Assembly (NCBI RefSeq): GCF_020386635.1
Contig: NZ_CP081942.1
Span: 4,154,001 to 4,218,000 of the forward strand
Direction: 5' to 3'
DNA from: Pseudomonas sp. MM211
GTDB taxonomy: Bacteria; Pseudomonadota; Gammaproteobacteria; Pseudomonadales; Pseudomonadaceae
Length of the DNA stretch: 64,000 nt
The translations under genes were made by a program, and so were the position numbers. Shown piece by piece: positions 1 to 64,000 of the stretch. The notes under the pieces were generated by a model. That model saw only the letters and a program-made list of their open reading frames with translations, searched no databases and was not told where the DNA came from. Every line of letters begins with the position of its first letter. Position 1 is the first letter of the stretch.

Positions 1-234
1 AACACCCTGCCCCAGCTCGGCGCAGAAGGCAGACAGCTCGCGACGTAACTGAGCTGCATCCAGGTCGATACGCAATCGCACACAACCCGCAGTAACCCGC
101 GTCAGGTGGCGCTCAAGCAGCACGGGCTGGCCGCCCCCTACCGCTATGGTTTCGAACAGGCCATCACCGTAAGCCAGACCACGATCCACCAGAGGTAGCG
201 TCGTGGCCGGCTGACCGTCGACCCAACTGAACAT
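1..234 (-). CDS. pabC: PabC, aminodeoxychorismate lyase (N-terminal part)
   Basis: Only the first 78 codons lie in the window; the gene runs off the left edge. The protein starts MFSWVDGQP, followed by VDRGLAYGDGLFETI, the N-terminal pattern of the class IV PLP-dependent aminotransferase fold. In this family the enzyme turns 4-amino-4-deoxychorismate into p-aminobenzoate and pyruvate for folate synthesis. Its ATG shares one base with the fabF TGA stop, so it is probably translationally coupled to fabF, as is usual for pabC downstream of fabF in pseudomonads. The PLP lysine lies outside the window. Confidence 0.88.
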   Translation of the reverse strand, partial: MFSWVDGQPATTLPLVDRGLAYGDGLFETIAVGGGQPVLLERHLTRVTAGCVRLRIDLDAAQLRRELSAFCAELGQGV

Positions 235-1477
235 CAATCGGCGTACCGACGGAATACCAGTGAGCCGTTGGTTCCACCAAATCCGAAGGAATTGGACAGC
301 GCCACTTCAATCGGCATCTTGCGCGCTTCATGAGGCACGAAGTCTAGGTCACAACCCTCGTCCGGCTCATCCAGATTGATGGTCGGCGGCGCTACCTGAT
401 CACGCAGTGCCAACACACAGAAGATGGCCTCCACCGCACCGGCTGCGCCAAGCAAGTGGCCGGTCATCGACTTGGTCGAGCTTACTGCAACGGAGTGAGC
501 GTGCTCACCGAATACCGACTTGATCGCCGACACTTCGGCCTTGTCGCCAGCCGAGGTGGAGGTGCCGTGGGCGTTGATGTACTGCACATCAGAAGGCTGT
601 ATGCCTGCATCGCGCAATGCGTTAGTCATGCAGCGCGCCGCGCCGGCACCGTCTTCGGGGGAGAGGTCATGTGGAAGGCGTCGCCGCTCATGCCAAAGCC
701 AATCAGCTCGGCGTAGATGCTGGCACCACGCGCCTTGGCGTGCTCCAACTCTTCCAGCACCAGCGCGCCAGCGCCATCTGACAGCACGAAGCCGTCACGG
801 CCCTTGTCCCATGGCCGGCTGGCCTTGGTCGGCTCGTCGTTACGGGTGGACAGAGCCCGCGCCGCGCCAAAGCCGCCCATACCCAGACCGCAGGCCGCCA
901 TTTCGGCACCACCGGCAATCATCACGTCGGCCTCGCCATAAGCGATATTGCGTGCAGCCATGCCGATACAGTGGGTACCGGTAGTGCAAGCGGTTGCGAT
1001 AGCGTAGTTAGGCCCCTGCAGACCGAGGTGGATCGACAGGAAGCCGGAAATCATGTTGATGATCGAGCCCGGCACGAAGAACGGCGAAATGCGCCGTGGC
1101 CCCTGCTCGTGCAGCGACTTGCAGTTGTTCTCGATGTTGGTCAGGCCGCCGATGCCGGAGCCCATCGCCACACCGATGCGATCACGGTTGGCATCGGTAA
1201 TTTCCAGGCCGCAATCACGCGCTGCCTGAAAGCTTGCCGCCAAACCGTATTGAATGAATAGATCGAGCTTGCGCGCCTCTTTGGCGGACAGATACGGCTC
1301 GACATCGAAATTCTTTACCGAACCACCAAAGCGAGTGGAATAGGCAGAAAGATCCATGTGGTCGATCAGGCCGATGCCACTACGGCCGGCCAGAATGCCC
1401 TGCCAGCTGCTCGGCACATCGTTACCCAGCGGCGACAACATGCCCATACCGGTAACCACGACGCGTCTACGCGACAC
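234..1477 (-). pseudogene. fabF: FabF, beta-ketoacyl-ACP synthase II, interrupted by a -1 frameshift
   Basis: Chain-elongating condensing enzyme of type II fatty acid synthesis. The N-terminal 283 codons (626-1477) begin [18 protein letters not shown] and carry the active-site cysteine in [12 protein letters not shown]. The remaining part (234-629) carries the two catalytic histidine motifs [11 protein letters not shown] and [15 protein letters not shown], and the terminal [10 protein letters not shown] motif. The two halves join if one C (minus strand) is added to the five-base run at 657-661; the junction then reads [17 protein letters not shown], and the total of 414 residues is the normal family length. 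No other lesion is seen, so this is either a sequencing error in a homopolymer or a very recent mutation. The neighbours acpP and pabC are in the usual order. Confidence 0.9.
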
Positions 1478-1633
1478 AGCAATCTCCTCTTAATCAGGTT
1501 TTTCGACGCCTTGATGCACCTGGCAAGCCATTGCTCAGGCAGATTGATCATCCGGCGATTGGTTCGAGTGGCAATTTCACCCGAACAGACAAACGCCATT
1601 GGCGCGTCTCTTACAGCTACAGGAACCGTCAAA

Positions 1634-1669
1634 GAAAAGCCGCACGCCTTTGCAGACGTGCGGCTTTTC
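1634..1669 (-). terminator. Rho-independent terminator between acpP and fabF
   Basis: On the minus strand, AAAAGCCGCACG and CGTGCGGCTTTT form a 12-bp stem with a 10-base loop, followed by CTTT. It lies 24 bases past the acpP stop and about 155 bases before fabF. It may end most acpP transcripts, allowing acpP to be expressed far above fabF. Confidence 0.8.
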
Positions 1670-1692
1670 CAATTCGGGAAGCGACGAACTGC

Positions 1693-1929
1693 TTACTGCG
1701 CGTGCGTAGTAACGTAGTCGATTGCTTCCTGAACGGTGGTGATCTTCTCGGCTTGTTCGTCCGGGATCTCGGTCTCGAATTCTTCTTCGAGAGCCATCAC
1801 CAGCTCAACGGTGTCAAGAGAGTCGGCACCCAGGTCTTCAACGAAGGAAGCGCTGTTGGTTACTTCTTCTTCCTTCACGCCCAGTTGCTCGGCAACGATT
1901 TTCTTGACGCGTTCTTCGATGGTGCTCAC
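1693..1929 (-). CDS. acpP: AcpP, acyl carrier protein
   Basis: A 78-residue acidic protein that carries growing acyl chains on a phosphopantetheine arm in fatty acid synthesis. It begins [18 protein letters not shown] and has the canonical attachment motif [15 protein letters not shown], in which the serine of DSL takes the prosthetic group. Length and sequence are typical of gamma-proteobacterial AcpP. It lies between fabG and fabF, separated from fabG by about 190 bases and followed by a strong terminator, which fits independent high-level expression. Confidence 0.98.
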
Positions 1930-2120
1930 GTGTTATCACTCCTATGGGACAAATCCAGCCAGCTGGTTGTGCGGGCAAGTGTATAGAAAGGGTTTTCAGC
2001 TTTTCAAGCTGAATGCCAATGGCGCGCACAGAAAACCGTCAACGATCTCACTCCAAATCTGCAGCTTTACAACCAAGTTTGGATCGAATCGAAGACGTTC
2101 GCCGACGGCACCGCCTGCAT

Positions 2121-2864
2121 TCAGCTCATGTACATCCCGCCGTTAACAGGAATAGTAGCCCCTGTAACGTAAGCTGCACCATCGGAAGCAAGGAAAGAAA
2201 CCACGTTGGCGATCTCTTGTGCCTGCCCCAAACGGCCCAGCGGAATCTGTGTCAGCAGCGCTTCACGCTGCGCTTCCGGCAATTCACGGGTCATATCGGT
2301 GTCGATGAAACCCGGTGCCACCGCATTCACGGTAATCGAACGCGAACCAACCTCACGGGCCAGTGCACGACCGAAACCTTCAAGGCCAGCCTTGGCCGCT
2401 GCGTAATTCACTTGGCCGGCGTTGCCCATGGCACCCACCACCGAACCGATGTTGATGATACGCCCGAAACGCGCCTTGGTCATACCGCGCAGTACAGCCT
2501 TCGACAAACGATAGAGGCTGTTGAGGTTGGTATCGATGACGTCATACCACTCATCGTTCTTCATGCGCAGCATCAAGTTATCGCGGGTGATGCCGGCATT
2601 ATTGACCAGAATCAGCACCTGACCGAAGTCTTTCTGGATTTTTTCCAGAGTGGTCGTCACGGATTCGTCATTGCTCACATTCAGCATCAGGCCAGTGCCT
2701 TCGATGCCGTTTTCCTTGAGGGTCGCAGCGATGCGCTCGGCGCCCGCCTCGGACGTAGCGGTGCCGATGACCACAGCGCCCTGACGACCCAGCTCCAGGG
2801 CAATCGCCTGACCAATACCGCGGCTTGCGCCAGTGACCAGTGCAACCTTACCTTGCAGACTCAT
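2121..2864 (-). CDS. fabG: FabG, 3-oxoacyl-ACP reductase
   Basis: NADPH-dependent reduction of 3-oxoacyl-ACP in the elongation cycle. The 247-residue protein has the classical SDR layout: cofactor motif TGASRGIGQAIA near residue 12, NNAGITRDNL, the catalytic serine in NIGSVVGAMGN, the YAAAKAG Tyr/Lys pair, and the C-terminal TGATIPVNGGMYM typical of FabG. It follows fabD by 15 bases and shares its direction, so the two are probably co-transcribed. Confidence 0.97.
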   Translation of the reverse strand: MSLQGKVALVTGASRGIGQAIALELGRQGAVVIGTATSEAGAERIAATLKENGIEGTGLMLNVSNDESVTTTLEKIQKDFGQVLILVNNAGITRDNLMLRMKNDEWYDVIDTNLNSLYRLSKAVLRGMTKARFGRIINIGSVVGAMGNAGQVNYAAAKAGLEGFGRALAREVGSRSITVNAVAPGFIDTDMTRELPEAQREALLTQIPLGRLGQAQEIANVVSFLASDGAAYVTGATIPVNGGMYMS

Positions 2865-2879
2865 AGCATTCTCCTTTGT

Positions 2880-3830
2880 TCAGGGCTGTACGGCGGCCAG
2901 TGCGGCGCGCGCAGCGGCAAAAGCTTCGGGGGTGTCGAGGTTGTGCGTGTTGACGCCCTTGACACAACGCTTGTTCAAACCCGAAAGCACCTTACCCGGG
3001 CCACACTCGACCAGATCGGTAACGCCCTGCTCGCTAAGGCGAACCATCGACTCGACCCAGCGTACCGGGCTGTACAACTGAGCCAGCAGGTCGCGCTTGA
3101 GGGTATCCAGGTCAGCCACCACAGCTGCACTGACGTTTTGCACCAGCGGAATCTGCGGGGCTTGCCAGGCGATGGCTGCGACGGACTCGGCGAAGCGCTC
3201 GGCAGCCGGGCGCATCAGCTCGCAGTGCGACGGCACGCTGACCGGCAGCGGCAGCGCGCGCTTGGCGCCACGCGCCTTGCAGGCTTCGACGGCGCGAGCC
3301 ACGGCAGCCGCGGAACCGGCGATGACCACCTGGCCCGGCGCGTTATAGTTCACTGCACTAACCACATCACCCTGAGCCGCTTCGGCGCAGGCAGCTTGCA
3401 CGTCGGCATCTTCCAGACCGATGATCGCCGCCATACCGCCCTGCCCGGCCGGTACGGCCTGCTGCATAAGTTGGCCACGCAGCTCGACCAGCTTCACAGC
3501 CTCGGCGAAACCGATGGAGCCGGCAGCGACCAGCGCACTGTACTCACCCAGGCTGTGCCCGGCGACGAACGCAGGGCGCGCGCCACCTTCGGCCAGCCAC
3601 AGACGCCACAAGGCGATGGAGGCAGCCAGAATGGCGGGCTGGGTCTTGTCGGTCTGATTGAGCTGCTCTTCCGGGCCTTGCTGGGTCAGTGCCCACAGGT
3701 CATAGCCCAGGGCGCTCGAAGCTTCGCCGAAGGTATCGAGGATCAGCGCGTGCTCTGCGCCGTGTCCGGCCAACATGGTCAGTGCTTGCGAGCCCTGACC
3801 GGGAAAGACGAATGCGAGGGATGCAGACAT
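2880..3830 (-). CDS. fabD: FabD, malonyl-CoA:ACP transacylase
   Basis: Transfers malonyl groups from CoA to ACP, feeding the fatty acid cycle. The 316-residue protein opens with FVFPGQGSQ and has the nucleophile motif GHSLGEYSALVAAG, plus the QNVSA and GPGKVLSGL blocks expected of the family. It stands between plsX (about 100 bases upstream) and fabG, in the standard order. Confidence 0.97.
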   Translation of the reverse strand: MSASLAFVFPGQGSQALTMLAGHGAEHALILDTFGEASSALGYDLWALTQQGPEEQLNQTDKTQPAILAASIALWRLWLAEGGARPAFVAGHSLGEYSALVAAGSIGFAEAVKLVELRGQLMQQAVPAGQGGMAAIIGLEDADVQAACAEAAQGDVVSAVNYNAPGQVVIAGSAAAVARAVEACKARGAKRALPLPVSVPSHCELMRPAAERFAESVAAIAWQAPQIPLVQNVSAAVVADLDTLKRDLLAQLYSPVRWVESMVRLSEQGVTDLVECGPGKVLSGLNKRCVKGVNTHNLDTPEAFAAARAALAAVQP

Positions 3831-3897
3831 GGAACGGTTCCCTTAGTGATCTTCTCGTCGAAAAATTAACGCCTACCCTCGGCAAGCGCTGTAAAAC

Positions 3898-3922
3898 TGA
3901 AATTTTGGATGGCTGCCCATCC
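3898..3922 (-). promoter_or_regulatory. Small hairpin in the plsX-fabD gap
   Basis: On the minus strand GGATGGGCAGCCATCC can form a 6-bp stem with a 4-base loop, followed by AAAATTTT. It lies just past plsX and could act as a weak terminator or attenuator before fabD. The stem is short, so this is tentative. Confidence 0.3.
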
Positions 3923-3929
3923 TAAGCGG

Positions 3930-4946
3930 TCACATATTACGGATTAAGTGCTCGATACGACCACTCAGTCGCTGTGGCAAATTTTCCTGCACATCGGTCA
4001 TTGCCCGGCGAATGGCGCTCTTTATACCATCCGGCCCGGCACTGCCGTGACTCTTCACCACAACGCCCTGCAGGCCGAGAAAACTCGCGCCGTTGTGCCG
4101 CGCAGGCGCCAACTCGCTGCGCAAACGCCGCAACAGCGGCAACGCCAACAGGCCGGCGACACGCCCCAGTAGCGTGCCGCGAAACAGCGCCTCGAGCCGC
4201 GACACAATCATGGTCACCAGCCCTTCGCTGGACTTCAACAGAACGTTGCCGACAAAACCATCGCACACCAGCACATCGGCATCGCCGTTATACAGCCCGT
4301 CGCCTTCGACGAAGCCGATATAGTTAAGCCCCTCAATACCCTCGAGCAACGCAGCAGCCTGCTTGACCTGCTGATTACCTTTGGTTTCCTCGCTGCCGAC
4401 GTTGAGCAGACCGACACGCGGTGAAGCCATGCCCTGTACCTCGGCAGCCACCGACCCCATGATCGCGAACTGACAAAGATGCTCGGCTGTGCAGTCGACG
4501 TTGGCGCCGAGATCCAGCAGATAACAGACACCGTTGCGATTGGGGATAGCCGCGATCATCGCCGGACGATCGATGCCCGGCAGAGTCTTCAGCACATGCC
4601 GCGACAGGGCCATCAGGGCACCGGTATTGCCGGCACTCACGCAGGCATGAGCCTGCCCGTCACGCACCATTTCGAGCGCCACACGCATGGAGGAGTCCGG
4701 CTTGCCACGCAAGGCCTGAGACGGACGCTCACCCATATCGATGGACTCGGCAGCGTGCTCGATTTGCAGGCGAGAGCGATCGACACCGGGGATACCAGCG
4801 ATCAGATTTTCTATAAGAGAGGCTTGGCCGACGAGAACCAGGTGCAACGAGGGGAATTCAGCCAGACAGGCGATGCTGGCCGGAACAATGCAGTGGGGAC
4901 CGAAGTCCCCACCCATTGCATCAATCGCGATGATCGGAGCGGACAA
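3930..4946 (-). CDS. plsX: PlsX, phosphate acyltransferase
   Basis: Makes acyl-phosphate from acyl-ACP, the first step towards phosphatidic acid through PlsY. The 338-residue protein begins [16 protein letters not shown], the family hallmark, and has [22 protein letters not shown] and the C-terminal GGxxG-like segment [18 protein letters not shown]. It begins 3 bases after rpmF, so the two are surely co-transcribed; rpmF-plsX linkage is conserved across proteobacteria. Confidence 0.97.
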
Positions 4947-4949
4947 GAT

Positions 4950-5132
4950 TTACTCGTCAGCGCCCTTGTCGATCACTTTGCGACCACGGTAAACGCCTTC
5001 AGGCGATACGTGGTGACGCAGGTGAACTTCACCGGTGCTCTTCTCTACGGACAGAGCGTTACCCTCGAGCGCGTCATGCGAACGACGCATGTCACGGGCG
5101 GAACGGGATTTTTTGTTCTGCTGAACAGCCAT
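4950..5132 (-). CDS. rpmF: Ribosomal protein L32
   Basis: A 60-residue basic protein of the large ribosomal subunit. It begins [19 protein letters not shown] and includes [19 protein letters not shown], both diagnostic of L32 in gamma-proteobacteria. It lies 12 bases after yceD and 3 bases before plsX, in the conserved yceD-rpmF-plsX arrangement. Confidence 0.97.
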
Positions 5133-5144
5133 ACTAGTAAACTC

Positions 5145-5672
5145 CTAAACGTTTGGGTCACGCTTTAACTGTGCCAATACACTGAACGGGTTGGACCGCG
5201 TCACCCCGTCCTCGCTCGATTCGGGCTCATCAAGGCCCGCCGGCTGCTGGCAATCTTTCGGGTCATGTGCCGGCACGATGGGCAAAGCGAGCAACAGCTC
5301 ATCTTCGACCAAGGCCAACAGATCCAGAGGATCCTCACCCATTTCCAGTACGTCATAGCCTTGCGGCACGGACTGGGTATTCGCGCCTTCTTTCACCACA
5401 GCGTAATGACACTCACTGAGGATCGGTAAGGTGACCTGATCCAGACAACGCTGGCAAACCATCTTGACTTCGACCTCAAGCTGGCTGTGTATGACCACAG
5501 CATGGCGCTCGTCACGCTCGAAAGAAAACTTCGCGCGCACGTTACCGCCATTATCGGCAAGAGGGTCGCAGAGCCTCAACAAATCGGCTAGCGGTAACTC
5601 ACCCTGGAGGGTGGCACCACGATCGGCGAGTTTGCGTGGATCAACGTGAGGTGGAATCGGGCCATTTGACAT
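5145..5672 (-). CDS. yceD: YceD-family protein (DUF177)
   Basis: A 175-residue protein of the YceD/DUF177 family, whose E. coli member affects 23S rRNA accumulation. It has the conserved CQRCLDQV segment in the middle and the acidic LVEDELLLALPIVP block followed by the C-terminal part that ends NPFSVLAQLKRD, which is the usual signature. It heads the rpmF-plsX-fab cluster and is divergent from yceF, with about 110 bases between the two starts. Confidence 0.9.
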   Translation of the reverse strand: MSNGPIPPHVDPRKLADRGATLQGELPLADLLRLCDPLADNGGNVRAKFSFERDERHAVVIHSQLEVEVKMVCQRCLDQVTLPILSECHYAVVKEGANTQSVPQGYDVLEMGEDPLDLLALVEDELLLALPIVPAHDPKDCQQPAGLDEPESSEDGVTRSNPFSVLAQLKRDPNV

Positions 5673-5783
5673 AGGCGCCGCATTCTATGGATGCAACCAT
5701 GCGCTGTCAAAGGAAATTCTGCCTGTCCAGCACCTTTGCCGACAGCTAGAATTCTGCGACCGTTCCGCACAAGGTCAACGCCG

Positions 5784-6362
5784 ATGTCATCTCTGGTTCT
5801 CGCCTCCAGCTCACCCTACCGCCGCGAGCTGCTGAGCCGTCTGCGCCAGCCCTTCGAGTGGGCTGCGCCAAGTATCGATGAATCGCGCCGGCCTGACGAG
5901 TCCGCCGAGGCGCTGGTACGCCGCCTGGCCAGGGAGAAAGCCCAGGCACTGGCAGGGCGTTTTGCTTCGCACTTGATCATCGGTTCCGACCAGGTCGCCG
6001 TGCTCGATGGGCAGATACTTGGCAAGCCGCACGATTATAAGCGCGCCCACGCACAACTCAGTGCAGCCAGCGGCAAGAGCGTCAGCTTTCTTACCGGCCT
6101 CGTGCTGCTCGACAGCCGCGACGGTTCCTGCCAGGTCGATTGCGTTCCTTATACTGTGCATTTTCGCACCCTGAGCGCCGAGCAGATAGAGCGCTATCTG
6201 AAAGCCGAAGAACCCTTCGACTGCGCCGGCAGCTTCAAGGCCGAAGGCTTGGGTATCAGCCTGTTCCGCAGCACCGAGGGCACTGACGTCAACAGCCTGA
6301 TCGGATTGCCACTGATCCGCTTGATCGAGATGCTGGATGTTGCCGGCGTACAGGTGCCCTGA
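5784..6362 (+). CDS. yceF: Maf-like nucleotide pyrophosphatase (YceF type)
   Basis: Housecleaning enzyme of the Maf family; the YceF subgroup hydrolyses 7-methyl-GTP to the monophosphate. The start chosen is the ATG of MSSLVLASSSPYRRELL, because Maf proteins begin with exactly this LASxSPxRRxLL motif; this gives 192 residues, the usual length. IIGSDQVAVLDG contains the catalytic acidic residue, and KAEGLGISLF and NSLIGLPL are further family blocks. It is transcribed away from the yceD-rpmF cluster. Confidence 0.93.
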   Translation: MSSLVLASSSPYRRELLSRLRQPFEWAAPSIDESRRPDESAEALVRRLAREKAQALAGRFASHLIIGSDQVAVLDGQILGKPHDYKRAHAQLSAASGKSVSFLTGLVLLDSRDGSCQVDCVPYTVHFRTLSAEQIERYLKAEEPFDCAGSFKAEGLGISLFRSTEGTDVNSLIGLPLIRLIEMLDVAGVQVP

Positions 6363-6639
6363 AATGCTTTCTTACAACTACTGAAACGCCTCGCCACGCC
6401 CTCTTTCGCTCCTCCACAAATACCGGCATTGCGCCAGCTCAAGGCTTTCAGAGCGGCGCGAATGCTGGAGCGTCGGCCTGCCTGCAATTGCATCTAAGCT
6501 AATTCCTTTAAATTATTGGCTTCGTATTTTTTAGATCGCCTAGTTTGCCTCTACCGGATCACCGGACACCCTGCTGAACCCAGACCGTCCCGTGACCCGC
6601 CTCAATCAGTGGCTGGCCACGCCATTGATGAGGCTTACC

Positions 6640-7584
6640 ATGTCATTGCTCCGTCCCGCGCTGCTCGCCGCCAGCCTGCTGCTCGCCCTGCCCCAGGCTC
6701 ACGCTGAAAACCTGCGCATCGGCTACCAGAAATCTTCGACCCTGATCAGCATCCTGAAAAGTCAGGGCACGCTGGAGAAGGCGCTGGCCGACCAGGACGT
6801 GACCATCAGTTGGCACGAATTCCCCAGTGGCCAGCCGCTGCTGGAGTCGCTGAACGTCGGCAATATCGACCTGTCCGCGGACGTCGCCGATACCGTGCCG
6901 GTGTTCGCCCAGGCAGCCGGCGCCGAGCTCACCTACTTTGCCCAGGAAGCACCCTCGCCGGGTGCTCAGGCGGTGATCGTTCGTGAAGACTCGCCAATCC
7001 AGACCCTGGCCGACCTCAAGGGCAAGCGAGTCGCCGTCACCAAGGCCGCCGGTAGCCATTACCTGCTGATCGCCGCACTCGCCAAAGCTGGCCTCAAGTT
7101 CAGCGACATCCAGCCCGCCTACCTGACACCCGCCGACGGCCGCGCCGCCTTCGAGAACAAGCGTGTGGATGCCTGGGTGACCTGGGAACCCTTCCTCAGC
7201 GGCGCCCAGCAACAACTGCCGACCCGCACCCTGGCCGATGGCGAAGGCCTGGCCGACTACCAACGCTATTACCTGACTAGCACCCGCTTCGCCAAGGCCA
7301 ACCCCAAGGTGCTGGAAACCGTATTCGCCGAACTGGAAAAGACCGGCGACTGGGTACGCAGCAACCCTCGTGAGGCCGCCGAACTGCTTGGCCCGCTGTG
7401 GGGCAACCTGGATCCGGCCATCGTCGAGAAAGCCAACGCACGCCGCAGCTACCAGGTTCGTGCGGTACAGCCTGGCAGCCTGAAAGAGCAGCAGAAGATC
7501 GCCGACGCCTTCTACAAGGAAGGCCTGCTACCCGCGCCGGTCGACGCCGTGGACGTCGCCACCTGGGCGCCAGAGAAGCGCTGA
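6640..7584 (+). CDS. Sulfonate-type ABC transporter substrate-binding protein (SsuA-like)
   Basis: A periplasmic binding protein of the aliphatic sulfonate family. The ATG at 6640 is chosen because GAGG lies about 6 bases upstream and it gives a clean Sec signal peptide, MSLLRPALLAASLLLALP ending in AHA. The mature part has RIGYQKSSTL, GNIDLSADVADTVPVFAQ, LKGKRVAVTKAAGSHYLL and the VDAWVTWEPF motif typical of SsuA-like proteins. No permease or ATPase gene is next to it, so it must share a transporter encoded elsewhere, or be an orphan. The following genes (rhodanese, YeeE-type transporter) support a sulfur role. The exact ligand cannot be read from the sequence. Confidence 0.85.
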   Translation: MSLLRPALLAASLLLALPQAHAENLRIGYQKSSTLISILKSQGTLEKALADQDVTISWHEFPSGQPLLESLNVGNIDLSADVADTVPVFAQAAGAELTYFAQEAPSPGAQAVIVREDSPIQTLADLKGKRVAVTKAAGSHYLLIAALAKAGLKFSDIQPAYLTPADGRAAFENKRVDAWVTWEPFLSGAQQQLPTRTLADGEGLADYQRYYLTSTRFAKANPKVLETVFAELEKTGDWVRSNPREAAELLGPLWGNLDPAIVEKANARRSYQVRAVQPGSLKEQQKIADAFYKEGLLPAPVDAVDVATWAPEKR

Positions 7585-7684
7585 CCTCAAGAGCGGATTA
7601 CAGGGAGGGCCAGGACGATCAATAAGAACTGCCGAAGACACCGACCCAACAACGCCTATTGCATCAGATGAAAAGGAGCCTCAC

Positions 7685-8608
7685 ATGCACATTCGTTCCC
7701 TGTTCGGCGCTGGCGTGATCGCCGTCGCCAGCCTGCTGTCCGCGCCCACCTGGGCTGCCAGCGAATTTCTGGTCACCACTGACTGGCTGGAGAAGAACCT
7801 CGACAATCCGAAAGTACGCATCATCGAAGTCAGCGTGGTGCCTGGCGTCTATGAGCGCGGCCATATCCCAGGCGCGGTCAACCTGGCCTGGCACAGCGAC
7901 CTGGTCGATCCGGTCAAGCGTGACATCGCTAGCCAGGAGGCTCTGCAGAGCCTGCTGCGCAAATCCGGTGTATCAGACGACACCACCACCATTCTCTATG
8001 GCGACAACAACAACTGGTTCGCTGCCTGGGGCGCCTGGGTGTTCGATGTCTACGGCGTGGAGAACGTCAAACTGCTCGATGGCGGGCGGATCAAATGGGA
8101 AGCGGAAAAACGCACCCTGAGCAACCGCGCCGGCAGCGCGGGCAACGGCAACGTCACCCTCAAAGCTGCGAACAAGGAACTGCGCGCCTTCCTGCCGGAC
8201 GTCCTGGCCGCCGCGGAAAAACGCAGCGACGAGCAACTGGTGGATATCCGTTCCGCCGATGAATACAACGGCAAGGTCTTCGCCCCCCAAGGCGTACAGG
8301 AACTGGCCGTGCGCGCTGGCCACGTACCGGGTGCCGTGAACGTTCCGTGGGGCCAGGCAGTTGCCGCTGACGGTACCTTCAAGTCCGCCGAAGAGCTGAA
8401 GAAAGTCTACGCAGCCGTGGGCATCGACGGCAGCAAACCGATCATCACCTACTGCCGTATCGGCGAGCGTTCCAGCCACACCTGGTTCGCCCTGAAGAAG
8501 ATCCTCGGCTACGACGTGCGCAACTACGACGGCTCCTGGACCGAATACGGCAATGCCGTCGGCGTACCGGTAGTCAACGTCGCCGGCACGGTCTGGGGCG
8601 GCAAGTAA
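7685..8608 (+). CDS. Exported thiosulfate sulfurtransferase (two rhodanese domains)
   Basis: The protein has a Sec signal peptide (MHIRSLFGAGVIAVASLL ... TWA, about 22 residues), so it should act in the periplasm. The N-terminal rhodanese domain (about 25-150) has RGHIPGAVNL but no catalytic cysteine: the loop position reads YGDNNNW. The C-terminal domain (about 165-300) has the active loop ITYCRIGERSSHTW, whose cysteine would take up sulfane sulfur. This inactive-plus-active pair is standard for SseA/GlpE-like two-domain enzymes. AAGGAG lies a few bases upstream of the start. It probably handles thiosulfate together with the flanking sulfonate-type binding protein and YeeE-family transporter. 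Confidence 0.92.
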   Translation: MHIRSLFGAGVIAVASLLSAPTWAASEFLVTTDWLEKNLDNPKVRIIEVSVVPGVYERGHIPGAVNLAWHSDLVDPVKRDIASQEALQSLLRKSGVSDDTTTILYGDNNNWFAAWGAWVFDVYGVENVKLLDGGRIKWEAEKRTLSNRAGSAGNGNVTLKAANKELRAFLPDVLAAAEKRSDEQLVDIRSADEYNGKVFAPQGVQELAVRAGHVPGAVNVPWGQAVAADGTFKSAEELKKVYAAVGIDGSKPIITYCRIGERSSHTWFALKKILGYDVRNYDGSWTEYGNAVGVPVVNVAGTVWGGK

Positions 8609-8630
8609 CCCTCGAGAAACACCGTTTGAC

Positions 8631-8668
8631 GGGGCGGACGCGCCAGGCATGGCGTCCGCCCCTTTTTT
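8631..8668 (+). terminator. Terminator after the rhodanese gene
   Basis: GGGGCGGACGC and GCGTCCGCCCC form an 11-bp GC-rich stem with a 10-base loop, followed by six T. It is a textbook rho-independent terminator 22 bases past the stop codon. Confidence 0.92.
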
Positions 8669-8718
8669 ATGGCCTGCCATCCCTGGCGGCCACCCTGCGG
8701 GCCGTCGCAAGCAACGTT

Positions 8719-8742
8719 AAAAATCGCTCCCGGCGATTTTTT
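8719..8742 (+). terminator. Second hairpin, possible terminator
   Basis: AAAAATCGC, a short loop and GCGATTTTTT form a small stem with A and T runs on both sides, so it could act in either direction. It lies 50 bases past the stronger terminator. Confidence 0.5.
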
Positions 8743-8764
8743 ATGGGCGCCCTCGACGGATCCC

Positions 8765-8796
8765 GTAGCCCGGCGTTGAGCGAAGCGATACCCCGG
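8765..8796 (+). repeat. Dispersed 30-bp repeat, copy 1
   Basis: The sequence GTAGCCCGGCGTTGAGCGAA continues GCGATACCCCGG. Closely related copies lie at 42800-42829 (inverted) and 58992-59022. All three are intergenic, and the ends (CCGGG / CCCGG) are complementary, so each can fold. It resembles the short interspersed repeats common in pseudomonads. Confidence 0.65.
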
Positions 8797-8860
8797 ATCT
8801 GCCGCGATCATTACCTGCCCGATTCCACCCAACGGACAACCGTCAATGGAGCGACCTTCC

Positions 8861-10018
8861 ATGCCCATCTTGCGCACTAGCAGCGCCACCCTGATTCTGT
8901 TCGCCCTGGCCATAGCCGCCTGGTTACTGGCCACGCCAAGCAACGAAGGGCGGGCCTTGAGCTTTTCCCTGTTGGCAGGCGGCCTGTTCGGCGTGCTGCT
9001 GCAACGTTCGCGCTTCTGCTTCTTCTGCGTCAGCCGCGACTTCATCGAACGCCGTGACCCGCGCGGGCTGCTCGGCATTCTCGCCGCCCTGGCGGTCGGC
9101 ACCTTGGGTTATCACGCGGCCTTCGGCGCCTTCCTGCCGGATCCTGCCAGCGGCCGACTGCCGCCGGATGCCCATATCGGCCCACTGAGCTGGGTATTGG
9201 CACTGGGCGCCACCCTGTTCGGCCTGGGCATGGCGATTTCCGGGTCGTGCATCAGCGCCCACCTATACCGTTTGGGCGAAGGCGCCCTGGCCTCGGTGCT
9301 CGCACTGCTGGGCGCGCTGATCGGCTTCTTTCTCGGTTTCCTGTGCTGGAACACCCTGTACCTGGCGAGCATCCAGGAGGCACCGGTGATCTGGCTGCCG
9401 GCCCAGCTCGGTTACGGCGGCTCATTGCTGCTGCAACTGGGGGTGCTTGGCGGCCTGGCGCATTTGCTGCTGCGTTACCGCAAGGGTGAAGAGCCCGGAC
9501 AACCGAGCAGCAGCCTGCGCCAGTTGTTATTCGGCGCACGCTGGCCGACCTGGGTCGGTGGCATCCTGATCGGCACGCTGGCCCTGGCGGCTTACCTGCG
9601 CGTTGGCCCGCTGGGCGTCACCGCCGAGCTCGGCAGCCTGTCGCGTACCGCCGCCAATGGCCTGGGCTGGCTGCCCGAACGCCTGGAAGGCCTGGACGGT
9701 TTTTCCGGCTGCGCCACTGTGGTGAAGGAAGCCCTGCTGTCGAACAATGGCCTGTTCATTCTTGGCCTGGTCTTCGCCGCCTGGGCCAGCGCCCTGCTCG
9801 CTGGCGACTGGGCACCGCGCTGGCCAGGCGTGCGGGAAGCGCTGCGCAATTTCCTCGGCGGCATATTGCTCGGCTTGGGCGGCATGCTTGCCCTCGGCTG
9901 CACGGTCGGCACCCTGCTGTCCGGCATCATGGCCGGCGCCGCCTCAGGCTGGCTGTTCGCCGTGTTCTGCTTCATCGGCCTGATCGCCGGGCTACGCCTG
10001 CGCAGGGTGATTGGCTAG
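8861..10018 (+). CDS. YeeE/YedE-family (PF04143) sulfur-compound transporter
   Basis: An inner-membrane protein of about 385 residues with roughly ten hydrophobic segments. The ATG at 8861 is preferred over one at 8846 because GGAG lies 9 bases upstream. Conserved cysteine motifs of the family are present in duplicate: RFCFFCVSRDF and ISGSCISAHLYRLGEG in the first half, FSGCATVVKEALLS and LALGCTVGTLLSGI in the second. Characterised members (YeeE/TsuA) import thiosulfate by relaying it along such cysteines. With the exported rhodanese just upstream, thiosulfate or a related sulfur anion is a reasonable inferred substrate. The C-terminus ends in a basic tail, RLRRVIG. Confidence 0.85.
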   Translation: MPILRTSSATLILFALAIAAWLLATPSNEGRALSFSLLAGGLFGVLLQRSRFCFFCVSRDFIERRDPRGLLGILAALAVGTLGYHAAFGAFLPDPASGRLPPDAHIGPLSWVLALGATLFGLGMAISGSCISAHLYRLGEGALASVLALLGALIGFFLGFLCWNTLYLASIQEAPVIWLPAQLGYGGSLLLQLGVLGGLAHLLLRYRKGEEPGQPSSSLRQLLFGARWPTWVGGILIGTLALAAYLRVGPLGVTAELGSLSRTAANGLGWLPERLEGLDGFSGCATVVKEALLSNNGLFILGLVFAAWASALLAGDWAPRWPGVREALRNFLGGILLGLGGMLALGCTVGTLLSGIMAGAASGWLFAVFCFIGLIAGLRLRRVIG

Positions 10019-10040
10019 AGATGACTCTTGAGCATGAGTC

Positions 10041-10350
10041 GGTGGTGGGCTGAAGCCCACCCTACTCCCCAGGGGCATGAAACGTAGGGTGGCGCTTTAG
10101 CCCACCAAAATCTTTCAACACCGACGGTGGCTGGCGGTTCAACGCATGCGGTTCGGAGCGTCGGGCTGTGGGCGTTGTGGGTGGTGGGCTGAAGCCCACC
10201 CTACTCCCCAGGGGCATGAAACGTAGGGTGGCGCTTTAGCCCACCAAAGCCATTCAACACCGATGGTGGCTGGATGCTCAAAGCATACGGGCCGGAGCGT
10301 CGGGCTGTGGGTGTTGCCGGTGATGGGCAGAAGCCCGCCCTACTCGCTGT
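10041..10350 (+). repeat. Tandem repeat, 139-bp period, with nested palindromes
   Basis: Units begin at 10041, 10180 and 10319, exactly 139 bases apart. The first two are nearly identical over the whole unit and the third is partial and diverged. Each full unit holds two palindromes, GGTGGGCTGAAGCCCACC and the related GGTGGCGCTTTAGCCCACC, separated by ACTCCCCAGGGGCATGAAAC. This looks like a BIME-type array of REP elements. It fills the gap between two convergent genes (the YeeE-type gene and recD) and could form strong cruciforms or stop transcription from both sides. Confidence 0.9.
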
Positions 10351-10357
10351 TGGTGAG

Positions 10358-12382
10358 TTATGTGCTCAACCGCTCCCATAGCCCGCTGCGGCGTTCGACG
10401 CGGCGCCCGATGGCGGCTTCGAATACGCCGGCGCGGCTTTCGATGAGGCTGAAGCAATCCCGGGCGCGGGTGATACCGGTGTAGACCAGCTCCTTGGTCA
10501 ACACCGGATTGAGGTTATCCGGCAACACTAAGGCGCAATGGGCGAACTCCGAGCCCTGGGATTTGTGCACGGTCATGGCGAACACGGTTTCCACGGCGCC
10601 GAGGCGGCTGGGTAGGATCGAGCGCAAGCTGCCCGACCCGTCATTGCGCGGAAACACCACGCGCAGCGCCGAACGCAACGGGCCGCCCGCCTCCAGCGCT
10701 GGCTCGGGCAAGCGCAGGGCGATGCCGATATCGCCATTCATCAAGCCCAGCCCGTAGTCGTTGCGGGTGACCAGCACAGGCCGGCCTTCGTACCAGCCAT
10801 GCTCCTGTTCGATCAGCCCACGCTGCAGCAGCGCATGGGCGATGCGCCCGTTGAGCGCCTCGACGCCCCAAGGCCCCTTGCGTACCGCACACAGCAGTTG
10901 AAAACGATCGAACGCCGCCAGCACTCTGGCGGCCCAGGCATCCCAGCGTTCCTCTCCATCGGACAGCTCAGGGCGCTGCTCACGGAGAATGCTCAGGTAA
11001 TCGGCATAGCCCACCGGGCGTTGCTCGCTGCCTGACAAACCATCGAGCAGCAAGCGCTCGAAGGCGCGATCCTGCTCACCTGCCAGGCGTAGCTGGTGCA
11101 GATCCCCTCCACCGGTTGCCAGCACCTCGCGAGCCTCCATGGCCGCACCGCGATTCACCGCCATGGCCAGACGGCCAATGCCAGAGCCACCGGCGAAGCG
11201 CCGGGAATGGCGGAGCATGACGATGTGCTGCGACAGCGCCCGCTCTCCCGCCAGCAGTTGCGCATCGTCAATCCGCTCGCCAGTCTGCCGCGCCAGCCAC
11301 TCGCCGGTCGCCTGGCTGTAACCGCCTGCCTCGGCATCACGGCACAAATCACCGAGCACCGCGCCCGCCTCAACCGACGCCAGCTGATCCTTGTCGCCGA
11401 GCAGGATCAGTCGCGCATGGGTCGGCAAGGCGTCGAGCAGATTGGCCATCATCTCCAGATCGATCATCGAAGCTTCGTCGACCACCAGCACATCCAGCGG
11501 CAGCGGGTTGGCGGCGTGGTGGCGGAAGTGCCGACTGTCCGGCCGACTGCCCAGCAAACGGTGCAGGGTGGTGACCGTCTTGGGGATCTGCTCGCGCACC
11601 GTTTCGCTGACGGGCAGCGTCGCCACCTGCGCACCGATGGACTCGGTCAACCGAGCCGCCGCCTTGCCGGTAGGCGCCGCCAGGCTCAGGCGCAACGGCG
11701 CGCCCTGATCCAGCGCGGCTGCCTGCAGCAGCGCCAGCAGGCGTACCACGGTGGTGGTCTTGCCCGTGCCGGGGCCTCCGGTGATCAGCGTGAAGCGCCC
11801 CCGCGCCGCCAGGGCGCAGGCAAGTTTCTGCCAGTCGGTGAGGCGCTGACCGCCCAGCTCCAGGGGCTCGGGAAACAGCACCGCCAGGCGCTGAGCGAGA
11901 TCGGCCGGCGCATCCGCCGGGGCCTGCAAGCGCTCGCCGATATCAGCGGCGACGTTGCGCTCGTAATCCCAGTAGCGGCGCAGGTACAGGCAGGTGCCGC
12001 GTAGCACCAGCGGCGCGACCTCATCCTCGGCATCGTGCAGCAGCGCGCTATTCGCGCAGGCCGCCAGCCAGGCATCCGTGCTCAGACCCGCCAGCACCTC
12101 GGAGGGCAGCAGGCTGACGCCCTCGGCATCCTCGCCTTCCGGCGGCAGCGACAGCGCCGAATCCGGGTCGGCCAGGGTGGTCTGCAGGTCGAGGCACACA
12201 TGCCCCTGGCCCAGTTGATGGCTGGCCAGCGCCGCTGCCAGCAGCAGCAAGGGCGATGCCTCGGGGTCTAGCTCGGCGAAGAAATGCGCCAGGGTACGAT
12301 CCAGCTCGCGCAGCCAGCCGCGCTCGCTCCAGGCGGCCAACAGGGCGAACAGACCTTCGCGGTTGTCGAGCATCGGCGTCAT
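10358..12382 (-). CDS. recD: RecD, exonuclease V alpha subunit
   Basis: The 5'-3' helicase motor of RecBCD, which repairs double-strand breaks and degrades linear DNA. The 674-residue protein has the Walker A motif GGPGTGKTTTVVRL near residue 195, VVDEASMIDLEMM (motif II) and the C-terminal helicase motif VHKSQGSEFAHCALVLP with VYTGITRARDC. Its ATG overlaps the recB stop by 4 bases, so it is the last gene of the recCBD operon. The operon ends facing the 139-bp repeat array. Confidence 0.97.
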   Translation of the reverse strand: MTPMLDNREGLFALLAAWSERGWLRELDRTLAHFFAELDPEASPLLLLAAALASHQLGQGHVCLDLQTTLADPDSALSLPPEGEDAEGVSLLPSEVLAGLSTDAWLAACANSALLHDAEDEVAPLVLRGTCLYLRRYWDYERNVAADIGERLQAPADAPADLAQRLAVLFPEPLELGGQRLTDWQKLACALAARGRFTLITGGPGTGKTTTVVRLLALLQAAALDQGAPLRLSLAAPTGKAAARLTESIGAQVATLPVSETVREQIPKTVTTLHRLLGSRPDSRHFRHHAANPLPLDVLVVDEASMIDLEMMANLLDALPTHARLILLGDKDQLASVEAGAVLGDLCRDAEAGGYSQATGEWLARQTGERIDDAQLLAGERALSQHIVMLRHSRRFAGGSGIGRLAMAVNRGAAMEAREVLATGGGDLHQLRLAGEQDRAFERLLLDGLSGSEQRPVGYADYLSILREQRPELSDGEERWDAWAARVLAAFDRFQLLCAVRKGPWGVEALNGRIAHALLQRGLIEQEHGWYEGRPVLVTRNDYGLGLMNGDIGIALRLPEPALEAGGPLRSALRVVFPRNDGSGSLRSILPSRLGAVETVFAMTVHKSQGSEFAHCALVLPDNLNPVLTKELVYTGITRARDCFSLIESRAGVFEAAIGRRVERRSGLWERLST

Positions 12383-15300
12383 GCCAGTACCTCCACGGGC
12401 TCGCCGAGAAACAGCGCGTCCAGTTTTTCGATCAGCGCCCGCTCCGGCCGCGCCAGGTACTGCCCTGCCGCCGGTGCACGCAGGAACAGATACAGCGCGC
12501 CGCCCATGTGCCGGCCGTAGTCGTAATCGGCCAGGCGCAACCGCAAGTGGCGATGCAGGGCCAGCACGTAAAGCACGTACTGCAGATCGTAACGGTGGCT
12601 GGCCACCGCGGCGCTCATGGCGTCAGCGGTATAGGCCTGCTCGTCGGCGCCCAGCCAGTTGGACTTGTAGTCGACCACGTAGTAACGGCCCTCATGCTCG
12701 AACACCAGGTCGATAAAGCCCTTGAACATGCCGTTCAAGGTATCCGGGCTCAGTTGCGGGCGCGCCACGCCGGGCATTTCAGAGCGTTGCACCAGCGCAT
12801 CCAGACGCAGCACGTCGACCCGGCGGGCCTCGAACCAGAACTCCAGCTCCGCCTGGTACTCGCCCAGGGTCGCCAGGCTCACCGACTGCCCATTACCCAG
12901 CGCCATGGGCTGCACCAGCAGGCCCTGCAGCCACAGCCACAGCGGCTCGATCCAGGTTTCCAGGCCGCGTCGCTGACAACGCCGCGCCAGGTGTTCGCGC
13001 AGCACATCCGGCGCCGCCGCCATCTCCGCGAAGCCTTCCGCCGCAGCGATTTCCAGCAAGCCATGGAGGAAGGTACCGGGGTTCGGCCCGCGCGGAAAAC
13101 GGTGCAGCCCCTGGGCGGAGACCGGAATCTGCTCCAGCGCCAGTGCCGGGCGCTCGTCGTCACTGGCGATCTGCACGGCCGAGCTGTCCGGTGAAACGTC
13201 GTCATGGCGATCAATCGTACTGGCCTCGCCCTCCTCCATGCGCAAGGCACTGTAGGAGGCGATCCACCAATGCTCGGCAGCACGACGTGATGGCGTGCGC
13301 CACTGCGGCTCGAAGGCGTCGGCATCCTGCGCGCGGTATTGCTGATCACTGGCCTCGGGGGCCGGCAACGCCACGCAGCGAGGAGGATTGGCCAGCGGGC
13401 TCAGCCAGTCGATCAGTTGCGCACTCTGCGCCAGGGGCTGCCCGCCACCGAGCAGATAACCAAGGGCGCACTGGTGCAGGCGCGAGGTCTTGGCGGTGCC
13501 GATTTTCAGGTCCGCGATACCCAGCCAGCAGGCGTGCTGGGCGCGGGTCAGCGCCACGTAGAGCAGACGCAGGTCTTCACCCAGGCGCTCCTGCTCGGCC
13601 TGAGCCAGGCTGACCTCGTCGGGTTTGAGCAGCAGCCGGCGGCGCTCGCCGTCGTGTACCTGCACCGGTTTCTTGTCGTCCAGCGGGCGGAAGGAACAGA
13701 TGAAGGGCAGGAACACCAGCGGGTATTCCAGGCCCTTGGATTTGTGGATGGTCACCACGCGCACCAGCGCATCGTCGCTTTCCAGGCGCAGTACCTGTTC
13801 CTCGGCAGCCTGACCGCGTCCGGCCAGGGACTCGCCAAGATGACGGATCAGTGCCAGCTCGCCGTCCAGTTCGGCGGCGGCCAGCTGCAGCAGCTCGGCC
13901 AGGTGCAGCAGATTGGTCAACACCCGCTCGCCGTCGGGACGGCTCATCAGCCGCTGTGGCAGGCCGAAATCCTGCAGCAACTGGCGCAACATCGGCAGCA
14001 CGCCCTGGCGCTGCCAGCGCTGGCGGTAACCACGAAATTGCATGACCCGCGCCTCCCAGAAGCGCTCGTCGAGGTTCAGCTGTTCCAGCTCGGTGAGGCT
14101 CAAGCCCAGGGTCGAACTGGCCAGCGCGGCGCGCAGCGGACGATCCTGATCGGGCTCGGCGCAGGCGCGCAGCCACAGCAACAGGTCATGGGCTTCCACG
14201 GTGTCGAACACCGAATCCTTGTCCGACAGGTACACGCTGCGTACGCCTCGCATGGCCAGCTCGCCACGAATCGCCTGGGCTTCCTTGAAATCGCGCACCA
14301 GCACGGCGATATCGCTGGGCCGCAAGGCCGTCAGCTCGTCGCCTTTGAGAAAACCGGCGCGCTGCTGCTGGCCAAGCACCAGCAGGCGGACGATCTCTGC
14401 CGCGGCACTGCCGGCCAGGGCGTCCAGATAACGCCCCTTGGCGACCGCTTCGTCGCTGGGCAGGTGCCAGAGGTTGAGCGCCGACTGCGCCTCGCCCTCG
14501 ACCGTCCAGACCTCCTTGCGCCCTTGAGCGCCGACCGCAATGAACGGCAGGTCGTCACGCAGCAGAAAGGCGCCCTGCCCGTCCTCGCGTGACTCGGCCA
14601 GCTGGAACAGCCCGTTGACCGCCTCGACCATGTGCTCGCTGGAGCGGAAGTTGGTGTCCAGGTTGTAATGCCGCCCAGCGGTGGCACGCCGTGCACGCAA
14701 GTAGGTGTGGATGTCCGCGCCGCGGAAGGAATAGATGGCCTGCTTGGGGTCGCCGATCATGAACAGGCCGCAGTCGTCGCGATTCGCCTCCACCTGATAC
14801 AGGGTGTCGAAGATGCGGTACTGCAGCGGATCGGTGTCTTGGAATTCGTCGATCAGCGCCACCGGGAACTGCTGGCGAATCACCTCGGCCAGACGCGGGC
14901 CGCTGTCGCTCTGCAGGGCATCGTCCAGGCGGGTGAGCATGTCGTCGAAACCCATCTCGGCGCGCTGGCGTTTCTCGCGGTCGAAGCGCTGGCGGATCCA
15001 GGCGGCGGCGTGGCGCAGCGCGGCATCGCCCGGTGCGGGCAGCCCGTCGAGCTGCGCCTTGAGCGTGGCCATGGCATCCAGTGCCGGATGCGCAGGCGGC
15101 ACCCCAACCTTCCAGGCCTCGGCCAGGCCGTCCGGGGTCAACCGCGTGAAGCCGGTGCCGATATCCAGCACTTCATCATCGCCCAGGGCCCAGGCGCGCA
15201 GCTTGTCGAACCAGGGCTTGTAGAAACGTGCCTGCAGCTTTCTGGCATCGACCTGCTTGTCGGCTGCCGCCTGCTCGAGCAGGCCCTGCAACTCGTCGGC

Positions 15301-16014
15301 CCAGGCTGCCCAAGGTTGTTTGAGAGCGATCAGCGCGCGCTGACGCTCCAGCAGAGTGCCGTCCAGCAGATCGCCGAGCGCCAGGGCGGCGCCATTATCG
15401 CCTTCGCCAAGCAACGGGCGGATGCGCAGACCCAGCTCATCCGGCGCGCCCCAGTTCTCCGCCACCCATTCGAGGGCCAGGCCCTGCAGCGGGTAGCAGT
15501 GCTGGCGCCAGTAGTCGCGCACCACCTCGGCGAGCAACTCACTGTGGTCGGTTTCCAGGGTCTGGCTGAACAGGCTGCCGCTGTCGAAGGCGTGCTCGCG
15601 CAGCATGCGCTGGCACCAGCCGTGAATCGTCGACACCGCCGCCTCGTCCATCCACTGCGCGGCCAGCTCCAGGCGCCGGGCGCACTCGGGCCATTGGGCG
15701 GAGGCGAAGTCGGCCTTCAGGGTGGTGAGCAAGGCGTCGCCTTCGGCATCACCGCGAAACACCGTGGCCGCCTGCACCAGGCGCGCACGGATGCGGTCAC
15801 GCAATTCACGGGTGGCGGCGTCGGTGAAGGTCACCACGAGAATCTGCGGCGGCAGCAGCGGCTCGCGGAAGGCGGCTTCACCACCATGCTGGAGGATCAG
15901 GCGCAGGTACAGCGCCGAGATGGTGTAGGTCTTGCCGGTACCGGCGCTGGCCTCGATCAGGCGGCTGCCGTGCAGCGGGAAACGCAGCGCCAGAGGGCGT
16001 GTAGGCTGGCTCAT
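12379..16014 (-). CDS. recB: RecB, exonuclease V beta subunit
   Basis: A 3'-5' helicase and nuclease of 1211 residues. The N-terminal UvrD-type helicase begins with Walker A ASAGTGKTYTISALYLR; VALIDEFQDTDPLQY is motif II and VTIHKSKGLEYPLVFLP is motif V. The C-terminal nuclease domain has GFIDLVF and YYVVDYKSNWLG, carrying the metal-binding aspartates and catalytic lysine. Four-base ATGA overlaps with recC upstream and recD downstream indicate translational coupling. Length is normal. Confidence 0.98.
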   Translation of the reverse strand: MSQPTRPLALRFPLHGSRLIEASAGTGKTYTISALYLRLILQHGGEAAFREPLLPPQILVVTFTDAATRELRDRIRARLVQAATVFRGDAEGDALLTTLKADFASAQWPECARRLELAAQWMDEAAVSTIHGWCQRMLREHAFDSGSLFSQTLETDHSELLAEVVRDYWRQHCYPLQGLALEWVAENWGAPDELGLRIRPLLGEGDNGAALALGDLLDGTLLERQRALIALKQPWAAWADELQGLLEQAAADKQVDARKLQARFYKPWFDKLRAWALGDDEVLDIGTGFTRLTPDGLAEAWKVGVPPAHPALDAMATLKAQLDGLPAPGDAALRHAAAWIRQRFDREKRQRAEMGFDDMLTRLDDALQSDSGPRLAEVIRQQFPVALIDEFQDTDPLQYRIFDTLYQVEANRDDCGLFMIGDPKQAIYSFRGADIHTYLRARRATAGRHYNLDTNFRSSEHMVEAVNGLFQLAESREDGQGAFLLRDDLPFIAVGAQGRKEVWTVEGEAQSALNLWHLPSDEAVAKGRYLDALAGSAAAEIVRLLVLGQQQRAGFLKGDELTALRPSDIAVLVRDFKEAQAIRGELAMRGVRSVYLSDKDSVFDTVEAHDLLLWLRACAEPDQDRPLRAALASSTLGLSLTELEQLNLDERFWEARVMQFRGYRQRWQRQGVLPMLRQLLQDFGLPQRLMSRPDGERVLTNLLHLAELLQLAAAELDGELALIRHLGESLAGRGQAAEEQVLRLESDDALVRVVTIHKSKGLEYPLVFLPFICSFRPLDDKKPVQVHDGERRRLLLKPDEVSLAQAEQERLGEDLRLLYVALTRAQHACWLGIADLKIGTAKTSRLHQCALGYLLGGGQPLAQSAQLIDWLSPLANPPRCVALPAPEASDQQYRAQDADAFEPQWRTPSRRAAEHWWIASYSALRMEEGEASTIDRHDDVSPDSSAVQIASDDERPALALEQIPVSAQGLHRFPRGPNPGTFLHGLLEIAAAEGFAEMAAAPDVLREHLARRCQRRGLETWIEPLWLWLQGLLVQPMALGNGQSVSLATLGEYQAELEFWFEARRVDVLRLDALVQRSEMPGVARPQLSPDTLNGMFKGFIDLVFEHEGRYYVVDYKSNWLGADEQAYTADAMSAAVASHRYDLQYVLYVLALHRHLRLRLADYDYGRHMGGALYLFLRAPAAGQYLARPERALIEKLDALFLGEPVEVLA

Positions 16015-19000
16015 GGCTGGTCGTCCTTGAGTTCGGCAATGTCTGCATCGAGCAATGATTTGTAGAGCACGGCGCCCCAGTGGGCGAACTGACCGTTTTG
16101 CAGCAGGGCATCGAAGCCCGGGTACTGGCGAGCCAGGCTGGCGCTCTGTTGCACTTCACCCGTGACCAGGTGGCCGCCTTCGTAGACCTTGCGGGCAGCA
16201 TCTATGGCCTTGTCCTCATCCTCGTCCTTATCGAGCTGGGCGAACCAGGCCGCGACCGTTCTGATCGCCACCGGCAGCGGTGCCTGCATGCCCTCGGCAT
16301 AGGCTTCCAGCCACTGGAGCAGGATGCGCTCGCCCTCGGTCTGAGCCAGCGGCTCGAAGGCCAGGCGAACGTCTTCGGCGACCAGCAGCGTAGTGAGCGG
16401 ATGCCCGCAGGCCGCGGCCACCACATGGCTGACCCAGGGCCTGAGCAGGCGGTGCCACTTCAGCGAGCGATCCTTGCGCTTCAGCCCCCCCGCTTGCAGC
16501 TCCAGGCGGGCCAGGGCGTCGCCGGCACTGCGCAGTTCGCCGAGCCAGTCTTCGAGTTCCAGGCCGCCATGGGCGAAGCTCAGGCGAATCGGCGACGGCA
16601 GACGATCGGGCCAGCGCGCCAGCAGGGCCTCGTAGCCGCGCAGTTGCTCCGGCATCGGCTCGAGCAATTGCGCGCGCAGACGATCACCAAAGCCCGCCAC
16701 CGGCAGCAGACCGCTGCGCTGGATGCGCCGCGCGGCCCGCGTCAGCGCCGCGTCGACACCTTGGTTCTCTTGCAGCGCCAGGGCTGCAGCCTGCAGCAGC
16801 TCCTGCTGGATCTGGTGACGCTGCAAGCCATCCAGGGCGAAGGGTTCGCTATCCAGCTCGGCCTGCTCGGTTTCGTCCAGATGCACCTTGAGGCGCACGG
16901 TGAAGAAGTGCTTCACCGGGTCGCGCAGAAAGCGCTGCAGTTTTTCCAGATTGAGCGCGGCATCCGCCAGATACGCACCCAGTGGATGCTCGAGCGGCTG
17001 GGCCACCGGTGCACGGTGCGACGCAGCCCACTCGTGCACATAGCTGAACAGCGGCCCGCTGCCGGAAAAATAACGACGGCTGAAGGGTTGCAGCGGATGT
17101 TCAGTGGTCAGGGCGTGGAGCAGATCACCGTCGTCCGCCAGGCGCCAGGCGCTGGCCAAATGGTCGCGCAACTGGCCGACCAGTACCGAAGGCGGTCGCT
17201 CGGTGTTGTCGCGAATGCTGCGCCCTACCCAACTGATGTACAGGCGCTCGCGCACCGCCAGCAGCGCTTCGAGCAGCAGGTAGCGATCGTCTTCACGGCG
17301 CGAGCGGTCGCCGGGGCGGTAATCGCCGCCCATCAGGTCGAAGTCCAGCGGCGCTTGGCTGCGCGGGTAGTCGCCATCGTTCATGCCCAACAGGCACAGG
17401 TGACGAAACGGGATGGCGCGCATCGGCATCAGCGTGCAGACGTTCACCGCGCCCGCCAGGAAGCGCTGACTGAGGCCACCCTGGTCGAGCCCGCCCAGCC
17501 AGGCCTCACGGACGACGGCCAGCGGCAGGGCTTCTTCCAGCGTGGCCGCGTCGCAGAGCTCCAGCCAGCTTTCCAGCGCATCCTGGGCCTGGTTGCGCAG
17601 CACTTCGTCGCGCTCGTCCTGGGGCAGGAAGAAGTCGTCCAGCAGCGCTCGCAGACGCTCGCCCCAGGTCACTGGCAGCAGCGTCTCGGCAAGGCTATCG
17701 CAATGTGTTTCCAGCACGTCCAGCAGGCGCGTCAGCGGGCCGATCAGCGCGGCATCCAGGCCGCCGATCTCGTCATAGGGCTCGATGCCCGCGCGCGCGC
17801 CAGCACCGCCCACGGCGTAGCCGAGCAGCATGCGGCGCAGGCCGAAGCGCCAGCTGTTCTGCTCCAACCCGGCCCCCAGGCCAAGGCCTTCGCGCTGCTC
17901 GGCATCCAGCCCCCAGCGCACGCCAGCGCCCTCCAACCAGCGGCGCAACACCGACAGCTGGTCTTCGGGAATAGCGAAACGGGCGCGCACCGCGGCCACG
18001 TCCAGCAAGTCGAGAATCTCGCTGACGCTGAAGCGGCTGTCCGGCAGACGCAGCAGATGCTCCAGGGCGATCACCAGGGGCTCCTTGCCGCGCAGCCCCT
18101 GGTCCGCCAGGGTGAAGGGAATGAAGCGCGGATCGTCGCTGGCGAACTGGCCGAACACCGCGCGGATCTGCGCCGCGTAGCTGTTCACATCGGGCACCAT
18201 GACGATGATGTCCCGCGGGCGCAGCGTCGGGTTCGCGCTGAACGCTGCGAGCAGATGATCGTGCAGCACCTCCACCTCACGCTGGGCGCTGTGGGCGACC
18301 TGAAAACGCAGAGAATGATCCTGTACGGGGTCGACAGCAGGCCAATGCGTGCGGCTCTCTTCTACCGGGCGCAGGTCGAGAATGTCGCTTTGCAATTGGC
18401 CGAGCAGCGTGCTCTCGTCCGTTGTGCTGAACAGATCGATGCGCTCGAAATGCTCGCGGTAGCGCTGCGGCTCGTCGTACTGATCGAGCAGGTTGATGTA
18501 GTCGCGACCCTGCTTGCCCCAGGATGCCAACAGCGGCTGGCCATGCTGATGCAGCTCCACCGCGTCGAACAGCCCCAATTGGCCGACTTGCCCAGCCTGC
18601 CCGCCCGACTTGCGCTTGTGCCGGCGATACTCGTGGCGCAGCAGGTCCTTGTCTTCGACGATATCGCCCCAGTGGTGCTGCGACGGGTTCTGCACATAGA
18701 GCATCACCTGGCTGAAGCGCGCCATGGCCGCCAGCGCCTCGAGCATCTGCGCCGGCAGCGAAGAGATACCGAACACCGTGACTCGGCGTGGCAGGCCACG
18801 GGGTGGCGCATCCAGCTCGGCTAGTTTGGCGACGAAACGCGGATGCACACCCGCGCGGCTCTGGGACAGGTGCTCATCGCCGACATCCGCCAGCAACGTG
18901 CGCCACAACAGCGGTTGCCACAACGCACTTTCGTCAAGTTCATGCACACCGCCACGGGCCGTGCGCAACTGATCGCGCCCTTCGGCCCAGTCCGCCAGCC

Positions 19001-19460
19001 AGTCGGCGCGGTACACCTGGTACTGATCGAACAGATCGGCCAGGCGCTCGGCCAGTTGGTGGCGCTTGCGCAGGTCGGCATCGTCCGCCAGGAAGCGCCG
19101 CAACGGCGCGAAACAGGGCTCGCCCAACAAACTCGGCAGCAGGCGCATCAGCCGCCAGGTCAGCGGCGCCTTGTCCAGCGGCGACTGCTGGGGAATCGCC
19201 TCGCTGCCCAGCACGCTGCGGTAGGCCTGCCAGAGAAAGCGCGCGGGCAGGCTCACATCCGTGGCCGCCGCGATGCCGCAGCCCTCCTGTTCGGCCAGGG
19301 CCAGCTTGAGCCACTGGGCGATGCCGTTGCTCTGCACCAGCAGCACTTCGTTCTCCAGCGGCCGCAACGGATACATACGCATCCACTCCACCGCCAACGC
19401 CCTCAGTTCCTCGAGGCGATTGCCATGGATCACGATCAGACCGGGGTTCAGCGCCGACAT
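16011..19460 (-). CDS. recC: RecC, exonuclease V gamma subunit
   Basis: The Chi-recognition subunit of RecBCD, about 1149 residues from the start chosen here. The open frame extends further upstream, but the ATG of MSALNPGLIVIHGNRLEEL is preferred because family members begin in this region and AGGA lies about 10 bases before it. Segments such as NEVLLVQSNGIAQWLKLAL, DIIVMVPDVNSYAAQIRAVF and LLGMNDGDYPRS are characteristic of RecC. It is the first gene of the recC-recB-recD operon, the order usual in pseudomonads. Confidence 0.97.
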   Translation of the reverse strand: MSALNPGLIVIHGNRLEELRALAVEWMRMYPLRPLENEVLLVQSNGIAQWLKLALAEQEGCGIAAATDVSLPARFLWQAYRSVLGSEAIPQQSPLDKAPLTWRLMRLLPSLLGEPCFAPLRRFLADDADLRKRHQLAERLADLFDQYQVYRADWLADWAEGRDQLRTARGGVHELDESALWQPLLWRTLLADVGDEHLSQSRAGVHPRFVAKLAELDAPPRGLPRRVTVFGISSLPAQMLEALAAMARFSQVMLYVQNPSQHHWGDIVEDKDLLRHEYRRHKRKSGGQAGQVGQLGLFDAVELHQHGQPLLASWGKQGRDYINLLDQYDEPQRYREHFERIDLFSTTDESTLLGQLQSDILDLRPVEESRTHWPAVDPVQDHSLRFQVAHSAQREVEVLHDHLLAAFSANPTLRPRDIIVMVPDVNSYAAQIRAVFGQFASDDPRFIPFTLADQGLRGKEPLVIALEHLLRLPDSRFSVSEILDLLDVAAVRARFAIPEDQLSVLRRWLEGAGVRWGLDAEQREGLGLGAGLEQNSWRFGLRRMLLGYAVGGAGARAGIEPYDEIGGLDAALIGPLTRLLDVLETHCDSLAETLLPVTWGERLRALLDDFFLPQDERDEVLRNQAQDALESWLELCDAATLEEALPLAVVREAWLGGLDQGGLSQRFLAGAVNVCTLMPMRAIPFRHLCLLGMNDGDYPRSQAPLDFDLMGGDYRPGDRSRREDDRYLLLEALLAVRERLYISWVGRSIRDNTERPPSVLVGQLRDHLASAWRLADDGDLLHALTTEHPLQPFSRRYFSGSGPLFSYVHEWAASHRAPVAQPLEHPLGAYLADAALNLEKLQRFLRDPVKHFFTVRLKVHLDETEQAELDSEPFALDGLQRHQIQQELLQAAALALQENQGVDAALTRAARRIQRSGLLPVAGFGDRLRAQLLEPMPEQLRGYEALLARWPDRLPSPIRLSFAHGGLELEDWLGELRSAGDALARLELQAGGLKRKDRSLKWHRLLRPWVSHVVAAACGHPLTTLLVAEDVRLAFEPLAQTEGERILLQWLEAYAEGMQAPLPVAIRTVAAWFAQLDKDEDEDKAIDAARKVYEGGHLVTGEVQQSASLARQYPGFDALLQNGQFAHWGAVLYKSLLDADIAELKDDQP

Positions 19461-19769
19461 GGATGGGGTTCCTGAGTGTGCAGAATCAGATCGCGAATGA
19501 TGACAGAGCGAAGCGTCGACGTGTGACGCGCAGGCCGCGTGATCGGCTAAAAATCGGCGGCGACTTTCAGCGAGACGCCACCCCGCACCGAGCAACAGGC
19601 CCAACGACTGTGCGCTCCTGCTCAAAAAACACGGCTGGCCTGCGAAATGTGGCCGATTGCCAAAGGATTTTGTGTCCGCCGCTTACTGACGGCTGTCTAG
19701 CGTTCAGACATCAACATGGCCTGGCAGGTAGCCGGGCCGCGAGTAAGGGGAAGGACGTTGGAAAAGAAT

Positions 19770-20627
19770 ATGGGCGCCACGTACATGAAGCAGGGCGTTA
19801 TCGCCGGATTGGTATTGATAGTACTGATCGCGGTTGTCAGCAGCTTCTACACCGTCGACGAAAAAGAACGTGCAGTGGTACTGCGCAACGGTGCTTTCAT
19901 CGAAGTCGCTGACCCCGGTCTGCACTGGAAAATCCCCTTCATCGACAGCGCGAAAGCCATCTCCGTGCAGAACAACGCCACCAAGTGGGACAAGCTGCAG
20001 GCCTACAGCCGTGACCAGCAGGCCGCGACGCTGTCGGTCTCGGTCAGCTGGCACGTGCCGGCTGGCGAAGTGGCTGCGGTCTACAAGGGTTACGCCGATC
20101 TGGACGGCCTGCTGGCCAGGGCCATCAGCCGCCACGTGCCGACTCAGGTCGAAAACGTCTTCGGTCAATACACAGCCGTCAACGCTGTACAGCAGCGCGG
20201 CAAGCTGGTCACCGATATCGCGGCCGCCATCAAGGGCGCGATCAGCGGCCCGGTGGTGATCGACAGCGTACAGGTCGAGAACATCGACTTTAGCGATGCC
20301 TATGAAAAGTCCATCGAAGAACGCATGCGCGCCGAAGTCGCGGTAAAAACCCGCGAACAGCAACTGGCTACCGAACAGATCCAGGCGCAGATCGTCGTCA
20401 CCCAGGCCCAGGCGAAAGCCGACTCGGCTCTTGCCGCCGCTCGCGCCGAGGCGGAAAGCATCCAGCTGCGTGGCGAGGCAGAAGCCAAAGCGATTGATGC
20501 ACGCGCTCGCGCCCTGGGCAGCAACCCGGGTCTGGTCGAATTGACCAAGGCCGAACGTTGGGACGGCGTATTGCCGACTACCGTACTGCCAAGCGGCACC
20601 TTGCCGTTTATCGAAGCCAGGAAGTAA
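19770..20627 (+). CDS. SPFH/band 7 (prohibitin-like) membrane protein
   Basis: A 285-residue protein anchored by one N-terminal hydrophobic segment (VIAGLVLIVLIAVVSSF) and followed by a band 7 domain: DEKERAVVLRNGAFIEVADP, GLHWKIPFIDSAKA and VENIDFSDAYEKSIEERM. The alanine- and glutamate-rich stretch at about 200-255 is probably a coiled coil for oligomerisation. The start at 19770 is tentative: TTG at 19758 and ATG at 19785 are also possible. Prohibitin-like proteins scaffold membrane domains or modulate membrane proteases; no partner gene is adjacent, so the role stays open. Confidence 0.85.
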   Translation: MGATYMKQGVIAGLVLIVLIAVVSSFYTVDEKERAVVLRNGAFIEVADPGLHWKIPFIDSAKAISVQNNATKWDKLQAYSRDQQAATLSVSVSWHVPAGEVAAVYKGYADLDGLLARAISRHVPTQVENVFGQYTAVNAVQQRGKLVTDIAAAIKGAISGPVVIDSVQVENIDFSDAYEKSIEERMRAEVAVKTREQQLATEQIQAQIVVTQAQAKADSALAAARAEAESIQLRGEAEAKAIDARARALGSNPGLVELTKAERWDGVLPTTVLPSGTLPFIEARK

Positions 20628-20657
20628 TACGCGCCGGCGCGATTCACAGTTACCTCC

Positions 20658-20684
20658 AGAAGGGCCTTTCGAGGCCCTTCTGTT
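20658..20684 (+). terminator. Terminator after the SPFH gene
   Basis: AGAAGGGCCT and AGGCCCTTCT form a 10-bp stem with the loop TTCG, followed by GTTT. It lies 30 bases past the stop codon and faces the convergent gene at 20762. Confidence 0.85.
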
Positions 20685-20761
20685 TATCCGTACATCGCAT
20701 GCAATGAATTCTTCCGGGAGCTGCGTAAGCCCGTACCGAGTACTTCCGCCATCCGCCTAGC

Positions 20762-21538
20762 CTAGCCAACATCCTTGCGCGTGGTGCGCTCGTTGCTGAC
20801 CCGCGCGCGGCGGAAGTTCCAGCCAAGAAAAACGCGCGAGGCAAGGTTTTCGCGGCTGTGCGGTTCACCGTAATGCAGCAGCACGGTGGAGCGCAGTGCA
20901 TTCGGATCGCAGGGCTCGTTCGCGTGCAGCGAGCGATAACCCCAGAAGAAATAGGCGTTGCCGGGCACGATCTTGATCTTCGCCGGTTTCAGCCAGTTGC
21001 GCTTGACGGCGAAGGTCACCAGCTTCTGGGTCAAGGTGTTCTGCATCACCGCCTTTTCCAGAATGTTGATGTACAGGTTCGAGCGGATGTTGCGCAAGTT
21101 GGGGAAGAAGATGAAATCCCCGCAGTAGCGGCCTTCGCTGGGCGTTACCAGAGGGATGAGTGCAGTAAGCGCTGCGGCATCGTAGTGGAAGTAATACGAC
21201 TCGCGCTTGCCGGTCTTGCCTTGCAGGCAGCGCAGCGCCGGGAAGATGTCCGGCGAGCGCGGCGGCTGGCCGACGCCGGTCTGGTAGATGTCCCTGAACA
21301 GATCCAGCACCTGAGGCGATACGCTCATTTCCTCGAAGATGCTGCCCTTGACAGCGTCCTGGCCCTGCATCGCGAAGTACTCGTGATGGTGCCGCTCCAC
21401 CTCGTAATTTACGTGGGTGCGGGCCGCCTGCAGTTGCTCGTCGGAGAGAAAGCCCTCGATGACGGAATACCCCTGTCGCTCCATGTCGTCGACGATGCGC
21501 GGCACGACCTGAGGGTCGGCTTTCTGGAAATCGGGCAT
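20762..21538 (-). CDS. Probable 2-oxoglutarate/Fe(II) oxygenase (phytanoyl-CoA dioxygenase-like)
   Basis: A 258-residue cytosolic protein. MERQGYSVIEGFLSDEQLQ near the N-terminus is typical of phytanoyl-CoA dioxygenase-like proteins, where the chain enters the double-stranded beta helix. A candidate facial triad is visible: HYDAAAL (the His and Asp of HxD) and SLHANEP (second His), with a following arginine in LRSTVLLHYGEP that could bind 2-oxoglutarate. The substrate is unknown and neither neighbour suggests one. The C-terminus is basic (RRARVSNERTTRKD). The gene is convergent with the SPFH gene and alone in its unit. Confidence 0.65.
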   Translation of the reverse strand: MPDFQKADPQVVPRIVDDMERQGYSVIEGFLSDEQLQAARTHVNYEVERHHHEYFAMQGQDAVKGSIFEEMSVSPQVLDLFRDIYQTGVGQPPRSPDIFPALRCLQGKTGKRESYYFHYDAAALTALIPLVTPSEGRYCGDFIFFPNLRNIRSNLYINILEKAVMQNTLTQKLVTFAVKRNWLKPAKIKIVPGNAYFFWGYRSLHANEPCDPNALRSTVLLHYGEPHSRENLASRVFLGWNFRRARVSNERTTRKDVG

Positions 21539-21909
21539 TGGGATTGCGTCCTTGTCTGCTGTTTCGGCGGTCAGGCTGATTCAGAGCGGTTGTCTTTATC
21601 AAGGTAATCGCTGCGCAGACAGGTTGGCATTTTTTTAAAGGCTCAAGTACCGCCTAAACCCGCACTACAGAGCGGTTTCTGACGGGCGGGATACTGGCCA
21701 TAAGATGGCAAACGAAGCGCTGCAGCACGCAGAATTCATACTGGCTGCATCCGCTAATCGTAGAAGTGTCGCCCCGGCGCGAAACGATAGCGGCCATCCT
21801 GCGAAATCGCGGCATGGCCACCAATTGCACCGGGACTCTCCAGCATTCGCTGCGGCATTGCCGGCCCTGCATGAACTACCGCCATGCGGGGCCTTTCTCC
21901 GCCAGGGCG
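21539..21909. other. Intergenic stretch, no feature recognised
   Basis: These 371 bases lie between the oxygenase start (reading left) and the end of the chemoreceptor gene. They should hold the oxygenase promoter and the chemoreceptor terminator. I see no strong hairpin, tRNA or credible gene; the short open frames here lack ribosome binding sites and family similarity. Confidence 0.5.
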
Positions 21910-23832
21910 CTACACGCGGAAGTGGCTAACCATCATCTGCAACTGATTGCCCAGACGCGCCAGCTCGATGCTCGATGCTGCTGTCTCCTCACTGGCCTCG
22001 GCGGTTTGCTCGGAGATGTCGCGCACGTTGACCACACTGCGGCTGATCTCCTCGGCCACCGCGCCTTGCTGCTCGGCGGCCGCGGCGATCTGCTGATTCA
22101 TCGCCTGGATGTTGGACACCTTGCGGGTGATCATCCCCAGCGCGTCACCGGCCTTGCGGGTCAGCGCCACGCTGCTGTCGGTCAGCTCGCGACTGCCATG
22201 CATGATGTTTGCAACTTGCTGAGTGCCCTGCTGCAAGCCGGCGATCAGGCCTTCGATCTCTTCGGTGGACTTCTGCGTGCGCTGGGCCAGCCCGCGCACC
22301 TCGTCAGCCACCACAGCGAACCCGCGCCCTGCTTCACCGGCACGTGCCGCCTCGATGGCCGCATTCAGCGCCAGCAGGTTGGTCTGCTCGGCTACCGCCT
22401 TGATCACATCCATCACGCCGCCGATCTTCTTGCTCTCGCTTTGCAGCTCGCTCATGGCATCGGTGGAACGGGTCACCTCAGCGGCCAAACGGTCGATCTG
22501 CGCGATGGCCTGCGCCACCACACGATCACCCTGGCTGGCCTCATGATCCGCATCGGACGCCGCCTGGGAAGCCTCGGCAGCACTGCGCGCCACCTCCTGC
22601 ACAGTGGCCGACATCTCCTGCATGGCCGTGGCCACCTGATCGGTTTCCACCTTCTGGCTGTTGACCCCGGCGCTGGTCTGCTCGGTCACGGCCGAGAGTT
22701 CCTCGGCGGCGCTGGCAATCTGCGTAACGCCATCACGAATCCCGCCAATCAGCTCACGCAAGGTACTGCCCATGCGCTGGATGCCTTGCTGCACCACACC
22801 GAGTTCATCACGACGGCTGACCTGCAGGGTGTGGGTGAGATCACCACTGGTGATGCGCTCCACCGCTTCGAGGGTTTCCTGCAGTGGCCGGGTGATCTGC
22901 CGAGTGATCAGCCAGGCGGCAAGAATGCCCACCAACAAGGCTAGCAGCGTGGCGCCGAGCATCATGCGGTTGGCAAAGGCGGAATCACTGTCACGCAGCT
23001 TGACCTGCATCGCCAGCAACGCATCGCTGCCCGTTACGATCTCCTGTACCTGAGCGGTCATGGCATCGCGTAACTGCAGGCGCTCGGCGGTTGCCGTACG
23101 ATAGGTGCCCAACAGACTGCGGTAGGCAGTGACCGTGGCCTCGAGTTGCTGGATCTGCTCACGGTAGTCGCTGGCGAATACCGAATTCAGAGCGTCGAGT
23201 CCCTGATCGAGCCGGTCGATCTGCTGGTTCAGCGCCTGTTCGGTGCGCTCACTTGCATCAGCGGTGTAGCTGAGCACGCGATAACGCAGGGTCTGTACAT
23301 CATCCTTGGCTCGGGCGATGGCCTGGTAACGCGCAAAACCCGCTTCGTCACCGGCGGCAGTGCGTGACACTTCGTCGATGACGCGATCAATCAACTCGCC
23401 AGCCCGATCCGCCAGGTCGACCATTTCGGTGCGGGTCTTGTTAGCGGTGTCATAAGCACCACGCGTTTTATCGAAGGCTTGCTGGTACTGCCCCATCAAC
23501 TCCACCTGCTGCTTGATCAGGCGAACGTTCTCCGGGTTCTGAAAGTGCGGCAACATTTCCTGCTGCCGCTGAACGAGCGTGCGGATACGCTGCTGCACCT
23601 TCTCGGCGTCAGCGGGAACACCGTTGCTAAGCAGGTACTGCAGGCGCGCGATGCGCAGATCGGTCAGGGTGTGGGCCAGGTCGTTGACGTCCGTCATCCG
23701 CTCGCTGCGCTGCACCACGCTGCCCAGGCTGGTCCAACCGACGAAGGCCAGGGCCATGGTCAGCAAGAGCACAAGGCCAAACCCCAAGGCCAGTTTCATG
23801 GTGACACTGATATTGCCAAACCACGTATTCAT
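21910..23832 (-). CDS. Methyl-accepting chemotaxis protein with HBM-type sensor domain
   Basis: A 640-residue transmembrane chemoreceptor. The start chosen ([18 protein letters not shown]) has GGAG 6 bases upstream. TM1 is at about 13-33 and TM2 at about 285-307. The roughly 250-residue periplasmic region between them is all-helical with long heptad-like stretches, the size and character of the helical bimodular (HBM) domain known from P. putida McpS. A HAMP domain follows TM2. The signalling hairpin tip is intact ([37 protein letters not shown]). HBM receptors often bind organic acids, but the ligand cannot be read here. A second HBM-like receptor lies at 59047-61002. Confidence 0.93.
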
Positions 23833-24163
23833 GGATCGCTCCAACTACAAAATTCAAGTGATCAGGAAACTGGAGACTTATTCTTATTCAGCCAGCCCGC
23901 ACTCCAAGCGCGGTTCTGAGACGGCATCCCAGCCGGTGTCGCGATGATTCACCCATCGAACTGACGATGCTGTGATGCTCGCCAAGCGAGCGATATCACT
24001 TTGATATTGCACAGACGTAGCGCAGCGCGGCTTGGTTCAACCTAATTCGCAATTGACAGTAAATTGGATGTGACGCTCTAGGACGGGAACGCCAGCAGAT
24101 GCAGATCCCGTTGCGCCAACAGGCAGCAGTACCGCCTACCTCACTGGAAGCAATCACCCTTAC
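23833..24163. other. Intergenic stretch upstream of the chemoreceptor
   Basis: About 330 bases between the chemoreceptor start and the end of the AraC-type gene. It is more AT-rich than its surroundings near 23980-24070, as expected of a promoter region. No gene, tRNA or convincing palindrome was found. Confidence 0.45.
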
Positions 24164-25099
24164 CTACTCTGCATCTCGCTTCACGCCACGCACAGCGCCC
24201 GGTGGCACGCCGACCGAACGCTTGAAAGCGCGACTGAAAGCCGCCAGTGACCCGTACCCGAGTTGCTCGGCAACGGTCTCGACGGACTGGTGATCATGGC
24301 TCAGGCTCTGCTGCGCAAGGCGCATTCGCAAATCGGTCAGGTAACGCAGCGGCGATACACCGGTCGCGCGCAGAAAGCGTTGCGCGAATACCGAGCGCGA
24401 CTGCCCCGCTTCGCTGGCCAGCGAGGCCACCGTCCAGGGACGCCCTGGGTGCTTATGCATCATCACCAAGGCCTTGCTCAGCCGCGGATCCTGCAGCGCG
24501 CCGATCCAGCCTGTGGCCACTCCACAGCCTTTGGCCACCCAGCCGCGCACGATCAACGCTGCGATCACTTCCGCCAGGCGCGCAAGAATGCCCGCATGCC
24601 CAGCCAGCAGCACCAGGGATTCGCGCTCCATGGCAGCGAGCAAGGGGCGAATCTCCGGCGAGGTTTGCAGGATGGTATCGACCCGCATCACCTCGGGCAT
24701 GGCCGCGACCAAGGGCTGCATGCCGCCCAACTCCAGCGTCATGCAGCAACTGAAGATGACCGCCGCTTCGTCAGCGTCCACCGACTCGCTGGAATGCTCG
24801 TCGACAGGCCTCGCCGGGTCGAAGCGCTGTATATCGCGGTTCAGCGTGCTTAACTCGGACAACACCGCATGCGGGCCTCCACGGGGAATCAGCACAGCAT
24901 CGCCGCTATCGAGGCGGTGCAGCTCACCTGCCGGGCTGCGCAGCCACACCGGGCCACGGCCGACGAAGTGGAACTGTGCCCGCCCCACTTCGTTGCTGAA
25001 GCCGACACCCAATGGGCTTGGCACTTCCATCCTACGAAATTGCACGCCGAACAGGCGCATGCCCAGCAGCAGCTCGCTGATCAGGTCACTGGCACTCAT
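24164..25099 (-). CDS. AraC-family regulator with cupin N-terminal domain
   Basis: A 311-residue regulator. The ATG of MSASDLISELLLGM is chosen because this is where cupin-6 type AraC proteins begin; longer starts lack support. The N-terminal cupin-like half has LDSGDAVLIPRGGPH, typical of the regulators that control oxidoreductases and hydrolases. The C-terminal half has both AraC helix-turn-helix motifs: WTVASLASEAGQSRSVFAQR and VAEQLGYGSLAAFSRAFKR. It is divergent from the exported hydrolase gene at 25216, with about 115 bases between starts, which makes that gene its likely target. A decayed copy of its 3' region lies at 26146-26246. Confidence 0.9.
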   Translation of the reverse strand: MSASDLISELLLGMRLFGVQFRRMEVPSPLGVGFSNEVGRAQFHFVGRGPVWLRSPAGELHRLDSGDAVLIPRGGPHAVLSELSTLNRDIQRFDPARPVDEHSSESVDADEAAVIFSCCMTLELGGMQPLVAAMPEVMRVDTILQTSPEIRPLLAAMERESLVLLAGHAGILARLAEVIAALIVRGWVAKGCGVATGWIGALQDPRLSKALVMMHKHPGRPWTVASLASEAGQSRSVFAQRFLRATGVSPLRYLTDLRMRLAQQSLSHDHQSVETVAEQLGYGSLAAFSRAFKRSVGVPPGAVRGVKRDAE

Positions 25100-25215
25100 C
25101 GAGCCCCCATGAAATTCAGGACGATAGATCAATAGATCCGCACTCTATGCCATAGCTCGTCCCAGGTCACCGACCTAGACTCCAATCCATCCACTTCGCT
25201 GCCAAGGAGTCACCC

Positions 25216-26145
25216 ATGCATCACTCCCCTTTCACCCGCACGGTGCGCGGCATCTGGCTTGCACTGCTGCTCGCCGCACTGCCCCTCGCCGCCAAGGCGG
25301 GCGACAAGCACTACAGCGTCACCGCCGCCGACGGACTGAAAATCGCCGTGCAGGAAACCGGCAACCCGGACGGCCCGGCCATCGTATTCATCCACGGCCT
25401 GCTGGGCAGCCGCCTGAACTGGGAACAACAGACCGGTAGCCCCGATCTGCAGGGCTACCGGCTGATCACCTATGACATGCGCGGCCACGGCCTCTCGGGC
25501 AAACCGGACAATGTCACAGCCTATGTCGACGGGCGCCGCTACGCCGATGACCTGGCCGCGGTACTCGAGGAGACCGGCGCCAAGCGCCCGGTGCTGGTGG
25601 GCTGGTCTCTGGGCGGGCTGGTGATGTCCGACTACCTGGCCGCCTACGGAGACGCGAAGATCGGCGGCGCCGTATACGTCAACGCGGTGATCGAGCTCAA
25701 CGAGAAACTGATCACGCCGCACCCCGAGGTCTACGCCGGCCTGGCCTCCGATGACCTCAGAACTCACCTCGATGCACTGCGCACCTTCCTGCACCTATGC
25801 TTCCACACCCAGCCTGACAGCGCGACCATGGAACTGCTGCTGACCAACGCCGCCATGGCATCCTGGCCAATGACCCGCAGCATTCCCAAGATGACCTCCG
25901 CCGCCAGCGAGGGCCTGCCCAAGGCGCAGGTACCGCTGTTGCTGCTCTACGGCGCCAAGGATCAGCTCGTCGAAGTACAACCGAGCATCGCCCGCGCCAA
26001 AGCACTCAACCCAAGGGCGCAATCGAAGCTTTACGAAGAATCAGGCCACGCTCCCTTCCTGGAAGAGGCAGAGCGCTTCAATCAGGACTTGGTGAACTTC
26101 GTGAAGGCAGCGGTCGAGGCAAGTAGCAAGGGAAGCGGTAGCTGA
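25216..26145 (+). CDS. Exported alpha/beta hydrolase
   Basis: A 309-residue alpha/beta hydrolase with a Sec signal peptide (GIWLALLLAALPLAAKAG), preceded by AAGGAG. FIHGLLGS forms the oxyanion region and GWSLGGLVMSD holds the nucleophile serine. The acid is probably the Asp of YGAKDQLVE and the base the His of ESGHAPFLEEAE. The order and spacing fit the family of peroxidase-like or esterase-like alpha/beta hydrolases; the substrate is unknown. It lies next to a divergent AraC-type gene. Confidence 0.88.
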   Translation: MHHSPFTRTVRGIWLALLLAALPLAAKAGDKHYSVTAADGLKIAVQETGNPDGPAIVFIHGLLGSRLNWEQQTGSPDLQGYRLITYDMRGHGLSGKPDNVTAYVDGRRYADDLAAVLEETGAKRPVLVGWSLGGLVMSDYLAAYGDAKIGGAVYVNAVIELNEKLITPHPEVYAGLASDDLRTHLDALRTFLHLCFHTQPDSATMELLLTNAAMASWPMTRSIPKMTSAASEGLPKAQVPLLLLYGAKDQLVEVQPSIARAKALNPRAQSKLYEESGHAPFLEEAERFNQDLVNFVKAAVEASSKGSGS

Positions 26146-26246
26146 AGGCGACCAGTGCCCCATAGCCGAGTTGCTCGGCTATGGCTTCAACGACTTGGTT
26201 TGATCGTGACTCAGGCTCTGCAGCGCCACGCGAGCCGGAAAGGAAC
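26146..26246 (-). pseudogene. Remnant of an AraC-type regulator gene (C-terminal HTH part)
   Basis: The forward strand here aligns with 24236-24336, the region that encodes the second helix-turn-helix of the AraC gene at 24164. On the minus strand one frame gives VALQSLSHDQTKSLKP then a stop, and a shifted frame gives VVEAIAEQLGYGALVAF, matching VETVAEQLGYGSLAAF of the intact gene. The frame change and the missing flanks show a dead fragment. It begins right at the end of the intact hydrolase gene, so it may mark an old duplication or recombination boundary. Confidence 0.75.
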
Positions 26247-26300
26247 GATAACGACCGGACTGGTTAACGGTGAAGATCCGCTTCGTGCTGGCGTGTGGCG

Positions 26301-27356
26301 CTAGCTGAGAATCACCGGTCGCAATTCTTCTTCGCACCACTGCCTGAAGCTGGTGGGAGTGCTGCTCGCCCCAGTGCGCTGCACGGCGCTGTCGAGCCCC
26401 TCGTTCTTGGCCCTGGCCATGTCGGTCATGCCTTGGGCCATGGCGTCCGACATGCCGCGCTGGATGAAGCCGGCCTTGTAGGCCTCGAAGCTGATTTTCT
26501 GATAGCGCACGGGCTTGCCCAGCACCTCAGTCATGATGCGCGCCATGTCGTTGAAGGACAGGTCTTCCGGGCCGAGCACCGGCACTTCGTCGCGTCCCGT
26601 CCAGGAGGTGTCGAGCAGCAGGCTTGCGGCAACCGACGCGATATCGCGGGTGGCAACCGCCGGCAGCTTGCGATCGCCATCGATTGGCAAGAAGAATGCG
26701 CCCTGATCGCGGATCGGCGTGGCCTGGCGGGCAATGTTATCCATGAACGACGGCATGGTCAGCGCACGAAAATTCGCTCCGGTACCTGCGATAAGGTCGT
26801 CCATCGCCAGCGACGCGGTGACGTAGCCAGCGCTGGCGGCCATCGGAGTGCCGCGCCCCAGCGCGGAGATGCTGACCACCCGCCGAACGGCATAAGCCCT
26901 GATGGCTTCACAGGCCGGACGGCTGAAGTCCACATAAGCCGCCATGACGCTTTCGGCAGCAGGATTGGCCGGGCACAACCAGAACACGGTGTCCGCATCC
27001 TTGAATGCTTTGTCGAGCACGGCGTGATCCCCGTGCGAACCCTGCACGACTTCGACGCGGGCCCGTGTCGCGGCGGGTAGATCCGAGGGATCGCGCACGA
27101 TCACCCGGATCAGCGCGCCGCTTTTCACCAAGTGCTGGAGAACGCGATGGCCGATGTTGCCCGTCGGAGCGGTGACGACAATCCTATTACGCGTGAGCGT
27201 CGGTGCGGCCTGTGCAAAGCGCGGGGCGCCAAGGCCTGTCAGCATGCCGGCACCGACGCCAAGCGCCAGCCCGCCCAGGAAGCGGCGTCTGTCGACGCCT
27301 TGGGTGGACGGTAGCTGTGCGTCGCCTGAAAAATCGGGCTCATCTCTCTTGTCCAT
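26301..27356 (-). CDS. NmrA-like NAD(P)-binding protein with Tat signal
   Basis: A 351-residue protein of the NmrA/atypical SDR type. Residues 1-50 hold a twin-arginine signal (VDRRRFLGGLALGVGAG ... AQAA), so it should be exported folded. The Rossmann motif VVTAPTGNIGHRVLQHL follows directly, then SISALGRG and the region TMPSFMDN typical of NmrA-like proteins, with no classical YxxxK catalytic pair seen. Known cytosolic relatives are redox sensors or quinone reductases. Export of such a protein is unusual, although Tat substrates that carry a bound nucleotide are known. A 20-base motif upstream is shared with the promoter at 29455. Confidence 0.82.
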   Translation of the reverse strand: MDKRDEPDFSGDAQLPSTQGVDRRRFLGGLALGVGAGMLTGLGAPRFAQAAPTLTRNRIVVTAPTGNIGHRVLQHLVKSGALIRVIVRDPSDLPAATRARVEVVQGSHGDHAVLDKAFKDADTVFWLCPANPAAESVMAAYVDFSRPACEAIRAYAVRRVVSISALGRGTPMAASAGYVTASLAMDDLIAGTGANFRALTMPSFMDNIARQATPIRDQGAFFLPIDGDRKLPAVATRDIASVAASLLLDTSWTGRDEVPVLGPEDLSFNDMARIMTEVLGKPVRYQKISFEAYKAGFIQRGMSDAMAQGMTDMARAKNEGLDSAVQRTGASSTPTSFRQWCEEELRPVILS

Positions 27357-27452
27357 ACGTCACCTCTTTAGCCAGACGGCATCAGTGTGACGCTGCCTAT
27401 GACTGCAGAGACTAGAGACCGACACCCGTACGATCCATGCGCATAAGTCCTC

Positions 27453-27474
27453 TTTATCTTCGTGATCGTCCAGC
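27453..27474. promoter_or_regulatory. Shared motif upstream of the NmrA-like gene
   Basis: ATCTTCGTGATCGTCCAGC here matches ATCTTCGCGATCGTCCACC at 29459-29477 at 17 of 19 positions. Both lie about 100-150 bases upstream of minus-strand genes with twin-arginine signals. A binding site for the AraC-type regulator at 29662 is a reasonable guess. Confidence 0.45.
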
Positions 27475-27483
27475 ATCTACAGG

Positions 27484-28218
27484 TCAACCATTGAAGGTTT
27501 TCAGCAGCTCTTCAATTTCGCCGCGGGTGGCGAGGCGAAAGCCGTCCGAGGGGCCATACCCGATTTCCAGCTCGCCCTCCGCCATGCGATTCATCACTGC
27601 GTTGACGAAGGTATCGACTGGCACACCGTCTGTGTGAAGTCCCGTGCCGCCAAGATCGGTATCGACTGCTGGCGGGACTATCTCGATCACGCTGACTCTG
27701 CTGCTAGCGAGGTCTGCTCGCAACGCCACGCTGAAAGCATGGAGCCCAGCCTTGGTCGCCACGTAGATGGCGGCGAACTTGAGCGGCAAAAAGGCCAGCC
27801 CTGAGGAAACGTTGATGATCGTTGCATTCGGCCTGGCAACCAGGTGAGGCAGTAGCAAAGCCGCGAGATGGATCGGAGCCTCCAGGTTGATGGCGATCTC
27901 GCTGGCACGTTCATCCCATGTGCCCGTGTCGGCCAGGAATGACCCACGTCTTTGGATACCCGAGTTGTTGACGAGCACGTTCAGCTTGGGCGCTATCTCA
28001 AGCACGGATGCAACGAGCGCCTCACGCTGGCTCGCATCCGCCAGGTCGGCCCGAAGCGTCGTGATAGCGGGAATCTGCGCTTTCGCCGCATCAAGGCGGT
28101 CGATATCGCGGCCACAGATGATGACCTCGTTACCGAGCTCGACAAAGCGCCGCGCCAACGCCAGCCCTATTCCGCTACCGCCGCCCGTTATGAGCACACT
28201 ATTTCCTGACATCTTCAT
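27484..28218 (-). CDS. SDR-family oxidoreductase
   Basis: A 244-residue classical short-chain dehydrogenase. It has the cofactor motif ITGGGSGIGLALARRF, the NNSGIQRRG segment, catalytic serine in INVSSGLAFLP and the YVATKAGLHAF Tyr/Lys pair. It resembles the DltE-type SDRs. The arginine in CGRDIDR suggests NADPH preference. It has no signal peptide. It is 22 bases upstream of nothing obvious on the left but follows the hydrolase gene at 28241 by 22 bases, so these two are probably one operon, with this gene second. Confidence 0.88.
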   Translation of the reverse strand: MKMSGNSVLITGGGSGIGLALARRFVELGNEVIICGRDIDRLDAAKAQIPAITTLRADLADASQREALVASVLEIAPKLNVLVNNSGIQRRGSFLADTGTWDERASEIAINLEAPIHLAALLLPHLVARPNATIINVSSGLAFLPLKFAAIYVATKAGLHAFSVALRADLASSRVSVIEIVPPAVDTDLGGTGLHTDGVPVDTFVNAVMNRMAEGELEIGYGPSDGFRLATRGEIEELLKTFNG

Positions 28219-28240
28219 GTGTCGTCTCCTGGTCAGCGGT

Positions 28241-29329
28241 TCAATTCATGTGCTGTGCGAACCAATCGAGCATCGGCCCTGGCCGACGCTGGAATTCGAG
28301 ATAGCCATCAAAGCGTGCGGTTGTGCCATCGATCCATTGCAGCTTCTTCTCGGCGATCGGAATGTTGTCGAACATCGACTGCACATCGCTCGGGTCGGTA
28401 ACGACATCGCCACGCACCTGATAGAGGAAGGTCGGAACGCGGACGTGCTTTGCCCATTCAGCCGGCATCCGTCGTGCGAACGCGATGCCGGTGCGCAGTA
28501 CGATTCGCTGCTCCAGATCGTCGATGCGTTCGGCGGGCACGCCCGCGAGAGCAAGCCGCCGCTGCACGATGCCTTTCATCGTGACCGGCTGCGCACCGAC
28601 CAGGCAACGCACACCTTCGAACGCTGCCGGCGCATCGGCCATGGCGCGGAAAGTCGAGCTGCAACCCAGGCAGCGGCTGAACAGGCCAATGGTCATGCCG
28701 CGCAGATCGGCGCGACCACGCACGTAGTTCAGTGAACCCAGTACGTCACGCGCCTCGAATATTCCACTCGACGCAATGCCACCGTTGGCCTCGCCGCTAT
28801 GGCCAAAGTTGCGCAGGTCGTAGGTAAGAACGTTGTACCCAGCGTCATGCAGAATCTTGTAGTCGGGGATGAAGTCGACTTCGAAATCGTTGCCGCTCGC
28901 GCGCCATATGCTGCGCCATGGTTCCAGGTGAGCGGGAATACCCGAGCGGCTGAAGCCCATTGGGTGATTGGCGATAATGATCTTGTTCGAGTTTTGCGCA
29001 GGGATGAACCATCCTTCTAGCGGTACGCCGTCAAGCGATGGAAAAGTCACGTCCTCATAGTCCAGCCCATACTCGGATGGCAGGTGCATGACCGGCGAAC
29101 GTAGCTGGTGCTGAAAGGAGTTAGCCATCTGATCGAGAATTTGCCCGATCTGATCTTCGCCCAATGGGCTGGTCTTGGCATTCGCGCTGGTCGCTGAAGC
29201 GGCTCGCGCATGGCTTTGCGTACCAACCGCCGCCAGCATGCCCGCAGCCAAGGCCATGCCACCGAGAACTCTGCGGCGCTCAGCATTATGAAAAGGTAGG
29301 TTGCCTTCGCTATCTGACGCGTTGCTCAT
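28241..29329 (-). CDS. Exported alpha/beta hydrolase with Tat signal and Cys nucleophile elbow
   Basis: A 362-residue hydrolase. The start MSNASDSEGNLPF is chosen because AAGGAG lies 8 bases upstream. A twin-arginine signal follows (AERRRVLGGMALAAGML ... ARA). The fold shows TYDLRNFGHSG and the nucleophile elbow GLFSRCLGCSS, where the expected G-x-S-x-G reads S-R-C-L-G: the nucleophile would be cysteine, as in dienelactone hydrolase, rather than serine. The acid is probably in VRGDVVTDPSDVQ; no clear terminal His motif beyond FAQHMN is seen. It is probably co-transcribed with the SDR gene at 27484 and divergent from the AraC-type gene at 29662. Confidence 0.8.
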   Translation of the reverse strand: MSNASDSEGNLPFHNAERRRVLGGMALAAGMLAAVGTQSHARAASATSANAKTSPLGEDQIGQILDQMANSFQHQLRSPVMHLPSEYGLDYEDVTFPSLDGVPLEGWFIPAQNSNKIIIANHPMGFSRSGIPAHLEPWRSIWRASGNDFEVDFIPDYKILHDAGYNVLTYDLRNFGHSGEANGGIASSGIFEARDVLGSLNYVRGRADLRGMTIGLFSRCLGCSSTFRAMADAPAAFEGVRCLVGAQPVTMKGIVQRRLALAGVPAERIDDLEQRIVLRTGIAFARRMPAEWAKHVRVPTFLYQVRGDVVTDPSDVQSMFDNIPIAEKKLQWIDGTTARFDGYLEFQRRPGPMLDWFAQHMN

Positions 29330-29454
29330 GATCCGCTCCTTCTCTGTGCCAGCGGTGCCACGCCGGAAATTGTGCGCAGGCTGGCAAGCGCCGGCCTGCG
29401 GTCTGAGCGCAAAGGTAGAAGCCACGGCTTGAGGGAGCTATGCGCGAACGTCTG

Positions 29455-29477
29455 TTTAATCTTCGCGATCGTCCACC
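29455..29477. promoter_or_regulatory. Shared motif between the Tat hydrolase and AraC genes
   Basis: The sequence TTTAATCTTCGCGATCGTCC matches the motif at 27453-27474. It lies in the 330-base divergent control region between the hydrolase (start 29329) and the AraC-type regulator (start 29662). It may be the operator of that regulator. Confidence 0.45.
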
Positions 29478-29661
29478 AAGTGTGTCGGCGTATCCGAGGG
29501 AGGAATTCGAGCATACAGCCGTAGATTGATGGGTTGCGGATCGCTGATGGCCTAATGCGAGACGATCCACACCCTCCTCCCGCGCAACACCCAAGATCCT
29601 TATGGCAGCCCCATCTGCGTGATAAAGTCCACCGTCTATTTGGAATCCACCAGGGCAACCA

Positions 29662-30579
29662 ATGGATCCGCTTTCAGATGTCCTCTCGCTGCTAAAACCC
29701 CGTAGCTATGTGTCTTCAGGCGTGGACGCCGGGGGAGCATGGTCGATCCAGTTCCCGGATCAGAACAAGCTCATCAAGTGCTACGCCGTGGTAACCGGAG
29801 AATGCTGGCTCGCCGTAGATGGCGTTCCTGACGCTGCGCATCTGAAGCAAGGTGACTGCTTCGTCCTACCGAGCGGGCGGCCGTTCCGCCTGACGAGCGA
29901 CATGTCGCTGTCGCCGGAGCCATCGAGCAATTACTTTCCGCCACCGCACCCCGGCGCCGTGGTGAAGATCAATGACGGTGGTGATTTCTTCCTCGTCGGC
30001 AGCCGTTTTGGCGTCAGCGGTGGGCACGCCGATATGCTGATGGGCATGCTCCCGCCCATCGTGCATATTCGCAACGAGTCAGAGCAGGCTGCGCTGCGCT
30101 GGTCCGTGGAGCGGATGATGCAGGAAATGCACGCCGCGCAGCCTGGCAGCTCCCTGGTTGCACAGCACCTCGCCCACATGATGTTGATTCAGGCTTTGCG
30201 GCTGCATGTGGCGCAAGGCGAAGCGAGCGGCGCGGGATGGCTGTTCGGCGTGGCGGACAAGCAACTGGGGCCTGCCCTCAGTGCCATTCATGCCGACCCA
30301 GCGCACCGCTGGACGTTGCAGGCGCTGGCAGGGCACGCCTGCATGTCGCGCTCGGCCTTTGCACAGCGTTTCAGGGAGACAGTGGGAGCGTCGCCTATGG
30401 AATACGTGACGCGCTGGCGCATGCTGCTGGCGGGAGACAAACTGGAAAATTCCAGCGAACCTGTTTCGGTCATTTCCTTCTCGCTCGGCTACGAATCGGA
30501 AAGCGCGTTCAGCACGGCATTCAAACGGGTAATGGGCGCTTCGCCTCGACAGTATGGCCGGCGTACAACACGCGCTTAG
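29662..30579 (+). CDS. AraC-family regulator with cupin N-terminal domain
   Basis: A 305-residue regulator. The cupin-like half contains LKQGDCFVLPSGRPFRL, and the C-terminal half both helix-turn-helix motifs: WTLQALAGHACMSRSAFAQR and VISFSLGYESESAFSTAFKR, then GASPRQYGRR. It is the same subfamily as the regulator at 24164 but clearly diverged. It is divergent from the Tat-exported hydrolase operon and is its likely regulator; the two copies of the ATCTTCG motif may be its sites. Confidence 0.9.
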   Translation: MDPLSDVLSLLKPRSYVSSGVDAGGAWSIQFPDQNKLIKCYAVVTGECWLAVDGVPDAAHLKQGDCFVLPSGRPFRLTSDMSLSPEPSSNYFPPPHPGAVVKINDGGDFFLVGSRFGVSGGHADMLMGMLPPIVHIRNESEQAALRWSVERMMQEMHAAQPGSSLVAQHLAHMMLIQALRLHVAQGEASGAGWLFGVADKQLGPALSAIHADPAHRWTLQALAGHACMSRSAFAQRFRETVGASPMEYVTRWRMLLAGDKLENSSEPVSVISFSLGYESESAFSTAFKRVMGASPRQYGRRTTRA

Positions 30580-30677
30580 CGTGGCCCTGCACCTTGGTGA
30601 CGAGAAGTTGGCTTGGCTTCAATTACCCTCCGCCAAGCAGAACAGACCTGCCTCACGCCTACGCCTGGCGCCCTACT

Positions 30678-31751
30678 TCATAGCGTGAAACTGGGGCTTG
30701 GTGCACATACCAGGATGCTTTGCCAGTTGGTTTGCCAGCGTGCGAGCGCTGCTCCGTCACGCTTGAAGATCAAGTCGAGGAACGCCAGGGTGAGATCTGC
30801 AGTGGCAACCTTCACCTTGGGATTGAGCGATGGGCCGCCGGTGAGTGACCGGTCGGTGAACATGCTGTGGGAGCCACCCTGAAATACGGCAAGCAACTTA
30901 TGCGGATGGGCGATCGCATCGAAGATGGCCAGTCGATCTTCCACCCCAGAGTGATAACCCGGAATCTCGATCGTGTCGTCGGTCGAGGTGACGTGGATGG
31001 TCGGAACCGACACCTTGCTCAGCACCGCTTTCAGATCGGACTCACCGTAGAACGGCGGTGCCGAGATAACGACGGCCGCAGAGAAGCGCGAGTCCAGGCA
31101 GTTAATGGTCTGGCCGTTTCTGATGACCTCCGCACCAACCGTGAGCAGCATGGTATTGGCGCCGTACGAATGGCCCGCCGCGACGAGGCGCTGGCGGTCT
31201 ACCGCAGCACCACGGCTGCCAGTTTCGTCGGAGAGCATCCGATCAAGCGCGAAACGCACATCGCCGGCACGTGCGATGGCCTCCTCCTCCCGAGCCGCAG
31301 CCTGCAAACGACCAACCACACCGAACGGGTTACCCTTCCAAAGTTGCACGTCACTGCCGACATGCTGGACATGCAGACTGGCGACACCACGGGTCGACCA
31401 GTGCTTACCGAGGTAGCTGTAGCCTTGCCGAGAACCGCCGATGCCATGGGAGAACACCACCAATGGCACCGACGCGTCAGGCGCGATACCGGTTGGCCAG
31501 TAAAGACGCGCTGGCACCGACCGCGATCGAGCATGATCGACCCAGTCGAAATCAGTCACCAGATAAGGTGGTTCGGAGCCTTGAGCCCTTACCGCCGGAT
31601 GCAAGGCCAAGAGCCCCATCAGCAGCATGGCATTCACTTGCCGCCGTCCCATGTTCACGCGCATTTCTGGCGGCAACGTGTTCAGCGCAATGCCGCACAC
31701 CTCAGTCGTGCGGTCATCGTCGACGGGCCTGCATTCTGGGATATCGCTCAT
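30678..31751 (-). CDS. Probably exported alpha/beta hydrolase (dienelactone hydrolase-like)
   Basis: The ATG at 31751 has AGGAG 4-5 bases upstream and gives 357 residues. A hydrophobic signal-like stretch (VNAMLLMGLLALHPAVRAQG) then starts about 38 residues in, so either the signal has a long n-region or translation begins at an internal ATG (31664 or 31652), where no good ribosome binding site is seen. VVFSHGIGGSRQGYSYLG is the oxyanion region, AAGHSYGANTMLL the nucleophile serine, TSTDDTIEIPG the probable acid and GGSHSMFTDR the histidine. The substrate is unknown. It is convergent with the AraC gene at 29662. Confidence 0.8.
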   Translation of the reverse strand: MSDIPECRPVDDDRTTEVCGIALNTLPPEMRVNMGRRQVNAMLLMGLLALHPAVRAQGSEPPYLVTDFDWVDHARSRSVPARLYWPTGIAPDASVPLVVFSHGIGGSRQGYSYLGKHWSTRGVASLHVQHVGSDVQLWKGNPFGVVGRLQAAAREEEAIARAGDVRFALDRMLSDETGSRGAAVDRQRLVAAGHSYGANTMLLTVGAEVIRNGQTINCLDSRFSAAVVISAPPFYGESDLKAVLSKVSVPTIHVTSTDDTIEIPGYHSGVEDRLAIFDAIAHPHKLLAVFQGGSHSMFTDRSLTGGPSLNPKVKVATADLTLAFLDLIFKRDGAALARWQTNWQSILVCAPSPSFTL

Positions 31752-31863
31752 AAGACTCCTGGGTTCAAACCCGCGCAGCTTTGACTGAAAGAACTTGGCC
31801 TAGGCGAAGATTCGCGGATGCTCTGCGCCAGATGCGTACGAGCTGCGTGGGCGGTATCGAACA

Positions 31864-32229
31864 TCAATGAACACAACCCAGTCGGGTTGATTGCTCACCA
31901 AGCGAAGTCAGATGCTTTTGCGCCTCGTTGGAGGAAAAGGCAGCTCGACCGTAGCGGGCTGCCACGACGAAGGGCACAACAGCGTTCCAGGAATCACTCT
32001 TGGCTTGGTCGGCAGCGGCCTTCCACACACGCCCGTCCTCTGCCTGCACGGCCAACTCCGCACAAGACAGCGCCGCGAACTGCGCCTCGGCTACCGTGCT
32101 TTTGGGCGCCTGAGCGCACGCACTCAAGAGCACAGGAAATACCAACCAGGTTGATAAGCGAGCGGGTAATTTCATCTTCGCGCCGGCAGGACGAGCGAGC
32201 CTGGCAAGTGGTCGTACTGACAGGTTCAT
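31864..32229 (-). CDS. Small lipoprotein of unknown function
   Basis: A small protein (121 residues from the ATG at 32229, which has GGAAG upstream; 103 from the ATG at 32175). It contains a signal and lipobox, LSTWLVFPVLLSACAQAP, so the Cys should be lipidated. The mature part has AALSCAELAVQAEDGRVW and ARYGRAAFSSNEAQKHL, with two further cysteines, and resembles short periplasmic lipoproteins of unknown role. The reading frame runs through upstream into a transporter fragment (32304-32553), which is an accident of a recombination joint rather than one protein. Confidence 0.65.
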   Translation of the reverse strand: MNLSVRPLARLARPAGAKMKLPARLSTWLVFPVLLSACAQAPKSTVAEAQFAALSCAELAVQAEDGRVWKAAADQAKSDSWNAVVPFVVAARYGRAAFSSNEAQKHLTSLGEQSTRLGCVH

Positions 32230-32303
32230 TCTGTGCTTCCAATAGCCATGGGTTAGTTTTCGTGCCTTGGTAGGGTCTGGTCTCATCTGTCGTGAGCGGG
32301 TGT

Positions 32304-32553
32304 CCAACCAACCGAACAGCGGGCTCACCGCCAGCGTGACAACGGCGGTGCCGATGAACAGCCAGCGAATGTTTTCGATTCCACCCTCCATGCCCAGGGC
32401 GTCACGCGCAGGGCGCAGCACCATCAGCGCGGTCAGCACGAAGAAGAAAAACAGGGCCGCGATCAGCACCGGCCCGAACTCCTCACGACGAAGGTTAAGC
32501 AGCGATTGCAGCAAGCGGGGACGGCGCGATACGGATGTCGTGGTTCGGCTCAT
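32304..32553 (-). pseudogene. 5' fragment of an MFS-type (NTP/NDP exchange-like) transporter gene
   Basis: About 83 codons encode the start of a membrane transporter: LLNLRREEFGPVLIAALFF, then FVLTALMVLRPARDALG and WLFIGTAVVTLAVSPLFGWL. Full members of this group have about 400 residues and 12 membrane segments; here only two remain. After FGWL the similarity stops and the frame reads into unrelated sequence before the lipoprotein gene. The gene has been cut by a deletion or by insertion of foreign sequence. Confidence 0.65.
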
Positions 32554-32669
32554 GAAGAGAAGATCCTGTACCGGAGCGCGTCGGCGCCGGAGACGAGAGT
32601 TGTGATCGGGTCAGTCCTGATCGCAGCAGCGGCCGTACTGCTGCCGAACGCGACGGATCAGCGAAGCCG

Positions 32670-33767
32670 CTACGGAAACTGCGTGCCGCTGAGCTCTTCG
32701 CTGAGAGCCCAAAGGCGCCCGGTTGTATCGGCATCCGTGGCAGCGGGGGGCACTTTGGCAAAGCCAAGTGGGCCACGGGTTTCCATCATGCCGGTGGGGC
32801 CGTAGTAGGCTCCGCCTTGCGCATCCACAGCGGTGGCGGCATAGAGCGTCGGCAACGCGCCCTGGTCGGCCGGCTGGAACAGAAACGTCAAGTTGCGTCG
32901 CACGAACCCTGACACGCCGCCGCGGTTCATCAACAGGTTGGTGCGCGAAACTCCGGGGTGAGACGCGATGCTCTGTATCCCCCACCCACCTACATCGCTG
33001 CGACGTTGCAGTTCACGCGCGAACATCAGACAGGCCAGCTTCGATTGGCTATAAGCAGCCATTGAATCGTAGGCTCGCTCGAACTGCATATCCTCGAAGT
33101 GGATGGCGCCGCCGCGGGCAGCAGCAATGCTGGACAAGGTGACGACGCGGGGGGAATCAGCCTTCTGCAACAACGGCAGCAGCTCTGCGGTCAGGGCAAA
33201 GTGCCCCAGATAGTTGACGGCAAACTGCATCTCGAATCCGTCCGCCGATGTAATGCGCTCCGGCGGCTCCATAATGCCCGCATTGTTGATCAAGCCATCG
33301 AGGCGGGGCAGTGTCGCGTTGAGGTACTCGCTAAACGCGCGGATCGACGCCAAGTCGGCCAGATCGAGCGCCTCGAAGCGCACCTGCGCGTCGGGCGTTT
33401 GCAGGCGGATGTTCCTGATCGCCTCCTCGCCCTGCCTCGCATCACGCGCTGCAATAACGACCTGCGCGCCCGCGCCCGCCAGAGCCTTGGCGCTCTCATA
33501 CCCGATACCACTCGTGCCGCCGGTGACGAGGAAGATGCGCCCCTTCTGAGAAGGTATGTCGGTAAAACTCCAATCAGGCTTGGGCGAGCTCTGAGCAATC
33601 GAATCGCCTGCGGCACTGGCAGAGATCACGAGCAAACCAAGAGCGGCGAGACCGTTTCGCCAGCGAGAATACAGAGGGCGTGCCTTGAAACTTAAGGTCG
33701 CAACTCGAGTGGCGGCTACAGTGCGGGAGCGCCAAGTGGGGGTTTTGAAGACTGTCCAGTTAGCCAT
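32670..33767 (-). CDS. SDR-family oxidoreductase with N-terminal membrane or signal segment
   Basis: A 365-residue protein; the start MANWTVFKTPTW is chosen because AAGG lies about 8 bases upstream. An unusual basic N-terminus of about 35 residues leads into a hydrophobic segment (NGLAALGLLVISASAAG), so the SDR domain may be exported or membrane-tethered. The domain has FLVTGGTSGIGYESAK, NNAGIMEPPE, TLSSIAAARGG and the YSQSKLACLMFA Tyr/Lys pair, and resembles the retinol-dehydrogenase/WWOX-like SDRs. It is divergent from a TetR gene, with two operator-like palindromes between them. Confidence 0.85.
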   Translation of the reverse strand: MANWTVFKTPTWRSRTVAATRVATLSFKARPLYSRWRNGLAALGLLVISASAAGDSIAQSSPKPDWSFTDIPSQKGRIFLVTGGTSGIGYESAKALAGAGAQVVIAARDARQGEEAIRNIRLQTPDAQVRFEALDLADLASIRAFSEYLNATLPRLDGLINNAGIMEPPERITSADGFEMQFAVNYLGHFALTAELLPLLQKADSPRVVTLSSIAAARGGAIHFEDMQFERAYDSMAAYSQSKLACLMFARELQRRSDVGGWGIQSIASHPGVSRTNLLMNRGGVSGFVRRNLTFLFQPADQGALPTLYAATAVDAQGGAYYGPTGMMETRGPLGFAKVPPAATDADTTGRLWALSEELSGTQFP

Positions 33768-33817
33768 GATCTTTGCCTTGCTGGGGGAAGGAAGGTAAGC
33801 TGGGTGCACATATTAGC

Positions 33818-33850
33818 GCACTGAGTGCAAAATTTAATGCACTCAGTGCA
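33818..33850. promoter_or_regulatory. Paired operator between the SDR and TetR genes
   Basis: GCACTGAGTGC (33818-33828) and TGCACTCAGTGCA (33838-33850) are each near-perfect palindromes and are reverse complements of each other. Their centres are 21 bases apart, two helical turns. The spacer is AT-rich (AAAATTTAA). This fits two TetR dimers binding side by side in the shared promoter region. Assignment to the adjacent TetR protein is inference. Confidence 0.75.
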
Positions 33851-33872
33851 TCAATGCAATAGGCCATTCAAA

Positions 33873-34484
33873 ATGTCGGAAATCCGTCCCCCCTCAGCAA
33901 TGGAACCCGCTGAGGGCTTGCGCGAACGCAAGCGCCGCGAAACACGTCAGCGTATCGCCGAAGTCGCGTTGCACTTGTTCCTTGCCGATGGCTACGACGA
34001 CACGACGCTGGACGCTATCGCGGCAGGAGCTGGCATTTCGCGCCGCACCTTCTTTTCGTATTTCAAGTCGAAAGACGACGTCATCCTCTTCGGACTGGAC
34101 GCCGATTCGGCCATGCTGATTGCCGATCTGCTCACTACCTCACCCGACGTAGCGCCGTTGGATGCCGTTCGAGATGTGATGGTGAAGCGCATTGCGCGCT
34201 ACACAAGCGAGGAAATGATCGCTATCGACAACCTCATGATGTCGAGCGAATCCCTGCTTGCACGCAAGCAGGCGCACTACGCGCAACAGGAACGGTCGCT
34301 CTTCAACGCACTGTGCGAGGTCTGGCGGCAGCCCGAGCGCCGTCCAGCGCTGCGGATAGTGGCCATGGTTTCCGTCGGTGCGATGAGAGTCGCACTCGCG
34401 TCCTGGAGAGAGCAGACCGGCCAGCGAAAGCCGGCGGCTGAATTCCTGCGAGATGCTTTCGAGAGTTTGCGGACAGAGCTCTGA
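33873..34484 (+). CDS. TetR-family transcriptional regulator
   Basis: A 203-residue TetR repressor. The ATG of MSEIRPPSAMEPAEG is preferred; an earlier in-frame ATG at 33825 would place the operator inside the gene. The DNA-binding domain is clear: RRETRQRIAEVALHLFLADG, then TTLDAIAAGAGISRRTFFSYF. The C-terminal ligand domain has no recognisable specificity. It is divergent from the SDR gene at 32670 and very probably controls it and itself through the palindromes at 33818-33850. Confidence 0.92.
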   Translation: MSEIRPPSAMEPAEGLRERKRRETRQRIAEVALHLFLADGYDDTTLDAIAAGAGISRRTFFSYFKSKDDVILFGLDADSAMLIADLLTTSPDVAPLDAVRDVMVKRIARYTSEEMIAIDNLMMSSESLLARKQAHYAQQERSLFNALCEVWRQPERRPALRIVAMVSVGAMRVALASWREQTGQRKPAAEFLRDAFESLRTEL

Positions 34485-34787
34485 CTAGGTACTCGGTGTA
34501 GCGAGGCCGACAACGCCAAGAGTGTTCTCTGCGCCCCGCTCCACCTGGATTCGCTTCGATCCGGGTCACGGCCTCAAGCACGCCTTTGGAGGTGAACTTC
34601 GTGTAGCTGCCACTACGGAAGAAGGCGGGAAGGCGCTGACAGCAAAACCCAAAACCACTTGCCTTACTCAGCCGCCGAGCAGGCAAGCTGATCGGTGAAA
34701 CCAATCGACTACCCACTCGTACGAGTCGGCCCTAGCAACTTTAGGGAAAATGACAGGCTGGAAAAGTCACGCAAAAGTCCCGAAAAC
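34485..34787. other. Intergenic stretch beside tRNA-Pro, no clear gene
   Basis: About 300 bases between the TetR gene and the tRNA-Pro terminator. A minus-strand open frame covers most of it, with a segment reading YTKFTSKGVLEAVTRIEAN, but there is no ribosome binding site and I cannot assign it to a family. It may be a fragment left by an integrated element next to the tRNA. No direct repeat of the tRNA 3' end was found here. Confidence 0.4.
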
Positions 34788-34817
34788 AAAAAAGCCCGAT
34801 CATTTCTGATCGAGCTT
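34788..34817 (-). terminator. Terminator of tRNA-Pro
   Basis: On the minus strand GCTCGATCA, loop GAAA and TGATCGGGC form a 9-bp stem (one G-T pair) followed by six T. It lies 16 bases past the tRNA 3' end. Confidence 0.85.
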
Positions 34818-34833
34818 CGATGTTGGGATTATT

Positions 34834-34910
34834 TGGTCGGGACGGAGTGATTCGAACACTCGACCCCTTGCACCCCATGCAAGTGCGCTACCGGGCTGCG
34901 CTACGCCCCG
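34834..34910 (-). tRNA. tRNA-Pro (anticodon GGG)
   Basis: A 77-base tRNA with encoded CCA. The acceptor strand CGGGGCG pairs with CGTCCCG (one G-T pair), the D arm has AGCGCAGCCCGGTAGCG, the anticodon stem CTTGC/GCAAG holds loop ATGGGGT (anticodon GGG), and the T arm has GTTCGAATC. It follows the merR-like gene, in the order usual for pseudomonads. Confidence 0.96.
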
Positions 34911-35001
34911 ACTGGTGTTGCGGGTGCCTTTGGCGTTAGCCGAAAGCGGGAGAAACTATAAACTAAGCATATGAATTACGGAAGGTTTTTCTTCGCGAAA
35001 A

Positions 35002-35358
35002 TCATTTGCGCAGGACGATGAGAACATCTTCCAGCTCGGCGATCATCTGCTTGATGAGTTGCTTGTACTGGGTGTTGTCGTCCTTGGCTTCGTCGCCGGT
35101 CAGGCGCAGTCGTGCACCGCCGATGGTGAAACCCTGGTCGTACAACAAGGCGCGGATCTGGCGGATCATCAGCACATCCTGGCGCTGATAATACCGACGG
35201 TTGCCGCGACGCTTTACCGGGTTGAGCTGCGGAAACTCCTGCTCCCAATAACGAAGCACGTGCGGTTTCACCGCACAGAGTTCACTGACCTCGCCGATGG
35301 TGAAGTACCGCTTGCCGGGTATGACAGGCAGTTCGTCGTTATGACTTGGTTCCAGCAT
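35002..35358 (-). CDS. MerR-family transcriptional regulator next to ihfA
   Basis: A 118-residue regulator with an N-terminal MerR helix-turn-helix: [20 protein letters not shown] then [12 protein letters not shown], and a short coiled-coil dimer helix. It has no cysteine-rich metal-binding C-terminus, so it is not a metal sensor of the classical kind. The ATG at 35358 is preferred over a TTG three codons earlier. Its start overlaps the end of ihfA by 20 bases. The same gene follows ihfA in many pseudomonads; its function is not established. Confidence 0.9.
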
Positions 35359-35641
35359 AAGCTTCAACTCTGGCTTTAAGCTTCTGGCCGGGGCGGAAAG
35401 TCACTACACGGCGGGCCGTGATCGGGATTTCCTCCCCTGTTTTTGGATTACGACCGGGGCGCTGACGCTTATCGCGCAGATCGAAGTTACCGAAGCCTGA
35501 GAGCTTCACCTGCTCATTGAGTTCCAAAGCCTGGCGGATTTCTTCGAAGAAGAGTTCCACCAGCTCCTTGGCTTCTCGCTTGTTCAGGCCCAGCTCATCG
35601 TACAGACGTTCGGCCATCTCAGCTTTCGTCAGTGCCCCCAT
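35339..35641 (-). CDS. ihfA: Integration host factor alpha subunit
   Basis: DNA-bending nucleoid protein, forming the IHF heterodimer with IhfB. The 100-residue protein starts [20 protein letters not shown] and has the DNA-binding arm [20 protein letters not shown], with the proline that intercalates in DNA. It starts 3 bases after the pheT stop and overlaps the merR-like gene, as in other gamma-proteobacteria. Confidence 0.98.
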
Positions 35642-35644
35642 ACG

Positions 35645-38023
35645 CTAGTTCCTTAACGTGGCGTTGAACCTTTGTTCCAGGGAGGTGAGGATATTCTGGG
35701 TTGCGCTGCTCACCTCATCGTCATTCAGAGTGCGCGATGGATGCTGCCAGGTCAAGCCAACGGCGAGGCTTTTTCTAAGCGGATCAATGCCTTTACCGTG
35801 ATAAACATCAAACAACCTGAGGTCGGTCAGCCATTCACCAGCCTGCTCACGAATATCGGCCAGCAGATGCTGGGCCGGTACTTCGCGATCTACCAGCAAA
35901 GCCAGGTCGCGGCGCACTTCGGGGAAGCGCGACAGCTCTTTGAATGCCGGCATGCGGCCCTGGGTGATTTCACTCAACACCAGCTCGAACAGGAACAGCG
36001 GCTGATCGAGGCCGAGGGTCTTGGCCAGCTCCGGGTGGATGGCACCTACGTAACCGACCAGCCGCCCTTCCCGCTCGATGCGTGCGGTCTGGCCCGGATG
36101 CAGGGCACTGTGCTCGCCCGGCACGAAGCTGAAACTGCCGATATCGCCGGCTGCAGCCAGCAGGGCTTCGACGTCTGCCTTGGCATCGAAGAAGTCAACG
36201 CCATCACGGCCATGGGCCCAGCTCTCCGGCAGACGGCTGCCGGTGATCACGCCAGCGAGCATCGGCTCTTGCTTGAGTTCGTCCAGCTGGCCAACGAAAC
36301 GCAGGCCGCTTTCGAACAGGCGCACGCGCGGCTGCTGACGATTGAGGTTGTGCTCCACGGCCTTGACCAGGCCCGGCCACAACGAGGCGCGCATGGCGGC
36401 CATGTCGGCGGAGATCGGGTTGGCCAGGGTCAGCGGCTGCACGCCCGGGCTGAACAGCTCGAACAGCTTGGGATCGATGAAGCTGTAGGTGATCGCTTCC
36501 TGGTAACCGCGGGCCACCAGCAGGCGACGCAGCACCGGCAAGTCAGCCACGGCCTCGGCCTTGGTCTGCGGCGCCAGGCGCGCTTGCGGGTAGCGAACCG
36601 GCAGGCGGTTGTAGCCATACAGGCGTGCCAGCTCTTCGATCAGGTCGACTTCCAGGCTGATGTCGAAGCGGTGGCTCGGTACCTTGACCTGCCACTGCCC
36701 TGCCCCTTGGGCTTCGATACCCAGGCCCAGGGCCCCGAGCAGTTTGACGATCAGTTCGTCGTCGAGCTTGAGGCCGAGCATCTGCTCAACGCGCTCGGCA
36801 CGCAGGCTGATCGGTGCGATGTCTGGCAATTGCGCTTCGGCTACTGCTTCGATGATCGGGCCGGCTTCGCCGCCGACGATTTCCAGCAGCAGCGACGTGG
36901 CGCGCTCCATGGCTTCGCGGGCCAGTTGCCAGTCCACGCCACGCTCGAAGCGGTGTGAGGAGTCAGTGTGCAGGCCGTATGAACGGGCCTTGCCAGCGAC
37001 GGCAATGGTGTCGAAGAAGGCGCTTTCGAGGAACAGGTCACGGGTGCTGTCGCTGACGCCGCTGTGCTCGCCGCCCATCACGCCGGCGATGGCCAGGGCG
37101 CGTTCATGGTCGGCGATGACCAGCGTGTCGGCACGCAGGGTGACTTCCTGGCCGTCGAGCAGTACCAGCTTCTCGCCCTCTTCGGCCATGCGCACACGAA
37201 TGCCACCCTGGATCACGTCGAGGTCGAAGGCGTGCATCGGCTGGCCGAGCTCGAGCATCACGTAGTTGGTGATGTCGACGGCGGCGTCGATGCTGCGTAC
37301 GTCGGCGCGGCGCAGGCGCTCGACCATCCAGCGCGGGGTCGGCTTGGACAAGTCGACGTTGCGTACCACACGGCCCAGGTAACGCGGGCAAGCCTGAGTG
37401 GCCAGCACTTCGACTGGGCGCACTTCGTCGTGAGCCGGGGCAACTGCAGCAACCTGCGGGCGGGTTACCGGCACGTCGTACAGGGCGCCGACTTCACGGG
37501 CCAGACCGGCCAGCGACAGGCAGTCACCGCGGTTGGGGGTGAGGTCGACTTCGATGCTGACGTCGTTGAGTTCGAAGTACTCGCGGATGTCCTGGCCAAC
37601 CGGCGCATCGGCTGGCAGCTCGAGCAGGCCGTCGTTGTCTTCGCTGATTTGCAGCTCGGAAGCCGAGCAGAGCATGCCGTTAGACTCGACGCCGCGCAGC
37701 TTGGCCTTCTTGATCTTGAAGTCGCCGGGCAGTTCGGCGCCGATCATGGCGAACGGAATCTTCAGGCCGGGGCGCACGTTGGGCGCGCCGCACACGACCT
37801 GAAAGGTTTCGCTGCCGTTGCTGACCTGGCACACGCGCAGTTTGTCGGCGTCTGGGTGCTGCTCGGTGCTCAGCACCTCGCCCACGATCACGCCGCTGAA
37901 GGCGCCGGCCACCGGGCTGACGCTGTCGACTTCGAGGCCGGCCATGGAGAGGCGCGCGACCAGTTCGTCACGGGAAACCTGCGGGCTTACCCAGCCACGC
38001 AGCCACTGTTCACTGAATTTCAT
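35645..38023 (-). CDS. pheT: Phenylalanyl-tRNA synthetase beta subunit
   Basis: The large subunit of the (alpha-beta)2 PheRS, 792 residues, the usual length. Domains in order: N-terminal B1/tRNA-binding OB-fold (GVIVGEVLSTEQHPDADKL), B3/B4 editing region (LGRVVRNVDLSKPTPRWM, VDITNYVMLELGQPMHAFD), B5 (DIAPISLRAERVEQMLG), catalytic-like core (PQARLAPQTKAEAVADLPVL) and the C-terminal anticodon-binding fold (FKELSRFPEVRRDLALLVD). It lies 46 bases after pheS and 3 bases before ihfA. Confidence 0.98.
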   Translation of the reverse strand: MKFSEQWLRGWVSPQVSRDELVARLSMAGLEVDSVSPVAGAFSGVIVGEVLSTEQHPDADKLRVCQVSNGSETFQVVCGAPNVRPGLKIPFAMIGAELPGDFKIKKAKLRGVESNGMLCSASELQISEDNDGLLELPADAPVGQDIREYFELNDVSIEVDLTPNRGDCLSLAGLAREVGALYDVPVTRPQVAAVAPAHDEVRPVEVLATQACPRYLGRVVRNVDLSKPTPRWMVERLRRADVRSIDAAVDITNYVMLELGQPMHAFDLDVIQGGIRVRMAEEGEKLVLLDGQEVTLRADTLVIADHERALAIAGVMGGEHSGVSDSTRDLFLESAFFDTIAVAGKARSYGLHTDSSHRFERGVDWQLAREAMERATSLLLEIVGGEAGPIIEAVAEAQLPDIAPISLRAERVEQMLGLKLDDELIVKLLGALGLGIEAQGAGQWQVKVPSHRFDISLEVDLIEELARLYGYNRLPVRYPQARLAPQTKAEAVADLPVLRRLLVARGYQEAITYSFIDPKLFELFSPGVQPLTLANPISADMAAMRASLWPGLVKAVEHNLNRQQPRVRLFESGLRFVGQLDELKQEPMLAGVITGSRLPESWAHGRDGVDFFDAKADVEALLAAAGDIGSFSFVPGEHSALHPGQTARIEREGRLVGYVGAIHPELAKTLGLDQPLFLFELVLSEITQGRMPAFKELSRFPEVRRDLALLVDREVPAQHLLADIREQAGEWLTDLRLFDVYHGKGIDPLRKSLAVGLTWQHPSRTLNDDEVSSATQNILTSLEQRFNATLRN

Positions 38024-38069
38024 ACTGTCTGTTCTCCTGATCCGATTCGATTACAAAATGCGAGAGTTG

Positions 38070-39086
<1,017 letters not shown>

Positions 39087-39107
39087 TTACAGACTCCAGA
39101 TACGAAA

Positions 39108-39171
39108 CAGGGGAAGAGCTTGAAGGCTCTTCCCCTATTGGTGACGTTTAGCACCGGGCCGAAACCCGGTG
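39108..39171 (-). promoter_or_regulatory. Two hairpins in the rplT-pheS gap (possible attenuator)
   Basis: On the minus strand, CACCGGGTTTCGGCCCGGTG (39152-39171) forms a stem-loop soon after rplT, and GGGGAAGAGC ... GCTCTTCCCC (39110-39135) forms a second one followed by TGTTTC, ending about 20 bases before pheS. The second looks like a terminator or attenuator that sets pheST expression. No phenylalanine-rich leader peptide was seen in the 97-base gap. Confidence 0.6.
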
Positions 39172-39183
39172 ATTGTCGGGGAC

Positions 39184-39540
39184 TTAAGCCAGTACGGCTT
39201 TCGCTTTCTCGACAATCGCAGCAAACGCCGCTTTTTCGTTCACTGCCAGATCAGCCAGAACCTTACGGTCGATTTCGATCGACGCTTTTTTCAGGCCAGC
39301 GATGAAACGGCTGTAGGACAGACCGTTGACGCGAGCACCAGCGTTGATACGAGCGATCCACAGAGCGCGGAACTGACGTTTTTTCTGACGACGGTCACGG
39401 TAGGCATATTGACCAGCCTTGATGACAGCCTGCTTGGCAACACGGAATACGCGCGAACGTGCACCGTAGTAGCCTTTAGCGAGTTTCAGAATTTTTTTGT
39501 GACGAGCACGAGCGATAACGCCACGTTTAACACGAGCCAT
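39184..39540 (-). CDS. rplT: Ribosomal protein L20
   Basis: A 118-residue basic large-subunit protein. It begins [20 protein letters not shown] and contains [20 protein letters not shown], both diagnostic of L20. It lies in the infC-rpmI-rplT operon, where L20 usually feeds back on translation of rpmI and itself. Confidence 0.98.
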
Positions 39541-39567
39541 GAGTTATTTCCTCTATCTTGACCGAGA

Positions 39568-39762
39568 TTAACGAACGCGCAGCATGCGCGCGACCTTTGC
39601 AACGTCAGACGGATGCACCATGGTGCTACCGCGCAGGTGACGCTTACGTTTGGTCGACATCTTGGTCAGGATGTGGCTCTTGAAAGCGTGTTTGTGCTTG
39701 AAGCCGGTGGCGGTTTTCAGGAAACGCTTAGCCGCACCGCTTTTGGTTTTCATCTTTGGCAT
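39568..39762 (-). CDS. rpmI: Ribosomal protein L35
   Basis: A 64-residue basic protein, [20 protein letters not shown] near the start and [20 protein letters not shown] in the middle, as in all L35 proteins. It is 27 bases upstream of rplT and 60 bases after infC. Confidence 0.98.
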
Positions 39763-39822
39763 GTTCGGATACTCCGCATTCAGTTGATATAGATAACCAT
39801 AAGGCCTGCCGTGCCCTGGAGG

Positions 39823-40374
39823 TTACTTCTTGCGTTTGGGAGCGATGACCATCATCAGTTGGCGTCCTTCCATCTTAGGATGCTGTTCGACGGTACCGTG
39901 TTCGGCGAGGTCAGCTTCGACCCGCTTCAACAGTTCCATACCCAGCTCCTGGTGGGCCATCTCACGACCACGGAATCTCAAAGAGATCTTGGCCTTGTCC
40001 CCTTCCATCAGGAAACGTACCAGGTTGCGAAGTTTTACCTGGTAATCCCCATCTTCCGTCCCTGGACGAAACTTGATTTCTTTAATCTGCTGCTGGTGCT
40101 GGTTCTTCTTGGCAATCGCTGCCTGCTTCTTCTTTTCGAAGAGGTGCTTGCCGTAATCCATGATCCGGCAAACCGGCGGCAATGCATCAGCAGAAATTTC
40201 CACCAGATCCAGCTTGGCGTCTTCGGCTATTTTAAGCGCTTCTTCAATAGAGACGATGCCAATCTGCTCGCCTTCAGCGCCAATTAACCGAACCTCGCGT
40301 GCCGAGATATTCTCGTTGATCGGGGCCTTCGGTGCAGCTCGTTTATCTTGTCTCATTTCACGCTTAATAATAAT
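39823..40374 (-). CDS. infC: Translation initiation factor IF-3 with non-standard ATT start
   Basis: IF-3 checks the start codon and keeps ribosomal subunits apart. The N-domain [20 protein letters not shown] and C-domain [18 protein letters not shown] are diagnostic. The first ATG (40356) lacks a ribosome binding site. Upstream in frame are three ATT codons (40374, 40371, 40368) after GGAG, in line with the ATT start through which IF-3 regulates itself in E. coli. The first ATT would give 183 residues and shares a base with the thrS TAA; the second and third have better spacing, so the end given is uncertain by up to six bases. Confidence 0.93.
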
Positions 40375-42296
40375 TACTCCAAATCTTGGCGACCGCGCCG
40401 GGAAACCGCTTGTGCGAGCAACTCATTGAATTGGGCGACGGGCATGGAGCCCAGGTCAGCACCTTCACGGGTACGCACAGCGACAGTTTGCGTCTCGACT
40501 TCGCGATCCCCGATGACTAGCAGATAGGGGACCTTGAGCAAAGTATGCTCGCGGATTTTAAAGCCTATCTTCTCGTTCCTCAAGTCGGACTTGGCACGAT
40601 AGCCGCTTTGAGTGAGTGATTTTTCCACTTCGAGGGCAAAATCGGCCTGTTTATCGGTGATATTCATGATCACTGCCTGGGTTGGCGCCAGCCATGCCGG
40701 AAAGGCACCCTCGTAGTGTTCGATGAGAATTCCGATGAAACGCTCGAAGGAACCGAGAATCGCGCGATGCAGCATGACCGGGATCTTGCGGCTGTTGTCT
40801 TCGGAAACGTAGCTCGCTTCCAGACGCTGCGGCATGTTCGGGTCGTACTGCAGGGTGCCGCACTGCCAGGCACGGCCGAGGCAGTCGAGCAGGGTGAATT
40901 CGATCTTCGGACCGTAGAACGCGCCTTCGCCCGGCAGGTATTCCCACGGCAGGCCAGCGTCATTCAGGGCGTCGGCGAGGGCTTTCTCGGCGCGATCCCA
41001 GAAGGCGTCGTCGCCAACACGCTTGGGCGGACGAGTGGAAAGCTTCATCTTGATGTCGCTGAAGCCGAAGTCCGAATAGACCTGCAGAGTCAGCTTGATG
41101 AAGTCGGCCGCTTCCTTCTTCACCTGTTCTTCGGTGCAGAAGATGTGCGCGTCGTCCTGAGTGAAGCCGCGCACACGCATGATGCCGTGCAGGGCACCGG
41201 ATGCTTCGTTGCGGTGGCAAGAACCGAACTCGGCCAGACGCAACGGCAGCTCGCGGTAGCTCTTCAGGCCCTGGTTGAAGATCTGCACGTGGCACGGGCA
41301 GTTCATCGGCTTGATCGCGTAGTCGCGGCTTTCCGACTCGGTGGTGAACATGTTGTCGGCGTAGTTGCCCCAGTGCCCGGACTTCTCCCACAGCACACGG
41401 TCGACGACCTGCGGGGTACGGACTTCCTGGTAACCGTTTTCACGCTGCACACCGCGCATGTACTGCTCGAGCACCTGATAGATGGTCCAGCCATTGGGGT
41501 GCCAGAACACCATGCCCGGCGCTTCTTCCTGGGTGTGGAAGAGATCGAGGCGCTTGCCGATCTTGCGGTGATCGCGCTTCTCGGCTTCTTCGATGCGCTG
41601 GATGTAGGCCGCCAGCTGCTTCTTGTCAGCCCAGGCAGTGCCGTAGATGCGCTGCAGCTGCTCGTTCTTGGCATCGCCACGCCAGTAGGCGCCGGACAGC
41701 TTGGTCAGCTTGAATGCCTTGAGGAAGCGAGTGTTAGGCACGTGCGGGCCGCGGCACATGTCCACGTACTCTTCGTGGTAGTACAGGCCCATGGCCTGCT
41801 CGTTCGGCATGTCTTCAACGAGGCGCAGCTTGTAGTCTTCGCTGCGCGAGGTGAACACGTCGATAACTTCAGCGCGCGGCGTCACTTTCTTGATGACGTC
41901 GTAGTCCTTGTCGATCAGCTCTTTCATGCGCGCTTCGATGGCGGTGACGTCATCGGGCGTGAAGGGACGCTCGTAGGCGATGTCGTAATAGAAGCCATCG
42001 TCGATCACCGGGCCGATAACCATGCGTGCAGTCGGGTACAACTGCTTGACTGCATGGCCGATCAAGTGAGCACAGGAGTGGCGGATGATTTCTACGCCCT
42101 CCGCATCCTTGGGCGTGATGATTTGCAGGGTCGCATCGGCTTCGATCAGGTCACAGGCGTCAACCAGACGGCCATCGACCTTGCCAGCGACGGTGGCTTT
42201 GGCCAGACCGGCACCAATGGATTGAGCCACCTCGAGTACGGATACCGGATGATCGAACGAACGCTGACTGCCGTCGGGAAGAGTAATGATAGGCAT
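40374..42296 (-). CDS. thrS: Threonyl-tRNA synthetase
   Basis: 640 residues from the ATG of [14 protein letters not shown], which has GAGG 8 bases upstream. In order: TGS domain (about 1-62), editing domain ([20 protein letters not shown] and [12 protein letters not shown], which bind zinc-like and editing residues), class II core with motif 2 FRHxE-type sequence [18 protein letters not shown], zinc ligand Cys in [10 protein letters not shown], motif 3 [18 protein letters not shown] and the C-terminal anticodon domain ([20 protein letters not shown]). Its stop touches the infC start. Confidence 0.98.
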
Positions 42297-42551
42297 GGCG
42301 CTTCCTCTCCTAGTGGTGACCTCTACCAAAGGCCACATGGGTTGGGATGAGCCAGTAAGCGATCCATTGGCGTACCTGCCATACAGAGGCAGGAGCTGTT
42401 AGGCCAGCCAAGGAACCACAATCACTGGAAGGTGTAAAACGGTGGATGCTTGCAGAATCACGGACACCTGACAAGGCGCCCTAGAAAGCCTGGGAGAATC
42501 TCCCCAAATCGCGAACAGCACCCCGAAAGGCAAGAACCAGGAATCGCGATC

Positions 42552-42580
42552 AAAAAAAATGGCCGCCGAAGCGACCATTT
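42552..42580 (-). terminator. Terminator of tRNA-Val
   Basis: On the minus strand AATGGTCGC, loop TTCG and GCGGCCATT form a stem followed by six or more T. It starts 7 bases past the tRNA 3' end. Confidence 0.88.
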
Positions 42581-42586
42581 AAAATT

Positions 42587-42663
42587 TGGTAGGCACAATT
42601 GGATTCGAACCAACGACCCCCACCATGTCAAGGTGGTGCTCTAACCAACTGAGCTATGTGCCT
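42587..42663 (-). tRNA. tRNA-Val (anticodon GAC)
   Basis: A 77-base tRNA with encoded CCA. The acceptor strand AGGCACA pairs with TGTGCCT, the D arm reads TAGCTCAGTTGGTTAGAGC, the anticodon stem CCACC/GGTGG holds loop TTGACAT (anticodon GAC), and the T arm has GTTCGAATC. It has its own terminator. Confidence 0.96.
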
Positions 42664-42799
42664 GCTGTGGGTGCGCATTTTACGTAGGCACGCTGAAGAG
42701 TCAATACCCTTTTTCGCTAACTGACTAAAAAAATTGAGTTTTTTGGATTTGAGGTGTGTAGCTGCCCTGCCCTCGCCGCCGTAACGCAAGCTCTTATTC

Positions 42800-42829
42800 C
42801 TGAGTATCGCTTCGCTCAACCCAGGCTAA
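42800..42829 (-). repeat. Dispersed 30-bp repeat, copy 2 (inverted)
   Basis: CTGAGTATCGCTTCGCTCAA followed by CCCAGGCTA is the reverse complement of the elements at 8765 and 58992, with one or two changes. It lies in the gap between tRNA-Val and the REP-like cluster at 42900. Confidence 0.65.
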
Positions 42830-42889
42830 GATGATGCGCATCGCCCTCGTAGGGTGGAAAACGCTTTTCTATTCCAGCACTGGGACAGC

Positions 42890-43030
42890 AATTGATCGTT
42901 CCTCACGCTCAGCGTGGGAATGCATCCTGGGACGCTCTGCGTCCCTGCGTCCCTGCGTCCCTGCGAGCCGGGAAGCGGGCGCGGAGCGCCCAAGCAGATG
43001 CTCCCACGCTGGAGCGTGGGAGCAATCAAT
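42890..43030. repeat. REP-like inverted repeats with an 8-bp microsatellite
   Basis: CGCTCAGCGTGGGAATGCATCC... and GATGCTCCCACGCTGGAGCG face each other and can pair through GTGGGA(A/G) and TCCCAC arms, with GACGCTCTGCGTCC between them. Inside, CTGCGTCC is repeated three times exactly (42937-42960) and then degenerates to CTGCGAGC. Such slippage-prone repeats inside REP clusters are common in pseudomonads. No gene is credible in 42664-43158. Confidence 0.75.
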
Positions 43031-43111
43031 CAACCTGACGGTGGGTGCAAGCTACGCGCGCCCATACGCCCTACAAGAGACAGTTCACGTGCGGTATGCA
43101 CCAACCCCATA

Positions 43112-43145
43112 CAAAACGGCGCTCTCGAGCGCCGTTTTGTTTTGC
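43112..43145 (-). terminator. Bidirectional terminator after the C39 peptidase gene
   Basis: CAAAACGGCGCT and AGCGCCGTTTTG form a 12-bp perfect stem with loop CTCG, flanked by A and T runs on both sides. It lies 14-20 bases past the minus-strand gene stop. Confidence 0.85.
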
Positions 43146-43158
43146 CAGATGAGATGGA

Positions 43159-44118
43159 CTACTGGGCCGGGCACGCGGTGGGGGCGGTGCACTGGCCTGA
43201 TGCGGTGCCTTGCTTGCCGATTACGGTGAAGCGCTTGTCGTCCGGGGCGATACGCTGGGCGCATTGGCGGGCGCTGGTGGCTTCGGCTTTGCAGCCGCGC
43301 TCATCGAGCACCTGAGACAGGTTGAACCAGCCTGCGGCGAAGTCCGACTGGCGGCTGACGCTTTCGCGTAACGCCGCTTCGGCACCGCGCAGATCACCAC
43401 CGGCATAACGGCTATTGGCCAGGGCGAACCAGCCTACGGCCTGTTCCGGCCAACGCTGGGTGGCGGTTCGATAGGCGTGCTGGGCGACATCCTTGCGGCC
43501 AACCTCTTCCAAGTCAGCAGCGGCCTTGAGCCATACGGTCGGTTCGGCGGTCGCTGGCAGAGTATCTGGCGGCATGGTCACTACGGCCCAGCGGCTGCCT
43601 CGCGCCCAGGTCTTGTCGAACGCGGCGAAATCGGTCACCCAGCGGCGAGTGGTGCCAGAGCGCAGAATCAGCGTCTGCTCACGACGGTCGTAACCCACCA
43701 CTACCGCGAAGTGCCACTGCGGGTACCAGTCGAAGGCCAGGTTCTGCAGCACCAGCACCGGGTTGCCGGCAGCCACTTCGGCCAGCAGCGCATCGAGCCT
43801 GGGCTTGAGCGGGTAAACGAGTAGATCGTGAGAACGCGCTGCTGCGACCATTTCCACCTGCAAGCTGCCTTCACGGCCAGGGATATAGACCTGATCCTGC
43901 AGGAAACCTGGGGTGGTCAGCACACCGCGCTGATTGAGCATGGTCGCCAAAGCGGCGGGGCCACACTGATAAGCGGTCTGCGGATAGAAGGGAACGCTGC
44001 TGAGCTCGACCCGCTCAGGCAGGCGCTCGGTCTCCGGTAAAAGTACCGGAGAGCTGGCGCACGCGCTGAGCAGGACGATCAGAAGTGAAGCGAGGAGCGG
44101 TCTTAGCGATTTATGCAT
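43159..44118 (-). CDS. PA2778-type C39 cysteine peptidase lipoprotein with TPR-like tail
   Basis: A 319-residue lipoprotein: signal and lipobox are LLASLLIVLLSACASSP. The N-terminal half (about 40-180) is a C39-type papain-like domain with the catalytic Cys in YQCGPAALATML, His in WHFAVVVGYD and a following loop with RSGTTRRW. The C-terminal half (about 200-300) has TPR-like helices (AQHAYRTATQRWPEQAVGW, FALANSRYAGGDLRGAEAAL). It overlaps the PA2779-like gene by 16 bases. C39 domains usually clip leader peptides of secreted peptides, but no ABC exporter or leader peptide is nearby; the substrate is unknown. Confidence 0.85.
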   Translation of the reverse strand: MHKSLRPLLASLLIVLLSACASSPVLLPETERLPERVELSSVPFYPQTAYQCGPAALATMLNQRGVLTTPGFLQDQVYIPGREGSLQVEMVAAARSHDLLVYPLKPRLDALLAEVAAGNPVLVLQNLAFDWYPQWHFAVVVGYDRREQTLILRSGTTRRWVTDFAAFDKTWARGSRWAVVTMPPDTLPATAEPTVWLKAAADLEEVGRKDVAQHAYRTATQRWPEQAVGWFALANSRYAGGDLRGAEAALRESVSRQSDFAAGWFNLSQVLDERGCKAEATSARQCAQRIAPDDKRFTVIGKQGTASGQCTAPTACPAQ

Positions 44119-44504
44119 TTCACGAAACTGAAGAGGTCTGTGGCGCAGAGCATATCGGTGATGATGAAGATCACCAAGAACAACACAATGATGCCGACCA
44201 CACCGGCACCAGCCGGGGCTTCAGAGAGCTGTGCATTGAATTGCGACAGTTCGGCGCTGGTCAGGTTGTTGATGCGGTTTTCCACCTGATCACGCTCGAC
44301 GCCCATGGCGAGCAGCTTTTCCTTGACCTGCTGATCGTCGAGCATCGACAGCAGCTGCTGACGGTCGACCTGCTGTTGCTGCTCGGTGAGCACTTCACCC
44401 GTACCGATCATCGCGGCATTGGCGAGTGGAACCTGGGCGATCATCAGGACATGGAACACTGCCAACATGGCAGCCAGACGACGAAAGAACGGGGACTTGG
44501 TCAT
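44103..44504 (-). CDS. PA2779-type small membrane protein
   Basis: A 133-residue protein always paired with the PA2778-type peptidase. It has a signal-like N-terminus (MLAVFHVLMIAQVPLANAA), a helical periplasmic part with LLSMLDDQQVKEKLLAMGV and VENRINNLTSAELSQFNAQL, and a C-terminal membrane segment (VVGIIVLFLVIFIITDML) ending in FSFVKCINR. The Q-rich helix and the spacing suggest a membrane-anchored partner or substrate of the peptidase. GGAGAT lies 5-9 bases before the start. No function has been established. Confidence 0.8.
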   Translation of the reverse strand: MTKSPFFRRLAAMLAVFHVLMIAQVPLANAAMIGTGEVLTEQQQQVDRQQLLSMLDDQQVKEKLLAMGVERDQVENRINNLTSAELSQFNAQLSEAPAGAGVVGIIVLFLVIFIITDMLCATDLFSFVKCINR

Positions 44505-44687
44505 TTTGGTATCTCCTTATCAACCATCATCCTAGACCCGTGTGGCACTCGGCCAGTTCCACCTATATATACGACCACTTGGACATGTGCTGCAGCCCAG
44601 GTAATCCGGGCACTCGGCCCGCGCCCGGCTTCAGCGAAAACCAGCCCGAATCACTCTGTATTTCACGCCTTTGCGAGCACGTGAAAC

Positions 44688-45581
44688 TCAAAGCGTCTGG
44701 CCCAGCTCGCTGCTCAGATAATCAAGAAAACAGGTGATGCGTGACGTGAGTGCGGTGTTGCGGTAGTACACGGCATGGATCGGCTGGCGAATCTCCACGG
44801 TGTGCTCCGCGAGGATCTGCACCAGCTCGCCGCACGCACGGTCGCGGTGGGTCATGAAGTCCGCCAGGCAAACGATCCCTGCGCCGCTCAAGGCCAGTTG
44901 GCGTAGCGTCTCGCCACTGGAGGCCTGCAGGCTGGGCTCGATGGCGTAGCGGTCGCCGTGTTCATGGCGCAGCGGCCACAGGTTGAGGCTCTCCGGCTGG
45001 GTGAAGCCGAGCAGGCTGTGCTCACTCAGCGCCTCGACACTGGCGGGCACGCCCTGCTCCTGCAGATAAACCGGGCTGGCCAGCACGCGGATGCGATTGC
45101 TGCCCAGCGGCCGGGCATGCAGGGTGGAGTCGCGCAGCGGGCCGATGCGGATGGCCACGTCGGTGCGCTGTTCAATCAGGTCGATGATTTCATCGCTGCT
45201 GTGCAGCTCCAGCTGGATATTCGGGTAGCGCTCGCGAAAGCCTTTGACCAGCGGCACCACCGCATGCAGCACGAACGGCGCGGCAGCGTTGACGCGCAAG
45301 CGCCCGGCCGGCGTCTGCCTACGCACGCGCATCTGCTCCTCGGCCTCCTCGACACTGGCCACAATGCGCCGCGCCTGGGCGAGAAAGGCGTGGCCCTCCT
45401 CGGTCAGTTCCAGGCGCCGGGTGGTGCGCTGCAGCAACGTTACATCGAGCTTTTCTTCCAGTCGGCTGAGGGCACGGCTGATGCCCGAAGCGGTCTGCCC
45501 CAACTGCTGCGCGGCGGCGCTGATGGAGCCGCTGGCCACCACGGTGCTGAAGGCAAGGAGTTCGTCGAGAGTGGTTTTCAT
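44688..45581 (-). CDS. LysR-family regulator (YafC-like)
   Basis: A 297-residue LysR protein; the start MKTTLDELLAFSTVVASG is chosen because the winged helix begins here in the family. The HTH is SISAAAQQLGQTASGISRAL then SRLEEKLDVTLLQRTTRRLE. The effector domain follows with LRVNAAAPFVLHAVVPLV and IAIRIGPL-type strands. It is divergent from dkgB, the same pairing as yafC-dkgB in E. coli, so it probably controls dkgB. The ribosome binding site is weak. Confidence 0.9.
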   Translation of the reverse strand: MKTTLDELLAFSTVVASGSISAAAQQLGQTASGISRALSRLEEKLDVTLLQRTTRRLELTEEGHAFLAQARRIVASVEEAEEQMRVRRQTPAGRLRVNAAAPFVLHAVVPLVKGFRERYPNIQLELHSSDEIIDLIEQRTDVAIRIGPLRDSTLHARPLGSNRIRVLASPVYLQEQGVPASVEALSEHSLLGFTQPESLNLWPLRHEHGDRYAIEPSLQASSGETLRQLALSGAGIVCLADFMTHRDRACGELVQILAEHTVEIRQPIHAVYYRNTALTSRITCFLDYLSSELGQTL

Positions 45582-45735
45582 GGCGACCATTCGTGATTGC
45601 GGCGCAAATATGTTCTGCATGAAACGCGGTTTTTCCGCATAAGTCCACGGCACATACTGGCTCACGAATCCAGCGCAACAACCCTTGGGCATCGCTGTCA
45701 GCTACAGACAGCTGTCCATTCAACAGGAGACTTAC

Positions 45736-46539
45736 ATGCCACAGATTCCCGCCCTCGGCCTCGGCACCTTCCGCCTCAAGGATCAGCAGGTGATCGATTC
45801 GGTACGCACCGGCCTTGAGCTTGGCTACCGGCATATCGATACCGCACAGATCTACGGCAACGAAGCCGAAGTGGGCCAGGCCATCGCCGAAAGCGGCGTG
45901 CCGCGCAGCGAACTGTTCGTCACCACCAAGATCTGGACCGACAACCTGGGCGCCGACAAGCTGATCCCCAGCCTGGAAGAAAGCCTGCGCAAGTTGCGCC
46001 TCGATCAGGTCGACCTGACCCTGATCCATTGGCCATCGCCCAATGACGAACTGCAGGTGGCCGAATACATGGCAGCCCTGCTGGAGGCCAAGGCTGCTGG
46101 CCTGACCGCGCTGATCGGTGTGTCCAACTTCACCAACGCGCATCTTCAACAGGCAATGGAGGTGGTCGGCGCTGACCAGATCGCCACCCACCAGGTGGAA
46201 ATCCACCCGTTCCTGCAGAACCGCAAGGTGGTGGAGTTCGCCCAGGAACACGGCGTGCACCTGACCGCCTACATGCCACTGGCCTACGGCAAGGTGATGA
46301 CCGATCCGGTGATTCAGGACATCGCCGCCAAACACGCCGCCAATCCAGCACAGGTCGCACTGGCCTGGGCGCTACAGCAGGGTTTCGCGGTGATTCCGTC
46401 ATCCACCAAACGGGCCAACCTGGAAAGCAACCTGGGCGCATTGAAGCTGACACTCAGCGAGCAGGACATGGCTGCCATCGCCAAGCTGGAGCGCGGTGAG
46501 CGACTGGCCAACCCGGGGTTCGCGCCGCACTGGGATTAG
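45736..46539 (+). CDS. dkgB: DkgB, 2,5-diketo-D-gluconate reductase-type aldo/keto reductase
   Basis: NADPH-dependent aldo/keto reductase of 267 residues. The start [16 protein letters not shown] has AGGAG 7 bases upstream. [20 protein letters not shown] holds the catalytic Asp and Tyr, IHWPSPND the His, and [15 protein letters not shown] and [15 protein letters not shown] are further family blocks. In E. coli the protein reduces 2,5-diketogluconate and methylglyoxal-like carbonyls. It is divergent from a LysR gene and convergent with arfB, with a 4-base overlap of the stops. Confidence 0.93.
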
Positions 46540-46949
46540 AAGTCGACCTTGCCCCTGCCCGCTTTGATCGCCCCGCGCTTGGTCTTGCCTTCCAGCCGAC
46601 GCTTCTTGGAACCGAGGGTCGGCTTGGTCGGGCGGCGAGCCTTTTCGGTTTTGCCCGCAGAACGGATTAGCTCGGACAGGCGCTCCAGGGCGTCAGCGCG
46701 GTTCTGTTCCTGGGTGCGATATTGCTGCGCCTTGATGATCACCACGCCATCGGCAGTGATGCGGCTGTCACGCAGGGCCAGCAGCCGTTCCTTGTAGAAC
46801 GGCGGCAGTGACGATGCCTGGCTGTCGAAGCGCAGGTGCATGGCGCTGGACACCTTGTTGACGTTCTGCCCGCCCGCGCCCTGGGCGCGGATGGCGGTGA
46901 GTTCGACTTCGTCGTCAGGCAGATGGATGCTGTTGGAAATGACCAGCAT
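46536..46949 (-). CDS. arfB: ArfB, alternative ribosome-rescue peptidyl-tRNA hydrolase
   Basis: Frees ribosomes stalled on mRNA without a stop codon. The start [16 protein letters not shown] gives 137 residues, as in family members; the open frame runs further upstream but without support. [20 protein letters not shown] holds the GGQ catalytic motif of class I release factors. The basic C-terminal tail ([20 protein letters not shown]) is the part that enters the empty mRNA channel. It overlaps the dkgB stop on the other strand by 4 bases. Confidence 0.94.
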
Positions 46950-47031
46950 GGGGGTTCCGGCAATGAGCTGAGCCGCGCAGCATAACGCCTGAGCGTCGCC
47001 AGGCACCAGTGATCGCGGCCAACGATACAGC

Positions 47032-47829
47032 TCAGGCTCGCTGCCGGAACGGCGCCAGAAACTGCTGGGCGCGGGCCGTTTGCGGGGCACTGAAGAAGGC
47101 TTCCGGCAAGCCGCTTTCAACGATGTGGCCGCCATCCATGAAGATGATCCGGCTGGCGACCTGCCGGGCGAACTCCATTTCATGGGTGACGATCACCATG
47201 GTCGCACCCTCGGCGGCCAGATCGCGCATCACCTCCAACACCTCGCCGACCAGCATCGGGTCGAGGGCGCTGGTGGGTTCGTCGAACAACAGCACGTCCG
47301 GCTTCATGGCCAGCGCACGGGCAATGCCGACCCGCTGTTTCTGCCCGCCCGAGAGCCGCGACGGGAACATGTTGGCCTTGTCGGCAAGCCCGACTTTGGC
47401 GAGCAGCGCCATGGCCTCGTCATGCACCTCCTTGCGGTTGCGCTTCTGCACGTGCACCGGGGCTTCCATGATGTTGCCCAGTACGGTCAGGTGCGGCCAC
47501 AGGGCGAAGTGCTGGAACACCATACCGATGCGCGAGCGCATCTGCGCCAGTTCGGCATCGCCGATCCGCGCGCCGCCCTTGTGTGCACCGAAGCGCTTGG
47601 AGTTGAGACGGATGCTGCCGGCGTCCGGCGTCTCCAGCCAGTTGATACAGCGCAGCAGGGTCGACTTGCCGCAGCCCGACGGCCCGAGCAGGCACAGCAC
47701 TTCGCCACGCTCCAAATCCAGGGAGACATCTGCCAGTACGCGGTTGGCGCCAAAGGACTTGGACACGCCCTGCACCTGTAGCACCTTGGTCGTTGCGGGT
47801 GTATCCACGTTGTTCATAAGACTGCTCAT
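47032..47829 (-). CDS. Polar amino acid ABC importer, ATP-binding subunit
   Basis: A 265-residue ATPase of the HisP/GlnQ type. Walker A is [20 protein letters not shown], the Q-loop [20 protein letters not shown], the signature [20 protein letters not shown], Walker [14 protein letters not shown] and the H-loop VTHEMEFA. Its ATG overlaps the stop of the upstream permease by 4 bases, so it is the last gene of a four-gene importer operon (binding protein, two permeases, ATPase) that starts at 50009. An insertion of about 12 residues near residue 75 ([14 protein letters not shown]) is within the variation of the family. Confidence 0.95.
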
Positions 47830-48488
47830 GCGCGGCGCACCTCGGCGTAACGGGTAAATAGGTTGGTGAGCAATTCGATGGCCAGACAGATCACCCAGTA
47901 CATCAGCACCGCCGACAGGAAGCTGGCGAAGGGAATGAAGTAGGTCGACTGAATGGCGTTGATCGCCGCCGTCAGCTCGGTCACGGCGATGATTCCCAGA
48001 AAGGCGCTGTCCTTGACGATCTGGATCATCTGGTTGCCGATCATCGGTGTCGCGCGCAGCAGCACCGGCGGCATGATGATGCGCCGCAGCAGGCCGAAGC
48101 CGTGGAAGCCGAACGCCCTGCCCGCCTCGATGGTGTCGTGGGGCAGATCCTTCCAGGCGCCCTTGAGGATGATCGCCATGTAGGCGGTGTTGTAGATGAT
48201 CAGCGCGACGATGCCCGACACCCAGTTGCTCAGCTGGATACCCCCGGATGGCAGCCCGAAATAGATCAGGTACACCAGCAGCAGGAACGGCGTGCAGCGC
48301 ATGCACTCGCAGTAGAACGAAGCGCTGCGACCAATGAACACGCGATTCGACATCAGCAGCGGAGTGAGCAGAATCCCCAGCAGCAGCGACACGCTACCGG
48401 CGATCAGGATGAACACCAGGGTGTTCATGAAGCCTTCCAGAATGGACGGATAGTGCTGCCAGACGGTGATGAAATCGCTGAGGTTCAT
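47826..48488 (-). CDS. Polar amino acid ABC importer, permease 2
   Basis: A 220-residue HisM/GlnP-type permease with about five membrane segments, starting [19 protein letters not shown]. The EAA motif, [20 protein letters not shown], contacts the ATPase. Its start overlaps the preceding permease stop by 4 bases, and its own stop overlaps the ATPase start. Two different permeases suggest a heterodimeric channel. Confidence 0.94.
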
Positions 48489-49132
48489 ACGGCGGCCTCC
48501 TGACCCTGGACGTTGCGCTCCAGGCGACGTTGCAGCCTGACCAGCAGAAAGATGATCGCCACGTACAGGCACAGCCCCACCAGCAACGGCGGCAATGGGT
48601 CATAGGTTCTGGCGCCCACGCGCTGGGCTGCACGGGTGATCTCGACCATGCCGATCACCGCGATGGCCGGGCTGGACTTCACCAGCATGGTCATCTCGTT
48701 GACCAGCCCGGGCAGGCTCGACTGCCAAACCTGGGGCAGCACGATGCGCATCACCCGCATGCGCCGCGGCATGCCGAAGGCAAGCGCCGCGTCGTACTGC
48801 TGTCGATCGAAGGCCAGCAAGGCCGCGCGCCATATCTCGCAGTTGAATGCAGCGGCGGTGACCGAAAGGGAAATCAGTGCGGCGAGCAGCGGGCTCAGCG
48901 AAATGCCGAACTGCGGCAGGCCGAAGTACACCAGCAGAATCAGGGTCACCGCAGGGCAGGATCTGATGATGCTGACGTAGACGAAGGCCAGTTGCCGGGC
49001 TACCGGGATCCGGGCCCAGCGCACCAGCGCCAGGCCCAGCCCCAGAGGAATGCCAATAACGATTCCTACCAGCGACACACCCACCGTGGCAAAGGCACCC
49101 TGCAGGATGCTCCAGTAGTCGTATGCATTCAT
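48485..49132 (-). CDS. Polar amino acid ABC importer, permease 1
   Basis: A 215-residue permease, MNAYDYWSILQGAFATVGVS at the start and five hydrophobic segments. The EAA-like loop reads YDAALAFGMPRRMRVMRIVL. It lies 10 bases after the binding-protein gene and overlaps the second permease by 4 bases. Confidence 0.94.
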   Translation of the reverse strand: MNAYDYWSILQGAFATVGVSLVGIVIGIPLGLGLALVRWARIPVARQLAFVYVSIIRSCPAVTLILLVYFGLPQFGISLSPLLAALISLSVTAAAFNCEIWRAALLAFDRQQYDAALAFGMPRRMRVMRIVLPQVWQSSLPGLVNEMTMLVKSSPAIAVIGMVEITRAAQRVGARTYDPLPPLLVGLCLYVAIIFLLVRLQRRLERNVQGQEAAV

Positions 49133-49142
49133 GATGGCTTTA

Positions 49143-50009
49143 TCAGTTCACGTTAAGCGGCATGTTCTCGAAGCGCACGCCCAACCATTTTTCCTGCAGG
49201 CGATACATCTCACCGCTTTCACGGATTTTCAGCAGTGCGTTGTTGATCACCTCAAGTACGCCATCGTTGCCTTTCTTGACGGCCCAGGCTTTGTGGCCAG
49301 GCTCACCGATCGGCTGCCCCAGCTCGAACACATCGCCACGCTCCTTGACCAGCGCACGCAAGGTCAGATCGGTATTGACCACTGCATCGATACGGCCTTG
49401 GGCCAGATCCTGATAAGCCTCGGGATAGCCGTGGTACTCCATGATTTTCTTCACGCCCTCGCCTTTGCTGGCCTTGAGTTTGGCGTCGAATGCCTTGAGT
49501 TCGGCCAGGAAGGCACTACCGGTTTCAGCGCCGACCACCTTGCCGATCAGGTCTTCAGCGGTCTTGATCGAGCTGCCCTTCTTAACCCCGTAGTAGGTCG
49601 CCGATTCAGCCGTTGGCGTGGTGTAGTCGAAGCTCTGCTTGCGTTCGGCGGTGACCATGACTGCAGACAGTGCCATGTCGAACTTGCCGCTGGTGACGCC
49701 GGAAAGGATGCCAGCCCAGGGCATGATCTGCTGACGCAGTTCCAGGCCGGTTTCCTTTTCCACCAAGTCCTTGAGTTCGTTGTCGTAGCCGGTCGACTTG
49801 CCGTTCTCCATGAATTCGAAGGGACGGTAGTCATCTTCAGTGGCGACCACGACGTAGCCCCGAGCCTTCACCTCTTCAGCGGTCATGGCCTGGCTGATGG
49901 ATACGGCGCCGATGGTGGTCGCCAGTGCCAGCGCGATAGCCGAAAGAGATTTACCAACGTGCCCCTTGGCAACAGCCGTGGAGCAAATAAGGTCGCGAAT
50001 TGCTGACAT
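49143..50009 (-). CDS. Polar amino acid ABC importer, substrate-binding protein
   Basis: A 288-residue periplasmic binding protein of the family 3 type. A signal peptide (SLSAIALALATTIGAVSIS, cleaved near AMTAEE) precedes GYVVVATEDDYRPFEFMENG, then DLVEKETGLELRQQIMPWAG and FDYTTPTAESATYYG. Arg and Asp residues for alpha-amino and carboxylate groups are not obvious, so the ligand may differ from a plain amino acid. It heads the operon; its control region (50010-50575) has operator palindromes shared with the divergent amidohydrolase operon and the Rieske operon. Confidence 0.93.
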   Translation of the reverse strand: MSAIRDLICSTAVAKGHVGKSLSAIALALATTIGAVSISQAMTAEEVKARGYVVVATEDDYRPFEFMENGKSTGYDNELKDLVEKETGLELRQQIMPWAGILSGVTSGKFDMALSAVMVTAERKQSFDYTTPTAESATYYGVKKGSSIKTAEDLIGKVVGAETGSAFLAELKAFDAKLKASKGEGVKKIMEYHGYPEAYQDLAQGRIDAVVNTDLTLRALVKERGDVFELGQPIGEPGHKAWAVKKGNDGVLEVINNALLKIRESGEMYRLQEKWLGVRFENMPLNVN

Positions 50010-50090
50010 GCTGACTTCCTTCTAGTTATTGACGTTGACATCAATGCGGGCACGCAAAACCACGGCCGGCGCAGCACAAGGGTCAAAGCA

Positions 50091-50106
50091 AGTGGCATGC
50101 CATTTA
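50091..50106. promoter_or_regulatory. MarR-type operator, site 1
   Basis: AGTGGCATGCCATTTA; core TGGCATGCCA (50093-50102) is a perfect palindrome. It lies about 85 bases before the binding-protein ATG on the minus strand. It matches the TGGYATRCC pattern seen at five other places in this island. Confidence 0.7.
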
Positions 50107-50202
50107 TTTTTTACGCTTAATAATCAAATATTTAATTAATTTTCAGGTTTTTTGATAGCTGAATCATGTGCATTGTTCGCCCCAACAGCGCTCGCGATAT
50201 GG

Positions 50203-50214
50203 GTGGTATGCCAC
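50203..50214. promoter_or_regulatory. MarR-type operator, site 2
   Basis: GTGGTATGCCAC is palindromic but for the two centre bases. With the flank it reads GTGGTATGCCACTTAA, very close to site 5 in the Rieske control region read from the other strand (AGTGGTATGCCACTT). Confidence 0.8.
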
Positions 50215-50354
50215 TTAAATGGGCGAGACTTCATTCACTCGAGCCCCTTGCCTGCAGTCACGTTCTGCTCGAGGCGAAGGCAGGCTTGCGCTCTAGCTGC
50301 GCATGAGCCCATTCAAGGGCGTATCACGCCTGCATCAAAACAAGGCACAAATAG

Positions 50355-50368
50355 GTGGCATACCCCAC
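50355..50368. promoter_or_regulatory. MarR-type operator, site 3
   Basis: GTGGCATACCCCAC. Core TGGCATACCC, one or two changes from a perfect palindrome. It lies about 210 bases before the amidohydrolase ATG. A further half site, AGTGGCAATT, is at 50381-50390. Confidence 0.65.
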
Positions 50369-50416
50369 TTTAGTTCGTAAAGTGGCAATTTAGATTCGCC
50401 GCCAGCAACCATAAAG

Positions 50417-50432
50417 AGTGGTATACCCCGCT
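50417..50432. promoter_or_regulatory. MarR-type operator, site 4
   Basis: AGTGGTATACCCCGCT. Core TGGTATACCC. It lies in the AT-rich segment at 50390-50490, which probably holds the amidohydrolase promoter about 100-150 bases before its ATG. Confidence 0.65.
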
Positions 50433-50575
50433 ATAAATAAACTAATAAATCTATATTTATCAATATCTTGAGATTTAAATAGAAACTGGAATGGGATAAA
50501 TGGCACAGCCGTTGCACCCTCTTGGGCATACCTCAACGCAGTGTTGGGTTCGCAACTAGTAGAAGGTGAAGAACA

Positions 50576-51838
50576 ATGGCTGATGTGATCCTCAAAGGTG
50601 GTTACCTGATCGACCCCGCCCAGGGCTACGACGGGAATTTCGACATCGCCATCAGCAATGGTCGTATCGAGGCGATCACCGCGCCTGGCGCTGCCGGTGC
50701 GGCAACCACGGTGATCGATGTCAGCGGCAAGCTGGTTACGCCCGGCCTGATCGACACCCACGGCCACGTCTTCGAATACGTGACCGGCCGCTTCGGCCTG
50801 GATGCCGACCTCGCTGGCGTGCATTCGGGGGTGACCACCCTGATCGACCAGGGCGGGCCATCGTGCATGACGCTGCCGGCGTTCCGCGAGCATGTGGTCA
50901 AGGCCAAGAAAACCCGCGTATTCGCCTACCTGTCGGCCTATCTGGTCGGCGGCCTGGAGGGCCATTTCTACCCCAGCCTGTATACCCCGGAGTGCGTGGA
51001 CGTCGACGCGACCGTGCGCGCGGCGCTGGCCAATACCGACATCATCAAGGGCTTCAAGGCCCACGCCGAACTGGGCGGTTTTGAACGCTGGGGCAGCGAT
51101 GTGATGGCGATGAGCGCGGAGATCTCCCGGCGCGCCGGCATGCCGCTGTACATTCACTTCGGCCAGCTGTGGCCAAGCCCGGGAGACCCGAGCCCGGTGC
51201 ATCCCGACTCGATCCTCGCCGATGTGGTGCCGATGCTCAAAGCTGGCGATATCCTCGCCCACCCGTTCTCCCGTCATCCGGGCGGCGTGGTCAGCGCCGA
51301 CGGCAAGCTGCACCCCTTCATGACCCTGGCCAGGGACATGGGGCTGAAGGTGGATGTCGGTCACGGCTCGCACTTCAGCTTCCAGTGCGCGCGCATCGTT
51401 CTCGATGGCGGCGTGATTCCCGACACCCTCGGCGCCGACATGCACGGCTACAACACCCTGGTACCCGCGCCGCCGGGCACACCGAAAGAGCACTCGGATA
51501 CCGAGCACATGTTCTTCGGCAAGCAGCGCTTCTCCATGGCCTCGGCGATGACCAGCATGCTGGCCCTGGGCTTGCACATCAACCATGTGGTGGCCATGGC
51601 CACCTGCAACCCGGTGGAGGTGTTCGGGCTGCCGAAAGACCTCGGCACCCTGGCCATCGGCAACCCGGCCGACATCAGCGTGCTCAACGATGAACGTGGG
51701 CGCTTCCAGTTGAAGGACAACGAAGGCACCGCCGCCTACAGCGACCGCCTGCTGACACCGGCGTTCTGCTTGAAAGATGGCGAGCGCTTCGACGCCGTCG
51801 CCTCGATCCTGCCGCCCTACTCCAGCTTTGCGGCGTGA
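50576..51838 (+). CDS. Amidohydrolase-superfamily metallohydrolase (cyclic-amidase-like)
   Basis: A 420-residue enzyme with AAGGTGAAG before the ATG. The first metal site is LIDTHGHVFEY. The carbamylated lysine is likely in IIKGFKAHAELGG. Further ligands are YIHFGQLW and AHPFSRHPGG, and LGADMHGYN has the catalytic Asp. This arrangement is that of the dihydroorotase/hydantoinase/adenine-deaminase-like branch (the EF0837-type deacetylases). It hydrolyses C-N bonds, usually of cyclic amides or N-acyl compounds. It is the first gene of an operon with the amidase at 52022 and is divergent from the ABC importer; its promoter region has four operator palindromes. Confidence 0.85.
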   Translation: MADVILKGGYLIDPAQGYDGNFDIAISNGRIEAITAPGAAGAATTVIDVSGKLVTPGLIDTHGHVFEYVTGRFGLDADLAGVHSGVTTLIDQGGPSCMTLPAFREHVVKAKKTRVFAYLSAYLVGGLEGHFYPSLYTPECVDVDATVRAALANTDIIKGFKAHAELGGFERWGSDVMAMSAEISRRAGMPLYIHFGQLWPSPGDPSPVHPDSILADVVPMLKAGDILAHPFSRHPGGVVSADGKLHPFMTLARDMGLKVDVGHGSHFSFQCARIVLDGGVIPDTLGADMHGYNTLVPAPPGTPKEHSDTEHMFFGKQRFSMASAMTSMLALGLHINHVVAMATCNPVEVFGLPKDLGTLAIGNPADISVLNDERGRFQLKDNEGTAAYSDRLLTPAFCLKDGERFDAVASILPPYSSFAA

Positions 51839-51850
51839 TTGAACACTGGG

Positions 51851-51919
51851 ATCGCCCGCATGCGGGCTCCTACGGGGTATGCAGAAAATCGCATCTGTAG
51901 GAGCCGGCTTGCCGGCGAT
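51851..51919. repeat. Inverted pair of REP elements (BIME)
   Basis: ATCGCCCGCATGCGGGCTCC (51851 on) and GTAGGAGCCGGCTTGCCGGC (51897 on) are REP elements facing each other, separated by 23 bases. It is the typical pseudomonad REP. It lies between the amidohydrolase and amidase genes and could lower transcription into the second gene. Confidence 0.85.
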
Positions 51920-52021
51920 ATTTGCCCGGCAGGCGCATGAATGGCGGCCTGGCTATCCGCGCCATGCGTGTCGGGCTCGCTCACCTGTTATCTTTCATCG
52001 CTCACTGTCAGGAACATGCCC

Positions 52022-53173
52022 ATGAAGCTTGCCAACGGAATGATCACCGATGATCCGATCCATCTTGCCGCCACCGGTTCGGGCCCCCTCGACGGCCTGA
52101 GCTTCGCGGTCAAGGACGTGATGGCAATCGCTGGCCACCGCACCGGCTGCGGTCACCCGCTGTGGCGTGATAGCCACTCGCCTGCGCAAACCACCTCGCC
52201 GCTGATCGAACAACTGCTGGCCGCGGGCGCCACGCTGACGGGCAAGACTCACACCGACGAGCTGACCTACAGCCTGGCCGGCAGCAACGTCCACTACGGC
52301 ACGCCACCCAACCCCGCCGTGCCGGGTGCAACCGCGGGTGGCTCGTCGAGCGGCTCGGCATCGGTGGTGGCCGCAGGCCTGGTGGATTTCGCCATGGGCA
52401 GCGATACCGGTGGCTCGATTCGTATTCCAGCCAGCTACTGCGGGATTTACGGGCTGCGCCCCAGCCACGGAGCACTCGACTACGCACATTGCGCGCAACT
52501 GGCACGCAGCTTCGACTGCCTGGGCTGGTTCGCCCGCGATGGCGAAACCCTGGAACGGGTCGGCAAGGTGCTGTTGCCAGCGGGTGAGCATCGCCTGCAA
52601 CGTGTGCTGCTGGTCAGCAACGTGCGTGAGGAGGCTGGCGAAGCGGTGCTGGCGCAATTCAACAGCTGGCTGACACTGTCGCGCCTGCCGCTGCCCTGTG
52701 ATGGCTGGCAGGCACTGCCGTCGCTGGCCGACTTCGCCAACGATTTCCGCACCTTGCAGGCCTTCGAAGCCTGGCAGGAATACGGCAACTGGATCAGCCA
52801 GCACCAGCCGCAGTTCGGCCCAGGGGTGAAAGAGCGCTTCGCCAATGCCAGCCGCGTCAGTGAGACGGATGCTACCGCTGCGCAGAAACGCCTCGGCATA
52901 TTGCGTGCAGAGCTGGATGCCCTGCTCGGCGATGACGGCGTGCTGTGCCTGCCCACTGCACCCAGCCCGGCGATCGCCCTGACGGCCAGCGACGAGCAGG
53001 TCGAGCAGATTCGCCTGGCGACCCAGCGGATGACCGCCATCGCCGGCGTCGGCGGGTTACCCCAGGTATCCGTGCCGCTGCTGCAGACCGCTGACGGCCC
53101 GGTGGGCGTTTCGCTGATTGGCCCGCGCGGCAGTGACCGTGCGCTGCTTGCCCTGGCACGTCAGCTGAGCTGA
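52022..53173 (+). CDS. Amidase (amidase-signature family)
   Basis: A 383-residue amidase-signature enzyme. The ATG at 52022 has AGGA 8 bases upstream; ATG at 52016 is too close. The catalytic Lys is in LSFAVKDVMAIAG, the cis-Ser in PGATAGGSSSGSASVV and the nucleophile Ser in MGSDTGGSIRIPAS. Relatives include AtzE-type and aryl-malonamidase-like enzymes. It is short for the family (usually 450 or more), missing part of the variable C-terminal half. It likely releases ammonia from an amide made in this pathway. It has no AtzG-like small partner gene next to it. Confidence 0.9.
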   Translation: MKLANGMITDDPIHLAATGSGPLDGLSFAVKDVMAIAGHRTGCGHPLWRDSHSPAQTTSPLIEQLLAAGATLTGKTHTDELTYSLAGSNVHYGTPPNPAVPGATAGGSSSGSASVVAAGLVDFAMGSDTGGSIRIPASYCGIYGLRPSHGALDYAHCAQLARSFDCLGWFARDGETLERVGKVLLPAGEHRLQRVLLVSNVREEAGEAVLAQFNSWLTLSRLPLPCDGWQALPSLADFANDFRTLQAFEAWQEYGNWISQHQPQFGPGVKERFANASRVSETDATAAQKRLGILRAELDALLGDDGVLCLPTAPSPAIALTASDEQVEQIRLATQRMTAIAGVGGLPQVSVPLLQTADGPVGVSLIGPRGSDRALLALARQLS

Positions 53174-53212
53174 GGCCGCGTTGGCCTGCTTGCTCGACGC
53201 CTGATACAGAGA

Positions 53213-53728
53213 TCAGTTGCCGGTCTCTGTAGGCTGCAGGCGCAAGGGAGCACTTCTGACCTCGTTGTTGGCCTCCACCAGGCGGATCAGCTGGAGCATG
53301 AACAGGTCGCGCTCTTCGGCTGGCAGCGCCTCCAGTGTGCGGTCATGGGCACGCTGAACGGCATCGTTCATCTTCGTGACCAGGGTTTTGCCCTTGCGCG
53401 CCAGTTTCACCAGTTTGACGCGCTTGTCCTTCTCGCTCTGCCGGCGCAATAACAACCCCCGCGCTTCGAGGCGGGGAATCACTTCGGCGACACTGGTGCG
53501 CTCCAGACCAATGGCCTGAGCGATGGTGTTCTGATCCATCTCGCCCAATATGCCCAGTGAACTGAGCAGGCTGTACTGCACGGGCGTGATGTCATGGCCT
53601 CGGGTTTCCTCCTGGAACAGGCTGCAATGCACCTGATGCAGGCGACGTATCAAAAAGCCAGGTCGACCCAACAGGCTCGAGCGACTGACGGCCTCATCGA
53701 CCATGGCTTTTACTTCTTGGTTGTCCAT
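53213..53728 (-). CDS. MarR-family transcriptional regulator
   Basis: A 171-residue MarR regulator with the winged helix at about 60-110: LGEMDQNTIAQAIGLERTSV then AEVIPRLEARGLLLRRQSEKDKRVKLV. The helices on both sides form the dimer interface and ligand pocket. It lies between the amidase gene (convergent) and the Rieske operon (divergent). Its own start and that of the Rieske gene bracket two operator palindromes, so it probably represses both. It is the only DNA-binding regulator in 47-58 kb, so it is the best candidate for all six palindromes. Confidence 0.92.
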   Translation of the reverse strand: MDNQEVKAMVDEAVSRSSLLGRPGFLIRRLHQVHCSLFQEETRGHDITPVQYSLLSSLGILGEMDQNTIAQAIGLERTSVAEVIPRLEARGLLLRRQSEKDKRVKLVKLARKGKTLVTKMNDAVQRAHDRTLEALPAEERDLFMLQLIRLVEANNEVRSAPLRLQPTETGN

Positions 53729-53957
53729 ATTGCGCTCCGTAGCTCCCGGCTACTCGCTGATGATTAACAGTTGCGTCGTTACGTTTCGACAGATCCACCA
53801 GCGCCAGCAATCGTCAGCGCTATCCCTACCCCGCTCAGGCTCGTCGGCGCTAACCACAAAACGCCAAACGACAATTCCCCTCAGCACGAATCATGCCGTC
53901 AAAGCTGGAGGCTTCTTGTTCGCATTTACGCCGTCAAACTACCACACCTGCCCATAT

Positions 53958-53973
53958 AAGTGGCATACCACTC
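53958..53973. promoter_or_regulatory. MarR-type operator, site 5
   Basis: AAGTGGCATACCACTC. Core TGGCATACCA with flanking AGT/ACT gives a 14-base near-perfect palindrome, the best of the six. It lies about 235 bases before the Rieske ATG and 230 bases before the MarR ATG. Confidence 0.8.
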
Positions 53974-54079
53974 AAATAGCGCACGCTTATATAGCAGTGC
54001 GCTGCCTTTAGCGCTCCCTCCCGGTATTGAAGGAAATCGGCTGATTGCGCCCCGCCTGGGTTGCAGGCGCAGACAAAAA

Positions 54080-54095
54080 ACGTGGCATACCTCTT
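54080..54095. promoter_or_regulatory. MarR-type operator, site 6
   Basis: ACGTGGCATACCTCTT. Core TGGCATACCT, one strong half site and one weaker. It lies about 110 bases before the Rieske ATG, next to CTTGCTTTTCATTGG, a possible promoter segment. Confidence 0.65.
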
Positions 54096-54193
54096 GCTTT
54101 TCATTGGCCATTGGAAACATTCGCGCACTGCGACTTTTCATCCCAGCGCTTAGCCGGCCTGGAATCCTTATGTGCAGGAACGGAGTTCGACCC

Positions 54194-55234
54194 ATGAATT
54201 GCAAAGAGCATCTCAACAACCTGGACGCCCCGCTGGCACCCGCCCTGCTCAATGACTGGCATGTGGTCGCCAGCAGCGAGGAAGTGGTAGAGGGCACGCT
54301 GTATCCGTCCACCCTGTTCGACCGTGATCTGGTGATCTGGCGGGACTCCAAGGGCCAGGCCTATGTCTGGGAAGACCTGTGCATTCATCGTGGCGCGCGC
54401 CTGTCCAAAGGCTTCATCGCGTCCGACAAGGTGATCTGCCCGTACCACGGCTGGAACTACGACGGCAGCGCGCAGTGCACGCTGATTCCGGCATCGCCCA
54501 ACGAAACGCCGATGAAAAAGGCCAAGGCCATCGCTCACCATGTGAAGGAGGCCTACGGTTTCATCTGGACCTGCCTGGGTGAGCCGGCACAGGATATCGC
54601 CGCCTTCCCCGAATGGCTCGACGACAGCTACAAGAAAGTGGTCTGCGGGCCTTACGAGTTCAAATCCGGCTACCGCGCGCTGGAGAACTTCATCGACCCG
54701 ACCCACTTTCCCTTCGTACACGCTGGCGTCAACGGCCTGATGGACGCACCGGATCCCATCGGTCAGTACCGGGTGTGGGAAGAGGATGGCGTGCTGGCCA
54801 CCTCGGAAGTACAGGTCACCCAGCCCTATGGCGACCCGCGCCAGGTGCCCGTCATCGCCTACTACGCCTACAAGTGCCTGCGCCCGGGCGTGGCCTATTT
54901 CAAGAAGCGCCTGATCATTTCCGACCCGCTGCGCGCTCATGAAGGTAACGAGAACGACCGCTTCTGCACCTTCTTCACCATGCAGCAGGTCAGCGAGACG
55001 CGCAGCATCGTGCGCATCTGCTGCGCCATGAACTTCGACCCGATGCCCAGCGATGAAGACGTGCGCCGCCGCCAGGATCTGGTCTACGCCCAGGACAGCG
55101 CGATTGTCGACACCCAACGCCCCGAGCGCATCCCCACCGACCTGCGCCAGGAGCTGCACCACAGCACCGACCTGCTCGGCATGAAGTACCGATCCTGGCT
55201 ACGCGGCATGGGTATCAACTATGGCACCGTCTGA
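54194..55234 (+). CDS. Rieske non-haem iron oxygenase, alpha subunit (VanA/NdmA-like)
   Basis: A 346-residue Rieske oxygenase; GGAG lies 8 bases before the ATG. The Rieske cluster ligands are LCIHRGARLSKGF and ICPYHGWNYDG (C-x-H, C-x2-H). The mononuclear iron site is NFIDPTHFPFVHAG (D-x2-H-x4-H). Size and the lack of a beta-subunit gene match the single-component-oxygenase monooxygenases such as vanillate O-demethylase and caffeine N-demethylase, which remove methyl groups or hydroxylate. The C-terminus MKYRSWLRGMGINYG resembles that group. It overlaps its reductase gene by 14 bases. Confidence 0.92.
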   Translation: MNCKEHLNNLDAPLAPALLNDWHVVASSEEVVEGTLYPSTLFDRDLVIWRDSKGQAYVWEDLCIHRGARLSKGFIASDKVICPYHGWNYDGSAQCTLIPASPNETPMKKAKAIAHHVKEAYGFIWTCLGEPAQDIAAFPEWLDDSYKKVVCGPYEFKSGYRALENFIDPTHFPFVHAGVNGLMDAPDPIGQYRVWEEDGVLATSEVQVTQPYGDPRQVPVIAYYAYKCLRPGVAYFKKRLIISDPLRAHEGNENDRFCTFFTMQQVSETRSIVRICCAMNFDPMPSDEDVRRRQDLVYAQDSAIVDTQRPERIPTDLRQELHHSTDLLGMKYRSWLRGMGINYGTV

Positions 55235-56174
55235 AACGCTCGCGCCGACGTTCCGCCTCACGGCCATGCGCTACGGGGCACAGGACATCGTGCTCTACGA
55301 GTTCCAGCCGCTGAATGGCCAGCCCCTGGCTGCGGTTCAGGCCGGCGCCCACCTGGACATCGTGCTGCCCAACGAGCAGATCCGCTCGTACTCGCTGCTC
55401 ACCCCGCTGTGCGACGCCGAACGCTATGTGGTCGCGGTCAAGCGCGACGCCGACGGCCTCGGCGGCTCGCGCTGGCTGCACGATCAGGCACGGGTCGGCC
55501 AGACCTTCGTCCTGCAGCCGCCACGCAACCATTTCGCGCTCGCCGATGGCGATGCCCCGGTGCTGCTGCTTGCCGGTGGCATCGGTATCACGCCGCTGTT
55601 CTCGATGCTCGCGGAGCTGCGTGGTGCCGGGCGCAGGGTGCATCTGCACTACTGGAGCCGGGCTGCCGAGCAGACGCTGTTCCTCGATGCATTGGAACGC
55701 AGCGACGACGTGACCCTGCACTTCTCCGGCACTGCGGGCCGCAAGTCCCTCGCCGACGTCCTCACCGCTGTCGACCCGCGCACCGAGATCTATTGCTGCG
55801 GCCCGCTGCGTATGCTCGCCGACCTCGAGACGCTGAGCGCCGCCCATGGCCTGGAGCACGTGCGCGTCGAGCGCTTCCAGGGCGCCAGCCCACCGGCCAC
55901 AGCTAGCGAAACCTTCACCGTGGTGCTCGCGCGTTCGGGCACCGAAGTGCAGGTCTGCAAGGGCGAAACCATCCTCGGTGCTCTACTCGAGGCAGGTGCC
56001 GATGTCATGTACTCCTGCGAGCAAGGCATCTGCGGCGCCTGCGAAGTGAAGGTCGTGGAAGGCGATCCGCTGCACGCGGACTCGGTGTACTCGGCCGAGG
56101 AACATGCTCAACGCGGCAGCATGATGATCTGCTGCTCCAGCAGTAACAGCGGCCGGCTGGTGCTGGATATCTAG
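55221..56174 (+). CDS. Rieske oxygenase reductase (VanB-like, FMN/NAD/2Fe-2S)
   Basis: A 317-residue electron-transfer partner. FMN-binding domain with IRSYSLLTP (about 55), NAD domain with LLAGGIGITPLFSMLAEL (about 110) and EIYCCGPLRML, and a C-terminal plant-type ferredoxin with YSCEQGICGACEVKV and a fourth Cys in MMICCSSS. This order (flavin-NAD-ferredoxin) is that of phthalate dioxygenase reductase and VanB. It overlaps the oxygenase gene and so forms a two-component system. Confidence 0.95.
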   Translation: MAPSETLAPTFRLTAMRYGAQDIVLYEFQPLNGQPLAAVQAGAHLDIVLPNEQIRSYSLLTPLCDAERYVVAVKRDADGLGGSRWLHDQARVGQTFVLQPPRNHFALADGDAPVLLLAGGIGITPLFSMLAELRGAGRRVHLHYWSRAAEQTLFLDALERSDDVTLHFSGTAGRKSLADVLTAVDPRTEIYCCGPLRMLADLETLSAAHGLEHVRVERFQGASPPATASETFTVVLARSGTEVQVCKGETILGALLEAGADVMYSCEQGICGACEVKVVEGDPLHADSVYSAEEHAQRGSMMICCSSSNSGRLVLDI

Positions 56175-56199
56175 AAACTCTAACAAGCGAGCGTACCCC

Positions 56200-57759
56200 A
56201 TGACCGATCTGGCAGCCTCCGATCTCCAGCCTGCGCTGGAAAAGCTGTATGCCGTACGCCCCGTCTGGCAACGGGTGGTCAGCGCCGCCGAGGCCATAGG
56301 CCTGGCCGACAGAACCCTGCTGCACGCCGGGCCGCCCTTTCGTCTCGGTGAGCAACCGAGCGCGCCGATCCTGTCATCCGCGGTGCTCTGCTGCCTGCAC
56401 GAGGGCTGGGCCGACAGCGAGGCTGCAGCGCAATACCTGATCACCAGCGGTGAAGTGCGCCTCGAATCGGCACAGGATTTCAATGTGGTGACGCCGCTGG
56501 CTGCGGTGATTTCACCGACTACCACGCTGGTCGAGGTGGTCGATGCCGCCGGGATCAACCCGCGCCCCTGCTGGTCGATCCTGGGCAGTGGCCGGGGGCC
56601 ACAGATCCGTTTCGGCACGCGCCAGCAGGCGGTAATAGAACGTCTGGCATGGCGCGATGGCGAGCTTGCCCGGGCATTGCAGAGCGCCCTGGCCGCCGGC
56701 CCCATCGATCTGCTTCCGCTAGCCGTCATCGGGCTGCAGCGCGGTGACGACCTGCACAGCGTCACCAGCGGTGCCAGCCGGGCACTGCAGGAACGCTTGC
56801 TGCCGCTACTGGAAGGTGCAGACGAGGTCGAGCGGATGCTCGATGAAACACCGCTGTTCTTCCTGACGCTGTGGATGGCCGCCTGCCATTTGCTGCTCGA
56901 TACGCTGTGCGATGAGCCCGCGGCACGATCGCTGCTGGTGGGGCTGGCCGGCAACGGTATCGAGGTCGGCATCCGGCTGGCTGGCGACCCCACTCACTGG
57001 CGCACGGCCACAGCCCACACGCCACAAGGGCCGCGCCTGAAAATGGGTGACGAGCCAATCAGCCCGATGCTTGGCGACAGCGGCGTGATCGATGCCGCCG
57101 GCTTCGGTGCCCAGGCCTGGCACCACGCCACCGGTGTCGCCGCCGATATGGCCGGCTGGCTGCCGGGGCGCCCGGCTGGCGCACCGCACTGGCAGGTAGG
57201 CCAGCACCCGCTGTTCGCCCCCTTCGGCCTGGGAGCCGCTATCGACATCGAGCGGATCGACCCTCGCGCACGCTTGCCGAACGTGGCTATCGCCATGCTC
57301 GATGCCCGGGGCGAGGCCGGCCTGCTCGGGCGCGGCGTATGCCAGACACCGGCACGCCTGTACGGGTCGCCTGCAGCCGATGAGCCGGAGTTGAACGATC
57401 CTCTGGTACTCGCCCAGGTCAGCGCGGCCTTCGAGCGTTACGAACAGGCATTGATCAGCAACGACATCGCCACGCTGGACGAGCTGTTCTGGCAGAGCCC
57501 GCATACAGTTCGCTACGGCGCCACGGAAAACCTCTACGGCAGCGCAGCGATCCGCGCGTTTCGTGATGGCCGCCCGGCAACCGGACTGTCACGCAAGATC
57601 ATCGAGCGCTCGATAACCAGCTTCGGCAGCGACAGTGCCGTCACTCATATCGCCTTCAGCCGTGCGGGCAATCCCCGCACCGGCCGCCAGACTCAGACCT
57701 GGATTCGCATCGCAGGCGCCTGGCGGATCGTGTCCGCCCATGTCAGCAACATGGATTAG
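56200..57759 (+). CDS. Fusion of a DUF1116 (AllG-like) domain and an HpxZ/AtzH (DUF3225) domain
   Basis: A 519-residue protein. Residues about 10-390 match DUF1116, the AllG/YlbE family (oxamate carbamoyltransferase subunit): RTLLHAGPPFRLGEQPS, CLHEGWADSEAA, SPMLGDSGVIDAAGFGAQAW and VAIAMLDARGEAGLLGRGV. Residues about 395-519 match HpxZ/AtzH of the SnoaL-like fold: AFERYEQALISNDIATLDEL, RYGATENLYGSAAIRAFRDG and QTWIRIAGAWRIVSAHVS. Both halves look complete and the frame is unbroken. AllG normally works with AllH and FdrA, which are absent here; HpxZ is tied to oxalurate breakdown. It is 25 bases after the reductase gene, so it belongs to the Rieske operon. Catalytic role unknown. Confidence 0.85.
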   Translation: MTDLAASDLQPALEKLYAVRPVWQRVVSAAEAIGLADRTLLHAGPPFRLGEQPSAPILSSAVLCCLHEGWADSEAAAQYLITSGEVRLESAQDFNVVTPLAAVISPTTTLVEVVDAAGINPRPCWSILGSGRGPQIRFGTRQQAVIERLAWRDGELARALQSALAAGPIDLLPLAVIGLQRGDDLHSVTSGASRALQERLLPLLEGADEVERMLDETPLFFLTLWMAACHLLLDTLCDEPAARSLLVGLAGNGIEVGIRLAGDPTHWRTATAHTPQGPRLKMGDEPISPMLGDSGVIDAAGFGAQAWHHATGVAADMAGWLPGRPAGAPHWQVGQHPLFAPFGLGAAIDIERIDPRARLPNVAIAMLDARGEAGLLGRGVCQTPARLYGSPAADEPELNDPLVLAQVSAAFERYEQALISNDIATLDELFWQSPHTVRYGATENLYGSAAIRAFRDGRPATGLSRKIIERSITSFGSDSAVTHIAFSRAGNPRTGRQTQTWIRIAGAWRIVSAHVSNMD

Positions 57760-57857
57760 CAGCTCTATCGGCTGAAACCTTTGCTTGAAATTTGCCGATA
57801 CAAGGTGCGAGACGCTCAAGTAACGTAGTCGACCGCGCAGGCATTTCAGAGAAGACC

Positions 57858-58988
57858 ATGGACTCGATTACCCAAGCCGTACTCGGCGCCAGCATTCAGG
57901 GCGCTCTGCTGGGGCGTTGGCAAGGGCGCAAGGCGCTGCTGTACGGCGCCATGCTGGGCACCTTGCCGGATCTGGATGTGGTCATCGACTATGGCGACTC
58001 GGTGGCGGCGATGACCTACCACCGGGGCTTCAGCCATTCGCTGTTCGTGCTCACTGGTTTTGCCCTGCTGCTGACCTGGCTGCTACGACAGTGGCGACCA
58101 CACCCTGGTTATTCGGCGCAGCGGCTGTTCCTGGCAATCTGGCTGGTACTGATCACCCATCCGCTGCTCGATGCCTTCACCAGTTACGGCACGCAACTGC
58201 TCTGGCCGCTGACACCAACGCCCGCGGCCTGGTCGAGCATCTTCATCATCGATCCGATCTACAGCCTGCCGCTGCTTGGCGCGGTGATCTATGGGCTGAT
58301 CAGCGGCTTGAAAGATCGGGCCAACCCGGTGGTCAATTGGGCGCTGGCGTTTTCTACCGTTTACCTGGCCTCGACCCTGGGCGGCAAATACATGGCCGAA
58401 CACCGGGTGGAGCAAGAGCTGGCCCGTCAGGGCATCGAAGCCGAAGCCATCTTCAGCTCGCCGACGCCGTTCAATACGCTACTGTGGCGAGTCATCGTGA
58501 TCGAGGGTGAGGACTACCACGAAGCGCTGGTGGGCTGGTTCGACAGCGCACCACCGGCATTGGAACGAATGCCTCGCGGTGCCGCGCTAGGGAAGGTGCT
58601 GGATGATTCGCCGACTCACCAACGGCTGCAATGGTTTACGGATGACGTACTGCGCTACGACCGGCTCGGCGATCATCTGGTGGTGACCGATATTCGCCTG
58701 GGCATGACCGGCTTCCACCCGTTCCGCTTCGATTTCGCCCATTGGCAGGACAACGCCTGGCAGGTGCAGCCTTATATCGATCGTTGGCCGGCAGAACGTG
58801 GTGACATGCAGCGCCTTGCCCTGCTCTGGCAGCGCATCTGGCAGCCCTCGACGCCCGTCCCACTGGCGCTCTGGGCCAGCGAGCTGAGTCAGTATCCGCA
58901 CGGCGAGCGCTCACCAGCCGATGCCGATCTGGCCCCGGGCCGCAAAGCCGCCAGCTCCGCAAACGACAAGAAAGACCCGGCGCTATAA
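57858..58988 (+). CDS. Membrane-bound metal-dependent hydrolase (YbcI/DUF457-like)
   Basis: A 376-residue protein with about four or five membrane segments in the first 190 residues. The N-terminus, MDSITQAVLGASIQGALLG, is a hallmark of the family. YHRGFSHSLFV and THPLLDAFTSYGT contain the His and Asp metal ligands. The soluble C-terminal half has no recognisable motif. The ATG at 57858 is preferred over an upstream TTG. The gene stands alone, 100 bases after the Rieske operon, and is not obviously part of the pathway. Substrate unknown. Confidence 0.85.
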   Translation: MDSITQAVLGASIQGALLGRWQGRKALLYGAMLGTLPDLDVVIDYGDSVAAMTYHRGFSHSLFVLTGFALLLTWLLRQWRPHPGYSAQRLFLAIWLVLITHPLLDAFTSYGTQLLWPLTPTPAAWSSIFIIDPIYSLPLLGAVIYGLISGLKDRANPVVNWALAFSTVYLASTLGGKYMAEHRVEQELARQGIEAEAIFSSPTPFNTLLWRVIVIEGEDYHEALVGWFDSAPPALERMPRGAALGKVLDDSPTHQRLQWFTDDVLRYDRLGDHLVVTDIRLGMTGFHPFRFDFAHWQDNAWQVQPYIDRWPAERGDMQRLALLWQRIWQPSTPVPLALWASELSQYPHGERSPADADLAPGRKAASSANDKKDPAL

Positions 58989-58991
58989 ACC

Positions 58992-59040
58992 GTAGCCTGG
59001 GTTGAGCGCAGCGATACCCGGGAAACCCTCTCCCGGGTAT
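58992..59040. repeat. Dispersed 30-bp repeat, copy 3, with terminator-like hairpin
   Basis: GTAGCCTGGGTTGAGCGCAG then CGATACCCGGG is the third copy of the repeat at 8765 and 42800. Its right end, ATACCCGGG (59014-59022), pairs with CCCGGGTAT (59032-59040) to form a hairpin between two convergent genes, which may serve as a terminator for both. Confidence 0.65.
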
Positions 59041-59046
59041 TACGCC

Positions 59047-61002
59047 TCAGGTTCGGAACTGCCTGACTAGGCCTTGCAGCTCGACGCCGAGGCGCGCCAG
59101 TTCTGCACTCGAAGCGGCGGTCTGTTGGCTGGCGCTGGCGCTCTGCTCGCCGATGTCGCGTACTCGGGTAACGCTCTCGCTGATGGTTTCCGCTACCGCG
59201 CTCTGCTCTTCCGCCGCGGCAGCGATCTGCTGATTCATCTGTTCGATGGAGCTCACCGCCTGGGTGATGCGCCCAAGCGCCTCGCCTGCTTCGCCGGCCA
59301 GGCTCACGGTGCGTTGAGTCAATGCACGGCTGCCTTCCATCTGCGCCGAGGCACCACCGGCCAGGCGCTGCAGGTTGGCGATCAGGTTTTCGATTTCCTG
59401 GGTCGAGTCATGGGTGCGTCGCGCCAGGGCTCGCACTTCATCGGCCACCACGGCGAAACCGCGGCCCTGGTCGCCGGCGCGGGCGGCTTCGATAGCGGCG
59501 TTGAGCGCCAGCAGGTTGGTCTGTTCGGCGACCGCGCGGATTACCTCGAGCACGCTGCCGATGCGCCCGCTTTCCTGATTCAGTTCCTGCATGGCTTCAG
59601 CCGACTGCTCGACCTCCTGGGCCAGCTTGCCGATCTGGCTGATCGCCTGCTGCACCACCTGATTGCCCTGCTGAGCTTCGCGATCAGCATCGGCGGCAGC
59701 CAGGGAGGCCTGCTCGGCGTTCTGCGCCACTTCCTGCACGGTGGCAGCCATCTGGTGGATCGCGGTAGCGGTCTGCTCGGTTTCCAGCTTCTGATTCTGC
59801 ACACCGGCACTGGTCTGCGCTGTGATTGCCGAGAGCTGCTCAGCCGCCGCCGCAATCTGCCCCACCCCAGCGCCAATTCGCCCGACCAGATCGCGCAGGC
59901 TGCGAGTCATGCCCTGCATGGCCTCGAGCAACTGGCCGAGTTCGTCGTGACGATTAAGCGGTAAATCCTGACTCAGGTCACCGCCAGCGATGCGCTGGGC
60001 GAAGGCCACGGTCTGACGCAGCGGCGCGACAATGGAACGGCTGATGCTCAGCGCCGCGAACAGGCCAATCAACACGGCCGCCCCACCCATGCTGCCGAGT
60101 AGCAGCATGGCGCTGTGGCTGTCGTCGGTCATGCTCTGCTCTTCGACGTTCTTGGCCTGCTCGGCCAGCGCCAGCACCTGGTCGGCCTGCTGGAGCATGG
60201 CCGCATCAGTGGCTTTGCTCTGTTCGTAGAGCGCCTGGAAATTGGTGAACGCCTGTTGGTAGGTACCAAGCGCCACCAGGGCTGCTTCGATGGCGCGCTT
60301 CTGATCGTCGTTGAGCCACACCATCAGGCCGCTGGCCGACGATTGCAGGTCGTAGCTGACGAAATTCCAGTCCTCCAGCGCAGCCTGCGAGCCATCGATG
60401 ATGAACTGGCTCTCATGGCTGCGCAGCTCGAGCATGCGCTTGCTGAGGTTGGAGGCGGTTTCCGCCAGGGTCAGCGGGTCGCTGCCGCGAAGCTGGTCGC
60501 CAGCCAGGCGTAATTCACGAACGGCGTCGTACATGCCCAGCTCGATCATCTCGAACTGGCTGCGCGCTTCCTGGGCCGCTTCGCTCATCTGGGTACGGGC
60601 TTCGCTGGCGCGGGCCTGCTGCTGCACGCTGGCGTCGAACTGCTGCAGGTAGTCCGCGGTGGCGGTGTCCATGGCCTGCAGACGTTCACGTTCGGTGGGG
60701 GTGGCACTGGCGATCTGCTCGGCCAGGCCGGTTCGCACCTTGGCGAGCTGCTCACGCATGCGCTGCGCATCGGCTTCGCTGTGGCTGATGGCGTAATCGC
60801 GCTCCATGCGCCGCGCACCGAGTATCTGCGCGTCGATGGTCGACAACCCGAGGGACTGGGCGTGCCCCTTCATCACCGCCTGCACGGCGACGAAACCACT
60901 GCCGGTCACGGCAACGGTCAGCAACAGCACCAGGCCAAAGCCCATCAGAAGTTTCTTGCCTACGGAAAGGTCGACGAATAGTCGAGTGGCAGAATGCAAC
61001 AT
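59047..61002 (-). CDS. Methyl-accepting chemotaxis protein, HBM-like sensor domain
   Basis: A 651-residue chemoreceptor with GGAG 8 bases before the ATG. TM1 is at about 17-42 and TM2 at about 298-318. The large all-helical periplasmic domain between them resembles the helical bimodular type, as in the receptor at 21910, with which it shares size and layout but low sequence identity in the sensor. A HAMP domain and the signalling tip follow ([37 protein letters not shown]). The C-terminus ends RQFRT without a CheR-binding pentapeptide. Ligand unknown. Confidence 0.92.
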
Positions 61003-61258
61003 CTAAGCGGCTCCATTTATTTTTATAGATTGCAGTGCTCGAGCGCCGCTACATCGACGCTACTCGTGGCTCCAGTCAATTCATCGGCCACGCCGCGCAA
61101 AGCCTTAGCAAAAAGACAGCGCCATTAAGTTGCCACTATACCTTCAGGTTCACTGAGAGGTTTGCTGTAGCGCAACAAAAGGTTGCAGCACGGCAGCAGA
61201 TGGCACAAATGACACCCGCAGCCTTGCACTGCGAGTGTTGCAGACGACAGCCCAGCCC

Positions 61259-62647
61259 CTAGCGAGCGAGCCGACGCTGGCGCAGCTGGAAGCAGCCCCA
61301 GATGAACAGCAGCCAGAACGGGATGGCGAACACCGACATGCGAATGCCCGGAATGAACAGCATCAAACCGAGGATGAACACCACAAACCCCAGGCACAGG
61401 TAGTTGGCGAAGGGGAACCAGAAGGCCTTGAACGACGGCTCGACGCCCTTGGCCTGCATGGCCTTGCGGAACCTGAGGTGAGCCAGGCTAATCATCGCCC
61501 AGTTGATCACCAGCGCGGCGACCACCAGAGACATCAGCAACTCCAGGGCGCTCTTCGGCACTAGGTAGTTGACTACCACACAGATCAGCGTGAAGGCCGC
61601 CGAGAAGAAGATCGCCAGCACCGGCACACCGCGCTTGTCGACCTTGAGTAGCGACTTGGGTGCATTGCCCTTCTCAGCCAGGCCATAGAGCATGCGGCTG
61701 TTGCAGTACACGCCGCTGTTGTAGACCGACAGCGCCGCGGTGAGCACCACGAAGTTGAGGATGTGCGCAGCGGTGTCACTACCGATCAGCGAAAAAATCT
61801 GCACGAAGGGGCTGCTGCCGTAGGAGTCGCCGCCAGCGGTAAGGGTCGCCACCAGGTCGTCCCAAGGGTGCAACGACAGCAGCACGGTCAGCGCGCCGAT
61901 GTAGAAAATCAGGATGCGATAGACCACTTGGTTGATGGCCTTGGGGATCACCTTTCTCGGCTGATCGGCCTCGGCCGCGGTAATACCCACCAATTCCAGG
62001 CCGCCGAAGGAGAACATGATAATGGCCATCACCATCACCAGCCCCGAGATACCGTTGGGGAAGAAGCCACCATGGCTCCACAGGTTGCTCACCGATGCCT
62101 GCTCGCCACCTGCGCCGCTGAACAGCAGGTAGCAGCCGAGCAGGATCATGCCCATGATCGCCACCACCTTGATGATCGAGAACCAGAACTCGGCCTCGCC
62201 GAACACCCGCACATTGGTCAGGTTGATGGCGTTGATGGCGACGAAGAACACCGCCGCAGTGGCCCAGGTCGGTACTTCCGGCCACCAGTACTGCACGTAC
62301 TTGCCCACCGCAGTGAGTTCGGCCATGCCGACCAGCACGTAGAGCACCCAATAGTTCCAACCCGACAGGAAGCCCGCGAACGGGCCCCAGTAGGCGTGGG
62401 CGAAGTGGCTGAAGGAGCCGGCCACGGGCTCTTCGACGATCATCTCGCCGAGCTGGCGCATGATCAGGAAGGCGATGAAACCGCCGATGGCGTAGCCGAG
62501 AATCATCGACGGCCCGGCGGACGCCATGACCCCGGCCGAGCCGAGGAACAGGCCGGTACCGATGGCGCCACCCAGGGCGATCAATTGAATATGACGGTTC
62601 TTCAGGCCCCGCTTGAGCTGGCCTGTCTGGAGCATTTCGCTTGGCAT
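61259..62647 (-). CDS. Aromatic amino acid permease (AroP-like, APC family)
   Basis: A 462-residue inner-membrane proton symporter with 12 predicted membrane segments. It begins LKRGLKNRHIQLIALGGAIG then TGLFLGSAGV, the amino-acid-transporter family signature, and has VEEPVAGSFSHFAHAYWGPF and GGLELVGITAAEADQP. The best match by recall is AroP/PheP-type, which import Phe, Tyr and Trp. The nearby maiA and FAH-family genes, for the end of tyrosine or homogentisate breakdown, support an aromatic amino acid substrate. AGGTG lies 4-5 bases before the ATG. Confidence 0.88.
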   Translation of the reverse strand: MPSEMLQTGQLKRGLKNRHIQLIALGGAIGTGLFLGSAGVMASAGPSMILGYAIGGFIAFLIMRQLGEMIVEEPVAGSFSHFAHAYWGPFAGFLSGWNYWVLYVLVGMAELTAVGKYVQYWWPEVPTWATAAVFFVAINAINLTNVRVFGEAEFWFSIIKVVAIMGMILLGCYLLFSGAGGEQASVSNLWSHGGFFPNGISGLVMVMAIIMFSFGGLELVGITAAEADQPRKVIPKAINQVVYRILIFYIGALTVLLSLHPWDDLVATLTAGGDSYGSSPFVQIFSLIGSDTAAHILNFVVLTAALSVYNSGVYCNSRMLYGLAEKGNAPKSLLKVDKRGVPVLAIFFSAAFTLICVVVNYLVPKSALELLMSLVVAALVINWAMISLAHLRFRKAMQAKGVEPSFKAFWFPFANYLCLGFVVFILGLMLFIPGIRMSVFAIPFWLLFIWGCFQLRQRRLAR

Positions 62648-62730
62648 CTGTCACCTGTGGGTGATCGACCGTGACGGGATCGAACCCGCTCGGCTCGTGG
62701 CCTGGCGGAATGGCTTGGTTTTCTCGTCGA

Positions 62731-63381
62731 TCACTGCGCGTCGGGCTGAGCATCCGGTGCGGCTTGCTGGAACGCCTCGAGGGCCTCACAACGTGCGGTC
62801 AGAGCGAGGATGCGAGGATACGCATCGAGGTCACAGTCGAAACGGCGCGCATTGTACACCTGTGGAACCAAACAGGCTTCCAGATAGCCGGGCCGCTTGC
62901 CCAGGGAAAATGTTTCACCGTACGCCACCAAGCCCTGCTCCACGGCAGCCAGGCCCTGAGCCACCCAGTGCCGGTACCAGGCGTTTCTTCCCTCTTCGGA
63001 AACGCCCAACTCACGCCCGAGATACTGCAGCACCCGCAGGTTATCGAGCGGATGCACCTCGCAGGCGATGTGCAGCGCCAGAGCCCTGACCGCCGCGCGC
63101 TGCGCCGGGTCGCCAGGCAGTATCGCCGGCACCGGGAAGATCTCGTCGAGGTATTCGAGAATCGCCAGGGACTGGGCGATCCGCACCCCACCATTTTCCT
63201 CGTCCACCAGCAGCGGCACCAGGCCCTGGGGGTTCAGCGCCCGGTAGGCATCGCCGTGCTGCTCGCCGCCCTCACGAACCAGATGCACCGGCACGTGACG
63301 ATAAGCGAGCCCCTTCAGGTTCAGTGCAATACGCACCCGGTAAGCGGCGCTGGAGCGCCAGTAGCCGTATAGCGTCAGCAT
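62731..63381 (-). CDS. maiA: Maleylacetoacetate isomerase
   Basis: A zeta-class glutathione transferase of 216 residues that turns maleylacetoacetate into fumarylacetoacetate in tyrosine and homogentisate breakdown. The start MLTLYGYWRSSAAYRVR has AAGGAG before it. LYGYWRSSAAYRVRIALNLK is the zeta-class signature (SSxxxRVRIAL) and the GSH site includes NPQGLVPLL and RIAQSLAILEYLDE. The FAH-family gene follows upstream in the same direction. Confidence 0.94.
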   Translation of the reverse strand: MLTLYGYWRSSAAYRVRIALNLKGLAYRHVPVHLVREGGEQHGDAYRALNPQGLVPLLVDEENGGVRIAQSLAILEYLDEIFPVPAILPGDPAQRAAVRALALHIACEVHPLDNLRVLQYLGRELGVSEEGRNAWYRHWVAQGLAAVEQGLVAYGETFSLGKRPGYLEACLVPQVYNARRFDCDLDAYPRILALTARCEALEAFQQAAPDAQPDAQ

Positions 63382-63403
63382 GCCGGACTCCTTAACATGA
63401 CTT

Positions 63404-63595
63404 GAGGGAGCGGCCTTAGCCGCGATCAATCTTGAACGTGCCATCGCCATCGCCATCGCGGCTAAAGCCGCTCCCACGCATCAGGAGCGTCGTAGCACTT
63501 CACTAGATCGATGCGCACCCGGTGCGTCGACCCTAAGTCAGGGTGCGGGCTACCTTCGAAACACCACCTCGTGGGAGCGGCTTCAGCCGCGATCA
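63404..63595. repeat. Cluster of three REP-like elements
   Basis: GGGAGCGGCCTTAGCCGCGA (63406 on), its inverted relative ATCGCGGCTAAAGCCGCTCC (63455 on) and GTGGGAGCGGCTTCAGCCGC (63571 on). Between the first two, CATCGC is repeated in tandem (63441-63459, ccatcgccatcgccatcgc). They fill the 240-base gap between maiA and the FAH-family gene, which are otherwise in the same direction. Confidence 0.85.
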
Positions 63596-63623
63596 GCCTT
63601 GAAGGCGCCGATAGCATCGCGGC

Positions 63624-64000
63624 TCAGTGAGCTTCGTAGCGTTCTACCACTTGGTCGATGGCGCCGAAGATGCTCGCGCCAGCGGCGTCGAACATCTCGA
63701 TGCGCACCCGGTCACCGAACTTGAGAAACGGGGTTTTCGCCTCGCCGTGCTCGATCACCTCCAGCATGCGCTTCTCGGCCAGGCAGCTGGAACCGGCACT
63801 GCGGTCGTAGTTGGAAACGGTGCCCGAACCGATGAGGGTACCGCTGCCCAGGGGCCGGGTACGGGCGGCGTGGGCGATCAGCGTGGGGAAATCGAAGGTC
63901 ATGTCGGTGCCGGCGTCTGGTTGGCCGAACAGTTGGTCGTTGATGTGCGCCACCAGCGGCCGATGCACCCGCCCCTCGCGCCAGCTTTCGCCCAGCTCGT
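63624..64000 (-). CDS. Fumarylacetoacetate hydrolase-family protein (C-terminal part)
   Basis: The last 125 codons of a gene that runs off the right edge; the frame continues upstream of the first internal GTG as ELGESWREGRVHRP. GSGTLIGSGTVSNYDRS, SCLAEKRMLEVIEHG and FLKFGDRVRIEMFDAAGASI are characteristic of the roughly 330-residue FAH family, which cleave fumarylacetoacetate-like 1,3-diketo acids. It sits beside maiA, so it probably performs the next step. It is the shorter type rather than the 430-residue HmgB/FahA type. Confidence 0.85.
   Translation of the reverse strand, partial: ELGESWREGRVHRPLVAHINDQLFGQPDAGTDMTFDFPTLIAHAARTRPLGSGTLIGSGTVSNYDRSAGSSCLAEKRMLEVIEHGEAKTPFLKFGDRVRIEMFDAAGASIFGAIDQVVERYEAH

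Follow-up and report, generated by a model that had tools for sequence, protein, structure and literature searches.

The window, i.e., the whole 64-kb (64,000-nucleotide) stretch of Pseudomonas sp. MM211 DNA that was analysed, contains between positions 47032 and 57759 a catabolic gene system that is real, built from known families, and not described in the open-licence PMC papers found. Passages of PMC6219798, PMC11326118, PMC12625717, PMC5270733, PMC12746152, PMC4016543, and PMC5748707 name no substrate for this gene set. The set is rare but conserved and combines familiar parts into an unfamiliar pathway; it looks suited to the uptake and breakdown of a nitrogen-ring compound. At a probability of roughly 0.5, we propose a nitrogen-scavenging pathway for an N-heterocyclic carboxylate that is a cyclic ureide or cyclic imide in kind. 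A fuller version, which we hold more tentatively, is that of an oxidative route, so far undescribed, for N-heterocyclic acids in which Rieske and molybdenum oxygenases would be interchangeable, AllG would have been recruited from a carbamoyltransferase and fused to a decarboxylating AtzH, the intermediates would be of the oxalurate/oxamate type, and sigma-54 promoters would have, in the Rieske-type loci, their -24 box inside a MarR operator. An earlier note on this DNA had read the genes, arranged in two divergent pairs, as an island for the catabolism of a nitrogenous compound, and knew of no described pathway with this set; all the genes it named were found approximately where it placed them, with starts refined, the two divergent pairs were confirmed (SBP/metallohydrolase and MarR/Rieske), and the catabolic interpretation was supported.

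In the order of reactions that we predict, the ABC importer would bring the acid into the cell, and the Rieske oxygenase with its reductase would hydroxylate a ring carbon next to nitrogen, a step that the molybdenum hydroxylase would perform in relatives. The metallohydrolase would open the cyclic amide so formed; the amidase, together with the AtzH domain, would remove the terminal amide nitrogen and decarboxylate the N-carboxy product to yield an oxamate-type compound, from which HpxW-type enzymes, encoded in the island of some relatives and elsewhere in the window's genome, would release the last ammonia to leave oxalate. AllG, here without its E. coli partner AllH, would probably bind a ureido or oxamyl intermediate as a subunit or serve as a partner for it. 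Expression would need sigma-54, and hence probably nitrogen limitation, and MarR would repress at dyads over or upstream of the promoters.

The importer genes lie on the reverse strand and comprise, by domain and family matches, an ATPase of the polar amino acid type (47032–47817), two permeases (47826–48488 and 48485–49132), and a family-3 solute-binding protein (SBP, 49143–50009). More distant relatives with the same importer have ATPases of 68–80% identity. Arg123 of the SBP was invariant in the comparison, and a Thr stands at the position where amino-acid binders have an Asp (Asp157 in GlnH); the ligand taken up probably carries a carboxylate. On the forward strand, the amidohydrolase/deacetylase family metallohydrolase (50576–51838) scored 393 bits with NF006689 (cut-off 371) and keeps an HxH plus K, H, H, D motif intact by sequence. 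Its residues H62, H64, K158, K161, H194, H229, and D288, which we take from the superfamily to be the metal ligands, were invariant among the 14 sequences aligned, and its structure prediction was of low confidence (pLDDT 54). Because some members of this family act on acetyl esters or amides, that the enzyme opens a ring is something that we infer. The forward-strand amidase (NF006169/PRK08310, 459 bits, cut-off 391) starts at 52016 or 52022, within an ORF from 51941, and ends at 53173; its Lys and two Ser loops are intact, and with the AtzE family model it reached 199 bits, under the cut-off of 461, a point against the proposed pathway. The MarR family regulator (53213–53728, reverse strand) is divergent from the forward-strand genes for a Rieske non-heme iron oxygenase (54194–55234; Rieske and VanA_C domains) and its reductase (55221–56174; Fer2 and NAD-binding domains). 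Both metal-site motifs of the oxygenase, CxH/CxxH and DxxHxxxxH, are present. Assignment of catalytic residues in the Rieske, amidase, and metallohydrolase motifs presumes what is generally known of these families.

Conserved neighbourhood had been set beforehand as the refutation test for the island, and the same genes were found together in seven other loci, so that their linkage is more than chance. The eight loci in which the set is kept as one unit are the window, four Pseudomonas, Amphritea, Halopseudomonas, and one further genome; the island offers a recurring, defined gene set for an organic-nitrogen pathway. Within this island type, the Rieske oxygenase is 80–87% identical to its counterparts in other genera, and MarR identity was at least 60% in 19 of 34 related loci and 45–47% in four. 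AllG passed in 30 of the 35 loci counted (the L089 copy is cut at the edge), but its presence in L002–L023 is by construction, as the AllG fusion was the query that retrieved these loci. Gene counts cover the sequence stretches around each locus only. L061, which has the length and gene layout of L007, was taken as the same contig and left out, and L001, L024–L028, L068, L069, L071, and L078 are repeats or borders of counted loci. L016 and L018 start inside a molybdenum gene and show no metallohydrolase, the damaged L023 was counted as neither Rieske nor molybdenum type, and the molybdenum large subunit of L022, which fell under the limits applied, was counted from a separate annotation. The proposed oxidative route for N-heterocyclic acids would thus span Alphaproteobacteria and, among Gammaproteobacteria, Pseudomonas relatives and Burkholderiales.

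Two alternative oxygenase classes accompany the remaining genes. A Rieske oxygenase of the window type (at least 40% identity) was present in 8 of the 35 loci, a molybdenum hydroxylase in 25, and both in none, a zero limited to the window-type Rieske because a Caballeronia molybdenum locus has a more distant Rieske-domain gene and a PDR/VanB reductase ~10 kb away. The molybdenum loci (Burkholderiales, Azospirillum, Methylobacterium, and others) carry a three-subunit hydroxylase where the Rieske pair stands. The nearest solved relative of its large subunit is quinoline 2-oxidoreductase (1t3q), one of the molybdenum N-heterocycle hydroxylases; the window has no such enzyme, whereas in relatives it is linked to metallohydrolase and AllG/AtzH/amidase genes. 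Eighteen plasmid records contain the metallohydrolase, and among the nine examined (H1, H4, H5, H7, H9, H10, H13, H15, and H18) molybdenum genes were beside it in eight, the exception being a 41% match from Massilia. The metallohydrolase tree has at least two changes between Rieske and molybdenum types on well-supported branches and the AllG tree at least one, but on the AllG tree the Rieske type may have had a single origin (54% of bootstraps). Two unrelated metalloenzyme classes appear to perform one reaction, a natural experiment. Whether luciferase-like monooxygenases replace the Rieske pair in a third way, as L010 suggested, was considered and dropped as a general claim, a 74% relative coexisting with the molybdenum enzyme in L084.

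These replacements bear on whether the Rieske enzyme is an NdmA-like N-demethylase, the island then degrading a methylated purine, methylhydantoin, or creatinine-like compound whose ring the hydrolases dismantle. This we consider unlikely, even though the nearest solved relatives of the window Rieske by sequence are, after SxtT/SxtDIOX, the methylxanthine demethylases NdmA/NdmB, its C-terminal domain is VanA_C, and in some relatives the set is extended by a PhyH-type dioxygenase or by flavin monooxygenases of the NtaA/DmoA type. The molybdenum hydroxylases that replace it in 25 of 35 loci are, to our knowledge, a class known to hydroxylate rings but not known to remove N-methyl groups, which argues for hydroxylation of the ring carbon next to nitrogen. 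Of the two activities once suggested for the Rieske enzyme, demethylation or hydroxylation, the former in its methylxanthine-like form is therefore weakened and ring hydroxylation is favoured.

A pyridine or indole ring acid as the substrate, with an oxygenase of nicotinate or indole type and hydrolases acting on open amides, was judged improbable as well. A 56% Rieske homologue does sit in a pyridine-ring cluster with a 2,5-dihydroxypyridine dioxygenase, cyclase, nitrilase, and cupin genes cluster with a 54% homologue on a plasmid, and two Azospirillum islands adjoin a pyridine cluster of the 2,5-dihydroxypyridine type, but a third Azospirillum island has no such neighbour within 14 kb. The 56% homologue is counted in favour of the proposed pathway too. 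Nicotinate-type 2,5-dihydroxypyridine clusters usually carry a molybdenum nicotinate hydroxylase, and their ring-cleavage genes are all missing from the window island, in which domain and family annotation found no ring-cleaving dioxygenase; AtzH, amidase, and HpxW-like genes better suit ureide/oxamate chemistry. The clusters around Rieske homologues of 44–49% identity (L055, L056, and L057) also contained aminotransferase, lysine/ornithine-oxygenase, and HpaB-type genes, as annotated for L055 and by shared clusters for the other two, and gave no substrate hint.

The last gene of the island encodes, in one 519-residue forward-strand frame, an AllG (DUF1116) part (56200–57378; PF06545 at residues 86–294, 170.6 bits against a cut-off of 27) and an AtzH/HpxZ part (57379–57759; PF11533 at residues 397–519), the HpxZ model NF033625 giving 178 bits against a cut-off of 135. 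The fusion is genuine: it is a single frame, its predicted model (pLDDT 88) matches solved structures over both parts, and of the 19 loci with an AtzH part, 9 encode it and AllG in a single frame. That the AtzH part was seen in only 19 of 35 loci counts against the proposed pathway. The catalytic residues Tyr22 and Arg46, named for AtzH in PMC6219798, have retained equivalents at fusion residues 414 and 438. The amidase and an AtzH keeping these two residues are shared with the cyanuric acid operon atzDGEHF of Pseudomonas sp. ADP and with other atzGEH clusters, whereas the window has a different amidase family, the AllG fusion, and no AtzD or AtzF that we saw, and the island loci have a Rieske or molybdenum oxygenase. 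The AllG part matches the 3clq fold, no other fold being listed for it in the comparison, but this says nothing about its function.

PF06545 and the 3clq fold are shared with AllFGH, the E. coli oxamate carbamoyltransferase, whose activity needs three proteins, AllG among them, according to PMC11326118. This requirement and the 170.6-bit match would be expected if, as in E. coli, the AllG part still turned an N-carbamoyl acid into carbamoyl phosphate, with the AtzH part serving a separate branch; we nevertheless regard this as quite unlikely. A profile search for AllH (PF11392) was negative in all six genomes, including the window's own, with a positive E. coli control. The AllG gene, besides being fused to AtzH, directly adjoins an amidase gene in five of the eight Rieske loci (L004–L007 and L060), as it does in another, distant cluster (L064). 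AllF and carbamate kinase were not seen among the annotated neighbours. The island offers a test of AllG and AtzH function outside their known settings.

The oxalurate/oxamate chemistry already suspected in the earlier note was supported and was strengthened by an HpxW-like (oxamate amidohydrolase) gene in 8 of the 35 loci; taken together, this gene, the amidase, and the AtzH/HpxZ domain point to an end of the oxalurate/oxamate type. Its absence from the other 27 loci and from the window island counts against the proposed pathway, but a 56% HpxW homologue occurs elsewhere in the window's genome. The HpxW-like chains were both best matched by 5hft, which we take to be HpxW. HpxW activity is cited in PMC5270733. 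In the Methylobacterium and Geminicoccaceae loci, AllG, AtzH, and amidase are missing in the stretch covered and an alpha/beta hydrolase is found instead, so the pathway end may differ there. A uracil-to-barbiturate route (via ureidomalonate and malonamate) does fit molybdenum chemistry but was not adopted, because malonamidase E2 is just one among many solved relatives of the amidase (84 bits) and HpxW points to oxamate.

The Klebsiella hpx cluster, with its Rieske-type pair HpxDE and with HpxXYZ/HpxW for oxalurate and oxamate, shares with the island the Rieske pair, the amidase, the HpxZ/AtzH domain, and, in some loci, the HpxW-like gene, whereas the window amidase is of the PRK08310 and not the AtzE/HpxY family, HpxZ is fused to AllG, and the window island adds the NF006689 metallohydrolase and the MarR gene. 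That the island is a variant of this ordinary purine/oxalurate route, its oxygenase acting on a purine and the remainder salvaging oxalurate, is very unlikely despite the Klebsiella likeness and an allantoate amidohydrolase/carbamoylase family gene beside the MarR gene in Paraburkholderia L008, L009, and L014 (in L008, 413 bits, under the cut-off of 452 of the best allantoate model but over that of TIGR01879), because an AtzE-type HpxY (759 bits), HpxZ, and allantoate amidohydrolase are already present at another place in the window's genome (L062) and no urate, allantoin, or ureidoglycolate enzyme families were seen in the window island by domain and family annotation.

Sigma-54-type -24/-12 sites precede each of three transcription units in the window: the ABC operon (50087–50102, reverse strand), the metallohydrolase gene (TGGCACAGCCGTTGCA, 50501–50516, forward strand, identical in L002 and L003), and the Rieske gene (54083–54098, forward strand; 54082–54098 with its overlapping dyad). 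Overall, 35 such sites were found in 21 of the 35 loci, 30 of them shortly before a named gene of the system, against a mean of 2.05 and a maximum of 5 in simulations; the other 14 loci, some cut by contig ends, had no match. A dyad, AGTGGYATRCCACT, is common to both divergent regions of the window and in the Rieske-type loci lies over and upstream of the sigma-54-type sites; it is likely the operator to which MarR would bind. Two of its six window sites, GTGGCATGCCAT (50092–50103, at the ABC-operon site) and that at 54082, coincide with -24 boxes, and the dyad excess is thus partly promoter sequence. The four sites free of -24/-12 sequence are stronger evidence: GTGGTATGCCAC (50203–50214), GTGGCATACCCC (50355–50366), GTGGTATACCCC (50418–50429), and the perfect GTGGCATACCAC (53960–53971), upstream of the Rieske site. 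When up to two mismatches are allowed, the 14-mer occurs at 35 places in the genome and its control at 29, hardly an excess; with at most one mismatch it occurs at four places, three in the island and one at 4374560. The dyad was not seen in most molybdenum-type loci. The single MarR regulon proposed earlier is consistent with the motif shared by both divergent regions but is incomplete, given the sigma-54-type sites before three transcription units; the system is probably nitrogen-regulated, and the layout suggests nitrogen limitation plus inducer as the condition for a substrate search.

Of two further full-core dyad sites, one lies inside a called gene (L073) and the other where no gene was called (L072). 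The sigma-54 matches outside the 30 were one each in L086 and L090, where the metallohydrolase start as annotated follows ~42 bases later, one at 7200 in L058 upstream of another gene near the MarR gene, and two in L004, at 16144 before an ABC/GMC operon and at 6281 before a Rieske start homologous to that of the window.

The complete set of importer, MarR regulator, Rieske oxygenase, reductase, metallohydrolase, AllG-AtzH fusion and amidase found in the window island (47032..57759) is present in six of the 22 loci in named genomes that were matched with the fusion (56200..57759, plus strand) as query: four from Pseudomonas (L002-L005 in our numbering of loci; L002 belongs to Pseudomonas flavescens LMG 18387), one from Amphritea (L006) and one from Halopseudomonas (L007, H. 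pelagia CL-AP6). It is also present in locus L060 (genome G169), giving eight loci with the window, among which the order of the genes differs while gene content is constant. Rieske homologues at 80% or above occur in three of the 298 genomes of the family, the window's genome included, and each lies no more than 4 kb from the fusion; five weaker homologues (32-56%) occur in four of those genomes that have no fusion match. At E <=1e-80, the metallohydrolase was detected in 2 of the 369 genomes of the class, again counting the window's own. The system is thus rare among genomes. All protein families of the island are already known, and the missing piece of the system is its substrate; no description of the gene combination, the AllG-AtzH fusion, the alternation of Rieske and molybdenum enzymes or the promoter layout was found in searches of open-licence PMC papers.

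Among 35 loci, the Rieske pair is present in eight; in 25, the neighborhood of the metallohydrolase or of AllG encodes a molybdenum hydroxylase made up of large, FAD and 2Fe-2S subunits and a CoxG-like part. No locus holds both, counting Rieske proteins of at least 40% identity inside the stretch examined for each locus. A more distant Rieske-domain gene lies ~10 kb away in L087 (Caballeronia). Neither oxygenase type occurs within the stretch examined of L010, and L023 (Xylophilus), which is damaged, was counted under neither; there the metallohydrolase region is broken across two frames and ends in a short stretch that by eye resembles a Rieske C-terminus, and the AllG region is shortened. 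The metallohydrolase tree requires at least two changes of the Rieske label, on well-supported branches, and places L058 and L059, molybdenum loci from the window's own family, among the Rieske loci; for the AllG tree, a single change was enough in 54% of bootstraps. Quinoline 2-oxidoreductase is the closest solved relative of the molybdenum large subunit. The cluster around a 56% homologue of the Rieske oxygenase encodes a 2,5-dihydroxypyridine dioxygenase, which matches 7cn3 at E 1.5e-119, as well as an FAD monooxygenase and proteins of the arylmalonate-decarboxylase and isochorismatase families. Molybdenum hydroxylases hydroxylate a ring carbon beside nitrogen and are not known to carry out demethylation. 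Taken together, the molybdenum alternative, the trees, the quinoline 2-oxidoreductase relative and the 2,5-dihydroxypyridine cluster lead us to favor hydroxylation of a ring carbon adjacent to nitrogen as the Rieske step.

Other oxygenase arrangements were also seen. A PhyH-family dioxygenase gene is present in 7 of the 35 loci (L006, L010, L011, L016, L018, L087 and L092), and it occurs with Rieske, molybdenum or neither oxygenase. On a Rhodococcus ruber plasmid (L083, L093), two DUF1116 genes and two Rieske oxygenases with their reductases form one group with MarR, nitrilase, cyclase, formate dehydrogenase and malate synthase genes.

For the later steps, oxalurate- or oxamate-type intermediates would be the most economical reading of the gene content. 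A gamma-glutamyltransferase-family gene is found, among the 35 loci, in five Rieske loci (L004-L007 and L060) and in three Azospirillum molybdenum loci (L086, L089 and L090). The best solved match of the L004 protein is 5hft, which we take to be the Klebsiella HpxW oxamate amidohydrolase, over both chains (345 + 272 bits, versus 152 for 2e0w). Oxamate amidohydrolase activity of HpxW is cited in a passage of PMC5270733. The window island has no HpxW-like gene; a 56% homologue lies elsewhere in the same genome, at 1.12 Mb. According to an excerpt of PMC6219798, AtzH decarboxylates the product of its partner amidase, and AtzH Tyr22 and Arg46 are retained in the AtzH part of the fusion, as Tyr414 and Arg438. 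AllG is adjoined by an amidase gene in five of the eight Rieske loci. In E. coli, AllG acts together with AllF and AllH, as described in part of PMC11326118; AllH was found in none of the six genomes carrying the system, so the role of AllG here must differ from that in E. coli or other partners must be used.

Related genes occur in several other settings. AllG also adjoins an amidase outside the present system, in a cluster (L064, 5312-12579) that also encodes a Rieske oxygenase of the Ring_hydroxyl_A family, a Fer2 reductase, an epimerase and a PEP-mutase-family protein. The window's own genome holds a stand-alone HpxW-like gene (L070, 9321-10904), by eye beside TRAP-type-transporter-like genes, and a separate group (L062, G000:C1:3980000-3999900) of AtzE/HpxY-type amidase, AtzH-family gene, allantoate amidohydrolase and importer, with a -24/-12 match at 6466. 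The molybdenum-type operon of genome G143 (L058, L071) is immediately preceded by a gene for a TIGR03427 "urea" binding protein. Several kb farther on is a UAAP1/DUF1989 gene group, in which another UAAP1/DUF1989 gene and genes for a large carboxylase and an allophanate-hydrolase-like protein were recognized by eye only. DUF1989-type matches were also seen in L008, L009, L014 and L074.

The metallohydrolases of the window, L002 and L003 form a long branch separate from the remaining Rieske-type loci, and the window amidase is differently positioned from, and only 41-46% identical to, the amidases of those loci; the Rieske proteins, in contrast, are 80-87% identical. Window positions 50576-53173 may have been exchanged within the lineage. 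By eye, a palindrome that we type as REP-like lies at 51850-51925, between the metallohydrolase and amidase genes, and because of it the two may be on separate transcripts.

GTGGYATRCC, the candidate MarR operator dyad, has eight oriented matches at six sites in the 64 kb, all within two divergent intergenic regions (0.79 expected; 0 of 100 shuffles gave eight or more), and RGTGGYATRCCAY has five matches at three sites genome-wide, all in the island (control, 1). The dyad sites of 50005-50580 are inside blocks conserved in L002 and L003, and dyad-type sites recur in L004, L005, L006, L007, L010 and L060, as near-full dyads in all except L006. Across the 35 loci, the sigma-54-type pattern TGGCAYN5TTGCW was matched 35 times, in 21 of the loci, and 30 of these matches stand no more than 260 bases before a named gene of the system. 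The reversed pattern was matched once, first-order simulations (n = 20) gave 2.05 matches on average and at most 5, and in 48 other loci there were four matches in 379 kb. In the window, such -24/-12 sites stand before the importer, metallohydrolase and Rieske genes, and two of the dyads are on -24 boxes. The simplest account would be that MarR represses at a nitrogen-responsive promoter. Four window dyads are free of such sites, and L002-L005, L007 and L060 combine a promoter dyad with a free one 110 to ~200 bases upstream; alternatively, the free dyads might be used by an enhancer-binding activator.

In an alignment of 13 solute-binding proteins, from which those of L010 and L074 (22-23% identity) were set apart as another kind, Arg123, the carboxylate-binding position of the fold, is kept in the window protein (49143-50009) and ten relatives. 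Window-type proteins have Thr where GlnH-type amino-acid binders have the ammonium-binding Asp. These residues make it probable that the importer takes up a carboxylate lacking a free alpha-amino group. Importers differ in other loci, e.g., branched-chain amino acid types. In L004, L007, L059 and L060, the island borders on genes for a GMC-type oxidoreductase and an aldehyde dehydrogenase, with a -24/-12 site preceding the GMC gene or its operon, and these neighbors would fit entry of the compound from the corresponding alcohol. Separated from the island by one gene is a methyl-accepting chemotaxis protein gene (window 59047-61002, minus strand), whose product may be a chemoreceptor for the island's compound; chemotaxis protein genes of this kind are also found next to the L022 island and, in L087, at a distance of ~4 kb from the MarR gene.
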